Of a DNA stretch of 64,000 nt, positions 1 to 64,000 are shown piece by piece. Under the pieces are notes generated by a model. The model was not told where the DNA came from. It searched no databases and saw only the letters and a program-made list of their open reading frames with translations. The translations under genes were made by a program, and so were the position numbers. Numbering within the stretch: the stretch's first letter is position 1; each line of letters opens with the position of its first letter. Location of the stretch: positions 1 through 64,000 of the forward strand of contig NZ_NKXO01000014.1 in assembly GCF_002843425.1 (NCBI RefSeq). The letters run 5' to 3'. Source of the DNA: Raineya orbicola (GTDB lineage: Bacteria > Bacteroidota > Bacteroidia > Cytophagales > Thermonemataceae).

Positions 1-3
1 AGA

Positions 4-82
4 GGTAATTGACTCATATGATTAAATATTTAAAAAGTACAACTCAAAGTTAATCATTTTTTCAATTACCCTAAGTTTTTTT
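4..82 (+). terminator. nested inverted repeat with T-run, possible terminator of a gene left of the window
   Basis: GGTAATTGA (4-12) pairs perfectly with 62-70, and inside it ATGATTAA (18-25) pairs perfectly with 50-57, leaving a 24-base loop. A T-run follows at 76-82. Read on the plus strand it could terminate a gene that ends before the window; the nested arms could also be the remains of a small mobile repeat. No gene lies in 1-125. Confidence 0.4.
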
Positions 83-125
83 ATTTAAATCCCTTGAAAA
101 CAATAAGTTAGACTTATAATTCACG

Positions 126-434
126 TTAAGGAATTTCTGATATCTCATTTGATTTGTAGATTTTCATTATCTTATTTCCTAATTTTGAACCTTTGAGTAT
201 AAAACTATTTTCTCCATTAGGAATAGCCACTAATTCATTTCTGTTTTCATATACAAAAATGTAGCTACCATCTATTGTTTGAGTAATTTCCTTTATTCCA
301 TATTTTTCTTTTAACATCAAAGATATTTTTTTATCCATATTTTTTTCTGAACTACTCATATCTGGCTGTATTTCAGATTTGTTACAAGCGATCAGAATCG
401 TTACTAGAAAAATGACAAAAACCAAATTTTTCAT
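126..434 (-). CDS. small hypothetical lipoprotein
   Basis: A 102-residue protein with a short hydrophobic signal and a lipobox ending LIAC at residues 14-17, so it should be cleaved by signal peptidase II and anchored as a lipoprotein. The mature part is polar, begins Asn-Lys-Ser-Glu, and has no motif I recognise. The central part, with the stretch DGSYIFVY, looks like a short beta domain. The gene stands alone: the neighbour ispD is divergent, and no clear promoter was found for it. Function is unknown; presence of the lipobox and the sensible start are the only support for a real gene. Confidence 0.7.
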   Translation of the reverse strand: MKNLVFVIFLVTILIACNKSEIQPDMSSSEKNMDKKISLMLKEKYGIKEITQTIDGSYIFVYENRNELVAIPNGENSFILKGSKLGNKIMKIYKSNEISEIP

Positions 435-517
435 TTTTTTGAAATTTTAAGGTGAAACATAAAACTCGAAATTTTGAGCTCAAAAATTTCTTGGTGCAAT
501 GATATAGCAAGCCTAAA

Positions 518-572
518 CTTTTTTCAAACTTTTTTCAAACTTTTTTCAAACTTTTTTCAAACTTTTTTCAAA
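518..572. repeat. five tandem 11-bp repeats, phased T6/A6 tracts
   Basis: The unit CTTTTTTCAAA occurs five times without a mismatch (518-528, 529-539, 540-550, 551-561, 562-572). Each unit carries a T6 tract, so the tracts recur every 11 bp, close to one helical turn, which is the classical arrangement for intrinsically curved DNA. It lies in the intergenic space about 145 bp upstream of the ispD start. The rest of 435-715 holds no gene; one TAAATTTG at 631-638 resembles a Bacteroidota -7 element but has no matching -33 box. Confidence 0.9.
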
Positions 573-715
573 CGTTGCACTTTTTTAATAAATGTGTGGT
601 ATTTTTCAATGAATTACCATTGCGATTGTGTAAATTTGTCTTTTGCAGAGCATTTTTATTTTGAAAAAGGTTATTTTTGTGCTTAATATCAAGATTTACA
701 CAGGTTCAAAACTAT

Positions 716-1396
716 ATGAAAATAGCTCTTATTGTAGCGGGCGGAAGCGGAAAGCGAATGGGAAGCTCTATTCCGAAACAATTTTTAGAAATAGCAGAAA
801 AGCCTATTTTATTGCACACACTTGCAGTTTTTGAAAAAATTTGTGAGCAAATTGTACTTGTATTGCCCCAAAGTGAGTTTGAGGCTTGGCAGAACATTTG
901 CGAAAAGCATCAGTATAGATTGAAGGGGCATTTGGTAACAGGGGGCGAAACACGCTATCAATCCGTGAAAAACGGATTAAAATTTTTAGTGGAAAATAAG
1001 TTTCCGCAGGAAAGTTTAGTAGCCATTCACGATGGGGTGCGTCCATTTGTAAAGCCTGAAGTCATTGAAAAAAGTTTTGAAATAGCACAGAAAAATGGTT
1101 CTGCGGTGGCTTCGGTGCCGCTCAAAGACTCTATTCGCAGGCTAAAAAACACATTAGAACAAAGCGAAAGCCTACCTCGTGAGCAGTTCCGACTTATCCA
1201 AACGCCCCAAACTTTTGTGCTTGCCAAAATTTGGCAGGCGTTTCAGCAAGTCCCTGATACTTCCTTGATTACAGATGATGCTTCTGTGTTTGAACAAGCA
1301 GGGTTTTCGGTTACCCTGATAGAGGGAAACTATGAAAATATAAAAATCACCACCCCCGAAGATTTGCAATGGGCAGAAATTTTAGTAAAAAAGTAA
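716..1396 (+). CDS. ispD: 2-C-methyl-D-erythritol 4-phosphate cytidylyltransferase
   Basis: Transfers CMP from CTP to methylerythritol phosphate in the non-mevalonate isoprenoid pathway, in the cytoplasm. The start was placed at ATG 716 because the family begins directly with the nucleotide-binding stretch IALIVAGGSGKRMG; the open frame reaches further up to a TTG at 677, but those 13 residues are not part of the fold. Further family signatures are PKQF, the IHDGVRPF segment and the C-terminal TTPEDL. The resulting 226-residue length is typical. It is followed at once by the tRNA-Trp promoter, so it is probably a single-gene unit. The A-tract repeat lies upstream. Confidence 0.95.
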   Translation: MKIALIVAGGSGKRMGSSIPKQFLEIAEKPILLHTLAVFEKICEQIVLVLPQSEFEAWQNICEKHQYRLKGHLVTGGETRYQSVKNGLKFLVENKFPQESLVAIHDGVRPFVKPEVIEKSFEIAQKNGSAVASVPLKDSIRRLKNTLEQSESLPREQFRLIQTPQTFVLAKIWQAFQQVPDTSLITDDASVFEQAGFSVTLIEGNYENIKITTPEDLQWAEILVKK

Positions 1397-1403
1397 AGTT
1401 TTT

Positions 1404-1435
1404 TTTGGATAATAATTTTCTTTTCCGTATATTTG
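1404..1435 (+). promoter_or_regulatory. promoter of the tRNA-Trp/secE/nusG unit
   Basis: TTTG (1404-1407), a 20-bp spacer, then TATATTTG (1428-1435) match the Bacteroidota housekeeping sigma consensus TTTG/TAnnTTTG exactly. Transcription would start near 1442, about 20 bases before the mature tRNA. Confidence 0.85.
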
Positions 1436-1461
1436 CACTCCATTTGTAAAAGTGTCTTTTT

Positions 1462-1532
1462 ACGGGTGTAGTTCAAGGGTAGAATAGCGGTCTCCAAAAC
1501 CGTTGATGGGAGTTCGAATCTCTCCACCCGTG
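1462..1532 (+). tRNA. tRNA-Trp (anticodon CCA)
   Basis: The acceptor arm ACGGGTG pairs with CACCCGT (1525-1531). The anticodon stem-loop reads GCGGT-CTCCAAA-ACCGT, which gives anticodon CCA, and the T-loop is GTTCGAATC. No 3' CCA is encoded. It is the first gene of the secE-nusG-ribosomal protein unit, a common bacterial arrangement, with secE starting 16 bases after it. Confidence 0.97.
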
Positions 1533-1547
1533 CAAACATAGAAAAAA

Positions 1548-1757
1548 ATGGCAAATTTTGTAGCAAAAGTAAGAAATTTTTTAGCCGAATCGTATGATGA
1601 GCTGGTGCATAAAGTTACTTGGCTCAAATATAGCACTTTGCAAAATCAGACGATTTTGGTATTAGTGGCGTCTTTGATTTTTGCCTTGATTATTGGTTTT
1701 GTGATAGATAAGGGGCTTGAAGAAGGGCTTAAAATGTGGTACAAGAGTACCAAGTAA
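1548..1757 (+). CDS. secE: protein translocase subunit SecE
   Basis: The short form of SecE, 69 residues with one membrane helix, which clamps SecY in the SecYEG channel of the inner membrane. An amphipathic N-terminal half contains the family stretch ESYDELVHKVTWLKY, and a single hydrophobic helix spans about residues 34-54 (TILVLVASLIFALIIGFVID). The gene lies between tRNA-Trp and nusG, its standard position. The ATG at 1548 is the only sensible start. Confidence 0.95.
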   Translation: MANFVAKVRNFLAESYDELVHKVTWLKYSTLQNQTILVLVASLIFALIIGFVIDKGLEEGLKMWYKSTK

Positions 1758-1791
1758 TTTTAGCAGTTAGGTTCTATAAACTGAATTGGCA

Positions 1792-2382
1792 ATGAGTAGC
1801 AAGCTAAATTGGTATGTATTGCGAGCAGTAGCAGGGCAGGAAAAGAAAGTAAAAAGCTATATTGATAACGAAATTGCTCGCCAAAAATTACAGGAATACG
1901 TACCACAGGTGCTTATCCCCACTGAAAAAGTGTATGAGGTTCGCAATGGTAAAAAGAGAGTAAGAGAAAAAACTTTCTTTCCCGGATATATTTTAGTGTA
2001 TGCCGATCTTTCTCACGGAGAGGCTTTGCATACGCTTAAAAATGTTCCCGGTGTTTTAGGATTTTTGGAAGGTACTGCACGCGAAGATGAAACAGATACA
2101 CAAGGCAAAAAAGGTTATACCAAACTGCCAACCCCTTTGCGTCAGTCGGAAGTAAATAGAATTTTAGGTAGAGTTGATGAAGAAGAGGAAAGTGCAGTAA
2201 AAACCGAAGCCTCTTTCATTGTGGGCGAACACGTACGTGTAATAGACGGACCTTTCAGCGGTTTTGATGCCGTAGTAGAGCAAGTTTATGATGAAAGAAA
2301 GAAATTAGACGTAATGGTGAAAGTTTTTGGTAGAAGTACCCCTTTGGAGTTGAGTTATACGCAGGTAGAAAAGTTGGATTAG
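1792..2382 (+). CDS. nusG: transcription termination/antitermination protein NusG
   Basis: Binds RNA polymerase and regulates pausing, Rho termination and transcription-translation coupling. The N-terminal NGN domain starts WYVLRAVAGQEKKVK and contains the FFPGYILV segment; the C-terminal KOW domain includes VIDGPFSGFDAVVEQV. I chose ATG 1792 rather than the in-frame TTG two codons earlier because MSSKLNWYVL is the usual beginning. At 196 residues it has a linker of about 20 residues rich in Gly, Lys and Thr between NGN and KOW, as in other Bacteroidota. It sits between secE and rplK in one transcription unit. Confidence 0.96.
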   Translation: MSSKLNWYVLRAVAGQEKKVKSYIDNEIARQKLQEYVPQVLIPTEKVYEVRNGKKRVREKTFFPGYILVYADLSHGEALHTLKNVPGVLGFLEGTAREDETDTQGKKGYTKLPTPLRQSEVNRILGRVDEEEESAVKTEASFIVGEHVRVIDGPFSGFDAVVEQVYDERKKLDVMVKVFGRSTPLELSYTQVEKLD

Positions 2383-2514
2383 AAAGGGGAAAAATCTTTA
2401 ATATTCAAAAGCCTCTCGCTTCCATAAATATAAATGTTACGCACAGCTTGTTGAGGTTAGCTTCCAAACCATTTAGCAACAAGCCCGAAACAAAAACAAA
2501 AAAATATAAAAACA

Positions 2515-2961
2515 ATGGCAAAAGAAGTAGCAGGATACCTCAAACTGCAAGTAAAAGGCGGACAGGCAAACCCTTCGCCTCCAATCGGACCTGCTTTGGG
2601 TTCAAAGGGTATCAATATTATGGAGTTCTGCAAGCAGTTCAACGCCCGTACCCAAGACAAGCAAGGTCAGGTATTACCTGTACTCATTACGTATTATACC
2701 GATAAGTCTTTTGATTTTGTCGTAAAAACGCCTCCTACGGCTGTTTTACTCAAAGACTTACTCAAGAAGCAAACAGGTTCGGCAGAGCCTAATCGTAAAA
2801 AAATCGGTTCGGTTACTTGGGACCAAATCAAGCAAGTAGCCGAAATTAAAATGCCCGATTTGAATTGCTTCACCATTGAATCGGCTATGCGTATGGTAGC
2901 AGGTACAGCCCGCAGTTTAGGAATTACCGTAACAGGCAAAGCTCCTTGGGACAACAACTAA
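2515..2961 (+). CDS. rplK: 50S ribosomal protein L11
   Basis: Forms the GTPase-associated centre of the large subunit with 23S rRNA and the L10-L12 stalk. The sequence is clearly L11: the N-terminal [19 protein letters not shown] carries the Pro-rich switch, and the C-terminal rRNA-binding domain ends with GTARSLGI. Length is 148 residues, slightly longer than the E. coli protein. It lies 132 bases after nusG and 13 bases before rplA. It is the substrate of the PrmA methyltransferase encoded at 22966-23796 in this same window. Confidence 0.98.
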
Positions 2962-2974
2962 AACCGCAAACACA

Positions 2975-3667
2975 ATGGGAAAACTCACGAAAAATAGAAA
3001 GGCGGCACTCGCTAAATACGATAATACTAAAAGCTACTCTTTGGTGGATGCGGCAAAAATCTTAAAAGACATCACTTTCACCAAGTTTGATGCTTCTGTG
3101 GATATTGATATTCGCCTTGGCGTAGATCCTCGTAAGTCAGACCAAATGGTGAGAGGGGTTGTTGCCTTGCCTCACGGAGTAGGAAAAGATGTACGCGTAC
3201 TTGTACTCTGCCCGCCTGATAAGGAAGAAGAAGCCAAAGCCGCTGGTGCCGACTATGTTGGTATGGACGAATATATCACCAAAATTGAAGGTGGTTGGAC
3301 GGATATTGATGTAATTATCACCACCCCTACGGCTATGGCAAAAGTTGGACGTTTGGGAAAAATCTTAGGTCCTCGCGGACTGATGCCTAATCCCAAGTCT
3401 GGTACCGTAACTATGGAGATTGGTAAGGCTGTCAAGGAAGTAAAAGCAGGTAAAATTGATTTCAAAGTGGATAAAACAGGTATCATTCACACTTCCATTG
3501 GCAAAATCTCTTTTTCTCCTGAAAAAATTGCTGAAAATGCAATGGAACTCATCAATGTAGTGCAAAAGCTCAAGCCTGCTTCTGCAAAAGGTACTTACAT
3601 TAAGTCTATATCGCTTTCTTCTACGATGAGTCCGGGTGTTAGTATTGATAAAACTACTGTAATCTAA
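2975..3667 (+). CDS. rplA: 50S ribosomal protein L1
   Basis: Large-subunit protein of the L1 stalk that helps release deacylated tRNA; in many bacteria it also represses the L11-L1 transcript. Length is 230 residues, and family features include [13 protein letters not shown], the segment [20 protein letters not shown], and a C-terminal end rich in Ser. Its TAA stop shares one base with the rplJ start (TAATG), so the two are translationally coupled, which leaves no room for a separate L10 leader in front of rplJ. Confidence 0.98.
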
Positions 3668-4200
3668 TGACAAGAGAGGAAAAAACAGCTATCATTGAGG
3701 AGTTGAAAGAAAAATTTGCTAATACTCCTTATTTCTATATCGTTGATGCCAGCGGATTTTCAGTAGCAAAGGACAACGACTTGCGTAGAGCCTGCTTCAA
3801 TGCTCAAATTGAGTACCGAGTAGTGAAAAACTCGCTTATCAAGAAAGCATTAGAGGCTTTGGATACAGACTATCAGCCTTTTGTAGATGAAAAAGTTTTG
3901 AAAGGTTATTCAGGTGTAATGTTTTCTGATACAGGTAATAAGCCTGCTCGCCTAATCAAGGATTTCAGAAAGAAAAATAACACTGAAAAACCTATCATCA
4001 AAGGTGCTTCTATTGATACTTCGCTTTATATCGGCGACCACCAATTAGAGGCTCTTTGCAATGTCAAATCTAAGGCTGAACTTTTGGGAGAAGTTATCGG
4101 CTTGTTGCAATCACCTATGGCAAATCTTATTGGGGCTTTGCAAGGTCAGGGCGGCAAAATTGCTGGTATTCTCAAAACATTGGAAGAAAAGAAATCCTAA
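3667..4200 (+). CDS. rplJ: 50S ribosomal protein L10
   Basis: Base of the ribosomal stalk that carries the L7/L12 dimers. The 177-residue sequence has the usual N-terminal rRNA-binding domain ([29 protein letters not shown]) and a C-terminal helix that should bind L12 dimers. The start overlaps the rplA stop by one base. Because of that overlap the classical L10 leader hairpin found upstream of rplJ in enterobacteria cannot exist here in the same place, so autoregulation, if present, must act from elsewhere in the operon. Confidence 0.97.
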   Translation: MTREEKTAIIEELKEKFANTPYFYIVDASGFSVAKDNDLRRACFNAQIEYRVVKNSLIKKALEALDTDYQPFVDEKVLKGYSGVMFSDTGNKPARLIKDFRKKNNTEKPIIKGASIDTSLYIGDHQLEALCNVKSKAELLGEVIGLLQSPMANLIGALQGQGGKIAGILKTLEEKKS

Positions 4201-4251
4201 TTTTTTACAAAAACCCTTGTACTTGTTTTTCAAATTAAATTCATACAAATT

Positions 4252-4635
4252 ATGGCAGACGTTAAAGCATTAGCAGAACAACTTGTAAATCTAACTGTAA
4301 AAGAAGTTACTGAACTTGCTAAAATTTTGAAAGAAGAATATGGCATTGAACCTGCCGCAGGTGCTCCTGTAATGGTTGCCGCCGCTGCGGGTGGTGATGC
4401 TGGTGCCGCCAAAGCAGAAGAGAAAACTTCTTTTGATGTAATCTTGAAAGCCGCTGGTCCTAACAAACTGAATGTAGTGAAACTTGTAAAAGACCTTGCT
4501 GGTTTGCCTCTAACAGAAGCTAAAGCTTTGGTAGATGCGGCTCCTAAAGCTATCAAAGAAGGAGTACCCAAAGATGAAGCTGAGGCTCTCAAAACAAAAT
4601 TAACTGAAGCAGGTGCCGAAGTAGAAATTAAGTAA
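4252..4635 (+). CDS. rplL: 50S ribosomal protein L7/L12
   Basis: Multicopy stalk protein that recruits translational GTPases. The N-terminal dimerisation helix (residues about 1-35), the Ala/Gly-rich hinge (about 36-58) and the C-terminal globular domain with [20 protein letters not shown] are all present; 127 residues is the normal length. It follows rplJ by 51 bases, and a 233-base spacer with a large hairpin separates it from rpoB. Confidence 0.98.
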
Positions 4636-4654
4636 TTCTCTCGGTGATGCGGGG

Positions 4655-4698
4655 CAATCAGACCTGAAATTTCCGCTATTCGGAAATCAGGTCTATTG
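4655..4698 (+). promoter_or_regulatory. long hairpin between rplL and rpoB, possible attenuator or processing site
   Basis: The left arm (4655-4675) and right arm (4681-4698) pair over CAAT, AGACCTGA and TTTCCG, with only a one-base and a two-base bulge on the left, and a five-base loop CTATT. A T7 run lies at 4722-4728, too far from the stem for a standard terminator. Position and shape recall the rplL-rpoB attenuator and RNase III site of enterobacteria; alternatively it is one copy of a dispersed palindromic repeat. Confidence 0.6.
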
Positions 4699-4746
4699 CC
4701 ATTTGTAGCTAATAAAAATTCTTTTTTTACAATAACCGAAGGCTTA

Positions 4747-4826
4747 AAAGTTCAAATTCCAACTTTAAACTTGTATTTTCAAAACCAAACCTTCAACTTC
4801 AAACCTCAAACTTTTAACTTTAACTT
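4747..4826 (+). repeat. purine-poor leader with degenerate TTCAAACTT-type repeats before rpoB
   Basis: Short motifs such as TTCAAACCT, CTCAAACTTT, TTCAACTTC and AACTTTAACTT recur about every 10-12 bases. A related tract stands in front of rpoC (8748-8780) and the exact tandem version lies near ispD. The tract would form an unstructured mRNA leader; no function can be read from the sequence. Confidence 0.5.
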
Positions 4827-4868
4827 ATTTCGCTTTACAGCATTTTCCTAACCCAAACTTCTTGAACA

Positions 4869-7800
4869 ATGGCTGAAAGAATTAGTTTTGCTTCTGTTAA
4901 GAACCTTGTTGATTATCCCGATTTTCTAGACATCCAGCTACAATCTTTTCGCGACTTTTTCCAACTGGAAACCCCCGCTGAAAACCGTGCCAAAGAAGGG
5001 CTTTACAAAGTCTTTATGGAAAATTTCCCAATCAGCGACTCTCGCGAAAATTTTGTATTAGAGTTTATTGATTACACCATAGATCCTCCCAAATATTCTG
5101 TTGAGGAGTGTATTGATAGAGGACTCACCTATTCTGTTCCTTTGAAGGCAAAATTAAGGCTTTCTTGCAACGATGAAGACAACGAAGATTTTGAACCCAT
5201 TGACCAAGAAGTATTTTTGGGTAATATCCCTTATATGACTGAAAAAGGCTCTTTCATCATCAATGGTGCTGAAAGAGTGATTGTTTCGCAGTTGCATCGT
5301 TCGCCGGGTGTATTTTTTGCAATGAGCAAACATACCAACGGCACCAAACTCTATTCAGCTCGTATTATTCCTTTCAAAGGCTCTTGGATTGAGTTTGCGA
5401 CTGATGTCAATAATGTAATGTATGCTTACATTGATAGAAAAAAGAAATTTCCCGTTACTACGCTTTTGCGTGCTATTGGTTATGGAACGGATAAAGAAAT
5501 TTTAGATATTTTTGGACTTTCCGAAGAAATACAAGTTAATAACAAAACCCTTAAAAAAGCTGTTGGCAGACGCCTTGCCGCTCGTGTATTACGTTCTTGG
5601 ACAGAAGACTTTGTAGATGAGGATACAGGAGAAGTTGTTTCTATTGACCGCAATGAGGTGCTTTTGGAGCGTGATTCCGTAATTCGCGAGGAAGATATTG
5701 ATGTAATTATGAGTTCGGGAGCGACTTCCATTATCTTGCATCGCGAAGAAATCAATATTGCAGACTATCAAATTATTTACAATACACTACAAAAAGATAA
5801 TTGTAACTCTGAAAAAGAGGCTGTTGAGCAAATTTATCGTCAGTTGCGTAATACAGAAGCTCCTGATGAGCAAACTGCTCGCGAAATTATACATAATTTG
5901 TTCTTTTCGGATAAACGTTATGATTTGGGTGATGTGGGTAGATACCGAATGAACAAAAAACTTTCATTAGATATTCCTATGGAGACTCGCGTGCTTACAC
6001 GCGAAGATATTATCAGTATTGTGAAATATCTCATTGGGCTTATCAACTCCAAAGCCGTAGTTGATGATATTGACCACCTTTCTAATCGTCGTGTGCGTAC
6101 CGTAGGTGAGCAATTGTATGCTCAATTTGGGGTAGGACTTGCCCGTATGGCTCGTACTATCAAAGAAAGAATGAACGTAAGAGATAATGAAGACTTTAAG
6201 CCTGTGGATTTAATCAATGCACGTACTTTGTCTTCGGTTATCAATTCTTTCTTTGGAACAAACCAACTTTCTCAATTTATGGACCAAACCAACCCGTTGG
6301 CAGAAATTACACACAAACGCAGAATGTCTGCTTTGGGTCCAGGTGGTCTTTCCCGAGAAAGAGCAGGATTTGAAGTCCGCGACGTACATTACACACACTA
6401 CGGAAGGCTTTGTACCATTGAAACCCCTGAAGGTCCAAACATTGGTCTGATTTCCTCGCTTTGCGTACACGCCAAAGTCAATTCAATGGGCTTTATTGAA
6501 ACGCCCTATTTCAGAGTAAAAGGAGGCAAATTAGATATTAAAGATGTTGTATTCCTTTCAGCAGAAGAAGAAGATGGACAGCACATTGCCCAAGCCAATG
6601 CCAAAATAGATGATGAAGGTAATTTCTTGGTGGATGCTGTAAAAGTTCGTTATGAGGGTGATTTCCCTATGGTTGCTCCCGAAGAAGTAGCTTATATGGA
6701 CGTTGCTCCTAACCAAATTGTTTCGGTTGCCGCTTCGCTTATTCCTTTCCTTGAGCACGATGATGCCAACCGTGCCTTGATGGGTTCTAATATGCAACGT
6801 CAGGCAGTGCCTTTACTCAAACCCCAAGCTCCTATCGTAGGAACGGGTTTAGAAAAGCGTGTAGCTTTGGATTCGCGTACGCTTATTCTTGCCGAAAAAG
6901 ATGGTGTGGTAGAATATGTTGATGCCACTAAAATTGTTATTCGCTACGAATTTACCGAAGATGAATTGCTTACATCTTTCGATGGCGATACAAGAACTTA
7001 CTATCTGACTAAATTCAGACGCACTAACCAAGATACTTGTATCAATCTCGTACCTACCGTGCGTGTAGGCGAAAAAGTAACCAAAGGACAACCTCTCTGC
7101 GAAGGATATGCTACACAAGGCGGGGAATTGGCTTTGGGTAGAAACCTCAAAGTGGCTTTTATGCCTTGGCAAGGGTACAACTTTGAGGACGCTATTGTGA
7201 TTTCTGAAAAAGTAGTAAAAGAAGATTGGTTTACTTCTATCCATATCGAAGAGTTTGAAATGGAGGTACGCGATACCAAACGTGGCGAAGAAGAACTTAC
7301 TTCTGAAATTCCGAATGTAAGCGAAGATGCGATTCGCCACCTTGATGAAAACGGTATCGTAGCAGTAGGTACAGAAGTGCGTGAGGGTGATATTCTAGTA
7401 GGAAAAATCACTCCCAAAGGTGAAACTGACCCTACTCCCGAAGAGAAACTTTTGCGTGCTATTTTCGGTGATAAAGCAGGAGATGTAAAAGATGCTTCTT
7501 TGCGTGTTCCTCCTTCGGTAAAAGGTGTTGTAATTGATACCAAACTCTTTTCACGCCCTCGCAAAGATAAAGACTTACGCAAGCGTTCCAAAGATGATGT
7601 CAAAACGCTTATGCAAAACTATGGCAAAGAGTTGAAAAAATTGCGTGAGGAAATGATTAACAAACTTGCCACTATTTTGGAAGGTAAAACTTCGCAAGGG
7701 GTAAAACATAAATTTGGTGATGAACTAATATCCAAAGGTACAAAGTTCAACAGAACTAACATTGAAAAAAACTTATTCCCCGATAATAACCCTTATCGCG

Positions 7801-8723
7801 ACGAGAGCAGTTACAACGTTCCTGAAGAAGTAAACCTGATTGCTGATGTAGTAATTGAAAATTGGACAAATGATGCCAAAATAAATGCTTTAGTGGCAGA
7901 TTTGGTGAAAAATTACCTCAAAAAACGCAATGAAATTTCGGGCAACTTCAAGCGTGAGCGTTTTGCAATGGAGGTCGGCGATGAATTGCCAGCGGGTATT
8001 GTGAAACTTGCCAAAGTGTATATTGCCAAAAAACGCAAACTGAAAGTAGGGGATAAAATGGCAGGTCGCCACGGAAATAAAGGGGTGGTGGCTAAAATCG
8101 TTGCCGAAGAAGATATGCCTTTCTTGGAAGATGGTACGCCTGTGGATATTGTACTCAATCCTTTGGGAGTACCTTCGCGTATGAACATTGGACAAATCTA
8201 TGAAACCATTTTGGGCTGGGCAGGTGAAAAACTTGGTGTAAAATACGCAACCCCTATTTTTGACGGAGCAAAAGAAGAAAATGTTTTGAATGAGCTTAAA
8301 AAAGCAGGCTTACCCGAGTATGGTAGAACATACCTTTACGATGGCTTAACGGGTGAAAGATTTACCCAGCCTGTAACCGTAGGAGTGATTTATATGCTCA
8401 AACTCGGACACCTTGTTGATGATAAGATGCACGCTCGTTCTATTGGACCTTATTCACTCATTACCCAACAGCCTTTGGGCGGTAAGGCTCAATTTGGTGG
8501 TCAGCGTTTCGGTGAAATGGAGGTTTGGGCAATTGAGGCATTTGGTGCTTCGCACATATTGCAAGAAATCCTTACCGTGAAGTCCGATGATGTAATTGGT
8601 AGAGCAAAAACTTATGAAGCTATTGTAAAAGGAGAACTCTTACCCAAACCCAACATTCCTGAATCTTTCAATGTGCTTGTTCACGAATTGCGTGGTTTGG
8701 CATTAGAAATTACTTTGAACTAA
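4869..8723 (+). CDS. rpoB: DNA-directed RNA polymerase subunit beta
   Basis: The beta subunit of RNA polymerase, 1284 residues. The rifampicin pocket begins around residue 461 with [19 protein letters not shown] and retains the sensitive-type Asp, His and Ser ([14 protein letters not shown]). The active-site segment EGPNIGLI, the [16 protein letters not shown] motif and the C-terminal [12 protein letters not shown] needed for contact with beta' are all present. It starts 233 bases after rplL and is followed by rpoC after 73 bases that contain a small hairpin. No insertion or truncation is obvious. Confidence 0.99.
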
Positions 8724-8727
8724 TCAG

Positions 8728-8756
8728 GGTTTGAGGCTTTCATTAAACCTCAAACC
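8728..8756 (+). other. small hairpin in the rpoB-rpoC spacer
   Basis: GGTTTGAGG (8728-8736) pairs perfectly with CCTCAAACC (8748-8756) across an 11-base loop. There is no T-run directly after it, so it is unlikely to stop transcription into rpoC; it may be an mRNA-processing or stabilising element. Confidence 0.5.
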
Positions 8757-8796
8757 TTCAAATCTTGAACCCTTGAACTTCTAAAAGCATACATCT

Positions 8797-11700
8797 ATGT
8801 CTTTGAAAAAAAACAAAAAACTTTCCAGTGATTTCAATTCAATCACTATCAGTTTGGCTTCGCCAGAGTCTATTTTGGAAAGTTCTTATGGGGAAGTTAC
8901 CCAACCCGAAACTATCAATTACAGAAGCTATAAACCCGAAATGGGAGGGCTTTTCTGTGAGCGTATTTTCGGACCCGTGAAGGACTATGAGTGTCATTGT
9001 GGTAAATATAAGCGTATTCGTTACAAGGGAATTATTTGCGACCGCTGTGGTGTAGAAGTAACAGAAAAGAAAGTTCGCCGTGAGCGTATGGGACATATTG
9101 AGTTGGTAGTACCTGTGGCTCACATCTGGTATTTTCGCTCATTACCCAATAAAATAGGTTATCTTTTAGGGCTTCCTGCCAAAAAACTTGACCAAATCAT
9201 TTACTACGAGCGTTATGTAGTGGTTCAGCCCGGTATTGTTGCCGAGGAAAATAGAAATGGTAGCAATTATTTAGACTTCCTTACCGAGGACGAATATCTG
9301 GATATTTTAGATAAATTGCCCCGCGAAAATCAGCTTTTGCCTGATGAAGACCCTAATAAGTTTATTGCCAAAATGGGAGCAGAGGCTTTGGAAATGCTTC
9401 TGAAGCGTCTTTCTGAAAGAGAAAAAGATGCACAAGGCAATGAAATACCCGGTAGCCCTACGGGTTTAGATAAACTTGCTTACGAACTTCGTCATCAAGC
9501 CGCTACTGATAACTCTCAACAACGCAAAGCAGAGGCTTTGAAGCGTTTGAAAGTAGTACGTGCTTTTCAAGAATCTAAAATTGAAAACAAGCCCGAATGG
9601 ATGATTATTCGTATGGTGCCTGTGATTCCACCCGAATTACGTCCATTAGTGCCTTTGGATGGCGGTCGCTTTGCTACCTCTGACCTCAACGACCTCTACC
9701 GCCGAGTGATTATTCGTAACAATCGTTTGAAGCGTTTAATGGAGATTAAAGCTCCTGAGGTGATTCTTCGCAACGAAAAGCGTATGCTCCAAGAAGCCGT
9801 AGATAGCCTCTTTGATAACTCTCGTAAAGTGAATGCGGTACGTGCTGATGGAAACCGTGCTTTGAAATCGCTTTCAGATATGCTCAAAGGAAAGCAAGGG
9901 CGTTTCCGTCAGAACCTTTTGGGTAAGCGTGTGGATTATTCAGGACGTTCTGTAATTGTGGTAGGTCCTGAGCTAAAACTTCACGAGTGCGGGCTTCCCA
10001 AAGATATGGCGGCAGAGCTATTCAAACCCTTTATTATTCGCAAGCTCATTGAAAGAGGTATCGTAAAGACCGTTAAGTCGGCTAAAAAAATTGTTGATAG
10101 AAAAGACCCCGTTATTTGGGATATTTTAGAAAATGTTCTCAAAGGACACCCCGTTCTTTTGAACCGTGCTCCTACGCTTCACCGCTTGGGTATTCAGGCT
10201 TTCCAGCCCAAACTTATAGAGGGTAAAGCTATTCAGTTGCACCCTTTGGTTTGTACGGCATTCAACGCTGACTTTGATGGAGACCAAATGGCGGTACACG
10301 TTCCATTGGGGCAAGAAGCTATTTTGGAAGCCTCTTTACTTATGCTTGCTTCGCATAACATCTTGAACCCTGCCAATGGGGCTCCTATTACCGTACCTTC
10401 ACAAGATATGGTTTTGGGACTATACTACATAACCAAAGGTAGAAAAGGCGATAAAGGTGAAGGTAAAGTGTTTTATAGTGCCGAAGAAGTTGTAATTGCC
10501 GTTGATGAAGGACAACTATCGCCTCACGCTTTCATCAAGGTGAAAACCAAAGTACGTGAAGGTGATGAACTAGTGGAAAAAATCATTGATACCGTAGCAG
10601 GTAGAGTGCTTTTCAATCATTGGTGCGTACCCGAAGAAGTAGGTTTTATCAACGAATTGCTCACCAAAAAGAAAATCCAGCAAGCTATTGGCTTGGTATT
10701 CAAAATCGCAGGAATGGCAAAAACTGCGAAATTCCTTGACGATATTAAAGACTTGGGCTTCCGTTCGGCTTTCAAAGGTGGGCTTTCTATCGGTTTGAAC
10801 GATATTCTTATCCCCAAAGATAAAGATAAACTCATTGCCAAAGCCAAAGGCGAAATTGAGGAAATTCGCAATAACTATATGATGGGCTTCATTACGGACA
10901 ATGAACGCTATAACCAAGTGATTGATACTTGGACGCGTGTCAATAATGAACTCACTCGCAAGCTCATTGAAGATATGACCAACGACAAAGAGGGTTTCAA
11001 CTCTGTGTTTATGATGATGGATTCAGGAGCGAGAGGTTCAAAAGAGCAAATCCGTCAGCTTGGTGGTATGCGGGGACTTATGGCAAAGCCTCAAAAAAAC
11101 GTACAAGGTTCAGCAGGAGAAATTATTGAAAACCCTATTCTTTCTAATTTCAAAGAAGGTCTGGACGTTCTGGAATACTTTATTTCAACACACGGTGCAA
11201 GAAAAGGTCTGGCAGATACTGCTCTTAAAACCGCTGATGCGGGTTACCTCACTCGTCGTTTGGTAGATGTTGCCCAAGACGTGATTATTACCGAAGAGGA
11301 TTGCGGTACTTTGAGAGGCATTACGGTTTCAGCACTCAAAGATAACGAGGATATTGTAGAACCTCTTGCAGAGCGTATTTTGGGAAGGGTATCGCTTCAC
11401 GATGTCTATGACCCGCTTACCGATGAACTCATTGTAGCATCGGGAGAGGAAATTACCGAAGCCATTGCAGAGCGTATCTCTCAAACCAGTATTGAAGAAG
11501 TAGAAATTCGTTCAGTGCTTACTTGTGAAACACGTAAAGGGGTTTGTCAGAAATGTTATGGTAGAAATCTTGCCACAGGACGCTTGGTAGATAATGGTGA
11601 AGCCGTAGGGGTTATTGCCGCTCAATCTATCGGTGAGCCCGGAACACAGCTTACTTTGCGTACTTTCCACGTGGGGGGTGCGGCATCTAATATTGCGGTT

Positions 11701-13146
11701 GATGCTTCTGTAAAAGCTAAGTTTGCAGGTGAAATAGATTTTGAGAACCTACGTACCGTGAAATCTACTGATAACGACGGTAATCCTATTGAAATCGTTA
11801 TTACACGTTCATCAGAGGTGAAGGTGATTGAACCTAAATCGGGCAAAGTGCTTATTTCTAACCATATGCCTTATGGAGCAGTGCTGAAAGTGAAAAAAGG
11901 GGATATGGTAGAAAAAGGGCAGGTACTTTGCGAATGGGATCCTTACAATGCGGTAATAATTTCGGAAGTAGCGGGTACCGTAGAGTATGAAGCTATTGAA
12001 GAAGGCATTACGTACAAAGAAGAAGCTGATGAGCAAACAGGTTTCCGTGAAAAGGTTATTATTGAAACCAAAGATAAAACCAAAAACCCTGCTTTGGTGA
12101 TTAAGCCAAGCAAAGGTGAGCCCAAAACTTACAATATTCCCGTAGGTGCAAGACTTGCCGTAGAAGAAGGAAAAACTATCAAGGCAGGACAGGTGCTTGC
12201 TAAAATTCCAAGAGCAATTGGTAAAACACGTGATATTACAGGTGGTTTGCCACGTGTAACAGAACTCTTTGAAGCTCGCAATCCTTCTAATCCTGCTATT
12301 GTAAGTGCTATTGATGGAGTAGTTACCTATGGAGCAGTGAAACGTGGTAATCGTGAGATTATCATTGAGTCCAAAGATGGGGTCATTAAGAAATATATGG
12401 TGCCTCTTTCAAAGCATATTTTAGTTCAAGATGGCGATTTTGTGCGTGCAGGTATGCCTCTCTCTGATGGGGCTATCACGCCAAGCGATATTTTGGCTAT
12501 CAAAGGACCTACCGCAGTGCAAGAATATTTGGTAAACGAAATTCAAGAAGTGTATCGTTTGCAAGGGGTGAAAATCAATGATAAGCATATTGAAGTGATT
12601 GTAAGGCAAATGATGCAAAAAGTAGAAGTCATTGACCCCGGAGATACTGATTTCTTGCCCGGACAAGTGGTAGATAAATGGGCTTTCCGTGAAGAAAACG
12701 ACAGAATTATGGATCTGAAAATTGTAGAAGATGCAGGAGCATCGGCTAAATTCCGTCCTGGACAACCTATTACGGCTCGTGAATTGCGAGACGAAAATTC
12801 CATACTTCGCCGTCAGGATAAAAAACTTGTAAAAGTTCGTGATGCCCAACCTGCGGTATCGCAACCTACACTACAAGGTATTACACAAGCCTCTTTGGAT
12901 ACTGATAGCTTCATTTCTGCGGCTTCATTCCAAGAAACTACCAAAGTGCTTAGCGAAGCGGCTATCCGTGGTAAAAAAGATGATTTACTTGGTTTGAAAG
13001 AAAATGTGATAGTAGGTCATCTGATTCCTGCGGGTACGGGCTTTAGAAAGTATCAAAAACTAATGGTAGGGTTGAAAGAAGAAATGGAAGAAAATAACAA
13101 CAATAGCCGTAAAAAAACCAAAAAGGAAAAAGAGAAAGTTAAATAA
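8797..13146 (+). CDS. rpoC: DNA-directed RNA polymerase subunit beta'
   Basis: Catalytic beta' subunit, 1449 residues. The N-terminal zinc ribbon (CHCGKYK...CDRCGVE) is intact, the magnesium-binding NADFDGDQ begins at residue 490, and the second zinc site appears as [14 protein letters not shown]. The segment [19 protein letters not shown] follows. The C-terminus ends in a low-complexity tail of Glu, Asn and Lys over about the last 25 residues. The gene closes the operon: a perfect 10-bp terminator stem starts eight bases after the stop. Confidence 0.99.
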
Positions 13147-13153
13147 AAATTCT

Positions 13154-13190
13154 CATAAAGGCGGGTTTTTGCTCGCCTTTATGTTTGTTT
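13154..13190 (+). terminator. Rho-independent terminator of the rpoBC operon
   Basis: CATAAAGGCG (13154-13163) pairs perfectly with CGCCTTTATG (13174-13183), followed by TTTGTTT. The 10-base loop carries a TTTG that can serve as -33 box of the next promoter. Confidence 0.9.
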
Positions 13191-13201
13191 GATTACATTT
13201 G
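13168..13201 (+). promoter_or_regulatory. probable promoter of the Rpn-type nuclease gene
   Basis: TTTG (13168-13171) lies inside the rpoC terminator loop, and TACATTTG (13194-13201) is a full -7 match. The spacer is 22 bp, slightly longer than at the other promoters here. Initiation near 13208 would exclude the in-frame TTG at 13199 as start and supports ATG 13220. Confidence 0.6.
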
Positions 13202-13219
13202 CATAAAGTTTCTGTATCA

Positions 13220-14125
13220 ATGTCGAAAAAACTTATTCGTTTTGATTGGGCAATTAAACGCTTGCTACGCAACAAAGCCAATTTTGTTGTGCTGGAAGGT
13301 TTTTTATCCGAACTTCTGTTTGAAGACATCAAAATCAAAGAAATTTTAGAAAGCGAGGGTAATCAGGAAAGTTGGGAGGATAAATACAACCGAGTGGATA
13401 TTCTTACAGAAAACTCTAAAAACGAACTCATTATCATTGAAATTCAGAACACTTACGAAATTGACTACTTCCACCGAATGGTCTATGGCACAAGCAAAGC
13501 TGTTGCCGAGCATTTACGTTTGGGGCAAGCCTACTGGGAAGTCAAAAAAGTGATTTCTATAAATATCGTCTATTTTGATTTAGGGCAGGGGCAAGATTAC
13601 ATCTACAAAGGCACTACTACATTTCAAGGTTTGCACTTCAACGATACTTTGCAACTTTCCGAAAAACAAAGAAATACTTTTGCCAAAACTTTGGTTTCCG
13701 ATATTTTTCCCGAGTATTATCTTATCAAGGTCAATCAGTTCAATGATGTAGCCAAAGATACACTTGATGAGTGGATTTATTTCTTAAAAAATAGTGAAGT
13801 GAAAGATGAATTTCGGGCAAAAGGCTTGAAAGAAGCAAGAGAAGCCTTGGATATTATGCGTTTGGATAAAGAAAATCAGTACAGCTATAACCGATATTTA
13901 GATTATTTACACTGGAAAGCCAGCGAAGCGATGAATGCCCAATTAGCGATAGAAGAAAAAGCCCTGCAAATGGAGAACGAAATTAGATTGGACGAGAAAA
14001 TGAAAAATATGGTGGAAATTGCTAAAAGTGCTATCAGAGAGGGTTTGACCGATGATTTGATTATGAAACTTACTAATTTGACCATTGAGCATATCCAACA
14101 AATTCGTAAAGAATTGTCAAAATGA
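13220..14125 (+). CDS. Rpn/PD-(D/E)XK nuclease family protein (annotated in the family as transposase)
   Basis: Belongs by sequence pattern to the Rpn/PDDEXK_2 group, relatives of which promote RecA-independent recombination or act as nucleases. The catalytic core is visible as Asp60 (RVDIL) and Glu74-Ile-Gln76 (IIEIQ), the D...(D/E)xQ form of the PD-(D/E)XK motif, after an N-terminal helix beginning KLIRFDWAIKRLL. The C-terminal third is helical and ends with the family-like EGLTDDLIMKL...IEHIQQIRKEL. ATG 13220 was chosen over the upstream TTG because of the promoter position and the start MSKKL. It overlaps the next gene by four bases (ATGA), so it is translated together with a metallo-hydrolase, an unusual partner. 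Confidence 0.88.
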   Translation: MSKKLIRFDWAIKRLLRNKANFVVLEGFLSELLFEDIKIKEILESEGNQESWEDKYNRVDILTENSKNELIIIEIQNTYEIDYFHRMVYGTSKAVAEHLRLGQAYWEVKKVISINIVYFDLGQGQDYIYKGTTTFQGLHFNDTLQLSEKQRNTFAKTLVSDIFPEYYLIKVNQFNDVAKDTLDEWIYFLKNSEVKDEFRAKGLKEAREALDIMRLDKENQYSYNRYLDYLHWKASEAMNAQLAIEEKALQMENEIRLDEKMKNMVEIAKSAIREGLTDDLIMKLTNLTIEHIQQIRKELSK

Positions 14126-14757
14126 TACAAATTGCCAGCTTTGTATTCAGTCCTTTTGCTGAAAATACTTTTGTGCTTTATGATGAAACCCGAGAGGCTG
14201 TAATTATAGACCCCGGTTGCTACAATAGTGTTGAAAGAAAAACTTTGCAAGATTTTATACAAGAAAATAACTTGCAGGTTGTTAAACTTTTGAATACACA
14301 TTGCCATTTAGACCACGTTTTTGGGAATGAGTTTGTAAAGCAAACTTTTGCAGTGCAGTCATACGCACACGCAAGCGAGGATTTTAATTTGGGTATATTA
14401 GAGGCATCGGCACGAATGTTCGGCATAGCTCGTGTAGAAAGCACTCGTACCGATGTTTATTTGCAGGAAAATGAAATTATTGAATTCGGAAATTCTGCCC
14501 TGAAAGTTCTTTTTACACCTGGACATTCACCAGGGCACGTGGTTTTTTACAACGAAAAGCAGGGCTTTTGCATCAATGGTGATGTGTTATTTAGAACCAG
14601 TATTGGTAGAACTGATTTGCCCGGTGGCAACTATCAAACTCTTATCCATTCCATACGAAATGTGATGTTCGCTTTACCTGATGATACCACTATTTTCACA
14701 GGACACGGCGAACCTACTACCATTGCTTTTGAAAAAAAGCATAATCCATTTTTATGA
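14122..14757 (+). CDS. metallo-beta-lactamase-fold hydrolase (glyoxalase II/YcbL-like)
   Basis: A cytoplasmic MBL-fold hydrolase without signal peptide, 211 residues. The metal-binding signature THCHLDH gives His60, His62, Asp64 and His65; later ligands appear in TPGHSPGHV, in GDVLFRTSIGRTDLPGG and in TGHGEPT. This layout is that of the short glyoxalase II-like enzymes that hydrolyse thioesters, but the substrate cannot be told from sequence. It starts inside the stop of the upstream Rpn-type nuclease (ATGA), so the two are coupled. The following gene is convergent, only three bases away. Confidence 0.9.
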   Translation: MIQIASFVFSPFAENTFVLYDETREAVIIDPGCYNSVERKTLQDFIQENNLQVVKLLNTHCHLDHVFGNEFVKQTFAVQSYAHASEDFNLGILEASARMFGIARVESTRTDVYLQENEIIEFGNSALKVLFTPGHSPGHVVFYNEKQGFCINGDVLFRTSIGRTDLPGGNYQTLIHSIRNVMFALPDDTTIFTGHGEPTTIAFEKKHNPFL

Positions 14758-14760
14758 AAA

Positions 14761-16062
14761 TTACTTTGTATATTTGAATAAATCTTGTTCTTTGAATTTT
14801 ACTTTTTGCAAGGCTCTTGTCATAAAGCCTTCTATTTCATAAGGGAAAAAAGAGGCTCGCCAAGAACCTGTATTGGTAATGACTACCCAAGCGTATCCAT
14901 CATTTCGGCGTGAAAGTGAAATATTACTACTTGCCAAATTGCCTGTTCGCCACCATTTTTCAGGAGAAATACGTTTCCAGCCCAAAGCCCGCTGAATTTG
15001 CGTACTATCGGCATCTTGCAAAGTCATTTCGTTGATGCTTTCTTTGGAGAGAAAGTCTTTGGGGGTGTCCCAATTATCAATGTAGCTTAAAAAGCGAAGC
15101 ATATCTACCGAGCTGGCAATCCAACCGCCTGCCGCTCCTAAACCTTGTATGTATGTGCCTTCATAGGCTCGCGAGGCTGAATCGTGAGGAGGATAAATAG
15201 AAAGATTTTGAGGAGTATTGTCGGCTACGTAATATTTTACTTCATTGGAGAAACGCTCCTCATAACGACTTTTCCCTATACGCATACGCCTAATTCCCAT
15301 AGGAGCTAAAATATTTTCTCGCATAAATGTTTCATAGTCTTTGCCTGAAACTTCCTCAATCACTTTCCCCAAAACACAATACCCAAAATTGGAATAATCA
15401 TAGAAAGAACCGGGCGTAAAAACCTTTTTTTGCGAAAGCATAAAACGCATTACACTATCAAAAGGCGGTGGAGAAGGAGTTTGCATAATTTGGGCTATTT
15501 GTACAGGCACAAACATAGGGTCGGTGAGCAGATAGTTCCACCAGCCCGCCGTATGCGTGAGCAAGTGCCGAATGGTGATGCCATACATAGTTTTATCGGC
15601 AATCCAAGCATTGTAACGCTTCAAAATCCCATTTTCGCCAAAAACTTTGCTATCCAAAGTGAATTTGCCTTGCTCAATAAGGTGCATAATGCCCACGGCT
15701 GTAACGAGCTTTGAAGCACTTGCTATGCGAAAAAGATGATGCGGTTTGACAGGAATTTTACGCTCTTCATCTGCCCAACCAAAACCTTTGGCATAAACAA
15801 GTTTGCCATAGTACGAAACGGCTATACTCATACCTTTAATTTCCCACTGGCGAATAAAGTCTTTCGCCATACTATCCAGCAAGGCTGTTTCAGGGGTAGA
15901 GGAAAGCACAGCGAGTGTATCGTAATTTATGCCTTCGGCTTGGTCTTTATCGGGAATGATTTTAGAAAAGTCTAACTTTAATTCGGATTTATCTGATTGG
16001 CTTTCGCAAGAAAGTAAGATAAAAAGAAACGCAAATAGCAAAAGCGAACTCTTTTTTTTCAT
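14761..16062 (-). CDS. lipoprotein serine hydrolase of the class C beta-lactamase/DD-peptidase family
   Basis: A 433-residue lipoprotein: signal MKKKSSLLLF with lipobox ending LLSC (Cys19). The penicillin-binding fold is shown by the nucleophile motif SASK (Ser115-Lys118), the second motif Tyr-Ser-Asn in SFYDYSNFGYCVLG, and a His/Gly segment near the C-terminus. Such proteins cleave beta-lactams, D-amino peptides or esters; the substrate here is unknown. A CAAAAATA at 16085-16092, read on the minus strand as TATTTTTG, is a good -7 element just upstream, but no -33 box was found. A second family member, exported by T9SS, lies at 31825-33345. Confidence 0.9.
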   Translation of the reverse strand: MKKKSSLLLFAFLFILLSCESQSDKSELKLDFSKIIPDKDQAEGINYDTLAVLSSTPETALLDSMAKDFIRQWEIKGMSIAVSYYGKLVYAKGFGWADEERKIPVKPHHLFRIASASKLVTAVGIMHLIEQGKFTLDSKVFGENGILKRYNAWIADKTMYGITIRHLLTHTAGWWNYLLTDPMFVPVQIAQIMQTPSPPPFDSVMRFMLSQKKVFTPGSFYDYSNFGYCVLGKVIEEVSGKDYETFMRENILAPMGIRRMRIGKSRYEERFSNEVKYYVADNTPQNLSIYPPHDSASRAYEGTYIQGLGAAGGWIASSVDMLRFLSYIDNWDTPKDFLSKESINEMTLQDADSTQIQRALGWKRISPEKWWRTGNLASSNISLSRRNDGYAWVVITNTGSWRASFFPYEIEGFMTRALQKVKFKEQDLFKYTK

Positions 16063-16102
16063 AAATTTACCCTTGTAAAAGCTACAAAAATAAAAAAGAT
16101 TT

Positions 16103-16861
16103 ATGTTAAAACGTTATTTTAACCTGCTGAAAAATATTCGGAACTGGCAAGTATATTTCAAAGTAAAACGTAATCCTGACGTTTTTTTCTTGATGAAAGG
16201 TAAAAATAAAATACAATTTTGGTTAGTAGAGGAAATTATACCGATTTTCAAGGAGATTTATATGCAAGATATCTACCAAATAAAATTCTTGCGAAAGGAA
16301 CTATCTACTCAAGAGCCAATTATTGTTGATATTGGTGCTAATGCAGGATACGCTGCTACTTTCTTTTTTCAGTTTTTTCCAAAAGCCCGCATTTTATCTT
16401 TTGAGCCTTTACCTACTAATTTTGAATTATTAAGTAAGAATCAACAAGAAAACGCCCATTTGCATTGGGAAATTATACCCAAAGCCGTAGGTGATTGTAC
16501 TGGTAGTACACAAATTTTTTATTGTAAGAGTAAAGAAATTACCCCCGTTGCAAGCATCTTACAAAACTTTGATGCTCAAAACACGGATAATTTATCAGTT
16601 GAAATGATTTCTCTGCAAGACATATTTCAAGAATATGCTTTACCTCATATTGACTTGCTGAAAGTAGATTGCGAAGGGGCAGAGTATGATATTTTATATG
16701 CTACACCCAAGCAGATACTTGATAAAGTTCGCTGCATTGTGATGGAAACACATTTTTGCAATAAAGTAAATGCTAATCAAGATGCGATGAAGAACTTTTT
16801 GCAGAAACAAGGTTTTGAGGTTAAAACTCAAAAAGAGATGCTTTGGGCGTGGAATGCTTAG
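16103..16861 (+). CDS. FkbM family SAM-dependent methyltransferase
   Basis: A 252-residue methyltransferase of the FkbM type, which O-methylate sugars or polyketide hydroxyls. Motif I is VDIGANAGYAA, followed by the acidic-strand region ILSFEPLPTNFELL; later LLKVDCEGAEYDIL is the typical FkbM motif. No signal peptide, so it is cytoplasmic. It lies alone on the plus strand between minus-strand genes. A second FkbM gene is on the opposite strand 75 bases further on, so the two are convergent. The substrate is likely a surface sugar, judging from the glycan genes nearby; that is inference. Confidence 0.88.
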   Translation: MLKRYFNLLKNIRNWQVYFKVKRNPDVFFLMKGKNKIQFWLVEEIIPIFKEIYMQDIYQIKFLRKELSTQEPIIVDIGANAGYAATFFFQFFPKARILSFEPLPTNFELLSKNQQENAHLHWEIIPKAVGDCTGSTQIFYCKSKEITPVASILQNFDAQNTDNLSVEMISLQDIFQEYALPHIDLLKVDCEGAEYDILYATPKQILDKVRCIVMETHFCNKVNANQDAMKNFLQKQGFEVKTQKEMLWAWNA

Positions 16862-16935
16862 AATATGGAAAAGATATTTGAGAGAAATTCGTCATCTTGG
16901 TACGTGAAGCACCGTTCTTTTGAACTAAAATGGTT

Positions 16936-17634
16936 TTATTTTTTCTTAAATAGTTGTTTTATAGGTTTTAACATTTTGATTAAAGCTATTTGAGCTTTTT
17001 TGATAATCAGTTGCAGTTTTTCAAATGTTGAAATAAAAAAAGTACCTTTTTTTACGAAAATAGTATCGCTATCATCTTTATACCATTCTACATAGTTATT
17101 TTTCTTTGCCCAATCCATAATTTGTTTGATATTGGGATTGGTGTAATATTTGCCGTGTGTTTCTATTGAAAGAATGTTGGGCTGGCTAATCATATGTTTG
17201 ATTACATACCATTCTGCCCCTTCAATATCAATGCTAACTAAATCAAAGTCGCCTCTATCTATTTCGCTGAACATAACACAATTCACAGTAATCTTAGAAG
17301 AATCCTCTTTTTTGCAATTATCATTCACAATAGCGGGGCTTTTTTCCAAAACACTTACAAAGGTAGAAGCCTCTCTTTTGCATAGCTCTATTGTTCCGTT
17401 GAAGTCAAAAATAGCAGTTTCAATAACTTTTACATTGGGATATTCTGAAAAAAAATATTCAATTTTACGAACATATTCGGGGTCTGCTTCAATGAGTGAA
17501 GTGGAAACCCCTTCTTTGATAAAGCTAATTACATTAGACTCTTCGGGTAGATACACCCCCACCTCACAAATATTTTTGGGTGAATAGCCTTTTTCTTTCA
17601 GTTTTCTGTATAAACGAATAGCTCCTTTATTCAT
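16936..17634 (-). CDS. FkbM family methyltransferase, last gene of a glycan operon
   Basis: 232 residues with the FkbM signature: ICEVGVYLPEESNV as glycine-poor motif I region, SLIEADPEYVRKIEYFF, and FDLVSIDIEGAEWYVI. The glycine-rich loop is less canonical than in the neighbour at 16103, so SAM binding is likely but less certain. A basic, amphipathic C-terminal tail (LIKMLKPIKQLFKKK) could bind membranes. It follows the GT17 gene by three bases and so belongs to the ABC exporter-GT17-methyltransferase operon. Role inferred: methyl capping of a glycan made or exported by this operon. Confidence 0.8.
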   Translation of the reverse strand: MNKGAIRLYRKLKEKGYSPKNICEVGVYLPEESNVISFIKEGVSTSLIEADPEYVRKIEYFFSEYPNVKVIETAIFDFNGTIELCKREASTFVSVLEKSPAIVNDNCKKEDSSKITVNCVMFSEIDRGDFDLVSIDIEGAEWYVIKHMISQPNILSIETHGKYYTNPNIKQIMDWAKKNNYVEWYKDDSDTIFVKKGTFFISTFEKLQLIIKKAQIALIKMLKPIKQLFKKK

Positions 17635-17637
17635 AAT

Positions 17638-18495
17638 TCAAATTATTAAATTCTGAAACTTGTTTATGTTTTCTTTTACATACTTTGGAAAAAGTATGTT
17701 TGTATTGAAAATATCTGTCTTCTGAAAGACTTCGTTTTCGTTAAATAATGATTTTCCCGAAGCAATCAGACTTTTTATTTTTTGCACGTCTTTATAAGAA
17801 CCAATGTTAAATTCTGGGTGAGCTAAAGACTCAAGTTTTTTAATGATTCTTTCAATTCCTCCCATATAACTAAAATGCCAGCCTCCTTCACGTATAATTT
17901 TTACTTGAGGTTCTGATAAATCACGTTGTAAGCGTGTTTTTTCAATGGTTTTAGTAATTGTTCTGAGTTCTTTGAAAGAAAGCATCACACTTCCTTGCCA
18001 CCAACCAAAGCCATTTTCATTGATTTGAGCTTTAGCCTTTCCGCCGTAATCGTTTATTTTTATACAAATATAGTTTAAAAAGTAATTGGCAAAGTATTGT
18101 CGGAAAACTTTTATGCCTTCGGTGTAAGCATACTCTTTAATTTTTTCTGCTCTTGGTATTTCATCTAAATCGGAAACAATAATTATATCATCATCTTTGC
18201 AGTTTTTTAGCCCTAATAAAATATGCTCTTTCTGGTGGTCATCGTAGTCCCAAGGGGTAGGTACTCTAAATTTTTTCCAAAAACTGGGATATTTATCTAC
18301 AACAATATGAGTAATTTTATGTTCAAAAGCCTTGAAAAGATGTTTGTTTTCTTGGAAATACAAAGGTTTAGGTTGTTTTTGGAAAGTACGAGTAGCCTCT
18401 ACAAGTACAAATTTATCAACTACTTCGTCAAGTTCATTTAAGCGAATTTCCAACAACTCCAACTCATTGAAAAAGGCAAAACAATCGTAAATCAT
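17638..18495 (-). CDS. glycosyltransferase family 17 protein
   Basis: The 285-residue sequence starts MIYDCFAFFNELELLEIRLN, the hallmark opening of GT17, the family of the animal bisecting beta-1,4-N-acetylglucosaminyltransferase MGAT3, also found in bacteria. Further family features are DKFVLVEATRTFQ, the IIVSDLDEIPR segment with its Asp-x-Asp type metal site, and GGWHFSYMGG. No signal peptide or membrane helix, so it should act on the cytoplasmic side with a nucleotide-sugar donor. It is sandwiched, with spacings of three bases each, between the ABC exporter and the FkbM methyltransferase. The acceptor is unknown. Confidence 0.88.
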   Translation of the reverse strand: MIYDCFAFFNELELLEIRLNELDEVVDKFVLVEATRTFQKQPKPLYFQENKHLFKAFEHKITHIVVDKYPSFWKKFRVPTPWDYDDHQKEHILLGLKNCKDDDIIIVSDLDEIPRAEKIKEYAYTEGIKVFRQYFANYFLNYICIKINDYGGKAKAQINENGFGWWQGSVMLSFKELRTITKTIEKTRLQRDLSEPQVKIIREGGWHFSYMGGIERIIKKLESLAHPEFNIGSYKDVQKIKSLIASGKSLFNENEVFQKTDIFNTNILFPKYVKENINKFQNLII

Positions 18496-18498
18496 ACA

Positions 18499-20361
18499 TC
18501 AAACAATTTTGGTTTCTATTGTCGGAGTAAGGTCTTCAATAATTTCTGCACTTCGGTAAAGTTTAGCATAAAGACTATGGGGAGTACTCAAAAGCTCTTG
18601 ATGTGTGCCTCTTTCTACTATTTCGCCTTTATCCATTACTAAGATTTCATCAGCCTTTTGAATGGTGCTTAAACGATGAGCAATAACTAGGGCAGTACGC
18701 TCTTGCATAAGTTCGTTGAGAGCTTCTTGTACAATTTTTTCAGATTCATTATCCAAAGCCGAAGTAGCTTCGTCCAAAATTAGGATAGGCGGGTTTTTGA
18801 GTACAGCTCTGGCGATACTGATACGTTGGCGTTGCCCGCCTGAAAGTTGAGAACCTCTTTCACCGATGTTGGTATGGTAACCTTGTGGTAATTTTTCAAT
18901 GAATTCGTGAGCGTGAGCAATTTTAGCCGCCTGTATCACTTCTTCCATTGTAGCTTCTTTTCCAAAGGCAATGTTATTGAAAACCGTGTCATTAAATAGT
19001 ATTGCTTCTTGGCTTACTATACCCATTTGTTTGCGAAGTGAGTGCATAGTGATTTCTTTGATGTCGTAGCCATCAATTAAAATTCTGCCTTTTTGTACTT
19101 CATAAAAACGACAAAGCAAATCGGCGATAGTAGATTTCCCACTGCCCGAAGCTCCTACAAGAGCTATCATTTTTCCTTTGGTAATGGAAAGATTTATGTT
19201 TTTGAGTACCCACTGCTCATTCCTATAGGCAAAACTTACATTTTCAAACGTGATTCTTTCATTGAAAGTAGGTAAATCTTTCGCATTAGGTCTATCCTGA
19301 ATTTCAGGTTTTATATCAATCAGTTCAAAAATTCTTTCAGCAGAAGCCACACCTCTCTGAATATGGCTAAACATAGTGATAATCTCTTTGATAGGTTGTG
19401 TAACTTGTGAGAGTATTCCTAAAAAGCCAAAAAATTGGGATGCCGTCAGAGATTTATCTCCTTGTAAAATAAGGTTGCCTCCATAAAGCACAACACCAAT
19501 TACCAAAGCCACCCCCATAAACTCCGAAAAAGGTGAGGATAACTCTCGCTTGTAGCCTATGCTTTTTACTAAATAGGTATATTTTTCATTTTCTGTTTTG
19601 AATTTCTGTTTTACAAATTTTTCAGCATTAAAAGCCTTGACAATCCGAATACCGCTGAAAGTTTCGTCCATTATACTTAAAACCGTGCCAATAGTTTCCT
19701 GCACTTGTTTGGATTGCTTGCGAAGTTTATTGATAAGCAAGCCAACAAAACCACCCGTAAGAGGAATATAAACCAGCACAAAAAGTGTTAGGGAAGGAGA
19801 GATGTAAAAAAGAGCGACAAAGTACAAAATCAGCAAAATGGGTTCTCTAAATAGAGCCTTGAAAGAGGTAGTCAGGATAAATTCTACTTCTGCTACGTCA
19901 GAGGTCATTCGCGAAAGAATATTACCTTTTCGCTGTTCGGTGAAATAGCCTAAATGCAAGTCAAGCGTTTTTTCGAAAACTCTTTGACGTATTCTTCCTA
20001 CTAAATTGGCTTTTAATTTTTCCAAAACCCTGATAGTCAAATATTTAAATAAATTCGCCAAAAAAACCGAAATTACAACAAACAAACACACATTCCATAG
20101 CAGACTGACCGCCCCCTTCTCATAATAAATTTTTGCTTGCCAATACTGAAAAGTTTGTACAAAGTACTCAACTGAAAATTGAAAATTAGGAGGCTGTGCG
20201 ACTGCTTGGGGCTTATTTTGGAACAGAATTTCCAAAACAGGAATGATCATAGTAAAATTCACAAGTCCAAACAGAGAAGCCAACAGCGAGGTAGCAAGAA
20301 AAGCAAATATGAATTTGTAAATGGAATCAACAAGTGTAAATATGCGTAGATAGGTTTTCAC
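18499..20361 (-). CDS. MsbA-like ABC exporter, fused permease and ATPase
   Basis: A 620-residue half-transporter. The first ~340 residues hold six membrane helices and the segment TFSGIRIVKAFNAE typical of exporters; the nucleotide-binding domain has Walker A GASGSGKST near residue 405, the signature LSGGQRQRISIARA, Walker B ILILDEATSALD and the H-loop VIAHRLSTI. It should work as a homodimer moving lipids or lipid-linked glycans across the inner membrane. It is the first gene of an operon with GT17 and FkbM genes, which suggests a glycolipid substrate over a general lipid A role, but core MsbA function cannot be excluded. Confidence 0.9.
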   Translation of the reverse strand: MKTYLRIFTLVDSIYKFIFAFLATSLLASLFGLVNFTMIIPVLEILFQNKPQAVAQPPNFQFSVEYFVQTFQYWQAKIYYEKGAVSLLWNVCLFVVISVFLANLFKYLTIRVLEKLKANLVGRIRQRVFEKTLDLHLGYFTEQRKGNILSRMTSDVAEVEFILTTSFKALFREPILLILYFVALFYISPSLTLFVLVYIPLTGGFVGLLINKLRKQSKQVQETIGTVLSIMDETFSGIRIVKAFNAEKFVKQKFKTENEKYTYLVKSIGYKRELSSPFSEFMGVALVIGVVLYGGNLILQGDKSLTASQFFGFLGILSQVTQPIKEIITMFSHIQRGVASAERIFELIDIKPEIQDRPNAKDLPTFNERITFENVSFAYRNEQWVLKNINLSITKGKMIALVGASGSGKSTIADLLCRFYEVQKGRILIDGYDIKEITMHSLRKQMGIVSQEAILFNDTVFNNIAFGKEATMEEVIQAAKIAHAHEFIEKLPQGYHTNIGERGSQLSGGQRQRISIARAVLKNPPILILDEATSALDNESEKIVQEALNELMQERTALVIAHRLSTIQKADEILVMDKGEIVERGTHQELLSTPHSLYAKLYRSAEIIEDLTPTIETKIV

Positions 20362-20409
20362 AGCAAGAAATTGACTTTTTCTTTTTAGGTTGATTTGTAT
20401 TTTCTTTTA

Positions 20410-20441
20410 GACCTGCAAGGCATTCAAAATCCTTACAGGTC
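20410..20441. repeat. palindromic repeat between nuoN and the ABC exporter
   Basis: GACCTGCAAGG (20410-20420) faces CCTTACAGGTC (20431-20441), one mismatch in 11, around a 10-base loop. There is no T-run on either strand. The AGACCTGnAAGG type of palindrome resembles the hairpin before rpoB, and both look like copies of dispersed Bacteroidota intergenic palindromes. Confidence 0.6.
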
Positions 20442-20449
20442 AGAATAAA

Positions 20450-21853
20450 TTACTTCTGGAGCAACCCAAGTACAAAATCGGGGAAAAGCCCTAATGCAAT
20501 CGTGAGAATGGTAGTTATGAGAAACACCCAAATATAAGGTGCGGTTACTTCTACTTTTACAGCTCCTTCACGATTATGAGGTTCTTTTAGATACATAGCA
20601 ATAATGACACGGAAATAATAATACAAACCTACTGCTGACATCAAAGCGGCAAGAACCATCACTTCATACAAGCCTCTTTCATAAGCACTTACAAAAACCC
20701 ACAATTTGCCAAAAAATCCTGCTGTAAGCGGTAGGCCTGCCAGCGAAAGCATTGCAATAGTCATTACCAAAGCTAAAAAAGGATTAGTTTTGGCTAAACC
20801 ATTAAAACTTGTGTATTCTTCGTTATGCGTTTTTTCTGAAACCAACAAAAGTACCCCAAAAGCTGAAATCGTAGCCAAAGAATAAGCCAAAGAATAAAAA
20901 ACAATAGCCGAAAGACTTCTTTCATTAAAAGCCGTTACTGCCAAAAGCAAATAACCTGCGTGAGAAACGCTTGAAAAAGCCATCATTCGCTTGAAACTTT
21001 GCTGATAAACTGCCGTAATGTTGGCAACAACTAAAGTAAGACCTGCCAAAATGGTAAAACTCAATTGCCAATAGTTGTAGGTAGGTACAAAAGCCGATGA
21101 GAGCAGTTTGTAAATAGCGGCAAAGCCTGCGGTTTTCACGATAGTTGCCATAAAAGCCGTGAAAAATGTAGGTGAGCCTTCATAGACATCGGCAGTCCAG
21201 AAATGAAAAGGAGCGATAGAAACTTTGAAAAACATTCCTACCATAACCAGCATTAACCCCAAATAAAGCATTGGCGAAAGATTGGCACTGCTTTGGGTAT
21301 ATTTTTGTAATTCTGCAAGCGAAAAGCCACCCGAAGCTCCATAAAGCATTGCAACTCCAAATAGAAAAATTCCTGTGGCAAATGCACCTTGTAAGAAATA
21401 CTTCATCGCTGCTTCATTGGAACGTAAATTACGTTTCTCTGAGCCTGCAAGTACGTACATTACAATAGAAACAATTTCTATACCTACAAAAAGCATCAAA
21501 AGATTTTCATAGCTTACCATCATAACAGCACCCACCAAAGAAAAAAGCATAAGGGCGTAATATTCAGCAGGTTGAGCTTCTTTGTTTTGAATGTAATGCT
21601 GTGAAAGAGGAATAATCAGTGAGGCGGTAAGCAGTAAAATAAGCGAAAACATTACGGCACTTGGCGAGGTTGCCATCATTGTATTGTTGATGACTTTGCC
21701 CAAGTCCAAAGGGGTATTCCACTCGGTAAAAGTTGCTATAAAAGTAAGTACCGCAAATAAAACCGCCGCACCAAAAAGCACTTGACGATTTTTTAGAAAG
21801 CCTAAAAACAAATTCACTATGCCAAAGACTGAAAGTAAAATAATAGGTAGCAT
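20450..21853 (-). CDS. nuoN: NADH-quinone oxidoreductase subunit N
   Basis: Antiporter-like proton-pumping subunit of respiratory complex I in the inner membrane; 467 residues with about 14 hydrophobic helices. Family marks are VGIEIVSIVMYVLAG, KYFLQGAFATGIFLFG, the conserved PFHFWTADVYEGSPT and KRMMAFSSVSHAGYLLLA. It is not next to any other nuo gene: nuoM is 12 kb and nuoH 24 kb away in this window, both on the other strand. A 9-bp hairpin in its leader lies at 21893-21916. No full promoter was recognised. Confidence 0.95.
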   Translation of the reverse strand: MLPIILLSVFGIVNLFLGFLKNRQVLFGAAVLFAVLTFIATFTEWNTPLDLGKVINNTMMATSPSAVMFSLILLLTASLIIPLSQHYIQNKEAQPAEYYALMLFSLVGAVMMVSYENLLMLFVGIEIVSIVMYVLAGSEKRNLRSNEAAMKYFLQGAFATGIFLFGVAMLYGASGGFSLAELQKYTQSSANLSPMLYLGLMLVMVGMFFKVSIAPFHFWTADVYEGSPTFFTAFMATIVKTAGFAAIYKLLSSAFVPTYNYWQLSFTILAGLTLVVANITAVYQQSFKRMMAFSSVSHAGYLLLAVTAFNERSLSAIVFYSLAYSLATISAFGVLLLVSEKTHNEEYTSFNGLAKTNPFLALVMTIAMLSLAGLPLTAGFFGKLWVFVSAYERGLYEVMVLAALMSAVGLYYYFRVIIAMYLKEPHNREGAVKVEVTAPYIWVFLITTILTIALGLFPDFVLGLLQK

Positions 21854-21892
21854 TGCTATTGGGGTTTATTTTTAGGTAAAAATATTTTATTT

Positions 21893-21916
21893 GCCCAAAA
21901 TAATAGAATTTTGGGC
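21893..21916 (-). other. hairpin in the nuoN leader
   Basis: GCCCAAAAT (21893-21901) pairs perfectly with ATTTTGGGC (21908-21916) across six bases. It lies 40 bases upstream of the nuoN start, in an untranslated 135-bp spacer. It could be a regulatory leader structure, an operator palindrome or part of a dispersed repeat; the sequence does not decide. Confidence 0.45.
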
Positions 21917-21988
21917 GAGTAATCAAATTTTTTGAAAGAAATTTACATACAAAAACCTTTGCTTACCTTGTAGCCTAACTAACTTACT

Positions 21989-22789
21989 TCAATCTTTCTT
22001 GAAATTTAGATAAGTAGAAAAGCCCAGACTGAAATAGCTAAACTCTCTGAAAGGTCTTTCTAAATCCATACCTGCGAGTACATCAAACTGATAGCGATTA
22101 TCAAAGATGTAAATAGAACCCACATTTAAGCCGTGGATATGGTTGGCATCATTGATAGGAAACAGGGAAGAGCCAAAGTATTCTGCAAAAACATACGTTC
22201 CACCTTCTATTTTTCTACCGATGCCCAAAGTATATGCTCCCAAAAGTTCGTTTTGGCTATTAAAATTACGAACGAGGTCTAAACCAATATTTGAGAAAGC
22301 GTAGAATTCATCAGTAATATTGTACTGCATTAGAAGTTTAGTGTAATGCCTTTGAGCAATATTTTCCAGACTACTTGGCAGAGGGATACGGCTTACCCAC
22401 ATAGCACTCATTGAAAATTTGGTGTTTTCTAAATCATTGAGGCGATATTTCACGCCAAGGTGCATTGGTTGCCAAAATGTATTTTTATTTTGGAGTGAAT
22501 TGTTTTCAAAAAAACGAGTAATTTCTAATTCTTGCCCTAAACGCAGTTCTAACCTTTTGGTAAGCCCGTAACGTATGAAAATATTAGGCAGTTGTGTGGT
22601 AATTTTTTGGTTAAAAACCCGCCAAATGCTTCTTAAATAGCTGCTTTCTATGATTAGCTTGTGTTGAGGGGCAGTAGTCGCCGAAAAACTCGCCGTAGGG
22701 CGGTCGGTAGCAATTTCATAATCCTCATTTTGTGCTGAAACACTATGAGTAAATAATCCGAGGACGAGTATAAATAAATATTTTTTCAT
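21989..22789 (-). CDS. secreted outer-membrane-type beta-barrel protein, transporter-like (phenol MetA family type)
   Basis: Begins at MKKYLFILVLGLFTHSVSAQ with a clear signal peptide cleaved after Ala19; an in-frame ATG 20 codons upstream was rejected because it would bury the signal. The mature 247 residues start NEDYEIATDRPTASFSATT, the opening of the Bacteroidota 'putative MetA-pathway' transporter family, and continue with alternating beta strands and aromatic residues to a final Phe-rich strand (YFSLGFSTYLNF), as in outer-membrane barrels. Substrate unknown. It shares the minus strand with nuoN but is 135 bases upstream of it. Confidence 0.75.
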   Translation of the reverse strand: MKKYLFILVLGLFTHSVSAQNEDYEIATDRPTASFSATTAPQHKLIIESSYLRSIWRVFNQKITTQLPNIFIRYGLTKRLELRLGQELEITRFFENNSLQNKNTFWQPMHLGVKYRLNDLENTKFSMSAMWVSRIPLPSSLENIAQRHYTKLLMQYNITDEFYAFSNIGLDLVRNFNSQNELLGAYTLGIGRKIEGGTYVFAEYFGSSLFPINDANHIHGLNVGSIYIFDNRYQFDVLAGMDLERPFREFSYFSLGFSTYLNFKKD

Positions 22790-22907
22790 ATAATTTCGCT
22801 TTTCAAAGGCAATTTTAAGATTTTCAAAGTAAGGTATAGATTTTGTCAAACTTATCGTTTTTTTTTATGAAACTAAAAGTAAATTTTACAAAAGGTTGGA
22901 GCGTGTT

Positions 22908-22939
22908 TTTGGGAAATTCAAGAAAAAATCTTACCTTTG
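22908..22939 (+). promoter_or_regulatory. promoter of prmA
   Basis: TTTG (22908-22911), 20-bp spacer, TACCTTTG (22932-22939): an exact match to the Bacteroidota consensus and spacing. Transcription would begin near 22946, giving a leader of about 20 bases. Confidence 0.8.
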
Positions 22940-22965
22940 GAAATAATTTGAATTGAAAAAAAGCG

Positions 22966-23796
22966 GTGTTTATAGAACTTATTGTAGAGGCAAATCCAGA
23001 AGCCTTTGAAATTTTTATTGCAGAGCTTGCCGATTTGGGCTACGACTCGTTTATGGAGGAGCAAGATATTCTGAAAGCCTATATCTTGGCTGAAAATTTT
23101 GATGAAGAGGCTATCAAGATGTTAGAAATTGAGTATGCGAAAGTTTATCCTTTTCGCTACACTTTTTCAAAATTGGAAAAAGTAAATTGGAATGAAACTT
23201 GGGAGAAAAATTACGAACCTGTGGAAATAGCTGATAAGGTACGTATTAGAGCAATTTTCCACGAGCCTAAACCCAAAAACTTTAATTATGAAATTATCAT
23301 CACACCCAAAATGTCTTTTGGTACAGGGCATCACGCTACTACCAGCCTTATGATTGAAAACCAATTGGAAATCAATCATCAAGGGAAAGATGTTTTGGAC
23401 GCAGGTACTGGCACAGGTATTTTGGCAATAATGGCAAAACTTTTAGGAGCAAGCTACATAGAAGCCTTTGATACAGACGAATGGGCTGTCGAAAATAGCC
23501 GTGAAAACACCTTGCTCAATGATTGTTCGGAAATAGTTATTTATCAAGGCGATATTTCGGCAGTTGATACTCAAAAGCGTTTTGATATTGTGTTGGCAAA
23601 TATTAACAAAAATGTTTTGCTTGCCGATATACCCGCTTATAGCCAACTCTTGAAAATTGGAGGCTTTTTACTTTTGAGCGGCTTTTATGAAGAAGATTTG
23701 ACAGATATTCAGCAAAAATGTAAGGAAAATAGTTTGCAGTTTGTCAAAGAAAAAAATAGAAATAAGTGGGTTTCGGCTGTATTTGAAAAGGTTTAA
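22966..23796 (+). CDS. prmA: ribosomal protein L11 methyltransferase
   Basis: SAM-dependent enzyme that trimethylates lysines and the N-terminus of ribosomal protein L11, whose gene rplK is in this window. 276 residues; the SAM site is VLDAGTGTGILAIMAKLLG, preceded by PKMSFGTGHHATTSLM and followed by DIVLANINKNVLL, all family signatures. The start is a GTG at 22966, fixed by the family-typical first residues FIELIVEANPEAFEIF and by a well-placed promoter; no ATG exists nearby in frame. It stands alone. Confidence 0.95.
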   Translation: MFIELIVEANPEAFEIFIAELADLGYDSFMEEQDILKAYILAENFDEEAIKMLEIEYAKVYPFRYTFSKLEKVNWNETWEKNYEPVEIADKVRIRAIFHEPKPKNFNYEIIITPKMSFGTGHHATTSLMIENQLEINHQGKDVLDAGTGTGILAIMAKLLGASYIEAFDTDEWAVENSRENTLLNDCSEIVIYQGDISAVDTQKRFDIVLANINKNVLLADIPAYSQLLKIGGFLLLSGFYEEDLTDIQQKCKENSLQFVKEKNRNKWVSAVFEKV

Positions 23797-23879
23797 AGTT
23801 TGAAGCTGAAAAATCAAATTTTGAAGATTTAAGAAGTGCAGTATTTAGAATTAACCGTGCTGTATTTACAGAATATTCT

Positions 23880-26800
23880 ATGAAAAGGTTTTTGTTTATT
23901 TTTGGGGTGTTTGTATGGGTTATACCAAGTTTTGCCCAACGTTTTTCGGCAAATCCTGATGAGTTTATCTCTCAATTAGATAAAGAACTGCGTTTGGCTC
24001 GTCAAGAAAAATTTGCAGAGCAGTTTCGTTCTACTTGGACACGAGGCAGTTTTACTGCTACGCAACAAGAAAAAATTATCAATTTGGTGAAAATCATTGT
24101 AAGTAAAGGCGGAGGCGTAGGTTCTCACGTAAAAATCTTTCTTTCTGCTTTGGAAAATGGACTTGATAACCAAACCGTAAGTAGCTCGCAGATAGATAAC
24201 ATACTTTCGGTAGCAGAAAAATATTTTACAAAAAACAATTCAGGGCAGATTTTTAGCTTTGCTAATACGCTACATAGCTTGCTTACTTACAGAGCTTTAT
24301 ATTTTTCTGCAATGCATCGTTTATATGTAGATGGCAATTTTGAAATAGTATATGCTGACTCAACTCTTAGCAAACAACATACTTGGTTTCAAGGCTGGAA
24401 AGAAGCTCAACCAGAACCAGATTCATTAGGAAATATTAAACCTTATCCGCACCCACTTGTAGCAGGTGCTGTGGTGTTATTTCCTAAAACTAATTTATAC
24501 TTTGTTTCTCCCCACGATTCGGTAAGCATCAATCAAACTAAACTTGCTTTTCTTTTTGAAAACAATCATATTGTAGGCGATGGAGGGCGTTTTTCTTGGG
24601 AAAGTTTGTACAACAAAGGTAATGTAGATTCAGTAGCTTTGGGTAGTATTGCTCGTACTCAGATTTATGCCGATTTCAGTCGTTATAGCCATCAAGTAAG
24701 CGATTTACATTTTGATGCCGATAATGTTACACTTTCTTACCCTACCAAACTCAAAACCCCTGAAGTAGGTAGATTTGAGTTTTTCAGCGAACAACGAAAA
24801 AAAAATCAATCTATTCGCTATCCCAAGTTTGTTTCTTATGATGACAAAGCCGACCTTATCAATATTGGCGAGAATATGGAGTATTTGGGAGGTATGAAGT
24901 TAGAAGGCTTTACACTTTATGGATATTCTCCTACTAATCGTCCTGTTTGTAGGCTCTTGGTCTATAAAGATGGGCAAGTGAAGTTTCACGCCAATTCCAA
25001 GCAATTTTACTTAGGTGAAGATCGTATTTACTCTAAAAGTGTTTCGTTTGGATACTATGTAAGTGGCACCGATTCGCTTACTCACAATAACGTTGCTTTA
25101 AGCTACAACAAAGTAAAAATAGCAGGAGATAGTACGCCTGTGGGCATTTTCAAACTTTACAAAGATAAAATCAATGATGATATTCCTTTCATAGACGAAT
25201 ATCACAAAATGTATATCACAGCCGATTTGGCATTGTATAATCCTGCTAAAAACACTATTGATTTTTACATTGTAGGGGCAAAAGATAAAGTACCTGCTTT
25301 ATTTGAATCTTTCAAATACTACGATGAAGATCGCTACGAAGAACTGCGAGCTGAATATAGCTTTCACCCTTTGCGTATGGTAGATTACTATGCTAAAAAA
25401 TACGGCACAATCAATTCGCAAGGAGTGCGTGAATTTAATATTGAAGGAGCTTTTGCAATGGAATCGGAAGAGAATCAGGATAAGAAAAAAGCGAAAAATA
25501 ACTCTTTTGCCAACATCAAATTAGATATTATTAAACGAGCACTTACGAGGCTGGCACGTGAAGGCTATGTAGATTATGATGAATATACAGGCAGGGTAGC
25601 AGTTCTGAATAGAACTACTCATACCATTGATGCCTATGAGTATAAGCGTGCTATGGATTTTATAGAAAAAAATCCTAAGAAAAAGTTACCTAAATATATG
25701 GAGCCTTATGCTAATAAGGACTTTGATGATATGCTTATTCAATCTATTTCGCCCCGCGATGCAAGGAGAGATAGTCTTGTTCGTGATACTACAAAGTTCC
25801 ATTTTACCAATGGTAGAATTCTATTCAAGAAATTAGAAGGTAAAAATATCCTCATCACCAAGCGTGTATTTCGCCCTAAACCCGATACTTCGTCTGTTGA
25901 AAACTCCGAATTTCCCAAAGATACCCTAATTACTCTTACGGATACTTTCAAAATTGATAAGTTTGAAGAAATCAAAAAAGTAGCACTTACAGAAGAGTTA
26001 GAACTCAATAAACTCAACCCTGATAAGTTTTTTCTTTGGGAGCTTGAAGGGTATTTTTCAAAGGCTGAACGTAAGAAAGGCCCTGCTATGCCTAATGCCT
26101 CTGTATTGCCCGATGGGGGAGGAATGATAATTAGAGGCGTAGATAAGTTTGCAATTAGCAAGAAACTCAACGTGTATTTTATACCCAAAAATAAGGAAAT
26201 CAAAATTTACGGGGCAAGTAACTTCTTTATGGAAGAGGGAGAGGTTACAGTAGGTAATTTCCGATTTATTGGAAAAAACTTTATGCTTCCTTATGATGAG
26301 TTTAAGCTCACTATGGAAACTTTGGATAGTGTTGCGTTTATTGTATCAGACCCCAAAAACCCTGACATAAAACACGAACTTGGGGGTGAAATCAAATTCA
26401 ATGCAGGAGATTTACTCATTTCGCACCCTAATAATATATCGGGTTTGAAAAAAGGGCAAATCCCCGGTGGTAAAAAGGGAGAAGTGTATGAATCTTATCC
26501 GAAACTAAAAATTGAAACAGGAGGGAAAATTTACTTTGATGCCTTCTACAGGCAAAAATACGCTTATCACAAACATTTAGCTTATTTTGAAATTCCCAAT
26601 GTAGAGTTGGATAGTCTTACCACTAAAATGCCTAAATTTGAAGGTACTTTTCATTCCAACATATTTCCGCCCATAAAAGAAGTGCTTGTACCAGTTTATG
26701 ACCCTAAATACACAGGTGTAGAATCTCGTTATGCCTTAGGTTTTGTGCATAAACCTAAAAAGCCTCTTAAATTATACCATACGCAAGGTGAGTTAATCGC

Positions 26801-29645
26801 AGACTCTATTGTAATGTACAAAACAGGACTAATTGCTACAGGGAAAAAACTTGAAATCAAAAATCATAGTTACAGCGTAAAAGCACCTTATTTTTTGCTT
26901 ACTCCCGACTCGGTGGTTACGGAAAAGGCAAATATCGCAGTAAAGCAACAGAAGGTTAAAAACACATCTTATCCCGAAGCGGTGGGCGAAGATATGAAGC
27001 TCACTTGGCATACTTCTCGCTATGTAGGAACAGATACCTTGAAAATTGATAGTCTTACTTTACGTACTGCTCCTGATAAACTTGCTCGGGTATTTGATGA
27101 AAAAAATCCTGCAAGTCTGAAAGGAACGCTTGCTCTCACCCCTGAATCTCTTTGGGCAATTGGTGAGTTGAAACGTAAAGACTTTTTTATGTTAGCCCCC
27201 AAAGGAGCATCTATCTCCCCCCAAAAAATTTACACTCTGCAAAACCCCGAAAATATTGTAGATTTCAAAGTATATTCTACCGAAACAGATCCTTTTGCCA
27301 AAGAGCAAAACGACATTTACAAACCTATTATTGATGCCAACGCCGTTTTTGTAGAGTATGATTTGAAAAATAATATTTGTAAAATCAATCATAATCCTGC
27401 TATTGCCCAACAAGACCCTAATTATGAGTTCATTAGTTTCCCTTATGCTCAATTCAAAACTTCTATTCGTGAGGTTACTTGGAATGTGGGCAAAAAAGAG
27501 GTTACTATGGTGGGTGATGAAAATACTATTTTCCGCTCTACTCATTACGAGGAAGAAGAAAATGCACCTAACAAAGACCTTCTGCTCAAAGCCTCCAAAG
27601 GTAAATACGATATGCAGGACCTTAGCAATCCTATTTTAGACCTTGAAAATGTGGCTTATATCTCTTCTGCCGATGCTCGTATCATTCCTGACAAAAATAA
27701 AGTAACTATCCTGAAAGGGGCTAATATTCAGGAGTTAAAAAATGCTACAATTGTACTGGATACTATTAGTTTTCATCATACACTTATCAATGGAAACATA
27801 AAAATTCATCACCGAGAGGAGTTTGAGGGCGACGCTACCTATCGCTACGTAAATGCCGCACAAGATACCTTTAAGCTCAAATTTGATAGGTTTGAGCTGG
27901 TAGGTAGCGAGCAAATTTCCGAAGCGGGTAAAACAAAAATTAAACGAAAAAGAAAAAAAGGAGAGAATGAAGATACTCTGCAAATCCCGAAGCGGTACAC
28001 TCAATCGCGTGGTGAGGTGCGTGAAGAGGATAATTTCTTTATCAAACCACGTATTAAGTTCAAAGGTACAGCTGAAATGCTCGCCTACAAAAAAGACCTC
28101 ATATTAGATGGATTTATTCAAATTCAGCTCAAAAGCAAAGACTACGGCAATTACTGGATACCCTATCAACGCGATGCGGGCGATGTGTATGTAGAATTAG
28201 ACGAAAAAACTTCCTCCGAAGCCGACCTCATTACTACGGGATTGCACTATACTTATGAGGAAAACGGAAAACTTTACACGACTTTCCTTTCAGGTAAAAA
28301 GGGAGATAATGATAGCGATATGTATCTTGCCAAAGGGGTTCTTACATATATTCCTGAACTCAATGAATTCAAAATAACGGACAAAGCTCGTTTGGAAAAA
28401 GAAAGCTATGAAGGTACTTTGCTCACGCTTGATGACGGCAAAGGGGTTTGCGATATGCAAGGCAAGTTTAAGCTCGTTGATGAAAAACTTCAAAAATTTG
28501 TACTTTCCGCAGGTTCGGCAAAAGTAAATCTCAAAAAGGACGAGTATGAATTTACCCAAATGTTTGTTTTTGACCTTTCCAAAGCTAAATCGCCACTTTC
28601 GGGAGTTGCTGATTTGTTCAAATATGCTAAAATGGACGGCTCCGCAGGCGACCAAGCCTATAATTCCGATGATGCCTCGCTGATGAGCCGCCTTGCCGAA
28701 ATTATTGGAAACGATAAAGCCAAAAAGTACGAAAACCAAGCAAGAACCAAATATCACCCACTTCTGCAAGCCGATAAAAAAGTTTTGGGCAAAGGCTTAG
28801 TGCTTTCGCAAGTAAATCTGAAATGGTCGGATACAACGAATAGCTTTTATAGCGTTGGTAAAATTGGTTTAGCAAATATTTTAGATAAAGACGTAAATGC
28901 AATGGTAGAAGGGTATATGGAAATTCAAAAGTTGGAGGAAGGTGATATTATCAATCTTTATTTGGAACTTACCCCCGAACAATGGATTTTTCTTTCGCTT
29001 ACACAAAATATTCTTTCGGGCGACTGCTCTATTCCAAAAGTGAATAATGCTTTTGAAAAAGGTAAGAAAGCTAAATCAGAAAAAGATTTGAGTTACGAAC
29101 TAGCTGATGAAATTGCAGTAGAAACTTTCAAAAGACGTTTCAAGCAGTACTACTTGGATAAAAAATTCGGAGCTGTGCCCGAAGTAGAACGCCAACAAAA
29201 AGATGAAACAGAGGAGGAAACCGATAAAAAGTCTAAGAAAAAATCTAAAAAGAAAAAGCAAGAAACCATAGAGGAAGAGACCGAAGAGCCTGCTCAAGAA
29301 ACACCACAAGTAGAAGAAAAACCTAAAAAAGAGAAAAAGTCTAAAAAGAAAAAACAACAAGAGGAAACTGAGGAAGAAAATCTTGATGAAAAGCCTAATC
29401 AGGTAGAAGAAAAAACAGAAACTAAACCCGAACCTAAAAAAGAGGAGAAAAAAGACGAAAAGAAAGAGGAGAAAAAAGATAAAGATAAGCCCAAAGAAGA
29501 AAAGAAACCCAAAGAGGAAAAACCTAAAAAAGAGAAAAAAGGCAAAAAGAAAAAAGGCGAAGAAGAGGAAGAAGAACCCGTGGAGGAAGAGCCACAAGAA
29601 GAAAAGAAAAAAGACAAAAAGAAAGACGATAAAGATGGCTTTTAG
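23880..29645 (+). CDS. giant exported protein of unknown function with a Lys/Glu-rich tail
   Basis: 1921 residues, the longest gene in the window. A signal peptide (MKRFLFIFGVFVWVIPSFA, cleavage about residue 19) sends it to the periplasm or outer membrane. Residues about 50-1760 contain no membrane helix and no motif I recognise; they are rich in short beta strands with repeated forms such as a Gly-containing strand, a turn and Asp-Ser-Val, resembling large beta-repeat envelope proteins. From about residue 1767 to the end the chain becomes an almost pure Lys/Glu/Pro tail, which cannot fold as a normal domain. The gene stands alone, has a strong terminator, and is 84 bases behind prmA. An outer-membrane or lipid-transport role is a guess only. 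Confidence 0.85.
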   Translation: MKRFLFIFGVFVWVIPSFAQRFSANPDEFISQLDKELRLARQEKFAEQFRSTWTRGSFTATQQEKIINLVKIIVSKGGGVGSHVKIFLSALENGLDNQTVSSSQIDNILSVAEKYFTKNNSGQIFSFANTLHSLLTYRALYFSAMHRLYVDGNFEIVYADSTLSKQHTWFQGWKEAQPEPDSLGNIKPYPHPLVAGAVVLFPKTNLYFVSPHDSVSINQTKLAFLFENNHIVGDGGRFSWESLYNKGNVDSVALGSIARTQIYADFSRYSHQVSDLHFDADNVTLSYPTKLKTPEVGRFEFFSEQRKKNQSIRYPKFVSYDDKADLINIGENMEYLGGMKLEGFTLYGYSPTNRPVCRLLVYKDGQVKFHANSKQFYLGEDRIYSKSVSFGYYVSGTDSLTHNNVALSYNKVKIAGDSTPVGIFKLYKDKINDDIPFIDEYHKMYITADLALYNPAKNTIDFYIVGAKDKVPALFESFKYYDEDRYEELRAEYSFHPLRMVDYYAKKYGTINSQGVREFNIEGAFAMESEENQDKKKAKNNSFANIKLDIIKRALTRLAREGYVDYDEYTGRVAVLNRTTHTIDAYEYKRAMDFIEKNPKKKLPKYMEPYANKDFDDMLIQSISPRDARRDSLVRDTTKFHFTNGRILFKKLEGKNILITKRVFRPKPDTSSVENSEFPKDTLITLTDTFKIDKFEEIKKVALTEELELNKLNPDKFFLWELEGYFSKAERKKGPAMPNASVLPDGGGMIIRGVDKFAISKKLNVYFIPKNKEIKIYGASNFFMEEGEVTVGNFRFIGKNFMLPYDEFKLTMETLDSVAFIVSDPKNPDIKHELGGEIKFNAGDLLISHPNNISGLKKGQIPGGKKGEVYESYPKLKIETGGKIYFDAFYRQKYAYHKHLAYFEIPNVELDSLTTKMPKFEGTFHSNIFPPIKEVLVPVYDPKYTGVESRYALGFVHKPKKPLKLYHTQGELIADSIVMYKTGLIATGKKLEIKNHSYSVKAPYFLLTPDSVVTEKANIAVKQQKVKNTSYPEAVGEDMKLTWHTSRYVGTDTLKIDSLTLRTAPDKLARVFDEKNPASLKGTLALTPESLWAIGELKRKDFFMLAPKGASISPQKIYTLQNPENIVDFKVYSTETDPFAKEQNDIYKPIIDANAVFVEYDLKNNICKINHNPAIAQQDPNYEFISFPYAQFKTSIREVTWNVGKKEVTMVGDENTIFRSTHYEEEENAPNKDLLLKASKGKYDMQDLSNPILDLENVAYISSADARIIPDKNKVTILKGANIQELKNATIVLDTISFHHTLINGNIKIHHREEFEGDATYRYVNAAQDTFKLKFDRFELVGSEQISEAGKTKIKRKRKKGENEDTLQIPKRYTQSRGEVREEDNFFIKPRIKFKGTAEMLAYKKDLILDGFIQIQLKSKDYGNYWIPYQRDAGDVYVELDEKTSSEADLITTGLHYTYEENGKLYTTFLSGKKGDNDSDMYLAKGVLTYIPELNEFKITDKARLEKESYEGTLLTLDDGKGVCDMQGKFKLVDEKLQKFVLSAGSAKVNLKKDEYEFTQMFVFDLSKAKSPLSGVADLFKYAKMDGSAGDQAYNSDDASLMSRLAEIIGNDKAKKYENQARTKYHPLLQADKKVLGKGLVLSQVNLKWSDTTNSFYSVGKIGLANILDKDVNAMVEGYMEIQKLEEGDIINLYLELTPEQWIFLSLTQNILSGDCSIPKVNNAFEKGKKAKSEKDLSYELADEIAVETFKRRFKQYYLDKKFGAVPEVERQQKDETEEETDKKSKKKSKKKKQETIEEETEEPAQETPQVEEKPKKEKKSKKKKQQEETEEENLDEKPNQVEEKTETKPEPKKEEKKDEKKEEKKDKDKPKEEKKPKEEKPKKEKKGKKKKGEEEEEEPVEEEPQEEKKKDKKKDDKDGF

Positions 29646-29652
29646 CAATAGG

Positions 29653-29677
29653 TGCGGTATTTCGGTACCGCATTTTT
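29653..29677 (+). terminator. Rho-independent terminator of the giant exported protein gene
   Basis: TGCGGTA (29653-29659) pairs perfectly with TACCGCA (29666-29672), loop of six bases, followed by TTTTT. It lies between convergent genes, and may also limit read-through from the recombinase gene. Confidence 0.85.
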
Positions 29678-29678
29678 G

Positions 29679-30575
29679 TTAGCTTCGGGGGTGATATTGC
29701 AGAATGGTTTGGCGGAGGTAGTCTTTATCCAGATGAGTATAAATTTCAGTGGTAGTGATTGATTCGTGTCCGAGAATTTCCTGAATAGTACGAAGGTCTG
29801 CACCGCCTTCCAATAAATGAGTAGCACAACTATGCCGAAAAGTATGCGGGCTAATGTTTTTTTTCAAACCTATTTTTTGAGCTAACTCTTTGATAATCAT
29901 AAACACATATACGCGTGTAAGTTTTTTACCGCGTCTGTTCAGGAAAACAAAATTTTCGTGTCCTTTGGCAATGTTTGAGTGTTTGCGGATATGCTCTAAA
30001 TAAATTTTAGTGTATTTCATTGCTTCTGTGCCAATAGGCACAAACCGTTCTTTATTGCCTTTTCCCACTACCTTGATAAACTCAATATCAAAGTAGAGGT
30101 TAGAAATTTTCAGTTCTACAAGTTCGCTTACTCGCAAGCCACAACTATACAAAACCTCTAACATAGCACGGTTACGAGTACCTTCGGGGGTAGAGTGGTC
30201 AATAGCTTCTAAAAGGGCTTCAATTTCGTGATATTCTAATGTATCAGGCAATTTGCGTTTGAGCTTGGGGGCTTCAATGAGATAAGCAGGGTCGGTAGAA
30301 ATGACTTCCTCTGCAAACAAAAACTTATAAAAAGCCTTTATGCCTGAAAGAATACGAGCTTGTGAGGCTTCCGCTATGCCAAGTTCGTTGAGGTGTAAAA
30401 TAAAGGTTTGAATTTGATTTGTATTGACTTTTTCAGGGTTTTGCCAATCGTTTCTCAAAGCAAATTCCTGAAATTTGCTAACATCTCGCAAATAGGCTTC
30501 AATAGAGTTTTCCGAAAAACCACGCTCCAGTTTCAAATAATTTTTGAACTGCTCTATGTATATTTTCCATTGCAT
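29679..30575 (-). CDS. xerD: tyrosine site-specific recombinase XerC/XerD type
   Basis: 298 residues, the length of XerC/XerD proteins that resolve chromosome dimers at dif. N-terminal SAM-like domain (about 1-105) starts with FKNYLKLERGFSENSIEAYL. The catalytic domain has all residues: Arg148 (CGLRVSEL), Lys172 (GKGNKE), His244 and Arg247 (HTFRHSCATHLL), His270 and nucleophile Tyr279 (IYTHL). No transposon or integron features surround it, so the housekeeping Xer role is more likely than a mobile-element integrase. XerC versus XerD cannot be separated by eye; the symbol follows the overall resemblance. Confidence 0.85.
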   Translation of the reverse strand: MQWKIYIEQFKNYLKLERGFSENSIEAYLRDVSKFQEFALRNDWQNPEKVNTNQIQTFILHLNELGIAEASQARILSGIKAFYKFLFAEEVISTDPAYLIEAPKLKRKLPDTLEYHEIEALLEAIDHSTPEGTRNRAMLEVLYSCGLRVSELVELKISNLYFDIEFIKVVGKGNKERFVPIGTEAMKYTKIYLEHIRKHSNIAKGHENFVFLNRRGKKLTRVYVFMIIKELAQKIGLKKNISPHTFRHSCATHLLEGGADLRTIQEILGHESITTTEIYTHLDKDYLRQTILQYHPRS

Positions 30576-30635
30576 AATGCTACTTTTTGCAATAATACAA
30601 AATCTTGATTATTGAGATAATTTTTTACAAATTTA

Positions 30636-30667
30636 TTTGCATACTGATTTTTTTCTTGCTACATTTG
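30636..30667 (+). promoter_or_regulatory. promoter of tRNA-Ala
   Basis: TTTG (30636-30639), 20-bp spacer, TACATTTG (30660-30667): exact consensus. Start near 30674, nine bases before the tRNA. Confidence 0.85.
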
Positions 30668-30682
30668 CGAGCCTAAATTCTT

Positions 30683-30756
30683 GGGGCATTAGCTCAGCTG
30701 GCTAGAGCGCTACAATGGCATTGTAGAGGTCATCGGTTCGACTCCGATATGCTCCA
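30683..30756 (+). tRNA. tRNA-Ala (anticodon GGC)
   Basis: The acceptor arm GGGGCAT pairs with ATGCTCC with one G-U. The anticodon stem CTACA/TGTAG encloses the loop ATGGCAT, giving anticodon GGC. D-arm AGCTC...GAGC and T-loop GTTCGACTC are regular. No 3' CCA is encoded. It has its own promoter and terminator. Confidence 0.96.
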
Positions 30757-30770
30757 CATCATACACAATT

Positions 30771-30807
30771 AAATGCTTGAAAATGAACAATTTGTCAAGC
30801 ATTTTTT
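30771..30807 (+). terminator. terminator of tRNA-Ala
   Basis: AAATGCTTGA (30771-30780) pairs perfectly with TCAAGCATTT (30795-30804), and the T-run continues to 30807. It also stands at the end of the convergent MntA-like gene. Confidence 0.85.
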
Positions 30808-30815
30808 ATTTTCTT

Positions 30816-31124
30816 TTAGCAGTTTTTCTCATAAAATATTTTTCCGATACTATCAATGTGTTTGAGCAGGTCGGGGTTTTTGATTTGTTTGTACAACGAA
30901 ATATCTATTTTGTAGGGTAAAAGCAAATCGTCTAATTCATTTTCTATATTTTGCAGAATATCAAAAGAGAGCTTATCACCCAGTAGGGTTAGGTCAATAT
31001 CGGAGCCCAAGCGATAATTCCCTTTTGCCCTTGAGCCATAGAGAATAGCTTTTTCTACTTCTTGATATTTGGCGAGTACTTGTTGAATGGCAAGAATAGT
31101 TTCTACTTTCAGTCCATAGTTCAT
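30816..31124 (-). CDS. MntA-type nucleotidyltransferase antitoxin
   Basis: 102-residue minimal nucleotidyltransferase. Catalytic residues are intact: Gly30-Ser31, then ten residues, Asp42-x-Asp44 (SDIDL) and a third Asp74 (YKIDIS). In HEPN/MNT pairs this enzyme adds AMP to the HEPN toxin and silences it. It overlaps the HEPN gene by four bases (ATGA) and is translated after it, the usual order. Alternatively the pair is the HI0073/HI0074 complex of uncertain role. Confidence 0.88.
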   Translation of the reverse strand: MNYGLKVETILAIQQVLAKYQEVEKAILYGSRAKGNYRLGSDIDLTLLGDKLSFDILQNIENELDDLLLPYKIDISLYKQIKNPDLLKHIDSIGKIFYEKNC

Positions 31125-31591
31125 TGTAAATCTTTTTTGTGTATATCAGATAGCTCTTCCATACGTTTTTTGAACTGCAAAAATTCAGAATAGTATTGTT
31201 GAACAATTTTGAAAAATATCTCTTCTGCAGTATCTTCGTTGTAAGTGTGCGAAGTTTTATTTCTGCTGATAATCATATCCATCCAAACTTCACCATTACT
31301 AATAAGCCCTGTGGCAAACGCTTCACGGGTAGCATCTTTTGAGCCAAAAATATTGATATTTCCTGCTTCCTTGAAAAAGTCCTTCATCACATTCCACGCC
31401 AACTCGTGTGTATATTCAAAGCGTTGGATAAGTCCTTCCTTTATGATATTTTCTAGGAAATTATCGGTTTTTTCTTTTTTGCTGTTGTTTTTTAGGTACT
31501 CCTCTGCTTTTAGCACTGCTTCTTGCAGTTTTTGAAACGCCTTTACGAAATTATTAAATCGTTGTTGCCAACGTTTATCGTCGGTACTCAT
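31121..31591 (-). CDS. HEPN-type toxin / HI0074-family nucleotidyltransferase partner
   Basis: 156 residues, all-helical by composition, of the HI0074 type. It contains a complete R-x4-H-x-Y motif (Arg110, His115, Tyr117, in SRNKTSHTY), the ribonuclease signature of HEPN toxins, so it may be an active RNase rather than only a substrate-binding partner. In the HepT/MntA system the tyrosine of this motif is the site of AMPylation by the partner encoded immediately after. No promoter was identified; the pair lies between tRNA-Ala and a 233-bp spacer. Confidence 0.85.
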   Translation of the reverse strand: MSTDDKRWQQRFNNFVKAFQKLQEAVLKAEEYLKNNSKKEKTDNFLENIIKEGLIQRFEYTHELAWNVMKDFFKEAGNINIFGSKDATREAFATGLISNGEVWMDMIISRNKTSHTYNEDTAEEIFFKIVQQYYSEFLQFKKRMEELSDIHKKDLQ

Positions 31592-31697
31592 AGTTTTTTA
31601 GGTTTTGTTTTACAATGACTTTTTGCAGTATGTGAGTAAGTGCAAAAGCATCAGAGTTTTGCAATAATAGCGTTTTTAAGGGATTTTTCATAGAAAA

Positions 31698-31713
31698 TGT
31701 AACTTTTGTTACA
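31698..31713. promoter_or_regulatory. perfect palindrome TGTAAC-TTTT-GTTACA, possible operator
   Basis: The two halves are exact complements and can be read as TGTAA-N6-TTACA, the geometry of Crp/Fnr-family sites. It lies in the 233-bp spacer between the divergent HEPN gene (ends its 5' side at 31591) and the serine hydrolase gene (starts 31825), so it could act on either. Nothing else in the spacer is recognisable. Confidence 0.45.
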
Positions 31714-31750
31714 GGCGAAATGAAGTATTTTTCAAATGAAAATCATACAA

Positions 31751-31782
31751 TTGCAAATTATTGATTTTTACTTGGAACTTTG
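31751..31782 (+). promoter_or_regulatory. weak candidate promoter of the T9SS serine hydrolase gene
   Basis: TTG (31751-31753), a 21-bp spacer and GAACTTTG (31775-31782), which differs from TAnnTTTG in its first base. The position, 42 bases before the start codon, is sensible; strength is doubtful. Confidence 0.35.
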
Positions 31783-31824
31783 CAAAAATTATCCTACTTT
31801 TAAGCAAAGTTTAATTTACGTAAA

Positions 31825-33345
31825 ATGCGTTTTAGGGTATTGGTGTGGATTTTTTGCTTGCCATTTTATCTTTTTGCTCAAACTACCATTCAAGCAGATT
31901 TAAGCCAGATTTTTACGCGTTACAAGCTAATGGGTATGTCGGTGGTAGGCATTTGCAATGGAGAGGTATCTTTTAGCCATTATCAAGGGCTTGCTGATTT
32001 TCAGCGAAATATTCCCATTGATAACAACACCAAATATCGCATTGCCTCTGTTTCCAAAGCTATCACGGCAATGGCACTAATGAAACTTTGGGAACAAGGT
32101 TATTTCCAACTTGATGATGATGTAAATACTTATCTTAATTTTTCTTTGCGAAACCCTAATTTCCCAAGCAAAGCCATCACTTTCCGAATGTTACTTTCAC
32201 ATACAGCTTCGCTCAATGACGGCTCGGGCTATGAAAATTTTTTAAGTGCTACTTACAACAATAACCCGCCCCCTAATCTATCGCAGTTGCTTACTCCTTC
32301 GGGGAGCTATTACACTGCCAATATGTTTTTGAACAAAGAACCGGGTACTTATTTTACTTATGCCAACATTACTTACGGCGTTATCGGTACGCTTATTGAG
32401 CGAATTTCAGGCAAGCGTTTTGATATTTTTTGCAAAGAAAATATCTTTCAGCCACTTGGTTTAGATGCCTCTTTCAATATTCAAGATTTAAGCAATATCA
32501 ATCAGGTAGCGGTTTTGTACCGAAAAAGTGGTGGTAGTTGGGTGCCGCAGATTGATAACTACAATGGCGTAATGCCTCCGCCAAGAGATTTGAGCGGTTA
32601 TACTATTGGTAATAACGGACTTATTTTTTCTCCACAAGGAGGGCTTCGTATTTCTGCCAAAGATTTGGGCGTTTTGGCAATGCTAATGATAAACAAAGGA
32701 ATTTACAACAATGTTCGTATTCTCAATGCCGCTACCGTAAATACAATGCTTGAACCACAATGGACATATAACGGCACAAACGGCAATAATTACTACTGCC
32801 TTTTCAATGAATGGACTTTGGGGCTTCATAGCATTACGAATCGTACTCGTTGTGATGTAGTGCTTGGTAAAAAAATGGTAGGACACGCAGGCGAAGCCTA
32901 TGGCTTAATCAGCGATTGGTATTTCAATGTTTCAACGAAAGAAGCGGTAATTTTTGCTACAAATGGTTCGGAAACTGCTTATGCTACTACTTCGCAGTCA
33001 GCTTTTTACGCCGTAGAACACGAAATTTTTCAGGCGGTAAAAAAAGAATTGGATAGAGCTTGTGGGAGTGGTACGAGTAATCCCCCTTCGGTAACAGCTT
33101 TGGAAAGTAACGAATATTTCCAAGTATTCCCTAATCCTGTTCGTGAAAGTTTGGAAATACGTTTTTTGCAGAATGAAAATGCTCAAATTCGTCTTTTTAA
33201 CCCGCAAGGCAAACTCATCATAGAAGGAAATTCCAAAGGAAAAGCACAATTTAGCATCACAACGCAAAATTTGCCCAAAGGCGTTTATTTCTTACACATT
33301 CGCAATTCTTATCTTTCAAAGCATATCAAAGTTGTTTTGGAGTAA
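31825..33345 (+). CDS. secreted serine hydrolase (class C beta-lactamase family) with T9SS sorting domain
   Basis: 506 residues: signal peptide MRFRVLVWIFCLPFYLFAQ, penicillin-binding-fold hydrolase domain (about 25-405) with nucleophile motif SVSK (Ser75-Lys78) and second motif Tyr-Ala-Asn in YFTYANITYGVIG, then a short linker and a C-terminal sorting domain of about 75 residues. The latter shows FQVFPNPVRESLEI, the RLFNPQGKLI strand and LPKGVYFLHI, i.e. a type A T9SS sorting signal. The protein should therefore be secreted across the outer membrane or anchored to the surface. Substrate may be peptide, ester or beta-lactam. A lipoprotein relative is at 14761-16062. Confidence 0.93.
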   Translation: MRFRVLVWIFCLPFYLFAQTTIQADLSQIFTRYKLMGMSVVGICNGEVSFSHYQGLADFQRNIPIDNNTKYRIASVSKAITAMALMKLWEQGYFQLDDDVNTYLNFSLRNPNFPSKAITFRMLLSHTASLNDGSGYENFLSATYNNNPPPNLSQLLTPSGSYYTANMFLNKEPGTYFTYANITYGVIGTLIERISGKRFDIFCKENIFQPLGLDASFNIQDLSNINQVAVLYRKSGGSWVPQIDNYNGVMPPPRDLSGYTIGNNGLIFSPQGGLRISAKDLGVLAMLMINKGIYNNVRILNAATVNTMLEPQWTYNGTNGNNYYCLFNEWTLGLHSITNRTRCDVVLGKKMVGHAGEAYGLISDWYFNVSTKEAVIFATNGSETAYATTSQSAFYAVEHEIFQAVKKELDRACGSGTSNPPSVTALESNEYFQVFPNPVRESLEIRFLQNENAQIRLFNPQGKLIIEGNSKGKAQFSITTQNLPKGVYFLHIRNSYLSKHIKVVLE

Positions 33346-33361
33346 GCGTTTTTCTTTGTAA

Positions 33362-33417
33362 TTTTACGCTTGCTACGTAAAAAAGCTACCCCTATTTTTC
33401 CCTTAAAGTGAGGGAAA
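33362..33417 (+). terminator. two small hairpins after the T9SS hydrolase gene
   Basis: TTTTACG (33362-33368) pairs with CGTAAAA (33376-33382), and TTTCCCT (33397-33403) with AGGGAAA (33411-33417). Both are seven-bp perfect stems. The first is followed by a loose T-rich stretch; it is a plausible but weak terminator. Confidence 0.45.
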
Positions 33418-33465
33418 GGGTTAAAACTAAATGCGTATAACCTTCAACCCTTGATTTTGAACTAT

Positions 33466-35013
33466 ATGTGGCTGAGCTTTCTGCTTTTTATTCCGTTAAT
33501 GGCTTTTTTGATAGTTGTATTTTTGCCCCAAAAATATGAAATTTACTCTAAAACAATCACCTTTACAGCTCATTCTTTGCTTTTGCTTTTGGCGGTGTAT
33601 ATTTACTTTTTTTTGCCCAAAAGCTACGCCGAGACGCTTTGGCTTTTAGAAAAATATGAATGGATAAAATTAGACTGGGGCAGTTGGAAATTCAAAATAG
33701 ATTATTTTCTTGGGCTTGATGGATTAAATGCCAGTATTATTTTGCTCGCCGCCATAGTGCTTTGGATAGGGGCTTGGGCTTCGTGGCATATTCATCAGAA
33801 AGTAAAGAGTTATTTTGCTTTGTACTTGCTTTTGGCTACCTCTGTAATGGGTACATTTCTTGCAATGGATTTTTTCTTATTTTTTGTGTTTTTTGAATTT
33901 ATGCTCTTGCCAATGTATTTTTTGATAGGCATTTGGGGTGGAGAAAGGCGTGAATATGCTTCCATTAAGTTTTTTCTTTACACACTTGTAGGTTCTATCT
34001 TGATACTTATTGCAATGATTGCTTTGTATCTTTCAGTGAAGGAAGGTGAAATGCACACTTTTAACCTGCTTGCAATGCAGAAAAAAGAAAATTTTGAGGC
34101 AGATAGTTATTTAGCTTTACAAAATAAAGATGTAATCTGGGGAGAATCCTATCGGTTTTGGGTATTTTGGCTGTTAGTGATTGGTTTTTTGATAAAATTG
34201 CCTGCGGTGCCTTTTCATACGTGGTTGCCTGATGCACACGTAGAAGCTCCTACGCCTATTTCGGTTGTACTTGCGGGTATTTTGCTAAAAATTGGGGGTT
34301 ATGGTATTTTGCGAATAGCTTATCCTATTTTTCCCGAAGTGGCAATAGAAAGTTCACAAGTTTTGGGTTTTTTAGGAATGTTTGCTATTTTGTACGGGGC
34401 TTTGAATGCCCTTGCACAGCAAGACCTCAAAAAAATGGTGGCTTACTCTTCGGTTTCGCATATGGGTTTTGTACTGATGGGTATTGCTTCGCTTACTTCC
34501 GAAGGTTTGAATGGTGCAGTTTTTCAGATGTTTAGCCACGGATTGCTTTCGGCTTTGCTGTTTGTGATAGTGGGTATTTTGTATGATAAAGCCCATAGCC
34601 GTCAAATTGATGATTTCAGCGGACTTTTCAAGCTGATGCCTTCGTATAGTACTTTGGTTACGCTTACTTTTTTTGCTTCTTTGGGTTTGCCTTTGTTTTC
34701 GGGGTTTATTGGGGAACTTTTTACGTTATTAGGGGGCTTTCGGTCGGCGGTTTTACCTATTTACATTCCTCTTTTGGGTGCTTTGGGTGTAGTATTAGGG
34801 GCGGGTTACTTTCTTTGGACACTCCAAAGAATGTTTTTGGGTAAAACTTGGCTTAAAAATCCCTCACTTGCTTTGCAGGATATTTCTTGGAAAGAAAAAA
34901 TTGTATTAGCTTGCGTAGTGCTTGTAAGTCTGATTTTAGGAATTTACCCTCAAATTATTTTTCAAAGCACCGAAACAACCATTGCGGCACTATTGCAAAA
35001 GTTTTTACAATGA
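33466..35013 (+). CDS. nuoM: NADH-quinone oxidoreductase subunit M
   Basis: Antiporter-like proton-pumping subunit of complex I, 515 residues, about 14 membrane helices. Family marks are FFEFMLLPMYFLIGIWGG with the conserved Glu, PFHTWLPDAHVEAPTPISV, and KKMVAYSSVSHMGFVLMG. ATG 33466 was preferred to the in-frame TTG at 33451. The stop overlaps the start of the next gene (ATGA at 35010), so nuoM leads a three-gene unit with a small unknown protein and a sugar-nucleotidyltransferase-like protein, not with other nuo genes. Confidence 0.95.
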   Translation: MWLSFLLFIPLMAFLIVVFLPQKYEIYSKTITFTAHSLLLLLAVYIYFFLPKSYAETLWLLEKYEWIKLDWGSWKFKIDYFLGLDGLNASIILLAAIVLWIGAWASWHIHQKVKSYFALYLLLATSVMGTFLAMDFFLFFVFFEFMLLPMYFLIGIWGGERREYASIKFFLYTLVGSILILIAMIALYLSVKEGEMHTFNLLAMQKKENFEADSYLALQNKDVIWGESYRFWVFWLLVIGFLIKLPAVPFHTWLPDAHVEAPTPISVVLAGILLKIGGYGILRIAYPIFPEVAIESSQVLGFLGMFAILYGALNALAQQDLKKMVAYSSVSHMGFVLMGIASLTSEGLNGAVFQMFSHGLLSALLFVIVGILYDKAHSRQIDDFSGLFKLMPSYSTLVTLTFFASLGLPLFSGFIGELFTLLGGFRSAVLPIYIPLLGALGVVLGAGYFLWTLQRMFLGKTWLKNPSLALQDISWKEKIVLACVVLVSLILGIYPQIIFQSTETTIAALLQKFLQ

Positions 35014-35348
35014 AATCTGTATTTATGACAAAATTTGATGACACTATCAAGGCTCAAATTTTAGATTTAGAGGGCTTTTACTCGCCTGATGATTTGTTGA
35101 TTTTCTTGCAAAAAAATTTCTTTTCTGCTTCCAAATGGATTATTCGCACAGATAAAGCAAAATTTGTGAGTAATTCGCTTTTAGAGTGGATTATTGCTAA
35201 TGTTCAAAATCAGCAAAAAACGGCTCTGGTGCTTTCCAAAGAATTTTTCAGCAATGAAAAACTTCAAAACTATAATACCCAAAAGCCACAATCGGTGCGT
35301 TTTTTCAATAATCTTTTAGAAGCAAGAGCTTGGATTTTCAATGCTTAA
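35010..35348 (+). CDS. small hypothetical protein coupled to nuoM (STAS-like length)
   Basis: Starts at ATG 35010, overlapping the nuoM stop by four bases, which fixes the start among several possible ones (a second Met lies five codons later). 112 residues, soluble, no signal peptide. The beta-alpha pattern, with SASKWIIRTDKAKFVSNSLL in the middle and a final FFNNLLEARAWIF, has the size and rhythm of a STAS/SpoIIAA-like domain, but no diagnostic residue is visible, so this is only a suggestion. Overlap-coupled expression with nuoM and the downstream gene is the firmest fact. Confidence 0.7.
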   Translation: MKSVFMTKFDDTIKAQILDLEGFYSPDDLLIFLQKNFFSASKWIIRTDKAKFVSNSLLEWIIANVQNQQKTALVLSKEFFSNEKLQNYNTQKPQSVRFFNNLLEARAWIFNA

Positions 35349-35359
35349 ACCTTTTGGCT

Positions 35360-36508
35360 ATGAATTTCATTCTTTTTGATGCCCCCCAAGACCACGCTAA
35401 TCTTCTACCGCTTACTTTTGTAAGACCTATCAGCGAAATTCGTATAGGTATTCTTACGATTCGCGAAAAGTGGGAAAAATACCTTCAAACGTCTTGTTCT
35501 TACCAAACAGAAAGCTATCTTTCAGAAAAATATTCTATGCATTGGGGTACAGAAAATATTTTTATCAATGCTTCGGTGCTTCCTAGTGAGCATTTGGCTG
35601 AAAAAATAAAAACACTTTCCAACAAGCAGGCTCTTTACGCAGAAAATACACTCATTGCTTACCGAAATGAAGCACAAGAGAAAATTTTTTGGAATGAACC
35701 TATCCGTAAAATTTCCTATCCATTTGATATATTTTCTTTCAATGGGTCAGAAATTCAAGCTGATTTTCAAATTATTACAAGAGGCAGAAAAAGCCAACCC
35801 ATTGAAGATAAGCACACAATTATTTACAAACCTGAAAACATTTTCATAGAGGAGGGAGCAGATTTGAAGGCTTGTGTCTTAAATGCTGAAAAGGGTGTGA
35901 TTTATATCGGCAAAAATGCACAAGTGCAAGAAATGAGTGTTATTCAGGGGAATTTTGCTTTGTGTGAGGGGGCGGTCATCAATATTGGCGGAAAAATGCG
36001 AGGAGATACAACTATCGGTAATTATTGCAAAGTAGGGGGGGAGATTAGTAATTCGGTGATTTTTGGCTATTCCAACAAAGCCCACGATGGTTTTTTGGGC
36101 AATTCTGTCATTGCCGAATGGTGTAATTTAGGAGCCGATACCAATACTTCCAACCTGAAAAATAATTACAGCAACGTAAAAATTTGGAATTTTCTCAAAG
36201 GTGATTTTATTGATACTCAAAAGCAATTTTGCGGGCTTATTATGGGCGATTATTGCAAAGCGGGCATCAATACAATGTTCAACACGGGTACGGTAGCGGG
36301 GATTTCTTGTAATATTTTTGGAGGTGATTTTCCGCCGAAGTTTATTCCTTCTTTTTCTTGGGGCGGAGCCAAAGGCTTTGAAATTTACGAGCTTACTAAA
36401 TTCTTTGGAGATATTGAAAAAATGATGGCAAGACGTGGAAAAACACTTTCAGAGCAAGAAAAAGCTATTATTCGGCATTGCTACCATAACAACAAACCCT
36501 CACTTTGA
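35360..36508 (+). CDS. GlmU-like sugar nucleotidyltransferase with left-handed beta-helix domain
   Basis: 382 residues, start at ATG 35360 (MNFILFDAPQDHANLLPLTF), the standard opening of a Bacteroidota family annotated as putative sugar nucleotidyl transferases. The N-terminal half (about 1-150) is a nucleotidyltransferase-like domain without the classical Gly-rich loop of GlmU; the C-terminal half (about 170-350) contains hexapeptide repeats, as in IGKNAQVQEM, NSVIFGYSNKAHDGFLG and WCNLGADTNTSNLK, i.e. a left-handed beta helix of acyl- and nucleotidyltransferases. The closeness to bacterial GlmU is clear but the substrate is not. Eleven bases behind the small nuoM-coupled gene. Confidence 0.8.
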   Translation: MNFILFDAPQDHANLLPLTFVRPISEIRIGILTIREKWEKYLQTSCSYQTESYLSEKYSMHWGTENIFINASVLPSEHLAEKIKTLSNKQALYAENTLIAYRNEAQEKIFWNEPIRKISYPFDIFSFNGSEIQADFQIITRGRKSQPIEDKHTIIYKPENIFIEEGADLKACVLNAEKGVIYIGKNAQVQEMSVIQGNFALCEGAVINIGGKMRGDTTIGNYCKVGGEISNSVIFGYSNKAHDGFLGNSVIAEWCNLGADTNTSNLKNNYSNVKIWNFLKGDFIDTQKQFCGLIMGDYCKAGINTMFNTGTVAGISCNIFGGDFPPKFIPSFSWGGAKGFEIYELTKFFGDIEKMMARRGKTLSEQEKAIIRHCYHNNKPSL

Positions 36509-36519
36509 GCGAGGGTTTG
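36493..36519. terminator. bidirectional hairpin between convergent genes
   Basis: CAAACCCTC (36493-36501) pairs perfectly with GAGGGTTTG (36511-36519). The stop codon of the GlmU-like gene lies in its loop. There is no T-run, so termination efficiency is uncertain. Confidence 0.5.
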
Positions 36520-36524
36520 GGGAG

Positions 36525-37397
36525 TTAGTTGTGTTGTAAAACTGCTTCTGCTTTTTGGTATATTTTTCGTTTCTTGTAGTTATACCAAAAATGAGGAGCG
36601 GTTTTTTTCATTAGCGTATCAACATATCTCATTCCAAACAAATTCCAAACACCTTTGATTTTTACTCGCAAAGAAGGGTGTAAAGCTCGCAAGCTCAAAG
36701 CAAAGCCACTTTCCAAATATTCCATATGATGCCAATAACCCGAAGGCATAAAGAGTGTATCGCCGTGTTCTAAAATGATTTCATAGCCTTGTGCGAGTTT
36801 AGTGGCAGGGAAATCGTTGTAATTGAATTTTTCATAGTAATTGGTAAAATCTGCAAGGCTCAGTACTTCCCAAGGTTTGCGATAGAGTTTGTGTTGTTCA
36901 TTGAAGGGAAAAAGCAAAACCCGTTTTCTTCCTACAAATTGTGTGTGTAGAATATGCGAAAGGTCTATATCAAAGTGCATATGCGTAATAGAACCTCCAC
37001 CACCCACAAAAAGCATCGGATAGCCTTTTACAAAGCCTTTCATTAAATGTTCGGGAAAGGTAAAATCTTGGGTAAGTTCGGGGCAATGCTCTAAAATGTT
37101 AAATAAAAAAATACGCAAAGCTAAATTGCCTTTTTTTACTTCACGCAAATAATCTCCAAAAAGCATATAATCATCAGCTTTATTTATAGGCGTGTAGGCA
37201 TCGCTTTTTACATTGTTATACACTCCTACCTTATGATGACCTGCTTTTTCAATAAAATAATCCCAGTTCCACTTTTGTAAAGCCGCCCAATCTGCTGATA
37301 GTTTCTTGATAACCAAAGGTTTTTCAGGAAAATAATATTTTTCTTTGAATTCTTGGGGGCTTATATTTTCAACTACATCAACTTGTTGCAGTTTCAT
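36525..37397 (-). CDS. cupin-like JmjC-type protein, Fe(II)/2-oxoglutarate oxygenase family
   Basis: 290 residues of the cupin_8/JmjC-like family, whose members hydroxylate proteins or small molecules. The iron facial triad is present: His141-x-Asp143 (THMHFDIDL) and a distal His (His223 or His224 in YWHHMEY). The opening EFKEKYYFPEKPLVI and the Trp-rich KWNWDYF are typical. No signal peptide. A promoter lies upstream at 37442-37471. Target protein or substrate cannot be inferred; the upstream neighbour on the same strand is the TIGR03032 gene, ending 95 bases away. Confidence 0.85.
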   Translation of the reverse strand: MKLQQVDVVENISPQEFKEKYYFPEKPLVIKKLSADWAALQKWNWDYFIEKAGHHKVGVYNNVKSDAYTPINKADDYMLFGDYLREVKKGNLALRIFLFNILEHCPELTQDFTFPEHLMKGFVKGYPMLFVGGGGSITHMHFDIDLSHILHTQFVGRKRVLLFPFNEQHKLYRKPWEVLSLADFTNYYEKFNYNDFPATKLAQGYEIILEHGDTLFMPSGYWHHMEYLESGFALSLRALHPSLRVKIKGVWNLFGMRYVDTLMKKTAPHFWYNYKKRKIYQKAEAVLQHN

Positions 37398-37441
37398 AAT
37401 CAGTGTGTTTTTAATGTAAAGTGAATGTTAATAAATCCGCA

Positions 37442-37471
37442 CAAAATTAGTAATTTTTTTCTATGTTACAA
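37442..37471 (-). promoter_or_regulatory. promoter of the cupin-like gene
   Basis: On the minus strand TTG (37471-37469), a 19-bp spacer and TAATTTTG (37449-37442) form a good Bacteroidota promoter, 45 bases before the start codon. The -33 box is TTG preceded by G rather than T. Confidence 0.65.
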
Positions 37472-37492
37472 CACTTTACTTACTTGCAATCA

Positions 37493-38641
37493 CTAATTTA
37501 CATAGGAAAAATTAACATCTCCACTGCTTTGCTGAGGTTTTTGATGTATTACTGGGGTATTAGTTTCGTAATCGGTTTTCTCGGCGGGCATAGCCCAAAA
37601 GGTTTCCGTAGGCGTAACCAATGCATAACGATAGTCGTCTTTTTCAAAGTTAGCAATACCGGGACGTCTTATGTTGGGAATTACCTGCACCGAATAAATT
37701 TCTTCAACACTCGTTTCATACTTAATATAGCCCACAATACTTCCGTGAGGCAGGTACATAATGGCTACCCCTGCAAAAACAGATTCCTTTGAAATGGGCA
37801 AGTTTTGGAAAGTTTTGCTGGAAGTACGAAGTTTAGAAAGACCAATAAAGGCATAGTCTTCGTAAATTCCCATACCTCTCACAAATCCGGGGAATTTGTA
37901 GATTACACGTTTTTCGCCATTTTTAGGATTAACTTCAATGAGTTCGCCTGTTCCCGACTGCAAAATAAGCACTTTATCTTTGTAAATTTTGGGCGTATGA
38001 GGCATACAAAGCCCTGTGGTAATGATTTCATTGGTATCTACGTCCATCAGAATGCCCCCATTTACCTTGAATTCTCGCCATTTCATAGGTTCATCGGTAG
38101 CGGCAAGAGCCGTAACGTATTTAGGCTTGCCATTTTGCATAGCCATACCGTTGAGGTGGCAGCGGTCGCCGGGTTCAAGAGACGTAATAAAATGGGGTTT
38201 CCATTTGGGTTCAAAACTGAATTTATCATTGATAAGGGCAAGGCAAGAAAATTGCGTATTGACCGCCCAAAGTCCTTCGTTTCCCCACTCCAAATCGTGT
38301 AAATCTACAAAACCTGTGTAGTAAGTAGCTCGCGGTACATATAAAGTTTCATAAGTATTGGGTTTAGCGGGGTAGCGGGGGGCAAGGCTTCTATCGTGAG
38401 AAAATACTACTACTGTATCGGCGGTAGCTATGGCAAGGTAGTTATCTTTGAGAGCAATGCCCATTGCTTTTTTGAAATTACGAGGAAGTTGCACCAAACG
38501 CTCCGTATCGGTAGCACTCAAAAATACAAGTTTTCCTGCTTGATAGGTGCTTAAAACAATCGTTGCGTTGAGTTGCCACAAAAATTCAGGAATATTGGGC
38601 GAATAGGTACAAGTAAAGGGTGGGTGTGGTTTGTTTGTCAT
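37493..38641 (-). CDS. TIGR03032 family protein (beta-propeller-like, function unknown)
   Basis: 382 residues that match the conserved family TIGR03032 by its landmarks: the opening PFTCTYSPNIPEFL, LSTYQAGKLVFLS, LHDLEWGNEGLWAVNTQFS, and VLILQSGTGELIEVN. Repeated strand-turn-strand units suggest a beta propeller. Members are often near prolyl 4-hydroxylase or sulfotransferase-type genes, and here the next gene downstream is an Fe/2-oxoglutarate oxygenase-like cupin, which fits a shared modification role as inference. No signal peptide is visible. It lies 44 bases after rlpA, likely in one transcript with it. Confidence 0.85.
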   Translation of the reverse strand: MTNKPHPPFTCTYSPNIPEFLWQLNATIVLSTYQAGKLVFLSATDTERLVQLPRNFKKAMGIALKDNYLAIATADTVVVFSHDRSLAPRYPAKPNTYETLYVPRATYYTGFVDLHDLEWGNEGLWAVNTQFSCLALINDKFSFEPKWKPHFITSLEPGDRCHLNGMAMQNGKPKYVTALAATDEPMKWREFKVNGGILMDVDTNEIITTGLCMPHTPKIYKDKVLILQSGTGELIEVNPKNGEKRVIYKFPGFVRGMGIYEDYAFIGLSKLRTSSKTFQNLPISKESVFAGVAIMYLPHGSIVGYIKYETSVEEIYSVQVIPNIRRPGIANFEKDDYRYALVTPTETFWAMPAEKTDYETNTPVIHQKPQQSSGDVNFSYVN

Positions 38642-38685
38642 TCTTTTGTATGTTTAATGAAAGTTTAATGCCGAAAGTTAATTTT

Positions 38686-39429
38686 TCAATCAAAGTGTTT
38701 TTTTACGATGCCATCAAAGCCTGCTTTTCGGATAGCGTCTAATTGTTTTTTCCCAGTTTCTTCATCAGTAAAAGCACCTACGAGTACTCTATAAATGCGT
38801 TTTTCGCTCCAACCGACTTGAATGTAAGTCTCTTGGATACCTGCTTTTTGGAGGTCTTTACAGAGGTCTTTGGCATTTTCTAAATCGCCGTATGAGCCTA
38901 CTTGTATGCCCATACCTTTGGGATTTTTCTTGGTACCCCAAAGGCTGTAAGTATTTCCTGTGAGGAAAGTAGTATCGGTGGGAGTGGGTTTAGAAGGATT
39001 TTGAGCAACACTTGTAGTGTCTTTTTTAGGTTGTTCTTTGGGAGTTTCGGTTTCAAAGAGTTTGCCATTTTCGCCGACTACTTCAATACGTACTTGGGCA
39101 GTGCCTGTTTTCAGCATACCGATTTCTTGGGCGGCGGCTTGAGATAAATCTATAATTCGGCTATGAGCAAAAGGTCCTCGGTCATTTACTTTTACAATCA
39201 CTGAAAGGTTATTTTTAAGATTGGTAACTTTGACCATTGTCCCAAATTTAAGAGTACGATGGGCGGCGGTGAGTTTTTTGGAATCATAAATTTCACCACT
39301 GGAAGTTTTTCTGCCGTGAAACCTCCCTGCGTAGTACGAGGCAACACCTGTTTGGGTAAATTTTTGTCCTTGTGCAAAGTTTTCGGATATTTGCAGGCAA
39401 AGTAAAACTATCAGAATATAAGTTTTCAT
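38686..39429 (-). CDS. rlpA: RlpA family lytic transglycosylase with SPOR domain
   Basis: 247 residues: signal peptide MKTYILIVLLCLQISENFAQ, a double-psi beta-barrel (about 25-115) with ASYYAGRFHGRKTSSGE and VNDRGPFAHSRIIDLS, a linker rich in Lys, Pro and Thr, and a C-terminal SPOR domain (about 165-247) that binds denuded septal peptidoglycan. RlpA enzymes cleave glycan strands lacking stem peptides during cell separation. Here it has its own promoter (39453-39484) and probably continues into the TIGR03032 gene. Divergent from tsaE. Confidence 0.93.
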   Translation of the reverse strand: MKTYILIVLLCLQISENFAQGQKFTQTGVASYYAGRFHGRKTSSGEIYDSKKLTAAHRTLKFGTMVKVTNLKNNLSVIVKVNDRGPFAHSRIIDLSQAAAQEIGMLKTGTAQVRIEVVGENGKLFETETPKEQPKKDTTSVAQNPSKPTPTDTTFLTGNTYSLWGTKKNPKGMGIQVGSYGDLENAKDLCKDLQKAGIQETYIQVGWSEKRIYRVLVGAFTDEETGKKQLDAIRKAGFDGIVKKHFD

Positions 39430-39452
39430 CTTACTTGGTATTTTGCCAAATG

Positions 39453-39484
39453 CAAAAATAATCTTTTATGTAAAGTTTGCCAAA
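39453..39484 (-). promoter_or_regulatory. promoter of rlpA
   Basis: On the minus strand TTTG (39484-39481), 20-bp spacer, TATTTTTG (39460-39453): exact consensus and spacing. The start site would lie about 17 bases before the rlpA ATG. Confidence 0.85.
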
Positions 39485-39496
39485 TTTTTTTCAAAA

Positions 39497-39928
39497 ATGC
39501 AGAAAATTAGTGAATTAACCTGTTCAAATATTACAGAACTGCCTCAAATTGCCCAAGAGATTGTAAGATTAGGGCAAAACTGGAATTTTTGGATATTGGA
39601 AGGTGCAATGGGAGCGGGAAAAACCACGCTCATCAGGGCTATTTGCAAGGAGTTGGGGACAAAAAATGAGGTGCAAAGTCCAACGTTCAGCATAGTGAAT
39701 GAATATGAAGCGAAAGATAGAAAAATCTATCATTTTGATTTTTATCGCATACGTTCCGAACAAGAAGTCTTTGATATAGGTTACGAGGAATATTTTTACG
39801 ATGAAAAGTCTTTATGCTTGGTAGAATGGGCTTTTCAGATACCGAATTTGCTACCTTCGCATTATTTAATGATAAAAATTTTGATTACGGGGGAGCAGGC
39901 AAGATTATTTGAATTTTGGGTGAAATAA
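39497..39928 (+). CDS. tsaE: tRNA threonylcarbamoyladenosine biosynthesis ATPase TsaE
   Basis: Small P-loop ATPase needed, with TsaB and TsaD, to make t6A37 in ANN-decoding tRNAs. 143 residues from ATG 39497, the start that gives the usual length; the frame is open 18 codons further up but those overlap the rlpA promoter. Walker A is GAMGAGKTT (Gly36 to Thr44), followed by VQSPTFSIVNEYE and the HFDFYRI segment with the acidic Walker B-like residues, then LVEWA. A strong hairpin terminator follows directly. Confidence 0.93.
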   Translation: MQKISELTCSNITELPQIAQEIVRLGQNWNFWILEGAMGAGKTTLIRAICKELGTKNEVQSPTFSIVNEYEAKDRKIYHFDFYRIRSEQEVFDIGYEEYFYDEKSLCLVEWAFQIPNLLPSHYLMIKILITGEQARLFEFWVK

Positions 39929-39958
39929 AAAACCTTGCTTTTGAGGGCAAGGTTTTTT
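39927..39958 (+). terminator. terminator of tsaE, probably bidirectional
   Basis: AAAAAACCTTGC (39927-39938) pairs perfectly with GCAAGGTTTTTT (39947-39958), a 12-bp stem with an eight-base loop and a T6 run on either strand, so it also serves the convergent lipoprotein gene. Confidence 0.92.
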
Positions 39959-39976
39959 AGTAAGCCGCAAGAAAAA

Positions 39977-40240
39977 TTACTTCTTCTCAGCAGGTTTTTC
40001 TTCAGCTTTAGGAGCTTCTTTTTTAGCATCAGCAGGAGCTTCAGCTTTTTTAGCAGAGTCAGCAGCAGGCTGTTGTTGAGTTTGCTCAGGAGCAGGTTGT
40101 TGCTGTTGTTCAGCAGGTTTTTGCTCTTCTGCTTTTTGTTCAGTTTTGTTTTCAGTGTTAACTTCTTCTTTTTTCTCACCACCACAAGCGGCAAAAGTAA
40201 GCATACCAGCTACTGCGAACATTAAAAATAACTTTTTCAT
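39977..40240 (-). CDS. small Lys/Glu/Gln/Ala-rich lipoprotein, member 1 of 3
   Basis: 87 residues. The signal MKKLFLMFAVAGMLTFAAC ends in a lipobox with Cys19, then Gly-Gly. The mature part is low-complexity, rich in Lys, Glu, Gln, Ala and Pro, with short repeats such as KKEAPKAEEKPAEKK at the end. It is an intrinsically disordered envelope lipoprotein by composition. The signal is nearly the same as in the two neighbours (40344-40664 and 40745-40930), pointing to duplication. A 37-bp conserved element lies 50 bases upstream. Function unknown. Confidence 0.8.
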   Translation of the reverse strand: MKKLFLMFAVAGMLTFAACGGEKKEEVNTENKTEQKAEEQKPAEQQQQPAPEQTQQQPAADSAKKAEAPADAKKEAPKAEEKPAEKK

Positions 40241-40290
40241 TGTTTTTTAGGGTTTTAAAGGTTAAAAACTAAGTTTTATTTTGAAATTTG

Positions 40291-40327
40291 CTTTTTATAC
40301 CAAGTTACTGAAAAGGTAACCCAAAAA
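40291..40327 (-). promoter_or_regulatory. conserved upstream element, copy A
   Basis: Matches copy B (40959-40995) at 32 of 37 positions, including 18 identical bases in a row containing GGTAACCC. On the minus strand it reads TTTTTGGGTTACC, then GGTAT and AAAAG, and stands 50 bases before the start of lipoprotein 1. It contains no TAnnTTTG, so it could be a promoter for an alternative sigma factor or a regulator site. Confidence 0.65.
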
Positions 40328-40343
40328 TTTTGAAAATTTTTTA

Positions 40344-40664
40344 TTAAGGTTTTTCAGTTTTACCGCCTTCGGGTTTTTTCTCATCTTTTTTATTCATATC
40401 TTTTTTGGCTTCATCGCCTTTTTTCTCATCTTTTACTTCTACTTGTTTTTTAGAAGTATCTGCGGGAGTAGTAGCAGAGGCATCGTCTTTTTTCTTTTCA
40501 ATAGGATTGCCTTGTTCATCAAATTCAGGCATTTCACCAGCCTCTTGTTGCACTTTGGCGGGGTCGTTAGCTTCTTGTTGTTTTTTCTGGGTTTCTTCAT
40601 CGGCTTTGCAAGCACCAAAAGCCACCATTCCAGCAATAGCGAGCATTAAAAATAGCTTTTTCAT
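40344..40664 (-). CDS. small Lys/Glu-rich lipoprotein, member 2 of 3
   Basis: 106 residues from ATG 40664; another ATG two codons earlier is equally possible. Signal MKKLFLMLAIAGMVAFGAC with Cys19 as lipidated residue, followed by Lys. The mature chain is Lys/Glu/Asp-rich with EEETQKKQQEAND-like stretches and the acidic PEFDEQGNPIEKKKDD, then ends in a Lys/Glu/Pro tail. Its signal is very close to that of member 1. It lacks the upstream element seen before members 1 and 3; a terminator for member 3 lies directly upstream, so its transcription is unexplained. Confidence 0.8.
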   Translation of the reverse strand: MKKLFLMLAIAGMVAFGACKADEETQKKQQEANDPAKVQQEAGEMPEFDEQGNPIEKKKDDASATTPADTSKKQVEVKDEKKGDEAKKDMNKKDEKKPEGGKTEKP

Positions 40665-40690
40665 AAGCATAAAACGGGTTTAGGGTTAAG

Positions 40691-40735
40691 AAAAATTTAA
40701 CTCTGATAGATTTACAGAAACCTATCAGAGTTAAA
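40691..40735 (-). terminator. terminator of lipoprotein 3
   Basis: On the minus strand a perfect 14-bp stem (40735-40722 with 40709-40696), loop of 12 bases, is followed by TTTTT at 40695-40691. It stands nine bases after the stop of lipoprotein 3 and 27 before the next gene. Confidence 0.85.
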
Positions 40736-40744
40736 AGCGAATTG

Positions 40745-40930
40745 TTAGTTTTTCTTGGTAGTGTCTTTTTTCTCTTCTACAATTTCAGGCTTTTTCTCTT
40801 CTTTTTGCTCAGTTTTTTGTTCAGAGCCAGTGTTTTCAGTTTTGGTTTCTTCTTTCTTTTCTTCTTTTTTGTCGCAAGCGGCAAAAGTCATAACGCCTGC
40901 AAGGGTGAGAAGCATCAAAATCTTTTTCAT
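40745..40930 (-). CDS. small Lys/Glu-rich lipoprotein, member 3 of 3
   Basis: 61 residues: signal MKKILMLLTLAGVMTFAAC, Cys19 lipidated, then Asp-Lys-Lys-Glu and a short chain of Lys, Glu, Thr and Gln ending DTTKKN. Asp at position +2 is the enterobacterial inner-membrane retention residue, but rules in Bacteroidota differ, so location is open. It has its own hairpin terminator and the conserved upstream element (copy B) 28 bases before the start, so it is its own unit. It is the shortest of three related genes in a row. Function unknown. Confidence 0.78.
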   Translation of the reverse strand: MKKILMLLTLAGVMTFAACDKKEEKKEETKTENTGSEQKTEQKEEKKPEIVEEKKDTTKKN

Positions 40931-40958
40931 ACGAGTAGGGGGTTTAAGTTAAAACACG

Positions 40959-40995
40959 CTTTTAATACCAAACTTTTGAAAAGGTAACCCAAAAA
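40959..40995 (-). promoter_or_regulatory. conserved upstream element, copy B
   Basis: Twin of copy A (40291-40327), 32 of 37 identical, 28 bases upstream of lipoprotein 3. Minus-strand order is TTTTTGGGTTACC, a short variable part, TTTGGTAT and AAAAG. The different distance to the start codon argues that it is a transcriptional element rather than a ribosome-binding structure. Confidence 0.65.
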
Positions 40996-41020
40996 GTAAA
41001 AAAAAACAGCAATTAAAAAG

Positions 41021-41053
41021 TTGGCACAAAGCTATATTTTTTTCGTATGTTTG
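41021..41053 (+). promoter_or_regulatory. promoter of the deoxyhypusine-synthase-like gene
   Basis: TTG (41021-41023), 22-bp spacer and TATGTTTG (41046-41053), an exact -7 element. Because the -7 element contains the ATG at 41047, that codon cannot be in the mRNA, which fixes the start at 41077. Confidence 0.7.
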
Positions 41054-41076
41054 CAAAAAATCTAAAACAATTTGTT

Positions 41077-42045
41077 ATGGGAGCAATTTCACAATTTATA
41101 GAGCATCATTACAGGCACTTCAACGCTGCTGCACTCAAAGATGCGGCACAAGGCTATGTAAAACATCTGAATGAAGGTGGCAAAATGATGATTACGCTCG
41201 CAGGGGCTATGAGTACAGCCGAACTCGGCGTTTCACTTGCCGAAATGATACGCCAAGATAAGGTGCATATTATTTCTTGCACAGGGGCAAATTTGGAAGA
41301 GGATTTGATGAATTTGGTTGCTCATTCGCATTACAAACGCATACCTAACTACCGCGACCTCACGCCTGAACAGGAGTGGGAACTTTTGGAACAGGGGCTA
41401 AATCGTGTAACAGATACCTGCATACCTGAAGAGGAGGCTTTTCGCAAGTTGCAAAAGCATATTTTTCAGCTTTGGAAAAAAGCTGATGAGGCAGGAGAAC
41501 GCTATTTCCCTCACGAATTTATGTATCAGATGATTTTGAGCGGAGTCTTAGAACCTTATTACGAAATAGACCCCAAAGATAGTTGGATGGTAGCGGCGGC
41601 TCAAAAAAACTTGCCTATTGTAGTAGGAGGTTGGGAGGATAGCACAATGGGCAATATTTTTGCAAGCTATGTGATAAAAGGTGATGTAAAAGCCAGCACA
41701 ATGAAAAGTGGCATTGAGTATATGGTTTGGCTTGCTGATTGGTACAGAAAAAATAGCGGAGGTAAAGGTGTTGGATTTTTCCAGATTGGCGGTGGCATAG
41801 CAGGCGATTTCCCGATTTGCGTTGTGCCAATGATGTATCAGGATTTAGAATGGCACGATGTTCCTTTTTGGAGTTATTTCTGTCAGATTAGCGATTCTAC
41901 TACTTCTTATGGTTCATATTCGGGGGCTATTCCGAATGAGAAAATTACTTGGGGAAAATTAGACATCAAAACCCCTAAATATGTCGTTGAGAGCGATGCA
42001 ACCATTGTTGCTCCACTGATTTTTGCCTATGTCTTGGGCTGGTAG
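41077..42045 (+). CDS. deoxyhypusine synthase family protein
   Basis: 322 residues homologous to deoxyhypusine synthase, which in eukaryotes and archaea moves the aminobutyl group of spermidine onto eIF5A/aIF5A, and whose bacterial relatives may make homospermidine or other polyamines. The NAD-fold regions are recognisable: MMITLAGAMSTAELG, VHIISCTGANLEEDL, GFFQIGGGIAGDFPI, and the active-site Trp-Gly-Lys (Lys294, in ITWGKL), preceded by SGAIPNE. Bacteria have no eIF5A, although EF-P takes its place, so the acceptor is open. The start was set at 41077 since the ATG at 41047 lies in the promoter -7 box. Confidence 0.9.
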   Translation: MGAISQFIEHHYRHFNAAALKDAAQGYVKHLNEGGKMMITLAGAMSTAELGVSLAEMIRQDKVHIISCTGANLEEDLMNLVAHSHYKRIPNYRDLTPEQEWELLEQGLNRVTDTCIPEEEAFRKLQKHIFQLWKKADEAGERYFPHEFMYQMILSGVLEPYYEIDPKDSWMVAAAQKNLPIVVGGWEDSTMGNIFASYVIKGDVKASTMKSGIEYMVWLADWYRKNSGGKGVGFFQIGGGIAGDFPICVVPMMYQDLEWHDVPFWSYFCQISDSTTSYGSYSGAIPNEKITWGKLDIKTPKYVVESDATIVAPLIFAYVLGW

Positions 42046-42910
42046 AAATATTGCTTACTTTACGTTTTCTTTTTTTTCGGTAGAAACGCAAATTTTTGCG
42101 TTTCTACGCCTATTTAGGGGTTTTCTTGGCTTATCTTTGCTTCTTACCCAAAATATTTTTGCCCAAATACAACTCTTGAAACAAATTCCAATAGCTGAGC
42201 CACAAGCCGTTTCAATGGATATTTACGGCAATATTTTTCTTGCCGATTTGCAAGGAAATATTACGCATTACAATGAAAATGGTGATAGTATCAGGCGATT
42301 TGCCCCTGAACAGCCTGCAACTATTCACATTTTGGAGGCTTGGAAAGGGCTAAAAATATTAGCTTTCTATAAAGATTTACAGCGTTTTACTTGGCTCAAT
42401 CGCTTTCTAACTCCTACTGAAACTTACACATTGCACTCCGAACAAATAGGATTTGCTCGCCTGCTCAATTACAGCAACGATGGCTATGTATGGATTTTTG
42501 ATGACCAAGATTTTAGCCTCAAAAAATACGACTTTCGCAATCAGCAGGTTCTTGTGCGTACCCCTTGCGATTTGCTTTTTCCTGCTCAAAACTATCAGAT
42601 AACCTTTCTGCGTGAATACCAAAATCAGGTTTTTTTAGTAGATAAAAATTTTGGCATTTTTTTCTTTGATAATTTTGGAAATTTCAAAAAAAATTTGCAA
42701 ATTCGTAACATAAATTTTATCAATTTTTGGGGTGAGCATATTGCGTATTTACAAGAAAAAACGCTATATTTGCAACATCTTTATAAAAGGAATGTAGAAC
42801 GTAAAATAAGTTTGCCTATTGAACACAACTACAAAGATTTTTTTCTACTGACTTCAACTCGCATTTATCTTTTTACTACGAACCGAATGTTCATTTACAC
42901 TTTTCAGTAA
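42029..42910 (+). CDS. secreted beta-propeller-like protein of unknown function
   Basis: About 293 residues. After an unusually long N-terminal extension comes a signal-like stretch, LFRGFLGLSLLLTQNIFAQ, cleaved probably after Ala45. The mature protein has strand-turn-strand repeats such as DIYGNIFLADLQGNITHYNENG and GYVWIFDDQDFSLKKYDF, like NHL/propeller blades. The 5' end overlaps the preceding stop by 17 bases, and a 28-bp palindrome (42080-42107) lies inside the first codons; no other start codon exists between it and the signal peptide. The true start is therefore uncertain: ATG 42029, TTG 42023, or a non-standard codon. Confidence 0.65.
   Translation: MSWAGRNIAYFTFSFFSVETQIFAFLRLFRGFLGLSLLLTQNIFAQIQLLKQIPIAEPQAVSMDIYGNIFLADLQGNITHYNENGDSIRRFAPEQPATIHILEAWKGLKILAFYKDLQRFTWLNRFLTPTETYTLHSEQIGFARLLNYSNDGYVWIFDDQDFSLKKYDFRNQQVLVRTPCDLLFPAQNYQITFLREYQNQVFLVDKNFGIFFFDNFGNFKKNLQIRNINFINFWGEHIAYLQEKTLYLQHLYKRNVERKISLPIEHNYKDFFLLTSTRIYLFTTNRMFIYTFQ
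42080..42107. repeat. REP-like palindrome in the 5' end of the propeller-like gene
   Basis: GTAGAAACGCAAA (42080-42092) is the exact complement of 42095-42107, a 13-bp stem with a two-base loop. The form GTAGAnACGCAAA-TTTGCGTnTCTAC is the type of short palindrome I know as dispersed repeats in Bacteroidota genomes. It may also act as terminator of the preceding gene. Confidence 0.7.
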
Positions 42911-42994
42911 AAAAATCGTAGTATTTGTGTCATTTGGCAAGAGATTTGCAGTAACTTGTTTACGAAAAAGTGTGTTTTGAAAACCTTGAACCAA

Positions 42995-43357
42995 ATGAAA
43001 ACAAAACTTTACATTATTGTACTTTCCTGCTTACTTTTAGGCTTTGAAGTGTGGGCAAAAGAAACTATGAACTTTGAGCCTGAACAAGAAACTTTTGTCA
43101 ATCCTAAAAATATTGATTTTGAAGTTCGTTTGACTGCCCCACGCCGTTTTGCAGTGTTTTTTGAAAATCCTGACGGAAATCCTATCTATGTAAAAGTATA
43201 TGATATGGTTGGCAATCAGGTTGCTCAAGATGTTTCTAATCAGAAAGGTCGTTATATGCGAGAATTTGATATGAGTAATAATCGTTCCGAAGTGTTTTTG
43301 GTTGAGGTGGGCAATGCTCGTAACAATAGTACCAAACGAATTTTCTTGCAAAAATAA
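42995..43357 (+). CDS. small secreted protein, beta-sandwich type
   Basis: 120 residues from ATG 42995; the frame is open 13 codons further up, but MKTKLYIIVLSCLLLGFEVWA is the obvious signal peptide start. The mature part, about 97 residues, is a small beta protein with PRRFAVFFENPDGNPIYVKV and YDMVGNQVAQDV, a pattern recalling the T9SS-type C-terminal beta-sandwich but without the terminal hallmark of a sorting domain. The next gene's ATG follows the stop with no gap, so both are in one transcript. Unknown function. Confidence 0.75.
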   Translation: MKTKLYIIVLSCLLLGFEVWAKETMNFEPEQETFVNPKNIDFEVRLTAPRRFAVFFENPDGNPIYVKVYDMVGNQVAQDVSNQKGRYMREFDMSNNRSEVFLVEVGNARNNSTKRIFLQK

Positions 43358-43912
43358 ATGTTCTATAAAAAATTTGGCAAACCTTTGTTAGATAAAATTC
43401 TGACGTTATTATTCGTACCTGTTTTACTGCCCTTGTTTGTGGCAGTTTTTTTTCTGCTTTTGCTTACACAAAGAGGAAAAGTTTTTTTTGTTCAGGTACG
43501 TCCGGGTTATCAGTGCAAGCCCTTCAAAATCTACAAGTTTCGCACTCTCAAAGATACAGAAGGCACAGACGAGGAGCGAGCAACTTCATTGGGTAGATTT
43601 TTACGTAAAACCAATCTTGATGAATTGCCTCAAATGCTCAATATTTTGAAAGGTGAAATGAGTTGGGTAGGTCCCCGACCATTACTTATGGAATATGTAC
43701 CGCATTACAACACTTACCAGCAAAAACGCCACAATGTTTTGCCCGGTATCACAGGAATTGCTCAACTCCAATTGCCCAAAGATGCTCCTTTCACCGAAAA
43801 AGCTAATTTAGACGCTTATTATGCCGAAAATGTATCTTTCATTTTAGATTTGAAAATCATTTTACAAACTTTTAGGTATTTTTTGGGCAAAAGAAATTTT
43901 GCCAAGATTTAA
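43358..43912 (+). CDS. monotopic phosphoglycosyl transferase (bacterial sugar transferase, PglC-like)
   Basis: 184 residues, the small PglC-type enzyme that transfers a sugar phosphate to undecaprenyl phosphate and starts surface glycan or O-linked oligosaccharide synthesis. One N-terminal re-entrant hydrophobic segment (about 11-36) is followed by PFKIYKFRTLKD, GRFLRKTNLDELPQ (with the catalytic Asp-Glu pair) and SWVGPRPLLMEYV. It lacks the extra polytopic N-terminus of WcaJ/WbaP. It starts directly after the stop of the small secreted protein gene, with no spacer. No other glycan cluster gene adjoins; ugd is 900 bases away on the other strand. Confidence 0.92.
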   Translation: MFYKKFGKPLLDKILTLLFVPVLLPLFVAVFFLLLLTQRGKVFFVQVRPGYQCKPFKIYKFRTLKDTEGTDEERATSLGRFLRKTNLDELPQMLNILKGEMSWVGPRPLLMEYVPHYNTYQQKRHNVLPGITGIAQLQLPKDAPFTEKANLDAYYAENVSFILDLKIILQTFRYFLGKRNFAKI

Positions 43913-43942
43913 TGACAATTTTGCAACTAATTCAAGTTTTTT

Positions 43943-44752
43943 ATGGAAGCACTTTTAGAAACCAGTAAATTTTTAGAAAATAAACTCAAATTTAAGCCTA
44001 AAATTGCCATTATACTTGGAACAGGGTTGGGAGAGTTGGTAAATCACGTAGAAATAGAGCAAACCATTCCTTATGGTAGTATCCCTAATTTTCCTGTTTC
44101 CACCGTAGAAAGCCATAAAGGCAAACTTATTATCGGCAGGCTTTCAGGCAAAGAAGTGATGATAATGCAAGGAAGGTTTCATTATTACGAGGGCTATTCT
44201 ATGGAACAAGTAACTTTCCCTGTGCGTGTGATGAAACTTTTGGGAGTAGAAACTCTGCTTGTTTCTAATGCTTCGGGAGGCTTGCACGAATATATGGAAG
44301 TAAGTGATTTATTTATCATTACCGACCATATCAATCTTTTGCCTGAAAATCCTTTGCGAGGAAACCCTTACCCCAAACTGGGACCAATGTTTCCTGATAT
44401 GAGCGAAGCCTATGATAAAAAATTGATTGAAGAGGCTGAAAAAATTGCTCAAAAGGAAGGCATACGCTATCATAAAGGCGTATATGTGAGCGTGCAAGGT
44501 CCTAATTTGGAAACCAAAGCCGAATACAAGTTTCTTCGTATTATTGGAGGCGATGTAGTAGGTATGAGTACGGTTCCCGAAGTAATTGTAGCCAATCATC
44601 AAGGAATGCGTTGCTTTGCTATATCAGTAATTACTGACGTAGGACACGAAAGTAAAATCAGAAAAGTAGGAATATCAGATGTAATCGCCGCCGCACAAAA
44701 GGCACAACCCGCAATGATAAAAATTTTCAGCGAGCTTGTGAAAGTGTGTTGA
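43943..44752 (+). CDS. purine nucleoside phosphorylase (trimeric, inosine/guanosine type)
   Basis: 269 residues, cytoplasmic, salvaging purines from inosine and guanosine with phosphate to give base and ribose 1-phosphate. Family motifs: IILGTGLGELVNH (phosphate loop), IPNFPVSTVESHKGKL, MQGRFHYYEGY, NLETKAEYKFLR with the catalytic Glu, and VVGMSTVPEVIVANH. It lies 30 bases after the sugar transferase gene and has a strong terminator behind it. Bacteroidota carry this form under names such as punA; I leave the symbol open. Confidence 0.94.
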   Translation: MEALLETSKFLENKLKFKPKIAIILGTGLGELVNHVEIEQTIPYGSIPNFPVSTVESHKGKLIIGRLSGKEVMIMQGRFHYYEGYSMEQVTFPVRVMKLLGVETLLVSNASGGLHEYMEVSDLFIITDHINLLPENPLRGNPYPKLGPMFPDMSEAYDKKLIEEAEKIAQKEGIRYHKGVYVSVQGPNLETKAEYKFLRIIGGDVVGMSTVPEVIVANHQGMRCFAISVITDVGHESKIRKVGISDVIAAAQKAQPAMIKIFSELVKVC

Positions 44753-44759
44753 ATATTTG

Positions 44760-44797
44760 GAGATTGAGGCTGAAAGTTAAGTTTTTGCCTCAATCTC
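44760..44797. terminator. bidirectional terminator between PNP and ugd
   Basis: GAGATTGAGGC (44760-44770) pairs perfectly with GCCTCAATCTC (44787-44797), an 11-bp stem, followed by GTATTTTT. It sits between convergent stop codons (44752 and 44804). Confidence 0.85.
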
Positions 44798-44803
44798 GTA
44801 TTT

Positions 44804-46102
44804 TTATCTGCCAATGCTTACATAATAGAAACCCATTTCTTGCATTTCTTTGGGTTCATAAAGATTTCTACCATCAAAAATCGCCTTGTTTTTGAGCAGA
44901 GAAGCTACCACTTCAAAATCAGGGGTACGGAATACGGGCCACTCGGTCATTATTAAAAGTGCATCAGAATTCAGTAAAGCACCATAAGGGCTTTCAGCAT
45001 ATTCAATTTTATCGCCGAGCAGTTGTTTTACATTGTTCATAGCTTCGGGGTCATAGGCACGCACTTTTGCCCCAAGTTCTAATAAAATACGAATATTATC
45101 CAAGGCAGGAGCTTCACGAATATCATCAGTATAAGGTTTGAAAGCAAGTCCCCAAACAGCAATTTGCTTATCTTTCAAATTTCCGCTAAAGTAGTTTTTG
45201 AGTGGCTCAATGAGTTTGGTTTTTTGTGAGGTATTGACCGCCATTACAGATTTTAGGATTTTGAAATCATACTGGTTATCTTCGGCGGTTTTGGCAAGTG
45301 CCTGCACATCTTTGGGAAAACAACTTCCTCCATAGCCTACGCCTGCAAACAAAAATCGCTTTCCTATACGCGAGTCTGCTCCTATGCCTCTGCGAATATC
45401 ATCTACATTTGCTCCTACTTTTTCGCAAAGATTAGCGATTTCATTCATAAAAGTAATTTTGGTAGCTAAAAAGGCATTGGCGGCGTATTTGGTCATTTCT
45501 GCAGAGCGTTCCGACATAAAAATAATGGGATTACCTTGCCTTACAAATGGCAAATACAACTGCTCCATAATTTTTTTAGCTTTTTCGGAACTTGTCCCAA
45601 TAACAATTCTATCGGGTTTCATAAAATCTTCTACGGCTACGCCTTCACGCAAAAATTCAGGGTTTGAAACTACATCAAACTCGCAAGTAGCATTTTTGGC
45701 AATTCTTTCACGTACCATTTCAGCAGTGCCTACGGGTACGGTACTTTTATCCACCACTACTACATAATTTTTGATAAGTTTGCCTAAGTCATCGGCTACG
45801 CCCAAAATATATTTCAAATCCGCAGAGCCATCTTCATCGGGAGGTGTTGGCAAAGCCAAGAAAATAATCTTTGCTTCTTCAATGCCTTCGGCAAGGCTGG
45901 TAGTAAATTTGAGCCTTCCTTGAGCTGTATTTCGGTTGAAAAGTATATCCAGACCGGGTTCGTAAATAGGTATAACGCCCGATTGCAACTTTTTGACTTT
46001 TTCTTCGTTGATATCTACACAAGTAACGGTATTACCTGTTTCTGCAAGGCAGGTACCCGTAACTAAACCTACATAACCCGTTCCGACTACGGCTATTTTC
46101 AT
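44804..46102 (-). CDS. ugd: UDP-glucose 6-dehydrogenase
   Basis: 432 residues converting UDP-glucose to UDP-glucuronate with two NAD, for capsule, EPS or aminoarabinose precursors. The Rossmann start KIAVVGTGYVGLVTG fixes ATG 46102 rather than one 15 codons upstream. The catalytic cysteine is Cys261 (GYGGSCFPKD), and DKSTVPVGT and NPEFLREG are family signatures. A consensus promoter (46145-46175) lies 43 bases upstream and overlaps the 5' end of the divergent nuoH. It has no partner glycan genes next to it on the same strand. Confidence 0.95.
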   Translation of the reverse strand: MKIAVVGTGYVGLVTGTCLAETGNTVTCVDINEEKVKKLQSGVIPIYEPGLDILFNRNTAQGRLKFTTSLAEGIEEAKIIFLALPTPPDEDGSADLKYILGVADDLGKLIKNYVVVVDKSTVPVGTAEMVRERIAKNATCEFDVVSNPEFLREGVAVEDFMKPDRIVIGTSSEKAKKIMEQLYLPFVRQGNPIIFMSERSAEMTKYAANAFLATKITFMNEIANLCEKVGANVDDIRRGIGADSRIGKRFLFAGVGYGGSCFPKDVQALAKTAEDNQYDFKILKSVMAVNTSQKTKLIEPLKNYFSGNLKDKQIAVWGLAFKPYTDDIREAPALDNIRILLELGAKVRAYDPEAMNNVKQLLGDKIEYAESPYGALLNSDALLIMTEWPVFRTPDFEVVASLLKNKAIFDGRNLYEPKEMQEMGFYYVSIGR

Positions 46103-46144
46103 AATTTTCTCGCTTTTTTGATGATTTTTTTTGTAAAATTGTCG

Positions 46145-46175
46145 CAAAAATAGGTAACTTTCCTAAAAAGCCAAA
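46145..46175 (-). promoter_or_regulatory. promoter of ugd
   Basis: On the minus strand TTTG (46175-46172), 19-bp spacer, TATTTTTG (46152-46145). A weaker plus-strand candidate, TTTG (46130-46133) with TAACTTTC (46155-46162) 21 bp away, could serve nuoH, so the two divergent units would share the same 46 bp. Confidence 0.75.
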
Positions 46176-46176
46176 A

Positions 46177-47256
46177 ATGATAGTAGAAAGTTTCTTGTAT
46201 TTTGTTTCATATTTGGGTTTGGTGCTTGTTTTGGTGCTTGTGGCATTTTACGCTGAACGCAAAATAGCGGCTTTTGTGCAAGACCGAATGGGACCTACCG
46301 AAGTAGGAAAATTTGGCACTTTGCAACCTATTGCAGATTTGCTAAAATTACTACAAAAAGAGGATATTGTGCCTTTGAGTGTTGATAAAAAACTATTTCT
46401 GCTTGCCCCTATAATCATTTTTCCTGCGGTATTTGCAGGAATGGCGGTTTTACCACTTACGGCTACTTGGCAGGCTTCGGCTTTGAACGTAGGAGTGTTT
46501 TTCTTGCTTGCAGTGGTTTCGCTTGATGTAGTGGGCTTACTGATGGCGGGCTGGGCTTCCAACAATAAATTTTCACTTTTGGGGGCTATGCGTTCTGTGG
46601 CTCAAATTGTTTCATACGAAGTGCCTTTGGTGCTTTCGGTTTTGTGTGTGGTAGTGCTTTCGCAAAGTTTAGATGTAAGGGAAATTGTTCGTTTGCAAAG
46701 TACGGCAAGTCCTGAAAAAATATACTTATTTGGAATTTCGGCTTTGGGGATAGAGGTTACTGATGTGGGTGGAGTTCTCACTTGGAACATATTTAAAATG
46801 CCCTTACTTTTTTTGGTGTATGTTATTTTTTTCATTGCTACGCTTGCTGAATGCAACCGTGCTCCTTTCGATTTGCCCGAAGGCGAATCTGAAATTATTG
46901 GTGGGTTTCATACCGAGTACTCAGGCTTTCGGTTTGCGATTTTCTTTTTAGCAGAATACACAATGATGATACTTGTCAGTATGCTTGGTGTGATGCTTTT
47001 TTGGGGTGGTTGGCTCAGTCCTTTGCCTAATTTACCTCGTTTGCCTCTTGCTGAATGGACAAATAGCAGTGCCTTTTGGGCAATTTTTTGGCTTTGCTCC
47101 AAGACGCTTGTAGTGATTTTTCTGCAAATCATTGCTCGCTGGACTTACCCGCGTTTGCGTATAGACCAACTCACCTATCTGGCTTGGAAAGTGCTAACTC
47201 CTTTTGCTCTTATTTTATTGCTTCTTTGTGCTATCTGGCGTATTTTTTCTTTCTGA
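46177..47256 (+). CDS. nuoH: NADH-quinone oxidoreductase subunit H
   Basis: The quinone-binding membrane subunit of complex I, 359 residues, eight to nine helices. Signatures are AERKIAAFVQDRMGPTEVG, QPIADLLKLLQKEDIVP and the charged loop ECNRAPFDLPEGESEIIGGF that lines the quinone site, then FHTEYSGFRFAIFFLAEY. It is a singleton, divergent from ugd, with gldH on the other strand overlapping its 3' end by 42 bases. The nearest other nuo gene (nuoM) is 11 kb away. Confidence 0.97.
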   Translation: MIVESFLYFVSYLGLVLVLVLVAFYAERKIAAFVQDRMGPTEVGKFGTLQPIADLLKLLQKEDIVPLSVDKKLFLLAPIIIFPAVFAGMAVLPLTATWQASALNVGVFFLLAVVSLDVVGLLMAGWASNNKFSLLGAMRSVAQIVSYEVPLVLSVLCVVVLSQSLDVREIVRLQSTASPEKIYLFGISALGIEVTDVGGVLTWNIFKMPLLFLVYVIFFIATLAECNRAPFDLPEGESEIIGGFHTEYSGFRFAIFFLAEYTMMILVSMLGVMLFWGGWLSPLPNLPRLPLAEWTNSSAFWAIFWLCSKTLVVIFLQIIARWTYPRLRIDQLTYLAWKVLTPFALILLLLCAIWRIFSF

Positions 47257-47796
47257 AAAAATGCTTTTGGGTTTGTTTTTTGCTTTTTCTGCTTCGTAGG
47301 CTTTCATTTCTTCAATTTCTTCGGGGGTAGTGTAGGCTACTCGTAAGCCCATAGAAAGTATGCCTTTGAGCGGGTTTTGTCGCATATATTGTTTGAAAAC
47401 ATATTTATATTTGCCTTTTTGAGAGAATTTGAAATTCCGAAAAGCAGGTAATTGATGCTCACGAATACCGCCCGTTCCTTCGCCGTAAGGTTCGCCTGTT
47501 TTAGGATTAAAAAGCGTAATATCCATTAGCAAGGAATCTATTTTTTTGCCATCGGGGTAGTGCATATAATAGGTTACGAATAGGTTGTAATAGGCATAAT
47601 TTACTTCATTGCGAACATTGTAATAAAGCGTGTAACTTTTGGTAGTATCTTGAATTTCAAATTCAAAAGCAAGAGGATTTTCGTAAAACCATTCGCCATT
47701 TTTAAGGCTTTGGTTGGCTTCAAAAAGGGTGTTGGGGTCTTTGCAAGAAAAGAAAACCAGAGCAAGTATAAAAATTATGATAAAATTTTTGAGCAT
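47215..47796 (-). CDS. gldH: gliding motility lipoprotein GldH
   Basis: 193 residues. Lipobox ending VFFSC (Cys17) and the family-typical sequence ANQSLKNGEWFYENPLAF, IHYPDG-like YYMHYPDGKKIDS, and PYGEGTGGIREHQLP identify GldH, a lipoprotein needed for gliding in flavobacteria and also present in non-gliding relatives, where it may have a general envelope role. The C-terminal segment is Lys/Glu-rich. Its 3' end overlaps that of nuoH by 42 bases, so both transcripts are antisense there. No promoter was found. Confidence 0.92.
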   Translation of the reverse strand: MLKNFIIIFILALVFFSCKDPNTLFEANQSLKNGEWFYENPLAFEFEIQDTTKSYTLYYNVRNEVNYAYYNLFVTYYMHYPDGKKIDSLLMDITLFNPKTGEPYGEGTGGIREHQLPAFRNFKFSQKGKYKYVFKQYMRQNPLKGILSMGLRVAYTTPEEIEEMKAYEAEKAKNKPKSIFSERKNTPDSTKKQ

Positions 47797-47826
47797 TGGT
47801 GTAATAATTTAAGGCAAAAAGAAAAA

Positions 47827-47855
47827 AGCACTTACATCAATTTTTTGTAAGTGCT
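47827..47855 (-). terminator. terminator of tRNA-Thr
   Basis: AGCACTTACA (47827-47836 on the plus strand is AGCACTTACA) pairs perfectly with TGTAAGTGCT (47846-47855); on the minus strand the stem is followed by TTTTTTC. It also lies just upstream of gldH, so it separates the two. Confidence 0.85.
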
Positions 47856-47864
47856 ATTTTTTTG

Positions 47865-47937
<73 letters not shown>

Positions 47938-47950
47938 TTCAAAAGTGTTG

Positions 47951-47981
47951 CAAAGGTACTGCTTTTTTCTGTATCTGCAAA
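47951..47981 (-). promoter_or_regulatory. promoter of tRNA-Thr
   Basis: On the minus strand TTTG (47981-47978), 19-bp spacer, TACCTTTG (47958-47951). Transcription would begin just before the mature tRNA end. Confidence 0.85.
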
Positions 47982-48057
47982 TTTTTTTCAAAAAAAATTT
48001 ATGATTTTCTCAAAAAAATTTGGAAATGCTTAATTTTGAGGCTCAAATTTAGCAGTT

Positions 48058-49494
48058 ATGAAACAAACCATTAAAGATTTGTTGCAAATTCCTATCCAAA
48101 ACCAAGAAGTAAGCGTAAAAGGGTGGGTAAGAAACGAAAGAGATAGCGGCGAAGTTGCTTTTATTGTGATGAACGATGGCTCTACGCCTAAAACGTTGCA
48201 AATTGTTGTAGATTTCAATAAAATTCCTCGTGAGCAAGTAGCACCCATCAAGGTAGGAGCTTGCCTGCACGTAAAAGGAAAGCTCGTAGCTTCAGCAGGT
48301 AAAGGACAAGACCGAGAGGTACTTGCTGAAAGTATCGAAATTTACGGCTTGGCAAACCCCAACGAATATCCTTTTCAACCTAAAAAACATAGCTTGGAAT
48401 TTGTGCGTGAAAATGCTCATTTGCGTAGTCGTACAGCAACTTTTGGAGCGGTGTTTCGTATCAGGCACACTTTGGCATATGCTATTCACAAGTATTTCAA
48501 CGATAATGGCTTTTATTATGTCCATTCGCCTATCATTACTGCCTCCGATGCCGAAGGAGCAGGTGAAATGTTTCAGGTAACTACTTTACCTTTGCAAAAC
48601 ATTCCTAAAAATGAGCAAGGAGAAGTAGATTTCAAGCAAGATTTCTTTGGCAGAAGTACAAATCTGACCGTTTCGGGGCAGTTGGAAGCAGAACTTATGG
48701 CTTTGGGATTGGGCAAAGTTTATACGTTTGGTCCTACGTTTCGTGCTGAAAATTCTAACACCACTCGCCATCTTGCCGAATTTTGGATGATTGAACCCGA
48801 AATGGCTTTTTACGAATTACAAGACAATATGGATTTGGCAGAAGATTTTGTCAAGTATGTTATTGGTTATGCTTTGGAGCATTGTGCTGAAGACTTGGAC
48901 ATTTTAGAAAAAAGGCTTTTAGACGAAGAAAAAAGCAAAAAACAAGAGGAAAGAAGCCCAATGCCACTTCTGGAAAAGTTGAAATTTGTAACACAAAATC
49001 CTTTTGAGCGTCTTACTTATACCGAAGCGATTGAGATTTTGCTTGCCTCGCCTTATCACAAGAAAAAGAAATTTCAGTTTGAAGTAAAATGGGGCATAGA
49101 TTTACAAAGCGAGCACGAAAGATATTTGGTAGAAAAACATTTCCAAAAGCCTGTAATTCTTACAAATTACCCCAAGGAAATTAAGGCTTTTTATATGAAG
49201 CAAAATGAAGATGGTAAAACCGTGAGGGCTATGGACGTGCTTTTCCCAGGTATAGGCGAAATCATTGGAGGCTCGCAAAGAGAGGAAAACTATGAAAAGC
49301 TCAAAAACCGAATGGAAGAGTTGGGTATTTCTACGCAAGAACTTTGGTGGTACTTGGATACACGCAAATTTGGAACTGCACCGCATAGCGGTTTTGGATT
49401 AGGTTTTGAGCGTCTTGTGCAGTTTGTTACAGGAATGGGCAATATTCGTGATGTAATTCCGTTTCCTCGCTATCCCAAAGGGGCAGAGTTTTAA
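48058..49494 (+). CDS. asnS: asparaginyl-tRNA synthetase
   Basis: Class IIb aminoacyl-tRNA synthetase, 478 residues. The N-terminal OB-fold anticodon domain begins with [19 protein letters not shown]; class II motif 2 appears as [19 protein letters not shown] and motif 3 as [19 protein letters not shown]. Asn specificity, not Asp, is supported by the whole sequence pattern ([11 protein letters not shown] at the end). It is a single gene between tRNA-Thr on the other strand and hisC. A TAATTTTG at 48031-48038 could be a -7 element but no matching -33 box is present. Confidence 0.96.
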
Positions 49495-49529
49495 TTTTTT
49501 AGTGAAACACGTAAGAATTTTGCTTTTGA

Positions 49530-50597
49530 ATGTTTATTCAACATCTTTTACGCCCTCATATTGCAAAATTAGAGCCTTACTCTTCGGCTCGTGATGAGTA
49601 TAGCGGAGAGGAAGGAATCTTTTTAGATGCGAATGAAAATCCTATTGGGTCGGTTACGGCGGCTATGTATAACCGCTATCCCGACCCGTACCAGAAAAAA
49701 ATTAAAGAAAAATTAGCCGTCATCAAGGGAGTAAAACCTGAAAATATTTTCTTGGGTAATGGTAGTGATGAAGCGATTGATTTGCTGATTCGGGCTTTTT
49801 GCGAGCCTTACAGAGAAAGTATCCTGATTATGCCTCCCACTTATGGAATGTATGAAGTAAGTGCCAATATCAATGCCGTAGCTGTGCAAAAAGTGCCTTT
49901 GGATACTAATTTTCATATTGATTTAGAAGCAGTAAAAAAAGCAATTACGCCACAGACTAAAATTATATTTATCTGTTCGCCTAATAATCCGAGTGGCAAT
50001 TTGCTTTCGCAAGAGGCAATTACTGAAATTTTAGAAACTTTCAAAGGAATTACACTCATAGATGAAGCATACATAGATTTTTCTCCACAGGCTTCGTGGC
50101 TACCAATGCTTGAAAAATACCCTCGTATGGTGCTTATTCAAACTTTTTCGAAGGCTTGGGGACTGGCGGCTTTACGTTTGGGAATGGCTTTTGCTCACTC
50201 TGAAATTATTGCCGTACTCAATAAAATCAAACCGCCTTACAATATCAGCAAAACTACGCAAGATTTAGTTTGGGATAGCTTGCAATATGAACGCTTCAAA
50301 AATGAAATGGTAGAGCGAATTTTAGAACAAAGAAAGTTTTTGGAAAAAAAACTTACCGCATTTGATTTCGTTGAAAAAATTTATCCCTCTGATGCCAATT
50401 TCTTGCTTGTAAAAATGCGAAATGCACAAAATATATTTGAGTATTTGCTTTCGCAGAAAATTATTGTTCGCAATAGGGTAAAAGTTGCGGCGGGGTGTTT
50501 GCGTATCAGCGTAGGAACAAAAGAAGAAAATCAGCAATTGCTTCAAACTTTACAAGAGTATGTGAATATAAATTCTAAAAAAATTCGTTTGTGGTAA
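49530..50597 (+). CDS. hisC: histidinol-phosphate aminotransferase
   Basis: PLP enzyme of class I/II fold, 355 residues, transaminating imidazole acetol phosphate in histidine synthesis; some family members act on aromatic amino acids. PLP Lys208 is in QTFSKAWGLAALRLG, and LDANENPIG, FLGNGSDEAIDLLIRAF and CSPNNPSGN are typical. It stands outside any his operon in this window, so a different aminotransferase role is possible, but the sequence resembles HisC. The remnant of an IS1-type transposase begins 75 bases downstream. Confidence 0.92.
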   Translation: MFIQHLLRPHIAKLEPYSSARDEYSGEEGIFLDANENPIGSVTAAMYNRYPDPYQKKIKEKLAVIKGVKPENIFLGNGSDEAIDLLIRAFCEPYRESILIMPPTYGMYEVSANINAVAVQKVPLDTNFHIDLEAVKKAITPQTKIIFICSPNNPSGNLLSQEAITEILETFKGITLIDEAYIDFSPQASWLPMLEKYPRMVLIQTFSKAWGLAALRLGMAFAHSEIIAVLNKIKPPYNISKTTQDLVWDSLQYERFKNEMVERILEQRKFLEKKLTAFDFVEKIYPSDANFLLVKMRNAQNIFEYLLSQKIIVRNRVKVAAGCLRISVGTKEENQQLLQTLQEYVNINSKKIRLW

Positions 50598-50671
50598 AGA
50601 TTGTATGATATTTTAGTAAAAGACAAAGAGGGCGTATTTTTGTAATATGTGCGAAGTATTCATTCACAAAA

Positions 50672-50895
50672 GTAAACTGCCCTCATTGTCAATACAAGGG
50701 TAGTGAAAAATGATCATAAAAAAAGAAGCAAAACAAAATTTTTTTGTGTAAATTTTGTGGTAAGCAGTTTCAACAGGCTTATCGGTACGAGGAGCAGACC
50801 CTAAAATTAAACATTTGATAGTGAGTGTGTTACTAATAAATAGTGGCACACGAGATATTGCAAAGGTCTTACAAGTCAGTCGTGTTGCTTTTAAT
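50672..50895 (+). pseudogene. IS1-family InsA-like transposase remnant, frameshifted
   Basis: Read in three frames, the segment encodes the zinc-finger VNCPHCQYKGSEK (50672 on), then [14 protein letters not shown], and after a further shift [19 protein letters not shown] followed by VLQVSRVA, the usual InsA order of zinc ribbon and helix-turn-helix. At least two frameshifts and a stop break it, so it cannot be functional. Neither InsB nor the terminal inverted repeats are visible. It runs into the 5' region of gmhA. The rest of the 50598-50904 spacer shows nothing further. Confidence 0.75.
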
Positions 50896-50904
50896 ATTAC
50901 TACA

Positions 50905-51486
50905 ATGGTAGATTTTATCAATTCAGAATGGCAAGAAGCACAAAAAGTGCTTAAAGATTTTTTTCAGAATGAAAAGAATTTGCAGGCTATTGCTCAAACC
51001 GCTCAAGTAATGATAAATACCATTCAGCAAGGAGGGAAAATAATAGCTTGTGGTAATGGGGGGTCGCATTGCGATGCAATGCACTTTGCAGAAGAATTGA
51101 GCGGAAAGTATCGTGAGAATCGTCCTGCTTTGCCTGCACTGGCTATTTCGGATAGCGGACACATCACTTGCGTAGGCAATGATTACGGCTTTGAGCAAGT
51201 GTATGCACGCTTTATAGAAGCCTTAGGAAAAGAAGGCGATGTTTTGGTGGCAATTAGCACAAGTGGTAATTCGCCTAATGTACTGAAAGCTGTTGAGGTG
51301 GCTCGTCAAAGAGGCATTATCAGCATAGCCCTTACGGGCAAAGATGGCGGAAAATTAGCTCAAATGGCTGATTACGTTATTTGTGTGCCGCATTTTGGCT
51401 ATGCCGACCGTATCCAAGAAATTCATATCAAAATCATTCACATTTGGATAGGCTTGATAGAGCAAGGAATTTTCGGCAAAAAATAA
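50905..51486 (+). CDS. gmhA: sedoheptulose-7-phosphate isomerase (phosphoheptose isomerase)
   Basis: SIS-domain enzyme making D-glycero-D-manno-heptose 7-phosphate for LPS core or surface heptose. 193 residues from ATG 50905; [20 protein letters not shown] gives the sugar-phosphate loop and metal-binding His60/Glu64, and [15 protein letters not shown] is the second SIS loop. An in-frame reading extends 30 codons upstream into the transposase remnant (starting at 50815); I reject it because those residues are from InsA, but the fusion may be translated if that start is used. No other heptose genes adjoin. Confidence 0.93.
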
Positions 51487-51499
51487 TTTTTTGTTGAAA

Positions 51500-52603
51500 A
51501 TGAGTGAGTTCAGAGATAAAGTTCAGTTGGTTCATAGCGGCAAAGAATATTTTGAAACGCTCAAAAATATACTTCAAGCGGCTCGCTATTGCATACATCT
51601 GCAAACCTACATCTTTGAAGAAGACGAAACAGGCAAAGAAATTGCCGAAATTCTTATCCAAAAAGCCCAAGAAGGCGTAAAAGTATGTGTATTGGTAGAT
51701 GATTTTGGCTCAAAAGAGCTTAGTAAAAAGTTCAAAAAAAATTTACTTTCGCAAGGGGTACAAATTCGCACTTTTTCTCCTTTTCAGATTTTCAGACTGC
51801 GTTTCGGCAGAAGGTTACATCAGAAAATAGTGGTTTCTGATATGAAGTTTGCCCTCATTGGAGGTATCAACATTGCCAACAAATATGCAGGAGTAGGTAG
51901 AAAAGAGTGGTTGGACTTTGCCGTACTTTTGGAAGGAGAAATCGTGAGACAATGTTTTTGGATTTGTCAGCAGTTTTGGAATAAAAAATATCAACGAGAT
52001 GTTTTTATTCAAAACAATTACATTTTTCTTTTACAACAAGATTTTATCAGAGGTAAAAAAGAAATCGCCCGAGCTTACCGAGAGGCTATTGCCAAAGCTC
52101 AAAATGAAATTTGGATAGTAGCCAGTTACTTTTTGCCCAATAAATCTTTACGTCGATTGTTTATTCGCAAGGCAAAGGAAGGCGTAAAGATAAAAATTTT
52201 ACTTTCAGCGATTTCAGATGTGCAGTTTTTCAAAAAAGCCACGGAGTATTTGTATGCAGAACTTGAAAAAGCAGGCATACAAATTTATGAATATTTGCCC
52301 AGTGTAGTTCACGGCAAAGTGATGCTTGTAGATGATACTTGGGCTACCGTTGGCTCGTATAATCTGAATGCTATTAGCGAGTATATGAGTGTAGAAATGA
52401 ATGTAGCCACTACGGAGCCTAACTTTATTCAGCTTTTACGAAAAGATTTGCAAAAAACATTTACTGCTGAAAGTGTTTTGGTGCAATATGCCTACAAGAG
52501 GCGTAATATTTTTACACGCTTTTATTTTTGGCTTATTCGTTTTGTTTTGAAAGTGGCTATTCGTTTTTTACGAAAAAATAGGCAGAGCTATTTGCGTGAA
52601 TAG
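51500..52603 (+). CDS. cardiolipin synthase-like phospholipase D family protein
   Basis: 367 residues with two PLD motifs: His107-x-Lys109-x4-Asp114 (HQKIVVSDMKFALIGG) and HGKVMLVDDTWATVGSYN near residue 270. This is the ClsB-like layout, without N-terminal membrane helices, and with a basic, amphipathic C-terminal end (RFVLKVAIRFLRKNRQ) that should bind membrane. It probably condenses phosphatidylglycerol into cardiolipin. ATG 51500 was chosen; two TTG codons precede it in frame. It follows gmhA after 13 bases and is likely in its transcript. Confidence 0.9.
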   Translation: MSEFRDKVQLVHSGKEYFETLKNILQAARYCIHLQTYIFEEDETGKEIAEILIQKAQEGVKVCVLVDDFGSKELSKKFKKNLLSQGVQIRTFSPFQIFRLRFGRRLHQKIVVSDMKFALIGGINIANKYAGVGRKEWLDFAVLLEGEIVRQCFWICQQFWNKKYQRDVFIQNNYIFLLQQDFIRGKKEIARAYREAIAKAQNEIWIVASYFLPNKSLRRLFIRKAKEGVKIKILLSAISDVQFFKKATEYLYAELEKAGIQIYEYLPSVVHGKVMLVDDTWATVGSYNLNAISEYMSVEMNVATTEPNFIQLLRKDLQKTFTAESVLVQYAYKRRNIFTRFYFWLIRFVLKVAIRFLRKNRQSYLRE

Positions 52604-52606
52604 TCG

Positions 52607-53539
52607 TTAATTGACACTGAAAGAAGTTTTGCCGAGTAGTTGCCCCTCACAATACAACTCAACAAGGTGAGTGCCTTTCTGAAACTGATTGCCTTTTCGG
52701 AAGATTACTTCGGTATTACGGCTTCCTTCGTTATTGAAATTAAAAGTATGAAGTGTAGTATAATTCATTTCTTTTCCATTGGCATCGGCAAATCTACCGC
52801 CATCGGCACCAACCATTACTGCACCCGAAGGCTCAATGATACGAACGTAAATATTTCTACTACCTGCCTTAGCGGCATTATTTTCCATAATTTTCACATT
52901 GATTTTCAGTTTGGCAAGTCTTTTTGCTTTGAAATTGCCGTCATCATCAGATTTCCCTTTTTCATCTAAACCTTCTAATTTAATGCTTTCAGCACGCAAT
53001 ATAGCGGCTTTGGCAAGGGTAGCCTCTAAATCCTTTTTTTGTTTTTGTATGTTACTCATTGAGTCAGCTAAACGTTTTTTTTCAGTTTCGCTTTGAGTAA
53101 CTTTTTTAGAAAGTTCGTTTTTTTCACCTTGTAGGGTCTTTATTTCACCTTCTTTTTGAGCCAAGAGGTTCTCATAATCTCTGATTTTGGCATCATACTG
53201 CTCCACAAGTTTATCTACATCAATGTTATTGGACGAACTGCGAGCATTGGCAATATCTTTTTTGAGTTGCTCTTGGAGTTCTAGCAGGGCTTGATAATCT
53301 CGGTTCATCTTTTTGGCTTCTGCAATACGGATATCCAATTCTCTACTTACAGAATCCAGTTTTGAACTTTTGTCTTCAAGTTCTGCTTTTTGCTTTTCAA
53401 TGAAAATATCTTTTTCAATGCTTTCTTGCTTGCTCTGCATCATCAGATATACCAAGATGATATTAACAATAGCCAGAACCACCAAAGCAACAATAAAGAA
53501 AGTAGTTCTTTTATCACTTCTTGAAATTTCAATGGTCAT
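52607..53539 (-). CDS. membrane-anchored coiled-coil protein of unknown function
   Basis: 310 residues from ATG 53539 (MTIEISRSDKRTTFF). A single membrane helix spans about 13-34 and is followed by a long coiled coil (about 36-185) with heptads such as LEDKSSKLDSVSRELDI and EKNELSKKVTQSETEKK. A C-terminal beta domain (about 205-310) has YVRIIEPSGAVMVGADGG and GTHLVELYCEGQLLG. This layout recurs in Bacteroidota; I know no function. The N-terminus faces the cytoplasm and the coiled coil should lie in the periplasm. It converges with the PLD-like gene, three bases apart. Confidence 0.8.
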   Translation of the reverse strand: MTIEISRSDKRTTFFIVALVVLAIVNIILVYLMMQSKQESIEKDIFIEKQKAELEDKSSKLDSVSRELDIRIAEAKKMNRDYQALLELQEQLKKDIANARSSSNNIDVDKLVEQYDAKIRDYENLLAQKEGEIKTLQGEKNELSKKVTQSETEKKRLADSMSNIQKQKKDLEATLAKAAILRAESIKLEGLDEKGKSDDDGNFKAKRLAKLKINVKIMENNAAKAGSRNIYVRIIEPSGAVMVGADGGRFADANGKEMNYTTLHTFNFNNEGSRNTEVIFRKGNQFQKGTHLVELYCEGQLLGKTSFSVN

Positions 53540-53658
53540 AAGAGTAAGTTTTGGGCATAGTATCAAAAAAGCAAAAATGTTGTTTTGACAAAAATAAATT
53601 TTTTATCAGATTTTTGCAAAAAAAACAAAAAATTTTGAACAAGAACTTTAATCGCTTG

Positions 53659-54495
53659 CTAAATAGCATTTAACTGAAACTTAAAGTAGCTTTTGAGCAG
53701 AAGTGTAAATTTATGTAAATCGGGTACGCGTATGCGTTTTTGCATAATAGTTTCGGCAGGTTGGGCTTTGATTTTCTTGAAAAGCGTAGTGTAATACACA
53801 TAAGCCAAATATACTCCCATTTTGGCTCCTTTGGGCAGTTGTACAATGCCCTTATAGGCTTCGTCAAAATCTTTTTGTATATCGGCTTCTATGAGTTTTT
53901 TGGCTTTTTCATCAAATTTTTCAAAATTGACTTCGGGGAAATAAGTTCTACCTCTTTCGTAATAATCGCTACGCAAATCGCGTAAAAAGTTGATTTTCTG
54001 AAATGCCGAACCCAAACTGCGAGCAGGCTCTTTGAGTTTTTCATACATTTCGTTATTTCCCTCACAGAAAACACGCAGGCACATAAGCCCTACCGCTTCG
54101 GCAGAGCCGTAAATGTATTCTTTGTATTTGGAATCGTTGTATTCTTTGAAGTACAAATCCATTTCCATACTATGCAAAAACGCTTCAATGAGTTCTTGTT
54201 CTATTTGGTACTGATTTACAACGAGTTGAAAAGAATGTAAAACGGGATTGAGGCTAATTTTTTCTGCAATAGCATCAAAAGTATCTTTACGAAAACGCTC
54301 TAAAAGTTCTTTTTTGTTGTGCTGGTGAAAGGTATCAACAATTTCATCGGCATAGCGTACAAAGCCATAAATAGCATAAATAGGCAAATGAAAACGTTTA
54401 GCGAGTGTTTTTATGCCCAAAGTAAAAGAAGTGCTATAATGTTGGGTAATAAGTTTGCTACATTTGAGTGTAGTAGTATTGTATAATTCAAGCAT
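53659..54495 (-). CDS. phytoene/squalene synthase family protein
   Basis: 278 residues of the trans-prenyl head-to-head condensing family. First aspartate motif Asp50-x3-Asp54 (YADEIVDTF), second motif DLRSD in FLRDLRSDYYERGRTYFPE. Size and sequence fit CrtB-like phytoene synthase, which makes the carotenoid backbone from two GGPP, but the presence of a squalene synthase role cannot be excluded. It lies at the end of a likely operon with an unknown 102-residue protein and a TPR protein; no other carotenoid genes are near. A 92-bp spacer follows before the coiled-coil gene. Confidence 0.9.
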   Translation of the reverse strand: MLELYNTTTLKCSKLITQHYSTSFTLGIKTLAKRFHLPIYAIYGFVRYADEIVDTFHQHNKKELLERFRKDTFDAIAEKISLNPVLHSFQLVVNQYQIEQELIEAFLHSMEMDLYFKEYNDSKYKEYIYGSAEAVGLMCLRVFCEGNNEMYEKLKEPARSLGSAFQKINFLRDLRSDYYERGRTYFPEVNFEKFDEKAKKLIEADIQKDFDEAYKGIVQLPKGAKMGVYLAYVYYTTLFKKIKAQPAETIMQKRIRVPDLHKFTLLLKSYFKFQLNAI

Positions 54496-54540
54496 AAGGG
54501 TATGCTTTTAGGTTAAAAAATTGAGTTTTTCGTATAACTT

Positions 54541-54849
54541 TCAATCATAGTTTTTTGTTTCGGTGCTGAGCAGCGATTTTTCATAATTGATTAAGTCTAA
54601 AAGTAAATCAGTTAGGTTGCTATTTCTAAACTCATTAAAACTTGCAAATTTACAATACAAAACTGCCTCATCACCTTGCTGAAAAGCAATATCGCCATAG
54701 AGTTCGTTGGAGTAATTATCATAAAAAAGTATATTGAAAATAGCATTACCTTCGGGGCTTACATAATTGCATCGTATTTGCCAACGCATACGCTTACGTA
54801 TGTTGCAAAGTTTGGTAAGCAAGTTCAATATGGTGATGGATAAGTCCAT
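54541..54849 (-). CDS. hypothetical protein
   Basis: 102 residues without signal peptide or membrane helix. The middle has a beta pattern (RWQIRCNYVSPEGNAIFNI, ELYGDIAFQQGDEAVLY) and a helical end. No motif or family is recognised. Start is 9 bases after the stop of the upstream TPR gene, and it lies 45 bases before the phytoene/squalene synthase gene, all on the same strand, so it is likely co-transcribed with both. Confidence 0.6.
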   Translation of the reverse strand: MDLSITILNLLTKLCNIRKRMRWQIRCNYVSPEGNAIFNILFYDNYSNELYGDIAFQQGDEAVLYCKFASFNEFRNSNLTDLLLDLINYEKSLLSTETKNYD

Positions 54850-54858
54850 TTTTTTCAG

Positions 54859-56295
54859 TTACTTACAATTTTTTTTCAACCAATTTTGCATTTCTTCATC
54901 ATTTTCACCCATCTGCATTGCTTTTTTGTAATCGGCACAAGCGAGTTTATTATCTTTTAGCATTTTGTAGCAATCGCCTCGGTTTTTGAGCTTGCGGGCA
55001 GTGATAAATTCATCGCCCATTGCGAAAAGTGTATTGTAATCAGCAATTGCTCCCTTGAAATCGTTTATGTTTTTCTTACTAAAAGCCATTTCGGCAAGAA
55101 TTTCAGGGTCTTTTTTAATTTTATAGCCTTTTTGGGCGTATTCAAGAGCTTTGGTATAATTTTGAGTTTCGTTTTCAAGCCAAGCCAGTTCGTAAAGCAG
55201 ATTAAAGTTTTCAGGTTCTATGCTGATAGCTTTTGTAAGGTATTCTTTGGCTTCTAACCATTTTTCAACTTCTATCAGTAATTCTGCTTTCCAAATAAAA
55301 ATTTTTATTTTATCTTGTGGAGGGAGCGTTTCTATTTTGCTGTAAGTCTTATCCAGAATTCTCTTGTAGTTTTCATAGATGTAAGGGTTATCGCGTAATT
55401 TGCTTCCTTCTTGCACATAGGTTTTTTTTTCTTTTTCCATCAAATCCAATATTTTGGGGATAACGGAGGTGAGTTGATAGTCTTGGTCGAGGCAGATTTC
55501 ACCGAAAGAATAAGCATCAGTATAGTAAGAGATATTTACATAAAATTCAAATAACTCAAAAGCTAACGGAGGGTCTGGAGGCTGATTGTTAGAAAGTGCG
55601 TAAGCTCTTTGAAAGAGATTATGAGCTTTGGTAGTATCGCCTGTGGCTTTATGAGCCATTCCTGCATAATAAAGTGTTTCAGCATCTTCCACATCAAGCA
55701 AGTTCAGTTTTTCAATGATGCTTAGTAAACTTGAATATTCCTTTTTTTCCCAATAGTTTTTCAGCATTTCTTTGTATTGTTCTATTGAATATTTAGCGTG
55801 CTTTTTGAGAATATTTTGTAAGGCAATGGTTTGCGGCGAAGTAAAATCTATCAGATACCAACGCTTTTTATGTTTATAGGCTTCTAAAAAAATAGTATCA
55901 ATGGTATTTTGCAAAGATACTTGGACAGGAATTTGGTAATAGTTGGGAGCAACAAGGTATAGCTCTTCAGGCTTGCCAATTTTTTGGAGGGCTATTTGTT
56001 CATTATTTATTTCTAAAACGGAAAAATGTTGAAAAATTTTTTGTAATTTGTTTGGTAAGCTATTTTTATCGTTGGCTAAAATACCTTGAATTTCTTCTTG
56101 GGTTTTATCTTTGAAAATCTCAACAAATAGCGGATAGAGTTCAGTAGGGGCAGAAATAGCTCGCAAATCTTGCTGATTTCGGGTTTGAAGTATTTTAAGA
56201 AAACTTTGGGCAAGTTCCTTTTCGTTCTTTGCTCCGTTTTGGGCAAAAAGAATAGACGAAAAAAGCAAAAATACAAGGCAAAAGAGAGTTTTCAT
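54859..56295 (-). CDS. exported TPR repeat protein
   Basis: 478 residues from ATG 56295 (MKTLFCLVFLLFSSILFAQ), a clear signal peptide; a start 14 codons earlier would mask it. The first ~150 residues form a small domain with QDLRAISAPTELYPLF, and the C-terminal two thirds contain TPR units, for instance YYAGMAHKATGDTTKAHNLF, LLYELAWLENETQNYTKALE and AEMAFSKKNINDFKGAIADY. A protein-binding role in the periplasm is expected. It lies 62 bases downstream of the TPR-phosphatase gene and 9 bases before the hypothetical gene on the same strand. Confidence 0.85.
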   Translation of the reverse strand: MKTLFCLVFLLFSSILFAQNGAKNEKELAQSFLKILQTRNQQDLRAISAPTELYPLFVEIFKDKTQEEIQGILANDKNSLPNKLQKIFQHFSVLEINNEQIALQKIGKPEELYLVAPNYYQIPVQVSLQNTIDTIFLEAYKHKKRWYLIDFTSPQTIALQNILKKHAKYSIEQYKEMLKNYWEKKEYSSLLSIIEKLNLLDVEDAETLYYAGMAHKATGDTTKAHNLFQRAYALSNNQPPDPPLAFELFEFYVNISYYTDAYSFGEICLDQDYQLTSVIPKILDLMEKEKKTYVQEGSKLRDNPYIYENYKRILDKTYSKIETLPPQDKIKIFIWKAELLIEVEKWLEAKEYLTKAISIEPENFNLLYELAWLENETQNYTKALEYAQKGYKIKKDPEILAEMAFSKKNINDFKGAIADYNTLFAMGDEFITARKLKNRGDCYKMLKDNKLACADYKKAMQMGENDEEMQNWLKKNCK

Positions 56296-56357
56296 AAGAA
56301 ATGTTTTCAACAAACATACAAATCTTGCCGAAAACATACAAGTTTTAGAAGCGATTT

Positions 56358-58334
56358 TTATACCTGAATACCCATTACAAGAATATCATCTGTTTGAGCA
56401 TATTTCCCCTTCCACTCTTGAAAGGCACTGATAAAATGCTTTTTTTGCTCTGCAAATGGAAGTGAATGAATGTTGGCAAGTAAATTTTTTAATCTTTTAT
56501 TACTGAATTTTCTGTATTTCTCACCTCCGAGTAGGTCTTGGAAGCCATCAGTAATAAGGTAAAAAGTGCTTTCTGTATCAGCAAGAGTGATTGCTTGATT
56601 GTGAAAGGCTACGCTAATATTCCACTCGGTATTTCTGCCACCTAAATAAAATTTATCAGATTGGTATTCAATAAGATTTTTATTTTCAGAAAGATACAGG
56701 CTTATCATTGAACCTGCATAGGTGATAGAGCGTTTTTGCGTATTGATGCGGCAAATGGCAATTTCCATTCCGTCTATATTTTGGGTAATATCTTTGTTGA
56801 GTACTTGGTTGAGGGCGAGATTGAGTTCTGTGAGTATTTGAGCAGGGTCATAAATACTTTTCTGAATGATGAGGCTATCCAAAAGGTCATTACCAATCAT
56901 ACTCATAAAGCCCCCGGGCACGCCGTGTCCTGTACAATCGGCTACTGCTATGATTTTTTCACCATTTAATTCACTGGTATTATCTTTTATTTCGTAAAAC
57001 CAATAAAAATCACCGCTCACAATATCTTTGGGCTGATACCATATAAAGCAATCTTTGAAAGCCTCTTGCAAGTTTGTTTCAGGCGGTAGAATAGCTTCTT
57101 GAATTCGTTTAGCATATAAAATACTTGCTGTAATATTGCGATTTTGTAACTCAATTTCTTGTTTTTGTTCAAAAAGTAACTTGTTTTTGGCAGTTTTTTC
57201 CAAGTTGTTTCGCCAAAGAGCTACTGCCAATAAGGCAAGCAAGATAGCCACAATAGACGAAGCCAAAATAATAATATCTCGCAAACGAATTTGGGTGGCT
57301 TGTATTTTCTTTTCTCTTTCGGATTCAGCTTGGCGTTTTTCATCATCAAAAATAGATTGCAAAACGCCAATTCTATCATTAGATTTTTGATTGTAGAGTG
57401 AATCTTTGTAGGCATTTGCTAGTTTTTCATAATGAAAGGCTTTGTGGAAATCTTGTTTTTGCTCATACAAATCAGCTAAATACTCATAAGCTCGTTTGAT
57501 AGCCACTTTGATATTATTTTTCTTGGCTATTTCAATAGAACGCAGATAAATCTCTTCAGCTTGGGCAAGATTGCCTTTTTTATATTCAATTCTGCCAATT
57601 CCATTCAGAAGGCGAGGTATAGTGTATAAATCGTTGGTTTTGAGACGTAGCTGATAGGCTTTTTGGTAATAGGTTGAAGCCCTTTCTAAACTATCCAGAT
57701 GCAGATAACATTCGGCAATAAAGCTCAAAAGGTCTGCAATGGTTTTTTCGTTACGATTTTTTTCAGCACGGGGCAAGGTACGTAAAGAAATTTCTAAAGC
57801 CTTGTGATAGTTTTTCTGATGAACATAAAGGTTAGCGATATTTTTCAGTGTAGTAACGATACCATCTTCATCTTTGATTTCTTCTTTGATAGCCAGCGAA
57901 AGATTAAAATAGGCTCGGGCTTTATCATAAAATTCTTGCTCTACATACACATTGGCGAGGTCGTTGTAGCGAAAGGCTATAAAACGCTTGTTGTTGAGTT
58001 TTTCGTACAAACGCAAAGATTTCAAATGGGCTTCTACGGCAAGGTCGTGTCTGCCTTCTCGGTAATGCAAAAGTCCCAAATAGCCCAAACTTTCAGCCAA
58101 TCCGTTTTCATAATTATTTCTTTCAGCCAATTCTTTTGCCTGATTAGCTAAAGTAAAAGCCCTTTTTACATCACTATTCCGATACAAAAAAGCCAAACGA
58201 TTGAGTGTATTGATGCGTGTAGTGTCCGAAAGATTTGTTTTTAGCAATAACTCCAAACTATCTTTTTCGCTTGTTTGAGCCCAAAGATTAAGTGAGTAGA
58301 AAATGCAAAGGAATAAAGTAAGAAAGTTTTTCAA
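56358..58334 (-). CDS. TPR-membrane-SpoIIE/PP2C phosphatase sensor protein
   Basis: 658 residues: signal peptide (MKNFLTLFLCIFYSLNLWAQ), TPR array to about residue 320 (e.g. SLGYLGLLHYREGRHDLA), one membrane helix at about 352-374 (IIILASSIVAILLALLAVAL), a short coiled coil with QKQEIELQNRNI, and a C-terminal SpoIIE-like PP2C domain (about 420-655) with GDFYWFYEI, AVADCTGHGVPGGFMSMIGNDLL and ILVMGIQV. The metal-binding aspartates typical of PP2C are in GDFYW and DCTGHG. This is a common Bacteroidota stimulus-sensor layout, where the phosphatase acts in the cytoplasm on an anti-anti-sigma type partner; none is nearby. Confidence 0.9.
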   Translation of the reverse strand: MKNFLTLFLCIFYSLNLWAQTSEKDSLELLLKTNLSDTTRINTLNRLAFLYRNSDVKRAFTLANQAKELAERNNYENGLAESLGYLGLLHYREGRHDLAVEAHLKSLRLYEKLNNKRFIAFRYNDLANVYVEQEFYDKARAYFNLSLAIKEEIKDEDGIVTTLKNIANLYVHQKNYHKALEISLRTLPRAEKNRNEKTIADLLSFIAECYLHLDSLERASTYYQKAYQLRLKTNDLYTIPRLLNGIGRIEYKKGNLAQAEEIYLRSIEIAKKNNIKVAIKRAYEYLADLYEQKQDFHKAFHYEKLANAYKDSLYNQKSNDRIGVLQSIFDDEKRQAESEREKKIQATQIRLRDIIILASSIVAILLALLAVALWRNNLEKTAKNKLLFEQKQEIELQNRNITASILYAKRIQEAILPPETNLQEAFKDCFIWYQPKDIVSGDFYWFYEIKDNTSELNGEKIIAVADCTGHGVPGGFMSMIGNDLLDSLIIQKSIYDPAQILTELNLALNQVLNKDITQNIDGMEIAICRINTQKRSITYAGSMISLYLSENKNLIEYQSDKFYLGGRNTEWNISVAFHNQAITLADTESTFYLITDGFQDLLGGEKYRKFSNKRLKNLLANIHSLPFAEQKKHFISAFQEWKGKYAQTDDILVMGIQV

Positions 58335-58368
58335 AGGTTTGAATTTTTGATTTTTGCAGAAATACCAA

Positions 58369-58396
58369 AGTGAAACCTTGCTTTGTAGGCTTCACT
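58369..58396. other. hairpin between the phosphatase and aldehyde dehydrogenase genes
   Basis: AGTGAAACCT (58369-58378) faces AGGCTTCACT (58387-58396) with one G-T wobble in ten. No T-run. It may end the aldehyde dehydrogenase transcript, on the minus strand, but the evidence is weak. Confidence 0.4.
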
Positions 58397-58401
58397 GGTA
58401 T

Positions 58402-59811
58402 TTATATCCACTTGATAACACTTCTGAGTAAATTTAATTTGCCTTTGTAAGGCGGATAACGCAAAGGAACATCAAGCCAAAAAGGTTTTTTCACAACCGA
58501 TTTGTAGTGTGTGAAGGTATCAAAGCTAAATTTGCCGTGGTAGCCTCCTTGTCCGCTATTTCCTACGCCGCCAAAAGGCAGATTAGGGTTTGCCGTGTGC
58601 ATTACGGTATCGTTGATGCAAGCTCCCCCAAAAGCCAAATGTTCTAATACATATTCTTGCTTGTTTTCTGTTTTGCCAAAATAGTAGCAGGCAAGGGGTT
58701 TTTCTTTGTATTGTAGTTCCTCTATCAACTTTTCTAAATCCGAAAACTCTATGACGGGCAAAATAGGACCAAAGATTTCTTCTTGCATCACCTCACTTTC
58801 CCAAGTTACATCATCTAAAATAGTAGGGGCAATGAAACGCTCCTGTTCATCAATCTGACCGCCCTTTACAATTTTTCCACTGCTTAAATATTTTTTCAAG
58901 CGTTCAAAATGTCTTTGGTTGATAATTCGGGGATAATCGGGGCTATTTTGTGGGTTTTCGCCATAAAATTCGGTAATGTATTTGCTCATTTTAAGAATAA
59001 GCATACTACGAATTTTTCTATGAGCTAATACGTAGTCGGGGGCAACACAAGTTTGTCCTGCATTCACAAACTTGCCCCATACAATTCGGCGAGCGGTAAC
59101 TTCTAAATCGGCATCTTCATCAACAATGCAAGGACTTTTGCCACCCAGTTCTAAAGTTACGGGGGTAAGATATTCGGCGGCGGCTTTGGCTACAATTTTG
59201 CCCACTGCCGTGCTACCTGTGAAAAAAATCTTATCAAAACGTTCTTTCAAAAGGGCTTGGGTTTCATTTACGCCGCCTTCTATTACGCATACGTGGGCGG
59301 GGTCAAACACTTCTGCAACAATTGTTTTTATGATTGCCGAAGTATTTGCAGAAAGTTCAGAAGGTTTGATAATTACGGTATTGCCTGCGGCAATAGCTCC
59401 TATGGCAGGTAATAGTGTTAGTTGTAAAGGATAATTCCACGCTCCAATAACAAGCACCGTGCCATAAGGCTCGGGGTACAGATAGCTTGCCGAAGGAAAT
59501 AAAAGCCACGAACCTCTGACTGCTTGTGGTTTTGCCCATAGCTTTACATTTTCAAGCATTATCTTGATTTCATCAAGAATAAGAGCAATTTCAGTGGCAA
59601 ATGTTTCAAATGTTGATTTGCGAAAATCTTTTTCCAAAGCCTGAAAAATAGCCTCTTCGTGTCTTAAAATAGCTTTTTGTAAATCTTTGAGTTTTTGCAA
59701 GCGAAAAGATATATCCAAGGTTTTGTATGTTTTGAAAAAAGCCTTTTGCCGAGCAACTATTTCAACAATGTGGTTAGCTGTTTCCAGCAATGGTTCTTGC
59801 AAAGTTTCCAT
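58402..59811 (-). CDS. aldehyde dehydrogenase family protein
   Basis: 469 residues, NAD(P)-dependent, oxidising an aldehyde to an acid. Catalytic Cys255 is in [11 protein letters not shown] and Glu221 in [17 protein letters not shown] site features appear as [13 protein letters not shown] and [10 protein letters not shown]. The short N-terminus and the hydrophobic C-terminal end are class 3-like (fatty aldehyde type). Start ATG 59811; a longer frame of 15 codons exists upstream but has no support. Promoter not found; a perfect 14-bp palindrome TATTTTGCAAAATA lies at 59857-59870 between this gene and the divergent thioredoxin gene. Confidence 0.93.
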
Positions 59812-59912
59812 ATTTTTATGGTTTAGCGTGCTGAAAAAAAAATCTTGTTGAAACACTATTTTGCAAAATAAAACGTTTTTTGTAAAAAAACATTATATCT
59901 GCAACAAATTTT

Positions 59913-60389
59913 ATGAAAAAATTATTGTTCGTGGTAGGACTTTTTTGGAGTGTCGGAATGCTTTCTGCTCAAAACATTAGGGTTATTAAAAAGAAAGAAC
60001 TTTTAGAGCTTTTGAAGCCTTCTGAAAATGAGGTTGTTATCTATAATTTTTGGGCTTCGTGGTGTGCTCCTTGTGTAAAGGAATTACCTATTTTCAGGCA
60101 AACTGCTGAAAAATGGGCAGGCAAGGTGAAAGTGGTACTCATTAGCTTGGATTTTGCAGAAGATTTAGAAAAAGCTAAAAAGATTTTGCAAAAAAAGGAA
60201 ATAACTTTTGATACATTTCTTTTAGACGAAACCAAGTACAATACTTGGATTGATGATGTAGAGCCTCGTTGGCAGGGGGCAATCCCTATGACTATCCTTC
60301 AAAAGGGCAAAAAACGTGTTTTTCTCAACGAAGAGCTTACTTGGGAGCAATTAGAAAAAGAACTGAATGTTTTGTTGAATGCTAAATAA
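59913..60389 (+). CDS. TlpA/ResA-like thioredoxin
   Basis: 158 residues with signal peptide MKKLLFVVGLFWSVGMLSAQ and a thioredoxin fold. The active site is Cys51-Ala-Pro-Cys54 (NFWASWCAPCVKEL), followed by cis-proline in AIPMTIL. It should work in the periplasm as a thiol reductant or isomerase. Divergent from the aldehyde dehydrogenase, with the following thioredoxin-fold gene 32 bases downstream. No exact -33/-7 promoter was seen; a TATATCTG at 59894-59901 differs from TAnnTTTG in one base. Confidence 0.9.
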   Translation: MKKLLFVVGLFWSVGMLSAQNIRVIKKKELLELLKPSENEVVIYNFWASWCAPCVKELPIFRQTAEKWAGKVKVVLISLDFAEDLEKAKKILQKKEITFDTFLLDETKYNTWIDDVEPRWQGAIPMTILQKGKKRVFLNEELTWEQLEKELNVLLNAK

Positions 60390-60421
60390 TTTTTTTACTT
60401 AAACCTTAAAATTGTAGTGTT

Positions 60422-61042
60422 ATGAACAAGTTTTTCACCTCGCTTTCTGTAATGCTTGTGGCGTTTTTGTTGTGGAGTAACAAACCCGCAGGCGATGGCT
60501 ACAAACCCGGCGACAAAGCCCGTGATTTCAGTCTTAAAAACATTGACGGCAAGATGCTTTCTTTGGCTACCTTTCCCGAAGCTACCAAAGGGGCAATAGT
60601 GGTTTTCACTTGCAACCATTGTCCTTTTTCTAAAATGTACGAGGATAGAATTATCGCTTTGGACGCCAAATATAAGCCCAAAGGCTATCCTGTGGTAGCT
60701 ATCAACCCCAACGACCCCAGCCGTGTGCCTGATGATAGCTTTGAAAAAATGATTGAAAGAGCCAAAGAAAAAGGTTTTACTTTCCCTTATTTGGTAGATG
60801 AAACGCAGGAAATTGCCAAAACCTACGGAGCAACGAATACCCCTCACGTGTTTGTGCTTGAAAAGAAAGGCAAAGATTGGATAGTACGCTTTGTAGGAGC
60901 AATTGATGACAATGCCAAAGACGCTTCACAGGTAAAAGAACGCTATGTAGAGGAAGCAGTAGATAATCTACTATCAGGCAAAAAAGTAAGCAAGGCTCAA
61001 GTAAAAGCCATTGGTTGCACAATTAAATGGAAGCAGTCGTAA
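60422..61042 (+). CDS. thioredoxin-fold peroxiredoxin-like protein (AhpC/TSA type)
   Basis: 206 residues with an N-terminal hydrophobic segment (MNKFFTSLSVMLVAFLLW) that may be a signal peptide. The redox site is Cys64-Asn-His-Cys67 (TCNHCPFSKMYEDRI), a family with GDKARDFSLKNIDGK as opening and cis-proline in NTPHVFVL. Members are usually called thioredoxin family proteins; function could be thiol reduction or peroxide defence. It is probably co-transcribed with the TlpA-like gene and ends in a very strong terminator. Confidence 0.88.
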   Translation: MNKFFTSLSVMLVAFLLWSNKPAGDGYKPGDKARDFSLKNIDGKMLSLATFPEATKGAIVVFTCNHCPFSKMYEDRIIALDAKYKPKGYPVVAINPNDPSRVPDDSFEKMIERAKEKGFTFPYLVDETQEIAKTYGATNTPHVFVLEKKGKDWIVRFVGAIDDNAKDASQVKERYVEEAVDNLLSGKKVSKAQVKAIGCTIKWKQS

Positions 61043-61055
61043 AGTTTTTTTTGTA

Positions 61056-61094
61056 GCGGGGGCTTCGCCAAAGGCGAAGCCCCCGCATATTTTT
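61056..61094. terminator. strong GC-rich bidirectional terminator
   Basis: GCGGGGGCTTCGCC (61056-61069) pairs perfectly with GGCGAAGCCCCCGC (61073-61086): 14 bp with a three-base loop, then ATATTTTTTT. It is by far the most GC-rich segment in the region and lies between convergent stops. Confidence 0.92.
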
Positions 61095-62390
61095 TTAGGG
61101 CTTACTATTCATAATTTCTTCAATCTCTTCGGCTTCAATAGGAATGCTTTCCATTAAGTCAATATTGCCGTCTTCGGTGATGAGAATATCATTTTCCAAA
61201 CGAATACCGATACCTTCTTCGGGAATATAAATGCCCGGTTCGCAGGTAAAGACCATTCCTGCATCAAAAATACGATATTTACTACCCACATCGTGTACAT
61301 CTAAACCCAAGAAATGTGAAGTGCCGTGCATAAAATATTTCTTGTAGAGTGGGTGTTCGGGGTCTTGGGATTCTACTTCGTGTTTTTTGAGCAAACCTAA
61401 GCCTATCAGTTCGCTTTCCATCATTTTGCCTACTTCTTTATGATATTTTTCTAAATTATTGCCTTTTACGAGCATAACTCTTGCTCCACGCATTACACGC
61501 AAAACGGCATCATAGACTTCTCTTTGGCGAGGAGTGAAACGTCCATTTACAGGTACGGTGCGGGTAAGGTCGGAGGCGTAATTGGCATATTCAGCGGCTA
61601 CATCAAGCAAAACCAAATCGCCGTCTTGGCATTGCTGGTTATTGGCGTTGTAATGCAGTACGCAGGCATTTTTACCTGATGCAATAATAGGCTGATACGC
61701 AAAGCCTCGTGAGCGGTTTCGTATAAATTCGTGTATCAATTCTGCTTCAATTTCATATTCCCATACACCGGGTTTAATGAAATGTAGTATTCTACGAAAA
61801 CCTTTTTCGGTAATTTGGCAAGCCTTTTTCATCAAGAAAATTTCCCAAGACGATTTCACGGCTCGCAAGCGGTGCATTATGGGGGCAATACGTTTATAGT
61901 TGTGCAGGGGAAATTTTTCTTTGCAATATTTAATAAAACGGGCATCGCGAGTTTCTACCTGAATAACGGCTCGGGTATGTTCGTTGGTATTTAGATAAAT
62001 ATTTTCCGATTCAAAAGCGAGTAAAGAGAGCATTTTTTCAAACTCGCTGACCCATTGCACATTTTGTATGCCTGAAATTTCGCGGGCTTCTTCTTTACTG
62101 AGTTTTTTACCTTCCCAAACGGCAATATGTTCGTTAGTTTCTTTAATGAAAAGAATTTCACGCATTTTTTTATCACGGGCATCGGGGCAAATAATCAGGA
62201 TAGTATCTTCTTGGTCAATGCCTGTGAGGTAAAAAAGGTCGCTATTTTGGCGAAATGGCATAGTGCCATCGGCATTGGTGGGCATAATGTCGTTGGAATG
62301 AAACACCGCCAACGATTCGGGATAAAGTTTATTGGCAAAGTTCTTACGATTTTCAATAAATAGAGCTTGCGGAATAGGGGCGTATCTCAT
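61095..62390 (-). CDS. pepP: Xaa-Pro aminopeptidase (aminopeptidase P)
   Basis: 431 residues, cytoplasmic metallopeptidase of family M24 that removes an N-terminal residue before proline. An N-terminal substrate domain (about 1-170) begins RYAPIPQALFIENRKNFA. The catalytic domain shows all dinuclear ligands: LDVAAEYANYASDLTRTV (two Asp), HGTSHFLGLDVHD (His), EPGIYI (Glu) and RLENDILI (Glu). Bacteroidota often have several; this one resembles PepP in full. It lies 46 bases downstream of a membrane-protein gene on the same strand. Confidence 0.93.
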   Translation of the reverse strand: MRYAPIPQALFIENRKNFANKLYPESLAVFHSNDIMPTNADGTMPFRQNSDLFYLTGIDQEDTILIICPDARDKKMREILFIKETNEHIAVWEGKKLSKEEAREISGIQNVQWVSEFEKMLSLLAFESENIYLNTNEHTRAVIQVETRDARFIKYCKEKFPLHNYKRIAPIMHRLRAVKSSWEIFLMKKACQITEKGFRRILHFIKPGVWEYEIEAELIHEFIRNRSRGFAYQPIIASGKNACVLHYNANNQQCQDGDLVLLDVAAEYANYASDLTRTVPVNGRFTPRQREVYDAVLRVMRGARVMLVKGNNLEKYHKEVGKMMESELIGLGLLKKHEVESQDPEHPLYKKYFMHGTSHFLGLDVHDVGSKYRIFDAGMVFTCEPGIYIPEEGIGIRLENDILITEDGNIDLMESIPIEAEEIEEIMNSKP

Positions 62391-62436
62391 AATTGTAAAG
62401 ATTTGTGAGGCAATTTTAGTAAAAAATAAGCAGAAA

Positions 62437-63687
62437 TCAATTTTTTCGTAGAGTTTTGATTTTAGTTTTGAGCCATTTTTCCCATATCATTCCAATCCAT
62501 AGCCAGAGTATCCACGAAAAGCCTATCCGATAGCGGCTCAAAGCTCCAAAATTGGGTGAAGAAAGTCCCAAAAAAGTTGCCATCAGCAAAACAAATAAAA
62601 AAGAAGCTACCGCTAAATACAAATTTCTTTGGGGAATAGTGAAGTGATAAATGAAAAAGAGCAATACACTTAAAATCATTAAGGCTACAAGAGTTGTATT
62701 TTCTACGCTTGCCATAAGCATTGTTGTATTTTTAGCTTGCCAAGATAAAGGTGCAAAAATTCCAATCCAAGTACCTTTGTAACTATTGAGTAGGCAAGAA
62801 CTCCAAGTAGGTTCTAAATCCAAATCAACGGCAGAACCTTGCGGAGAGGCTTGTAAGGTCAGTCTATAATTTTCGTATAAGGCTTGCGGAAAAAAATCTA
62901 AATGCAAATTGGGGTGTAAAAAAGAAAGTAGTACAACACTTATTAAAATTGGCAAAGAGAAAGCCCATTTCAATTTTTTTGTAAATTTTTCGTTTTGCCA
63001 AAAGTAGATTAAACGTTCGGTAAGCAAGGCAAAAGCAATACCAAAAGCATAATAATACTTTACTTTCAAAAGTAAAAAAAACAAAAAGACTATAAGTAGA
63101 AATCGGTAAAAGGATTTTTTGCCTAAATAAAATATTTGCAAATGCAAGGCAAAAACACCCCAAATACATACCATTAGCCAAATTTCTTTGGAAGTTCCCG
63201 AAGCCCAAAATGTCAGAGAAGGTAAAAACATTAAGCCATACACTAAAATTTCATATTTGGGGAAAAGTTTTAATAAAGTTTCAGCGAAAAAGTAAAAAGC
63301 TATCAAGTACAAAATTACAGCGTATAAACTGCTCAATAGCCAATTTTTTTGGGTTAAAAGAACAAAAGGCAAATATAATTTGGCAGTAAAAAAGGCACGG
63401 GGTTGCTCGGAGAGATAAAATTTTTCAGATGAAATAGGTTTATGAAAAAAGGTTTGTAAAAATTCTGTGGGAGATTGCCAGAGCAGGTCGTAGAGTTGGG
63501 AGGCATCTAAAAAAATAAGCCAAAAATCCCATTGATAGTGCGAATAGTATTTTTGATGAACATAAAAAAATAGCCACAGAAAAACGAGCTTGTATAAAAA
63601 AATAAAAGCCCACAATTTTCTTTTTGGGGCGGGTATTTTCCAAAGTAAAAAGGTACAAAGTAGGAAAAAAATAATCCAGCCAATCAT
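62437..63687 (-). CDS. polytopic membrane protein, function unknown
   Basis: 416 residues with about ten hydrophobic segments, rich in aromatic residues (FLWLFFYVHQKYYSHYQWDFW; LFFIYHFTIPQRNLYLAVASFLF), and a basic C-terminal end. The pattern of long hydrophobic runs and periplasmic loops resembles O-antigen ligase/glycosyltransferase-like or PMT-type membrane proteins, but no motif supports this. The start ATG 63687 shares a four-base overlap with the stop of the LemA-like gene (ATGA), so the two are coupled. Confidence 0.75.
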   Translation of the reverse strand: MIGWIIFFLLCTFLLWKIPAPKRKLWAFIFLYKLVFLWLFFYVHQKYYSHYQWDFWLIFLDASQLYDLLWQSPTEFLQTFFHKPISSEKFYLSEQPRAFFTAKLYLPFVLLTQKNWLLSSLYAVILYLIAFYFFAETLLKLFPKYEILVYGLMFLPSLTFWASGTSKEIWLMVCIWGVFALHLQIFYLGKKSFYRFLLIVFLFFLLLKVKYYYAFGIAFALLTERLIYFWQNEKFTKKLKWAFSLPILISVVLLSFLHPNLHLDFFPQALYENYRLTLQASPQGSAVDLDLEPTWSSCLLNSYKGTWIGIFAPLSWQAKNTTMLMASVENTTLVALMILSVLLFFIYHFTIPQRNLYLAVASFLFVLLMATFLGLSSPNFGALSRYRIGFSWILWLWIGMIWEKWLKTKIKTLRKN

Positions 63688-64000
63688 TGCAAAGAAAGAT
63701 TACGAAAACCAGCCACTTGGGCTACCCATTTAGAGGGTATTTTTTGGGTAAAATTGTTGTAGTATTTGAGACTAAAAGCATATTTGCGATAAAGCTGTTC
63801 GGTTTGGTTTTCAGAATTTTGTAAATCAGAGACTTTTTTTTGAATATTCGCATCTTGTACAAGTTCGGTTACACTATGGGCAAGCTCTTGCATTACGGCG
63901 ATTTCTTTCTGTAAAGATTTTTCTGCTCGTAGGCGTTCTTTTACAGGAACATCAATCCCTTGTATGGTGCTACAAAGTTTCAGAATGAGGTCGTAAGTAT
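63684..64000 (-). CDS. LemA-like protein, C-terminal part (cut by the window end)
   Basis: The open frame continues past the right edge of the window, so only the last ~105 residues are seen. They read, in order, YDLILKLCSTIQGIDVPVK, a long helical stretch with Glu/Lys-rich pattern, and YYNNFTQKIPSKWVAQVAGF, which resembles the end of LemA, where a Tyr-Asn motif is followed by Phe-Pro-Ser and Ala-Gly-x-Phe. LemA proteins are four-helix membrane-anchored envelope proteins. The N-terminal membrane helix should lie beyond 64000. It is coupled by ATGA overlap to the following membrane-protein gene. Confidence 0.7.
   Translation of the reverse strand, partial: TYDLILKLCSTIQGIDVPVKERLRAEKSLQKEIAVMQELAHSVTELVQDANIQKKVSDLQNSENQTEQLYRKYAFSLKYYNNFTQKIPSKWVAQVAGFRNLSLQ

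Follow-up and report, generated by a model that had tools for sequence, protein, structure and literature searches.

The gmhA locus of Raineya orbicola

The window analysed here, a stretch of 64,000 nucleotides of the Raineya orbicola contig NZ_NKXO01000014.1, carries on its forward strand, in this order, a class II aminoacyl-tRNA synthetase gene (48058..49494), hisC (49530..50597), the remnant of an IS1-family element (50587..50886), gmhA (50905..51486) and a gene for a phospholipase-D-like protein (pld, 51491..52603). The first of these, with Pfam domains tRNA-synt_2 and tRNA_anti-codon, is read as asnS; hisC is its next neighbor both here and in the congener G001. The hisC product, histidinol-phosphate transaminase, scores above the TIGR01141 cut-off, and its C-terminus was compared with that of the G001 protein. 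The gene pld, with Pfam domain PLDc_2, adjoins gmhA also in G001 and in a second congener, G003. Both of these genomes share the order gmhA-pld-52607-crtB with R. orbicola (the gene at 53659-54495 is read as crtB), and hisC is not found upstream there. A tRNA-Thr gene on the reverse strand (47864-47937) overlaps a 70-aa forward-strand ORF (47862-48074), which is spurious.

The product of gmhA, D-sedoheptulose-7-phosphate isomerase, is 193 aa long and matches two equivalog families over its full length, NF001628 with 289.4 bits (cut-off 265) and TIGR00441 with 232.5 bits (cut-off 209.45). It is 87% identical to the protein of G001, 85% to that of G003 and 71% to that of a third congener, G002. 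The dN/dS ratios, 0.064 against G001 and 0.060 against G003, are approximate, as dS exceeds 1, and indicate that the gene is under strong purifying selection. Among the best 80 of 587 database loci, the closest named gmhA locus is that of Raineya sp. SKYG86 (L043). For two partners in the heptose pathway, the best matches in the genome stay under the curated cut-offs: rfaE domain I reaches 326.6 bits against a cut-off of 345, and GmhB 93.8 bits against 149.6. Compared to known GmhA, the R. orbicola protein is a full-length enzyme with the same start as in G001 and G003; the difference is confined to the upstream DNA.

An IS1-family remnant between hisC and gmhA

Alignment and blast comparison with other copies in the same genome show that the remnant, on the forward strand, consists of the left terminal repeat and about 300 of the 777 bp of the element, and that the right part is gone. 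Its left edge is the terminal repeat at about 50587 (GTTTGTGGTAAAG, versus GGTTGTGGTAAAG in intact copies), and its right edge, 50886, is the point where identity to the intact copies ceases. The terminal repeat (50587-50597) overlaps the end of hisC and provides its last two residues, LW, together with the stop codon TAA (50595-50597). A sequence-only reading of this DNA had recognized an IS1-type remnant, and the homology to the IS1-family copies of the genome is far above chance (E 9.7e-106); the left edge was, however, placed at 50672, inside the actual span. The same reading called the insertion ancient, which agrees with the degree of divergence. Identity to the intact copy on contig C1 is 89% for the remnant (own-genome blast, 50589-50886), compared to 97% for the copy on C23 and 95% for the copy on C28, so that, of these four copies, the remnant has decayed furthest.

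The former transposase start codon is found at 50647..50649 on the forward strand, and the transposase frame in the remnant is disrupted upstream by indels and stop codons. With the right end absent and the frame broken, 50587-50886 is not a complete element with an open transposase, and its own transposase cannot mobilise it.

The own-genome search listed at least 20 matching IS pieces, a lower bound, as 40 of 78 first-look candidates were scored. Among the pieces listed, three are full-length (C1, C23 and C28). The C1 and C23 copies are 777 bp long, with a single 235-aa transposase ORF, inverted ends and identical 8-bp direct repeats on the two sides (CATTTTTT, AGAAAATA). The C1 transposase scores 199.4 bits with NF033558 (cut-off 100) and matches the Pfam families DDE_Tnp_IS1 (PF03400, 97.4 bits) and Zn_ribbon_InsA (PF03811, 31.5 bits). 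A DDE transposase with an N-terminal zinc ribbon, which defines the IS1 family, is thereby present in the intact C1 copy, and the remnant aligns to the first ~300 bp of this copy; terminal inverted repeats and short direct repeats, the other family trait, are seen in C1 and C23, and the window copy retains the left end only. The intact copies are in all these features, including the 8-bp target duplication, like single-ORF members of the IS1 family, whereas the window copy differs from the family in being reduced to its left 300 bp, which contain indels and stop codons. One such member is ISCaa1 of Amoebophilus asiaticus, tabled with 1 ORF, 759 bp and 232 aa (PMC3196728, excerpt).

Translation start of gmhA

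An ORF that begins at TTG 50815 runs through ATG 50905 in frame to 51486. As the sequence-only reading had pointed out, gmhA thereby acquires a potential 30-codon extension on the forward strand (50815..50904), in which the last 24 codons of the IS (50815-50886) are followed by 6 junction codons (50887-50904). The extension is probably not translated as such. No ATG lies in frame ahead of 50905 within it, and a Pfam search with the 30 residues alone gave no match at E<=1. By our reading of the motif, the extension comprises the first two helices of the IS1 helix-turn-helix and no more than the start of the recognition helix.

In each of the three congeners searched, which are other species than R. 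orbicola and which lack the remnant, the start of gmhA is the ATG that corresponds to 50905, preceded by 1, 4 and 12 open codons in G001, G003 and G002, respectively; comparison with such relatives had been proposed as a check in the sequence-only reading. More broadly, 103 of 109 gmhA loci (29 loci from one search and the best 80 of 587 database loci from another, with one contig counted twice, as L015 and L043) have an ATG no more than 5 codons from the position equivalent to 50905. In F. johnsoniae, A at positions 0, -3, -6, -12 and -13 is reported to favor initiation (PMC6847099, excerpt). ATG 50905 has four of these five, TTG 50815 and GTG 50821 have two each, and GTG 50827 has one; this score is a weak guide, since the starts of hisC and asnS themselves reach just 2 and 3. 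Folding energies at the candidate starts, -5.4 to -6.4 kcal/mol, do not separate them. Congener starts and the better initiation context agree with the start that had been expected earlier, and gmhA most likely begins at the conserved ATG 50905.

The agreement in frame between the remnant and gmhA needs no special explanation, because 18 of the 109 loci have open in-frame stretches of at least 30 codons ahead of the homologous start, and 7 of the 109 have an ATG, GTG or TTG 30 or more codons ahead of it; the IS homology is beyond chance and the frame agreement is not. The 24 IS-derived codons have dN/dS of 0.28-0.36 against two intact copies, based on 8-9 changes only, too few to show selection; mild constraint on these codons is compatible with such values. 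A domesticated fusion of IS and host gene would be expected to have a frame common to relatives or under selection, and the three congeners have neither the extension nor an IS match. Among the papers listed by a literature search for in-frame fusions of IS and host genes, none dealt with this by its title. The case cautions against taking an in-frame remnant of a mobile element for a domesticated fusion.

A break in gene order, with IS fragments on either side

What precedes gmhA differs among the four Raineya genomes: hisC in R. orbicola, an MPAB/Lcp-type gene in G001, in G003 a gene that resembles a methylase (a DNA methylase by reading alone), and in G002 a divergent gene. Blastn of the IS against the gmhA stretches of the three congeners gave no match. 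In G001, a VWA-domain gene comes after asnS-hisC in tail-to-tail orientation, its stop codon overlapping that of hisC, and gmhA is located elsewhere. In R. orbicola, the VWA gene is carried by contig C8, where an internally deleted piece of the same IS starts 3 bp after the stop codon of this gene. This fragment covers IS positions ~366-319 and 52-1 (C8:79345-79444; L148, G000:C8:76000-80295, 3346-3445), with its left end facing away from the VWA gene. The same IS thus lies at the same spot on either side of the broken hisC-VWA adjacency. By our own arithmetic, given the ~20 pieces listed for the 3.07 Mb, a particular gene end would lie no more than ~10 bp from an IS piece with a probability of the order of 1e-4. 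The orientation of the C8 fragment is the one that IS-IS exchange predicts, which for orientation alone would occur by chance in one case of two.

We consider it probable (about 0.8) that the remnant is a scar left by a lineage-specific rearrangement of the chromosome at a decayed copy of the IS1-family element, that gmhA is read from its own ATG 50905, and that TTG 50815 is a functionless by-product. The IS would have inserted where the stop codons of hisC and the VWA-domain gene meet tail to tail. Exchange with another copy, or a deletion adjacent to the IS, would then have parted hisC from the VWA gene, and the left end of the IS, on the hisC side, would have been joined to a block starting 18 bp ahead of gmhA, with loss of the right part of the IS. 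As a result, the gmhA-pld block would now stand behind asnS-hisC, with 18 bp between the IS and the ATG; gmhA would be translated from this conserved ATG, and the in-frame reading from the TTG would have no function of its own. The ancestral hisC-VWA order is suggested by G001 together with the IS coincidence, since in G002 a large distance separates hisC from the VWA gene and no hisC ortholog was found in the 92%-complete assembly of G003.

Rearrangement scars mediated by IS elements are a known kind of event. The present case resembles them in that IS fragments mark the two ends of a disrupted gene order, and differs in that both fragments are partly deleted, so that the exchange is not directly readable; the mechanism may have been IS-IS recombination with later deletions, or IS-adjacent deletion. 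Contig C8 ends 851 bp beyond the IS fragment. The DNA there, which holds a small ORF, is at most a candidate for the reciprocal product, and no former neighbor of gmhA was found when it was read for one. In R. orbicola, contigs C5 and C24 hold homologs of the genes that precede gmhA in G001 and G003, and none of the IS pieces listed (40 of 78 candidates scored) is on either contig. At the end of C5 (L149, G000:C5:1-6000, positions 1-849), a transposase-like ORF is followed by an ORF that reads like the tail of an outer-membrane receptor; these ORFs sit upstream of the MPAB/Lcp-type gene that adjoins gmhA in G001.

The locus is a small example of how IS elements reshape gene neighborhoods, with one IS family at both ends of a broken order, an IS piece that donates a stop codon to hisC, and a gmhA gene that retains no more than 18 bp of its native leader. 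The remnant is most probably a rearrangement scar of an ordinary kind, and it leaves the knowledge of GmhA and of IS1 unchanged.

Transcription of gmhA

From the IS breakpoint to the gmhA ATG there are 18 bp (50887..50904, forward strand), the upper limit of what is left of the native leader. The proposal that the insertion replaced the region upstream of gmhA thus holds, in that the IS took the place of whatever preceded the gene. With so short a leader, transcription of gmhA must start upstream, either as read-through from asnS-hisC or at a promoter remnant within the IS.

The second of these, a captured IS promoter, is a choice within the explanation by a rearrangement scar and compatible with it, and we regard it as a tentative option. 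A motif scan located, at 50635..50642 on the forward strand, the -7-like element TATTTTTG of a Bacteroidota-type promoter belonging to the IS. It matches exactly the -7 part of the Bacteroidota consensus TTTG/TANNTTTG (PMC6847099, excerpt), its spacing would place transcription initiation close to the former transposase ATG at 50647, no other site with at most one mismatch was found by the scan between 50643 and 50905, and the shortness of the native leader likewise speaks for it. The -33-like triplet is TAG rather than TTG. TTG is found in intact C1, but the same TAG occurs in intact C23, and we rejected the triplet as an argument against the promoter; the -33 motif is itself reported to be weak (same excerpt). 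The sole full -33/-7 match in 49300-50910 lies elsewhere, inside hisC at 50432 (TATATTTG, spacing 22), which also counts against the IS promoter, although one match in this interval is unsurprising given 17 full matches on the forward and 22 on the reverse strand of the whole window. A leader starting at the IS promoter would be 258 nt long, compared to a mean of 33 nt given for F. johnsoniae in the excerpted text of PMC6847099. Read-through is as likely, as hisC and gmhA run in the same direction with 307 bp between them, and the terminator scan found no forward-strand terminator in this interval.

Generic scans are not informative here: the sigma-70 scan gave 8 promoter-like sites versus 5.0 expected, and the terminator scan gave 2 terminator-like sites versus 1.0 expected, at 50700-50680 on the reverse strand and at 50936-50952 on the forward strand, inside gmhA. 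Sequence alone does not separate read-through from the IS promoter.

Other explanations of the junction

The IS might have entered between hisC and gmhA when these were already adjacent, and later lost its right part with no larger rearrangement. The copies on C4, C35 and C75, which have also lost internal or right-hand parts, show that such losses occur in this genome. We nonetheless rejected simple insertion as improbable: hisC stands beside gmhA in none of the three congeners, and the VWA gene, the neighbor of hisC in G001, bears the same IS at its matching end in R. orbicola.

Translation from TTG 50815, or from GTG 50821 or 50827 in a shorter version, would produce an IS-GmhA chimera, alone or alongside the normal protein. 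The frame is open and in register with gmhA, and TTG is a permitted start. The sequence-only reading had allowed for such a chimera with a DNA-binding-like N-terminus, and here the evidence goes the other way: the extension is absent in each of the three congeners searched, where gmhA has its conserved start, it has no Pfam match, its start contexts are weaker than that of ATG 50905, and comparable open stretches are common upstream of gmhA. We rejected the helix-turn-helix-GmhA chimera and consider its synthesis very unlikely. The combined scenario, in which the old transposase promoter drives the displaced gmhA and a minor N-extended GmhA is also made from TTG 50815, appears even less probable.

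Least probable of all is an artefact in which a short-read assembler joined two loci via the IS repeat: at least five contigs begin or end in this IS (C7, C36, C42, C47 and C56) and the R. orbicola SPSPC-11T draft (3,070,213 bp, 104 contigs) was assembled from MiSeq reads, but at a reported depth of 250x (PMC5982127, excerpt), and the remnant is 11% diverged from intact C1, with private indels on both sides of the IS part of the junction.

Further IS1-family copies

The C28 copy (G000:C28:1161-1926), although full-length, is frameshifted and, unlike C1 and C23, has no matching flanking repeats; it may be the mark of a further rearrangement. The sequence to the right of the C35 copy, AAAAATTT, agrees at 7 of 8 bases with that to the left of the remnant in the window (50579-50586, AAAAATTC), which may be chance in A+T-rich DNA, though it would fit the halves of one insertion. 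A related IS1-family element with 66-68% DNA identity is found in Raineya sp. G003, in four near-full-length copies (C55, C74, C99 and C118) and many fragments.
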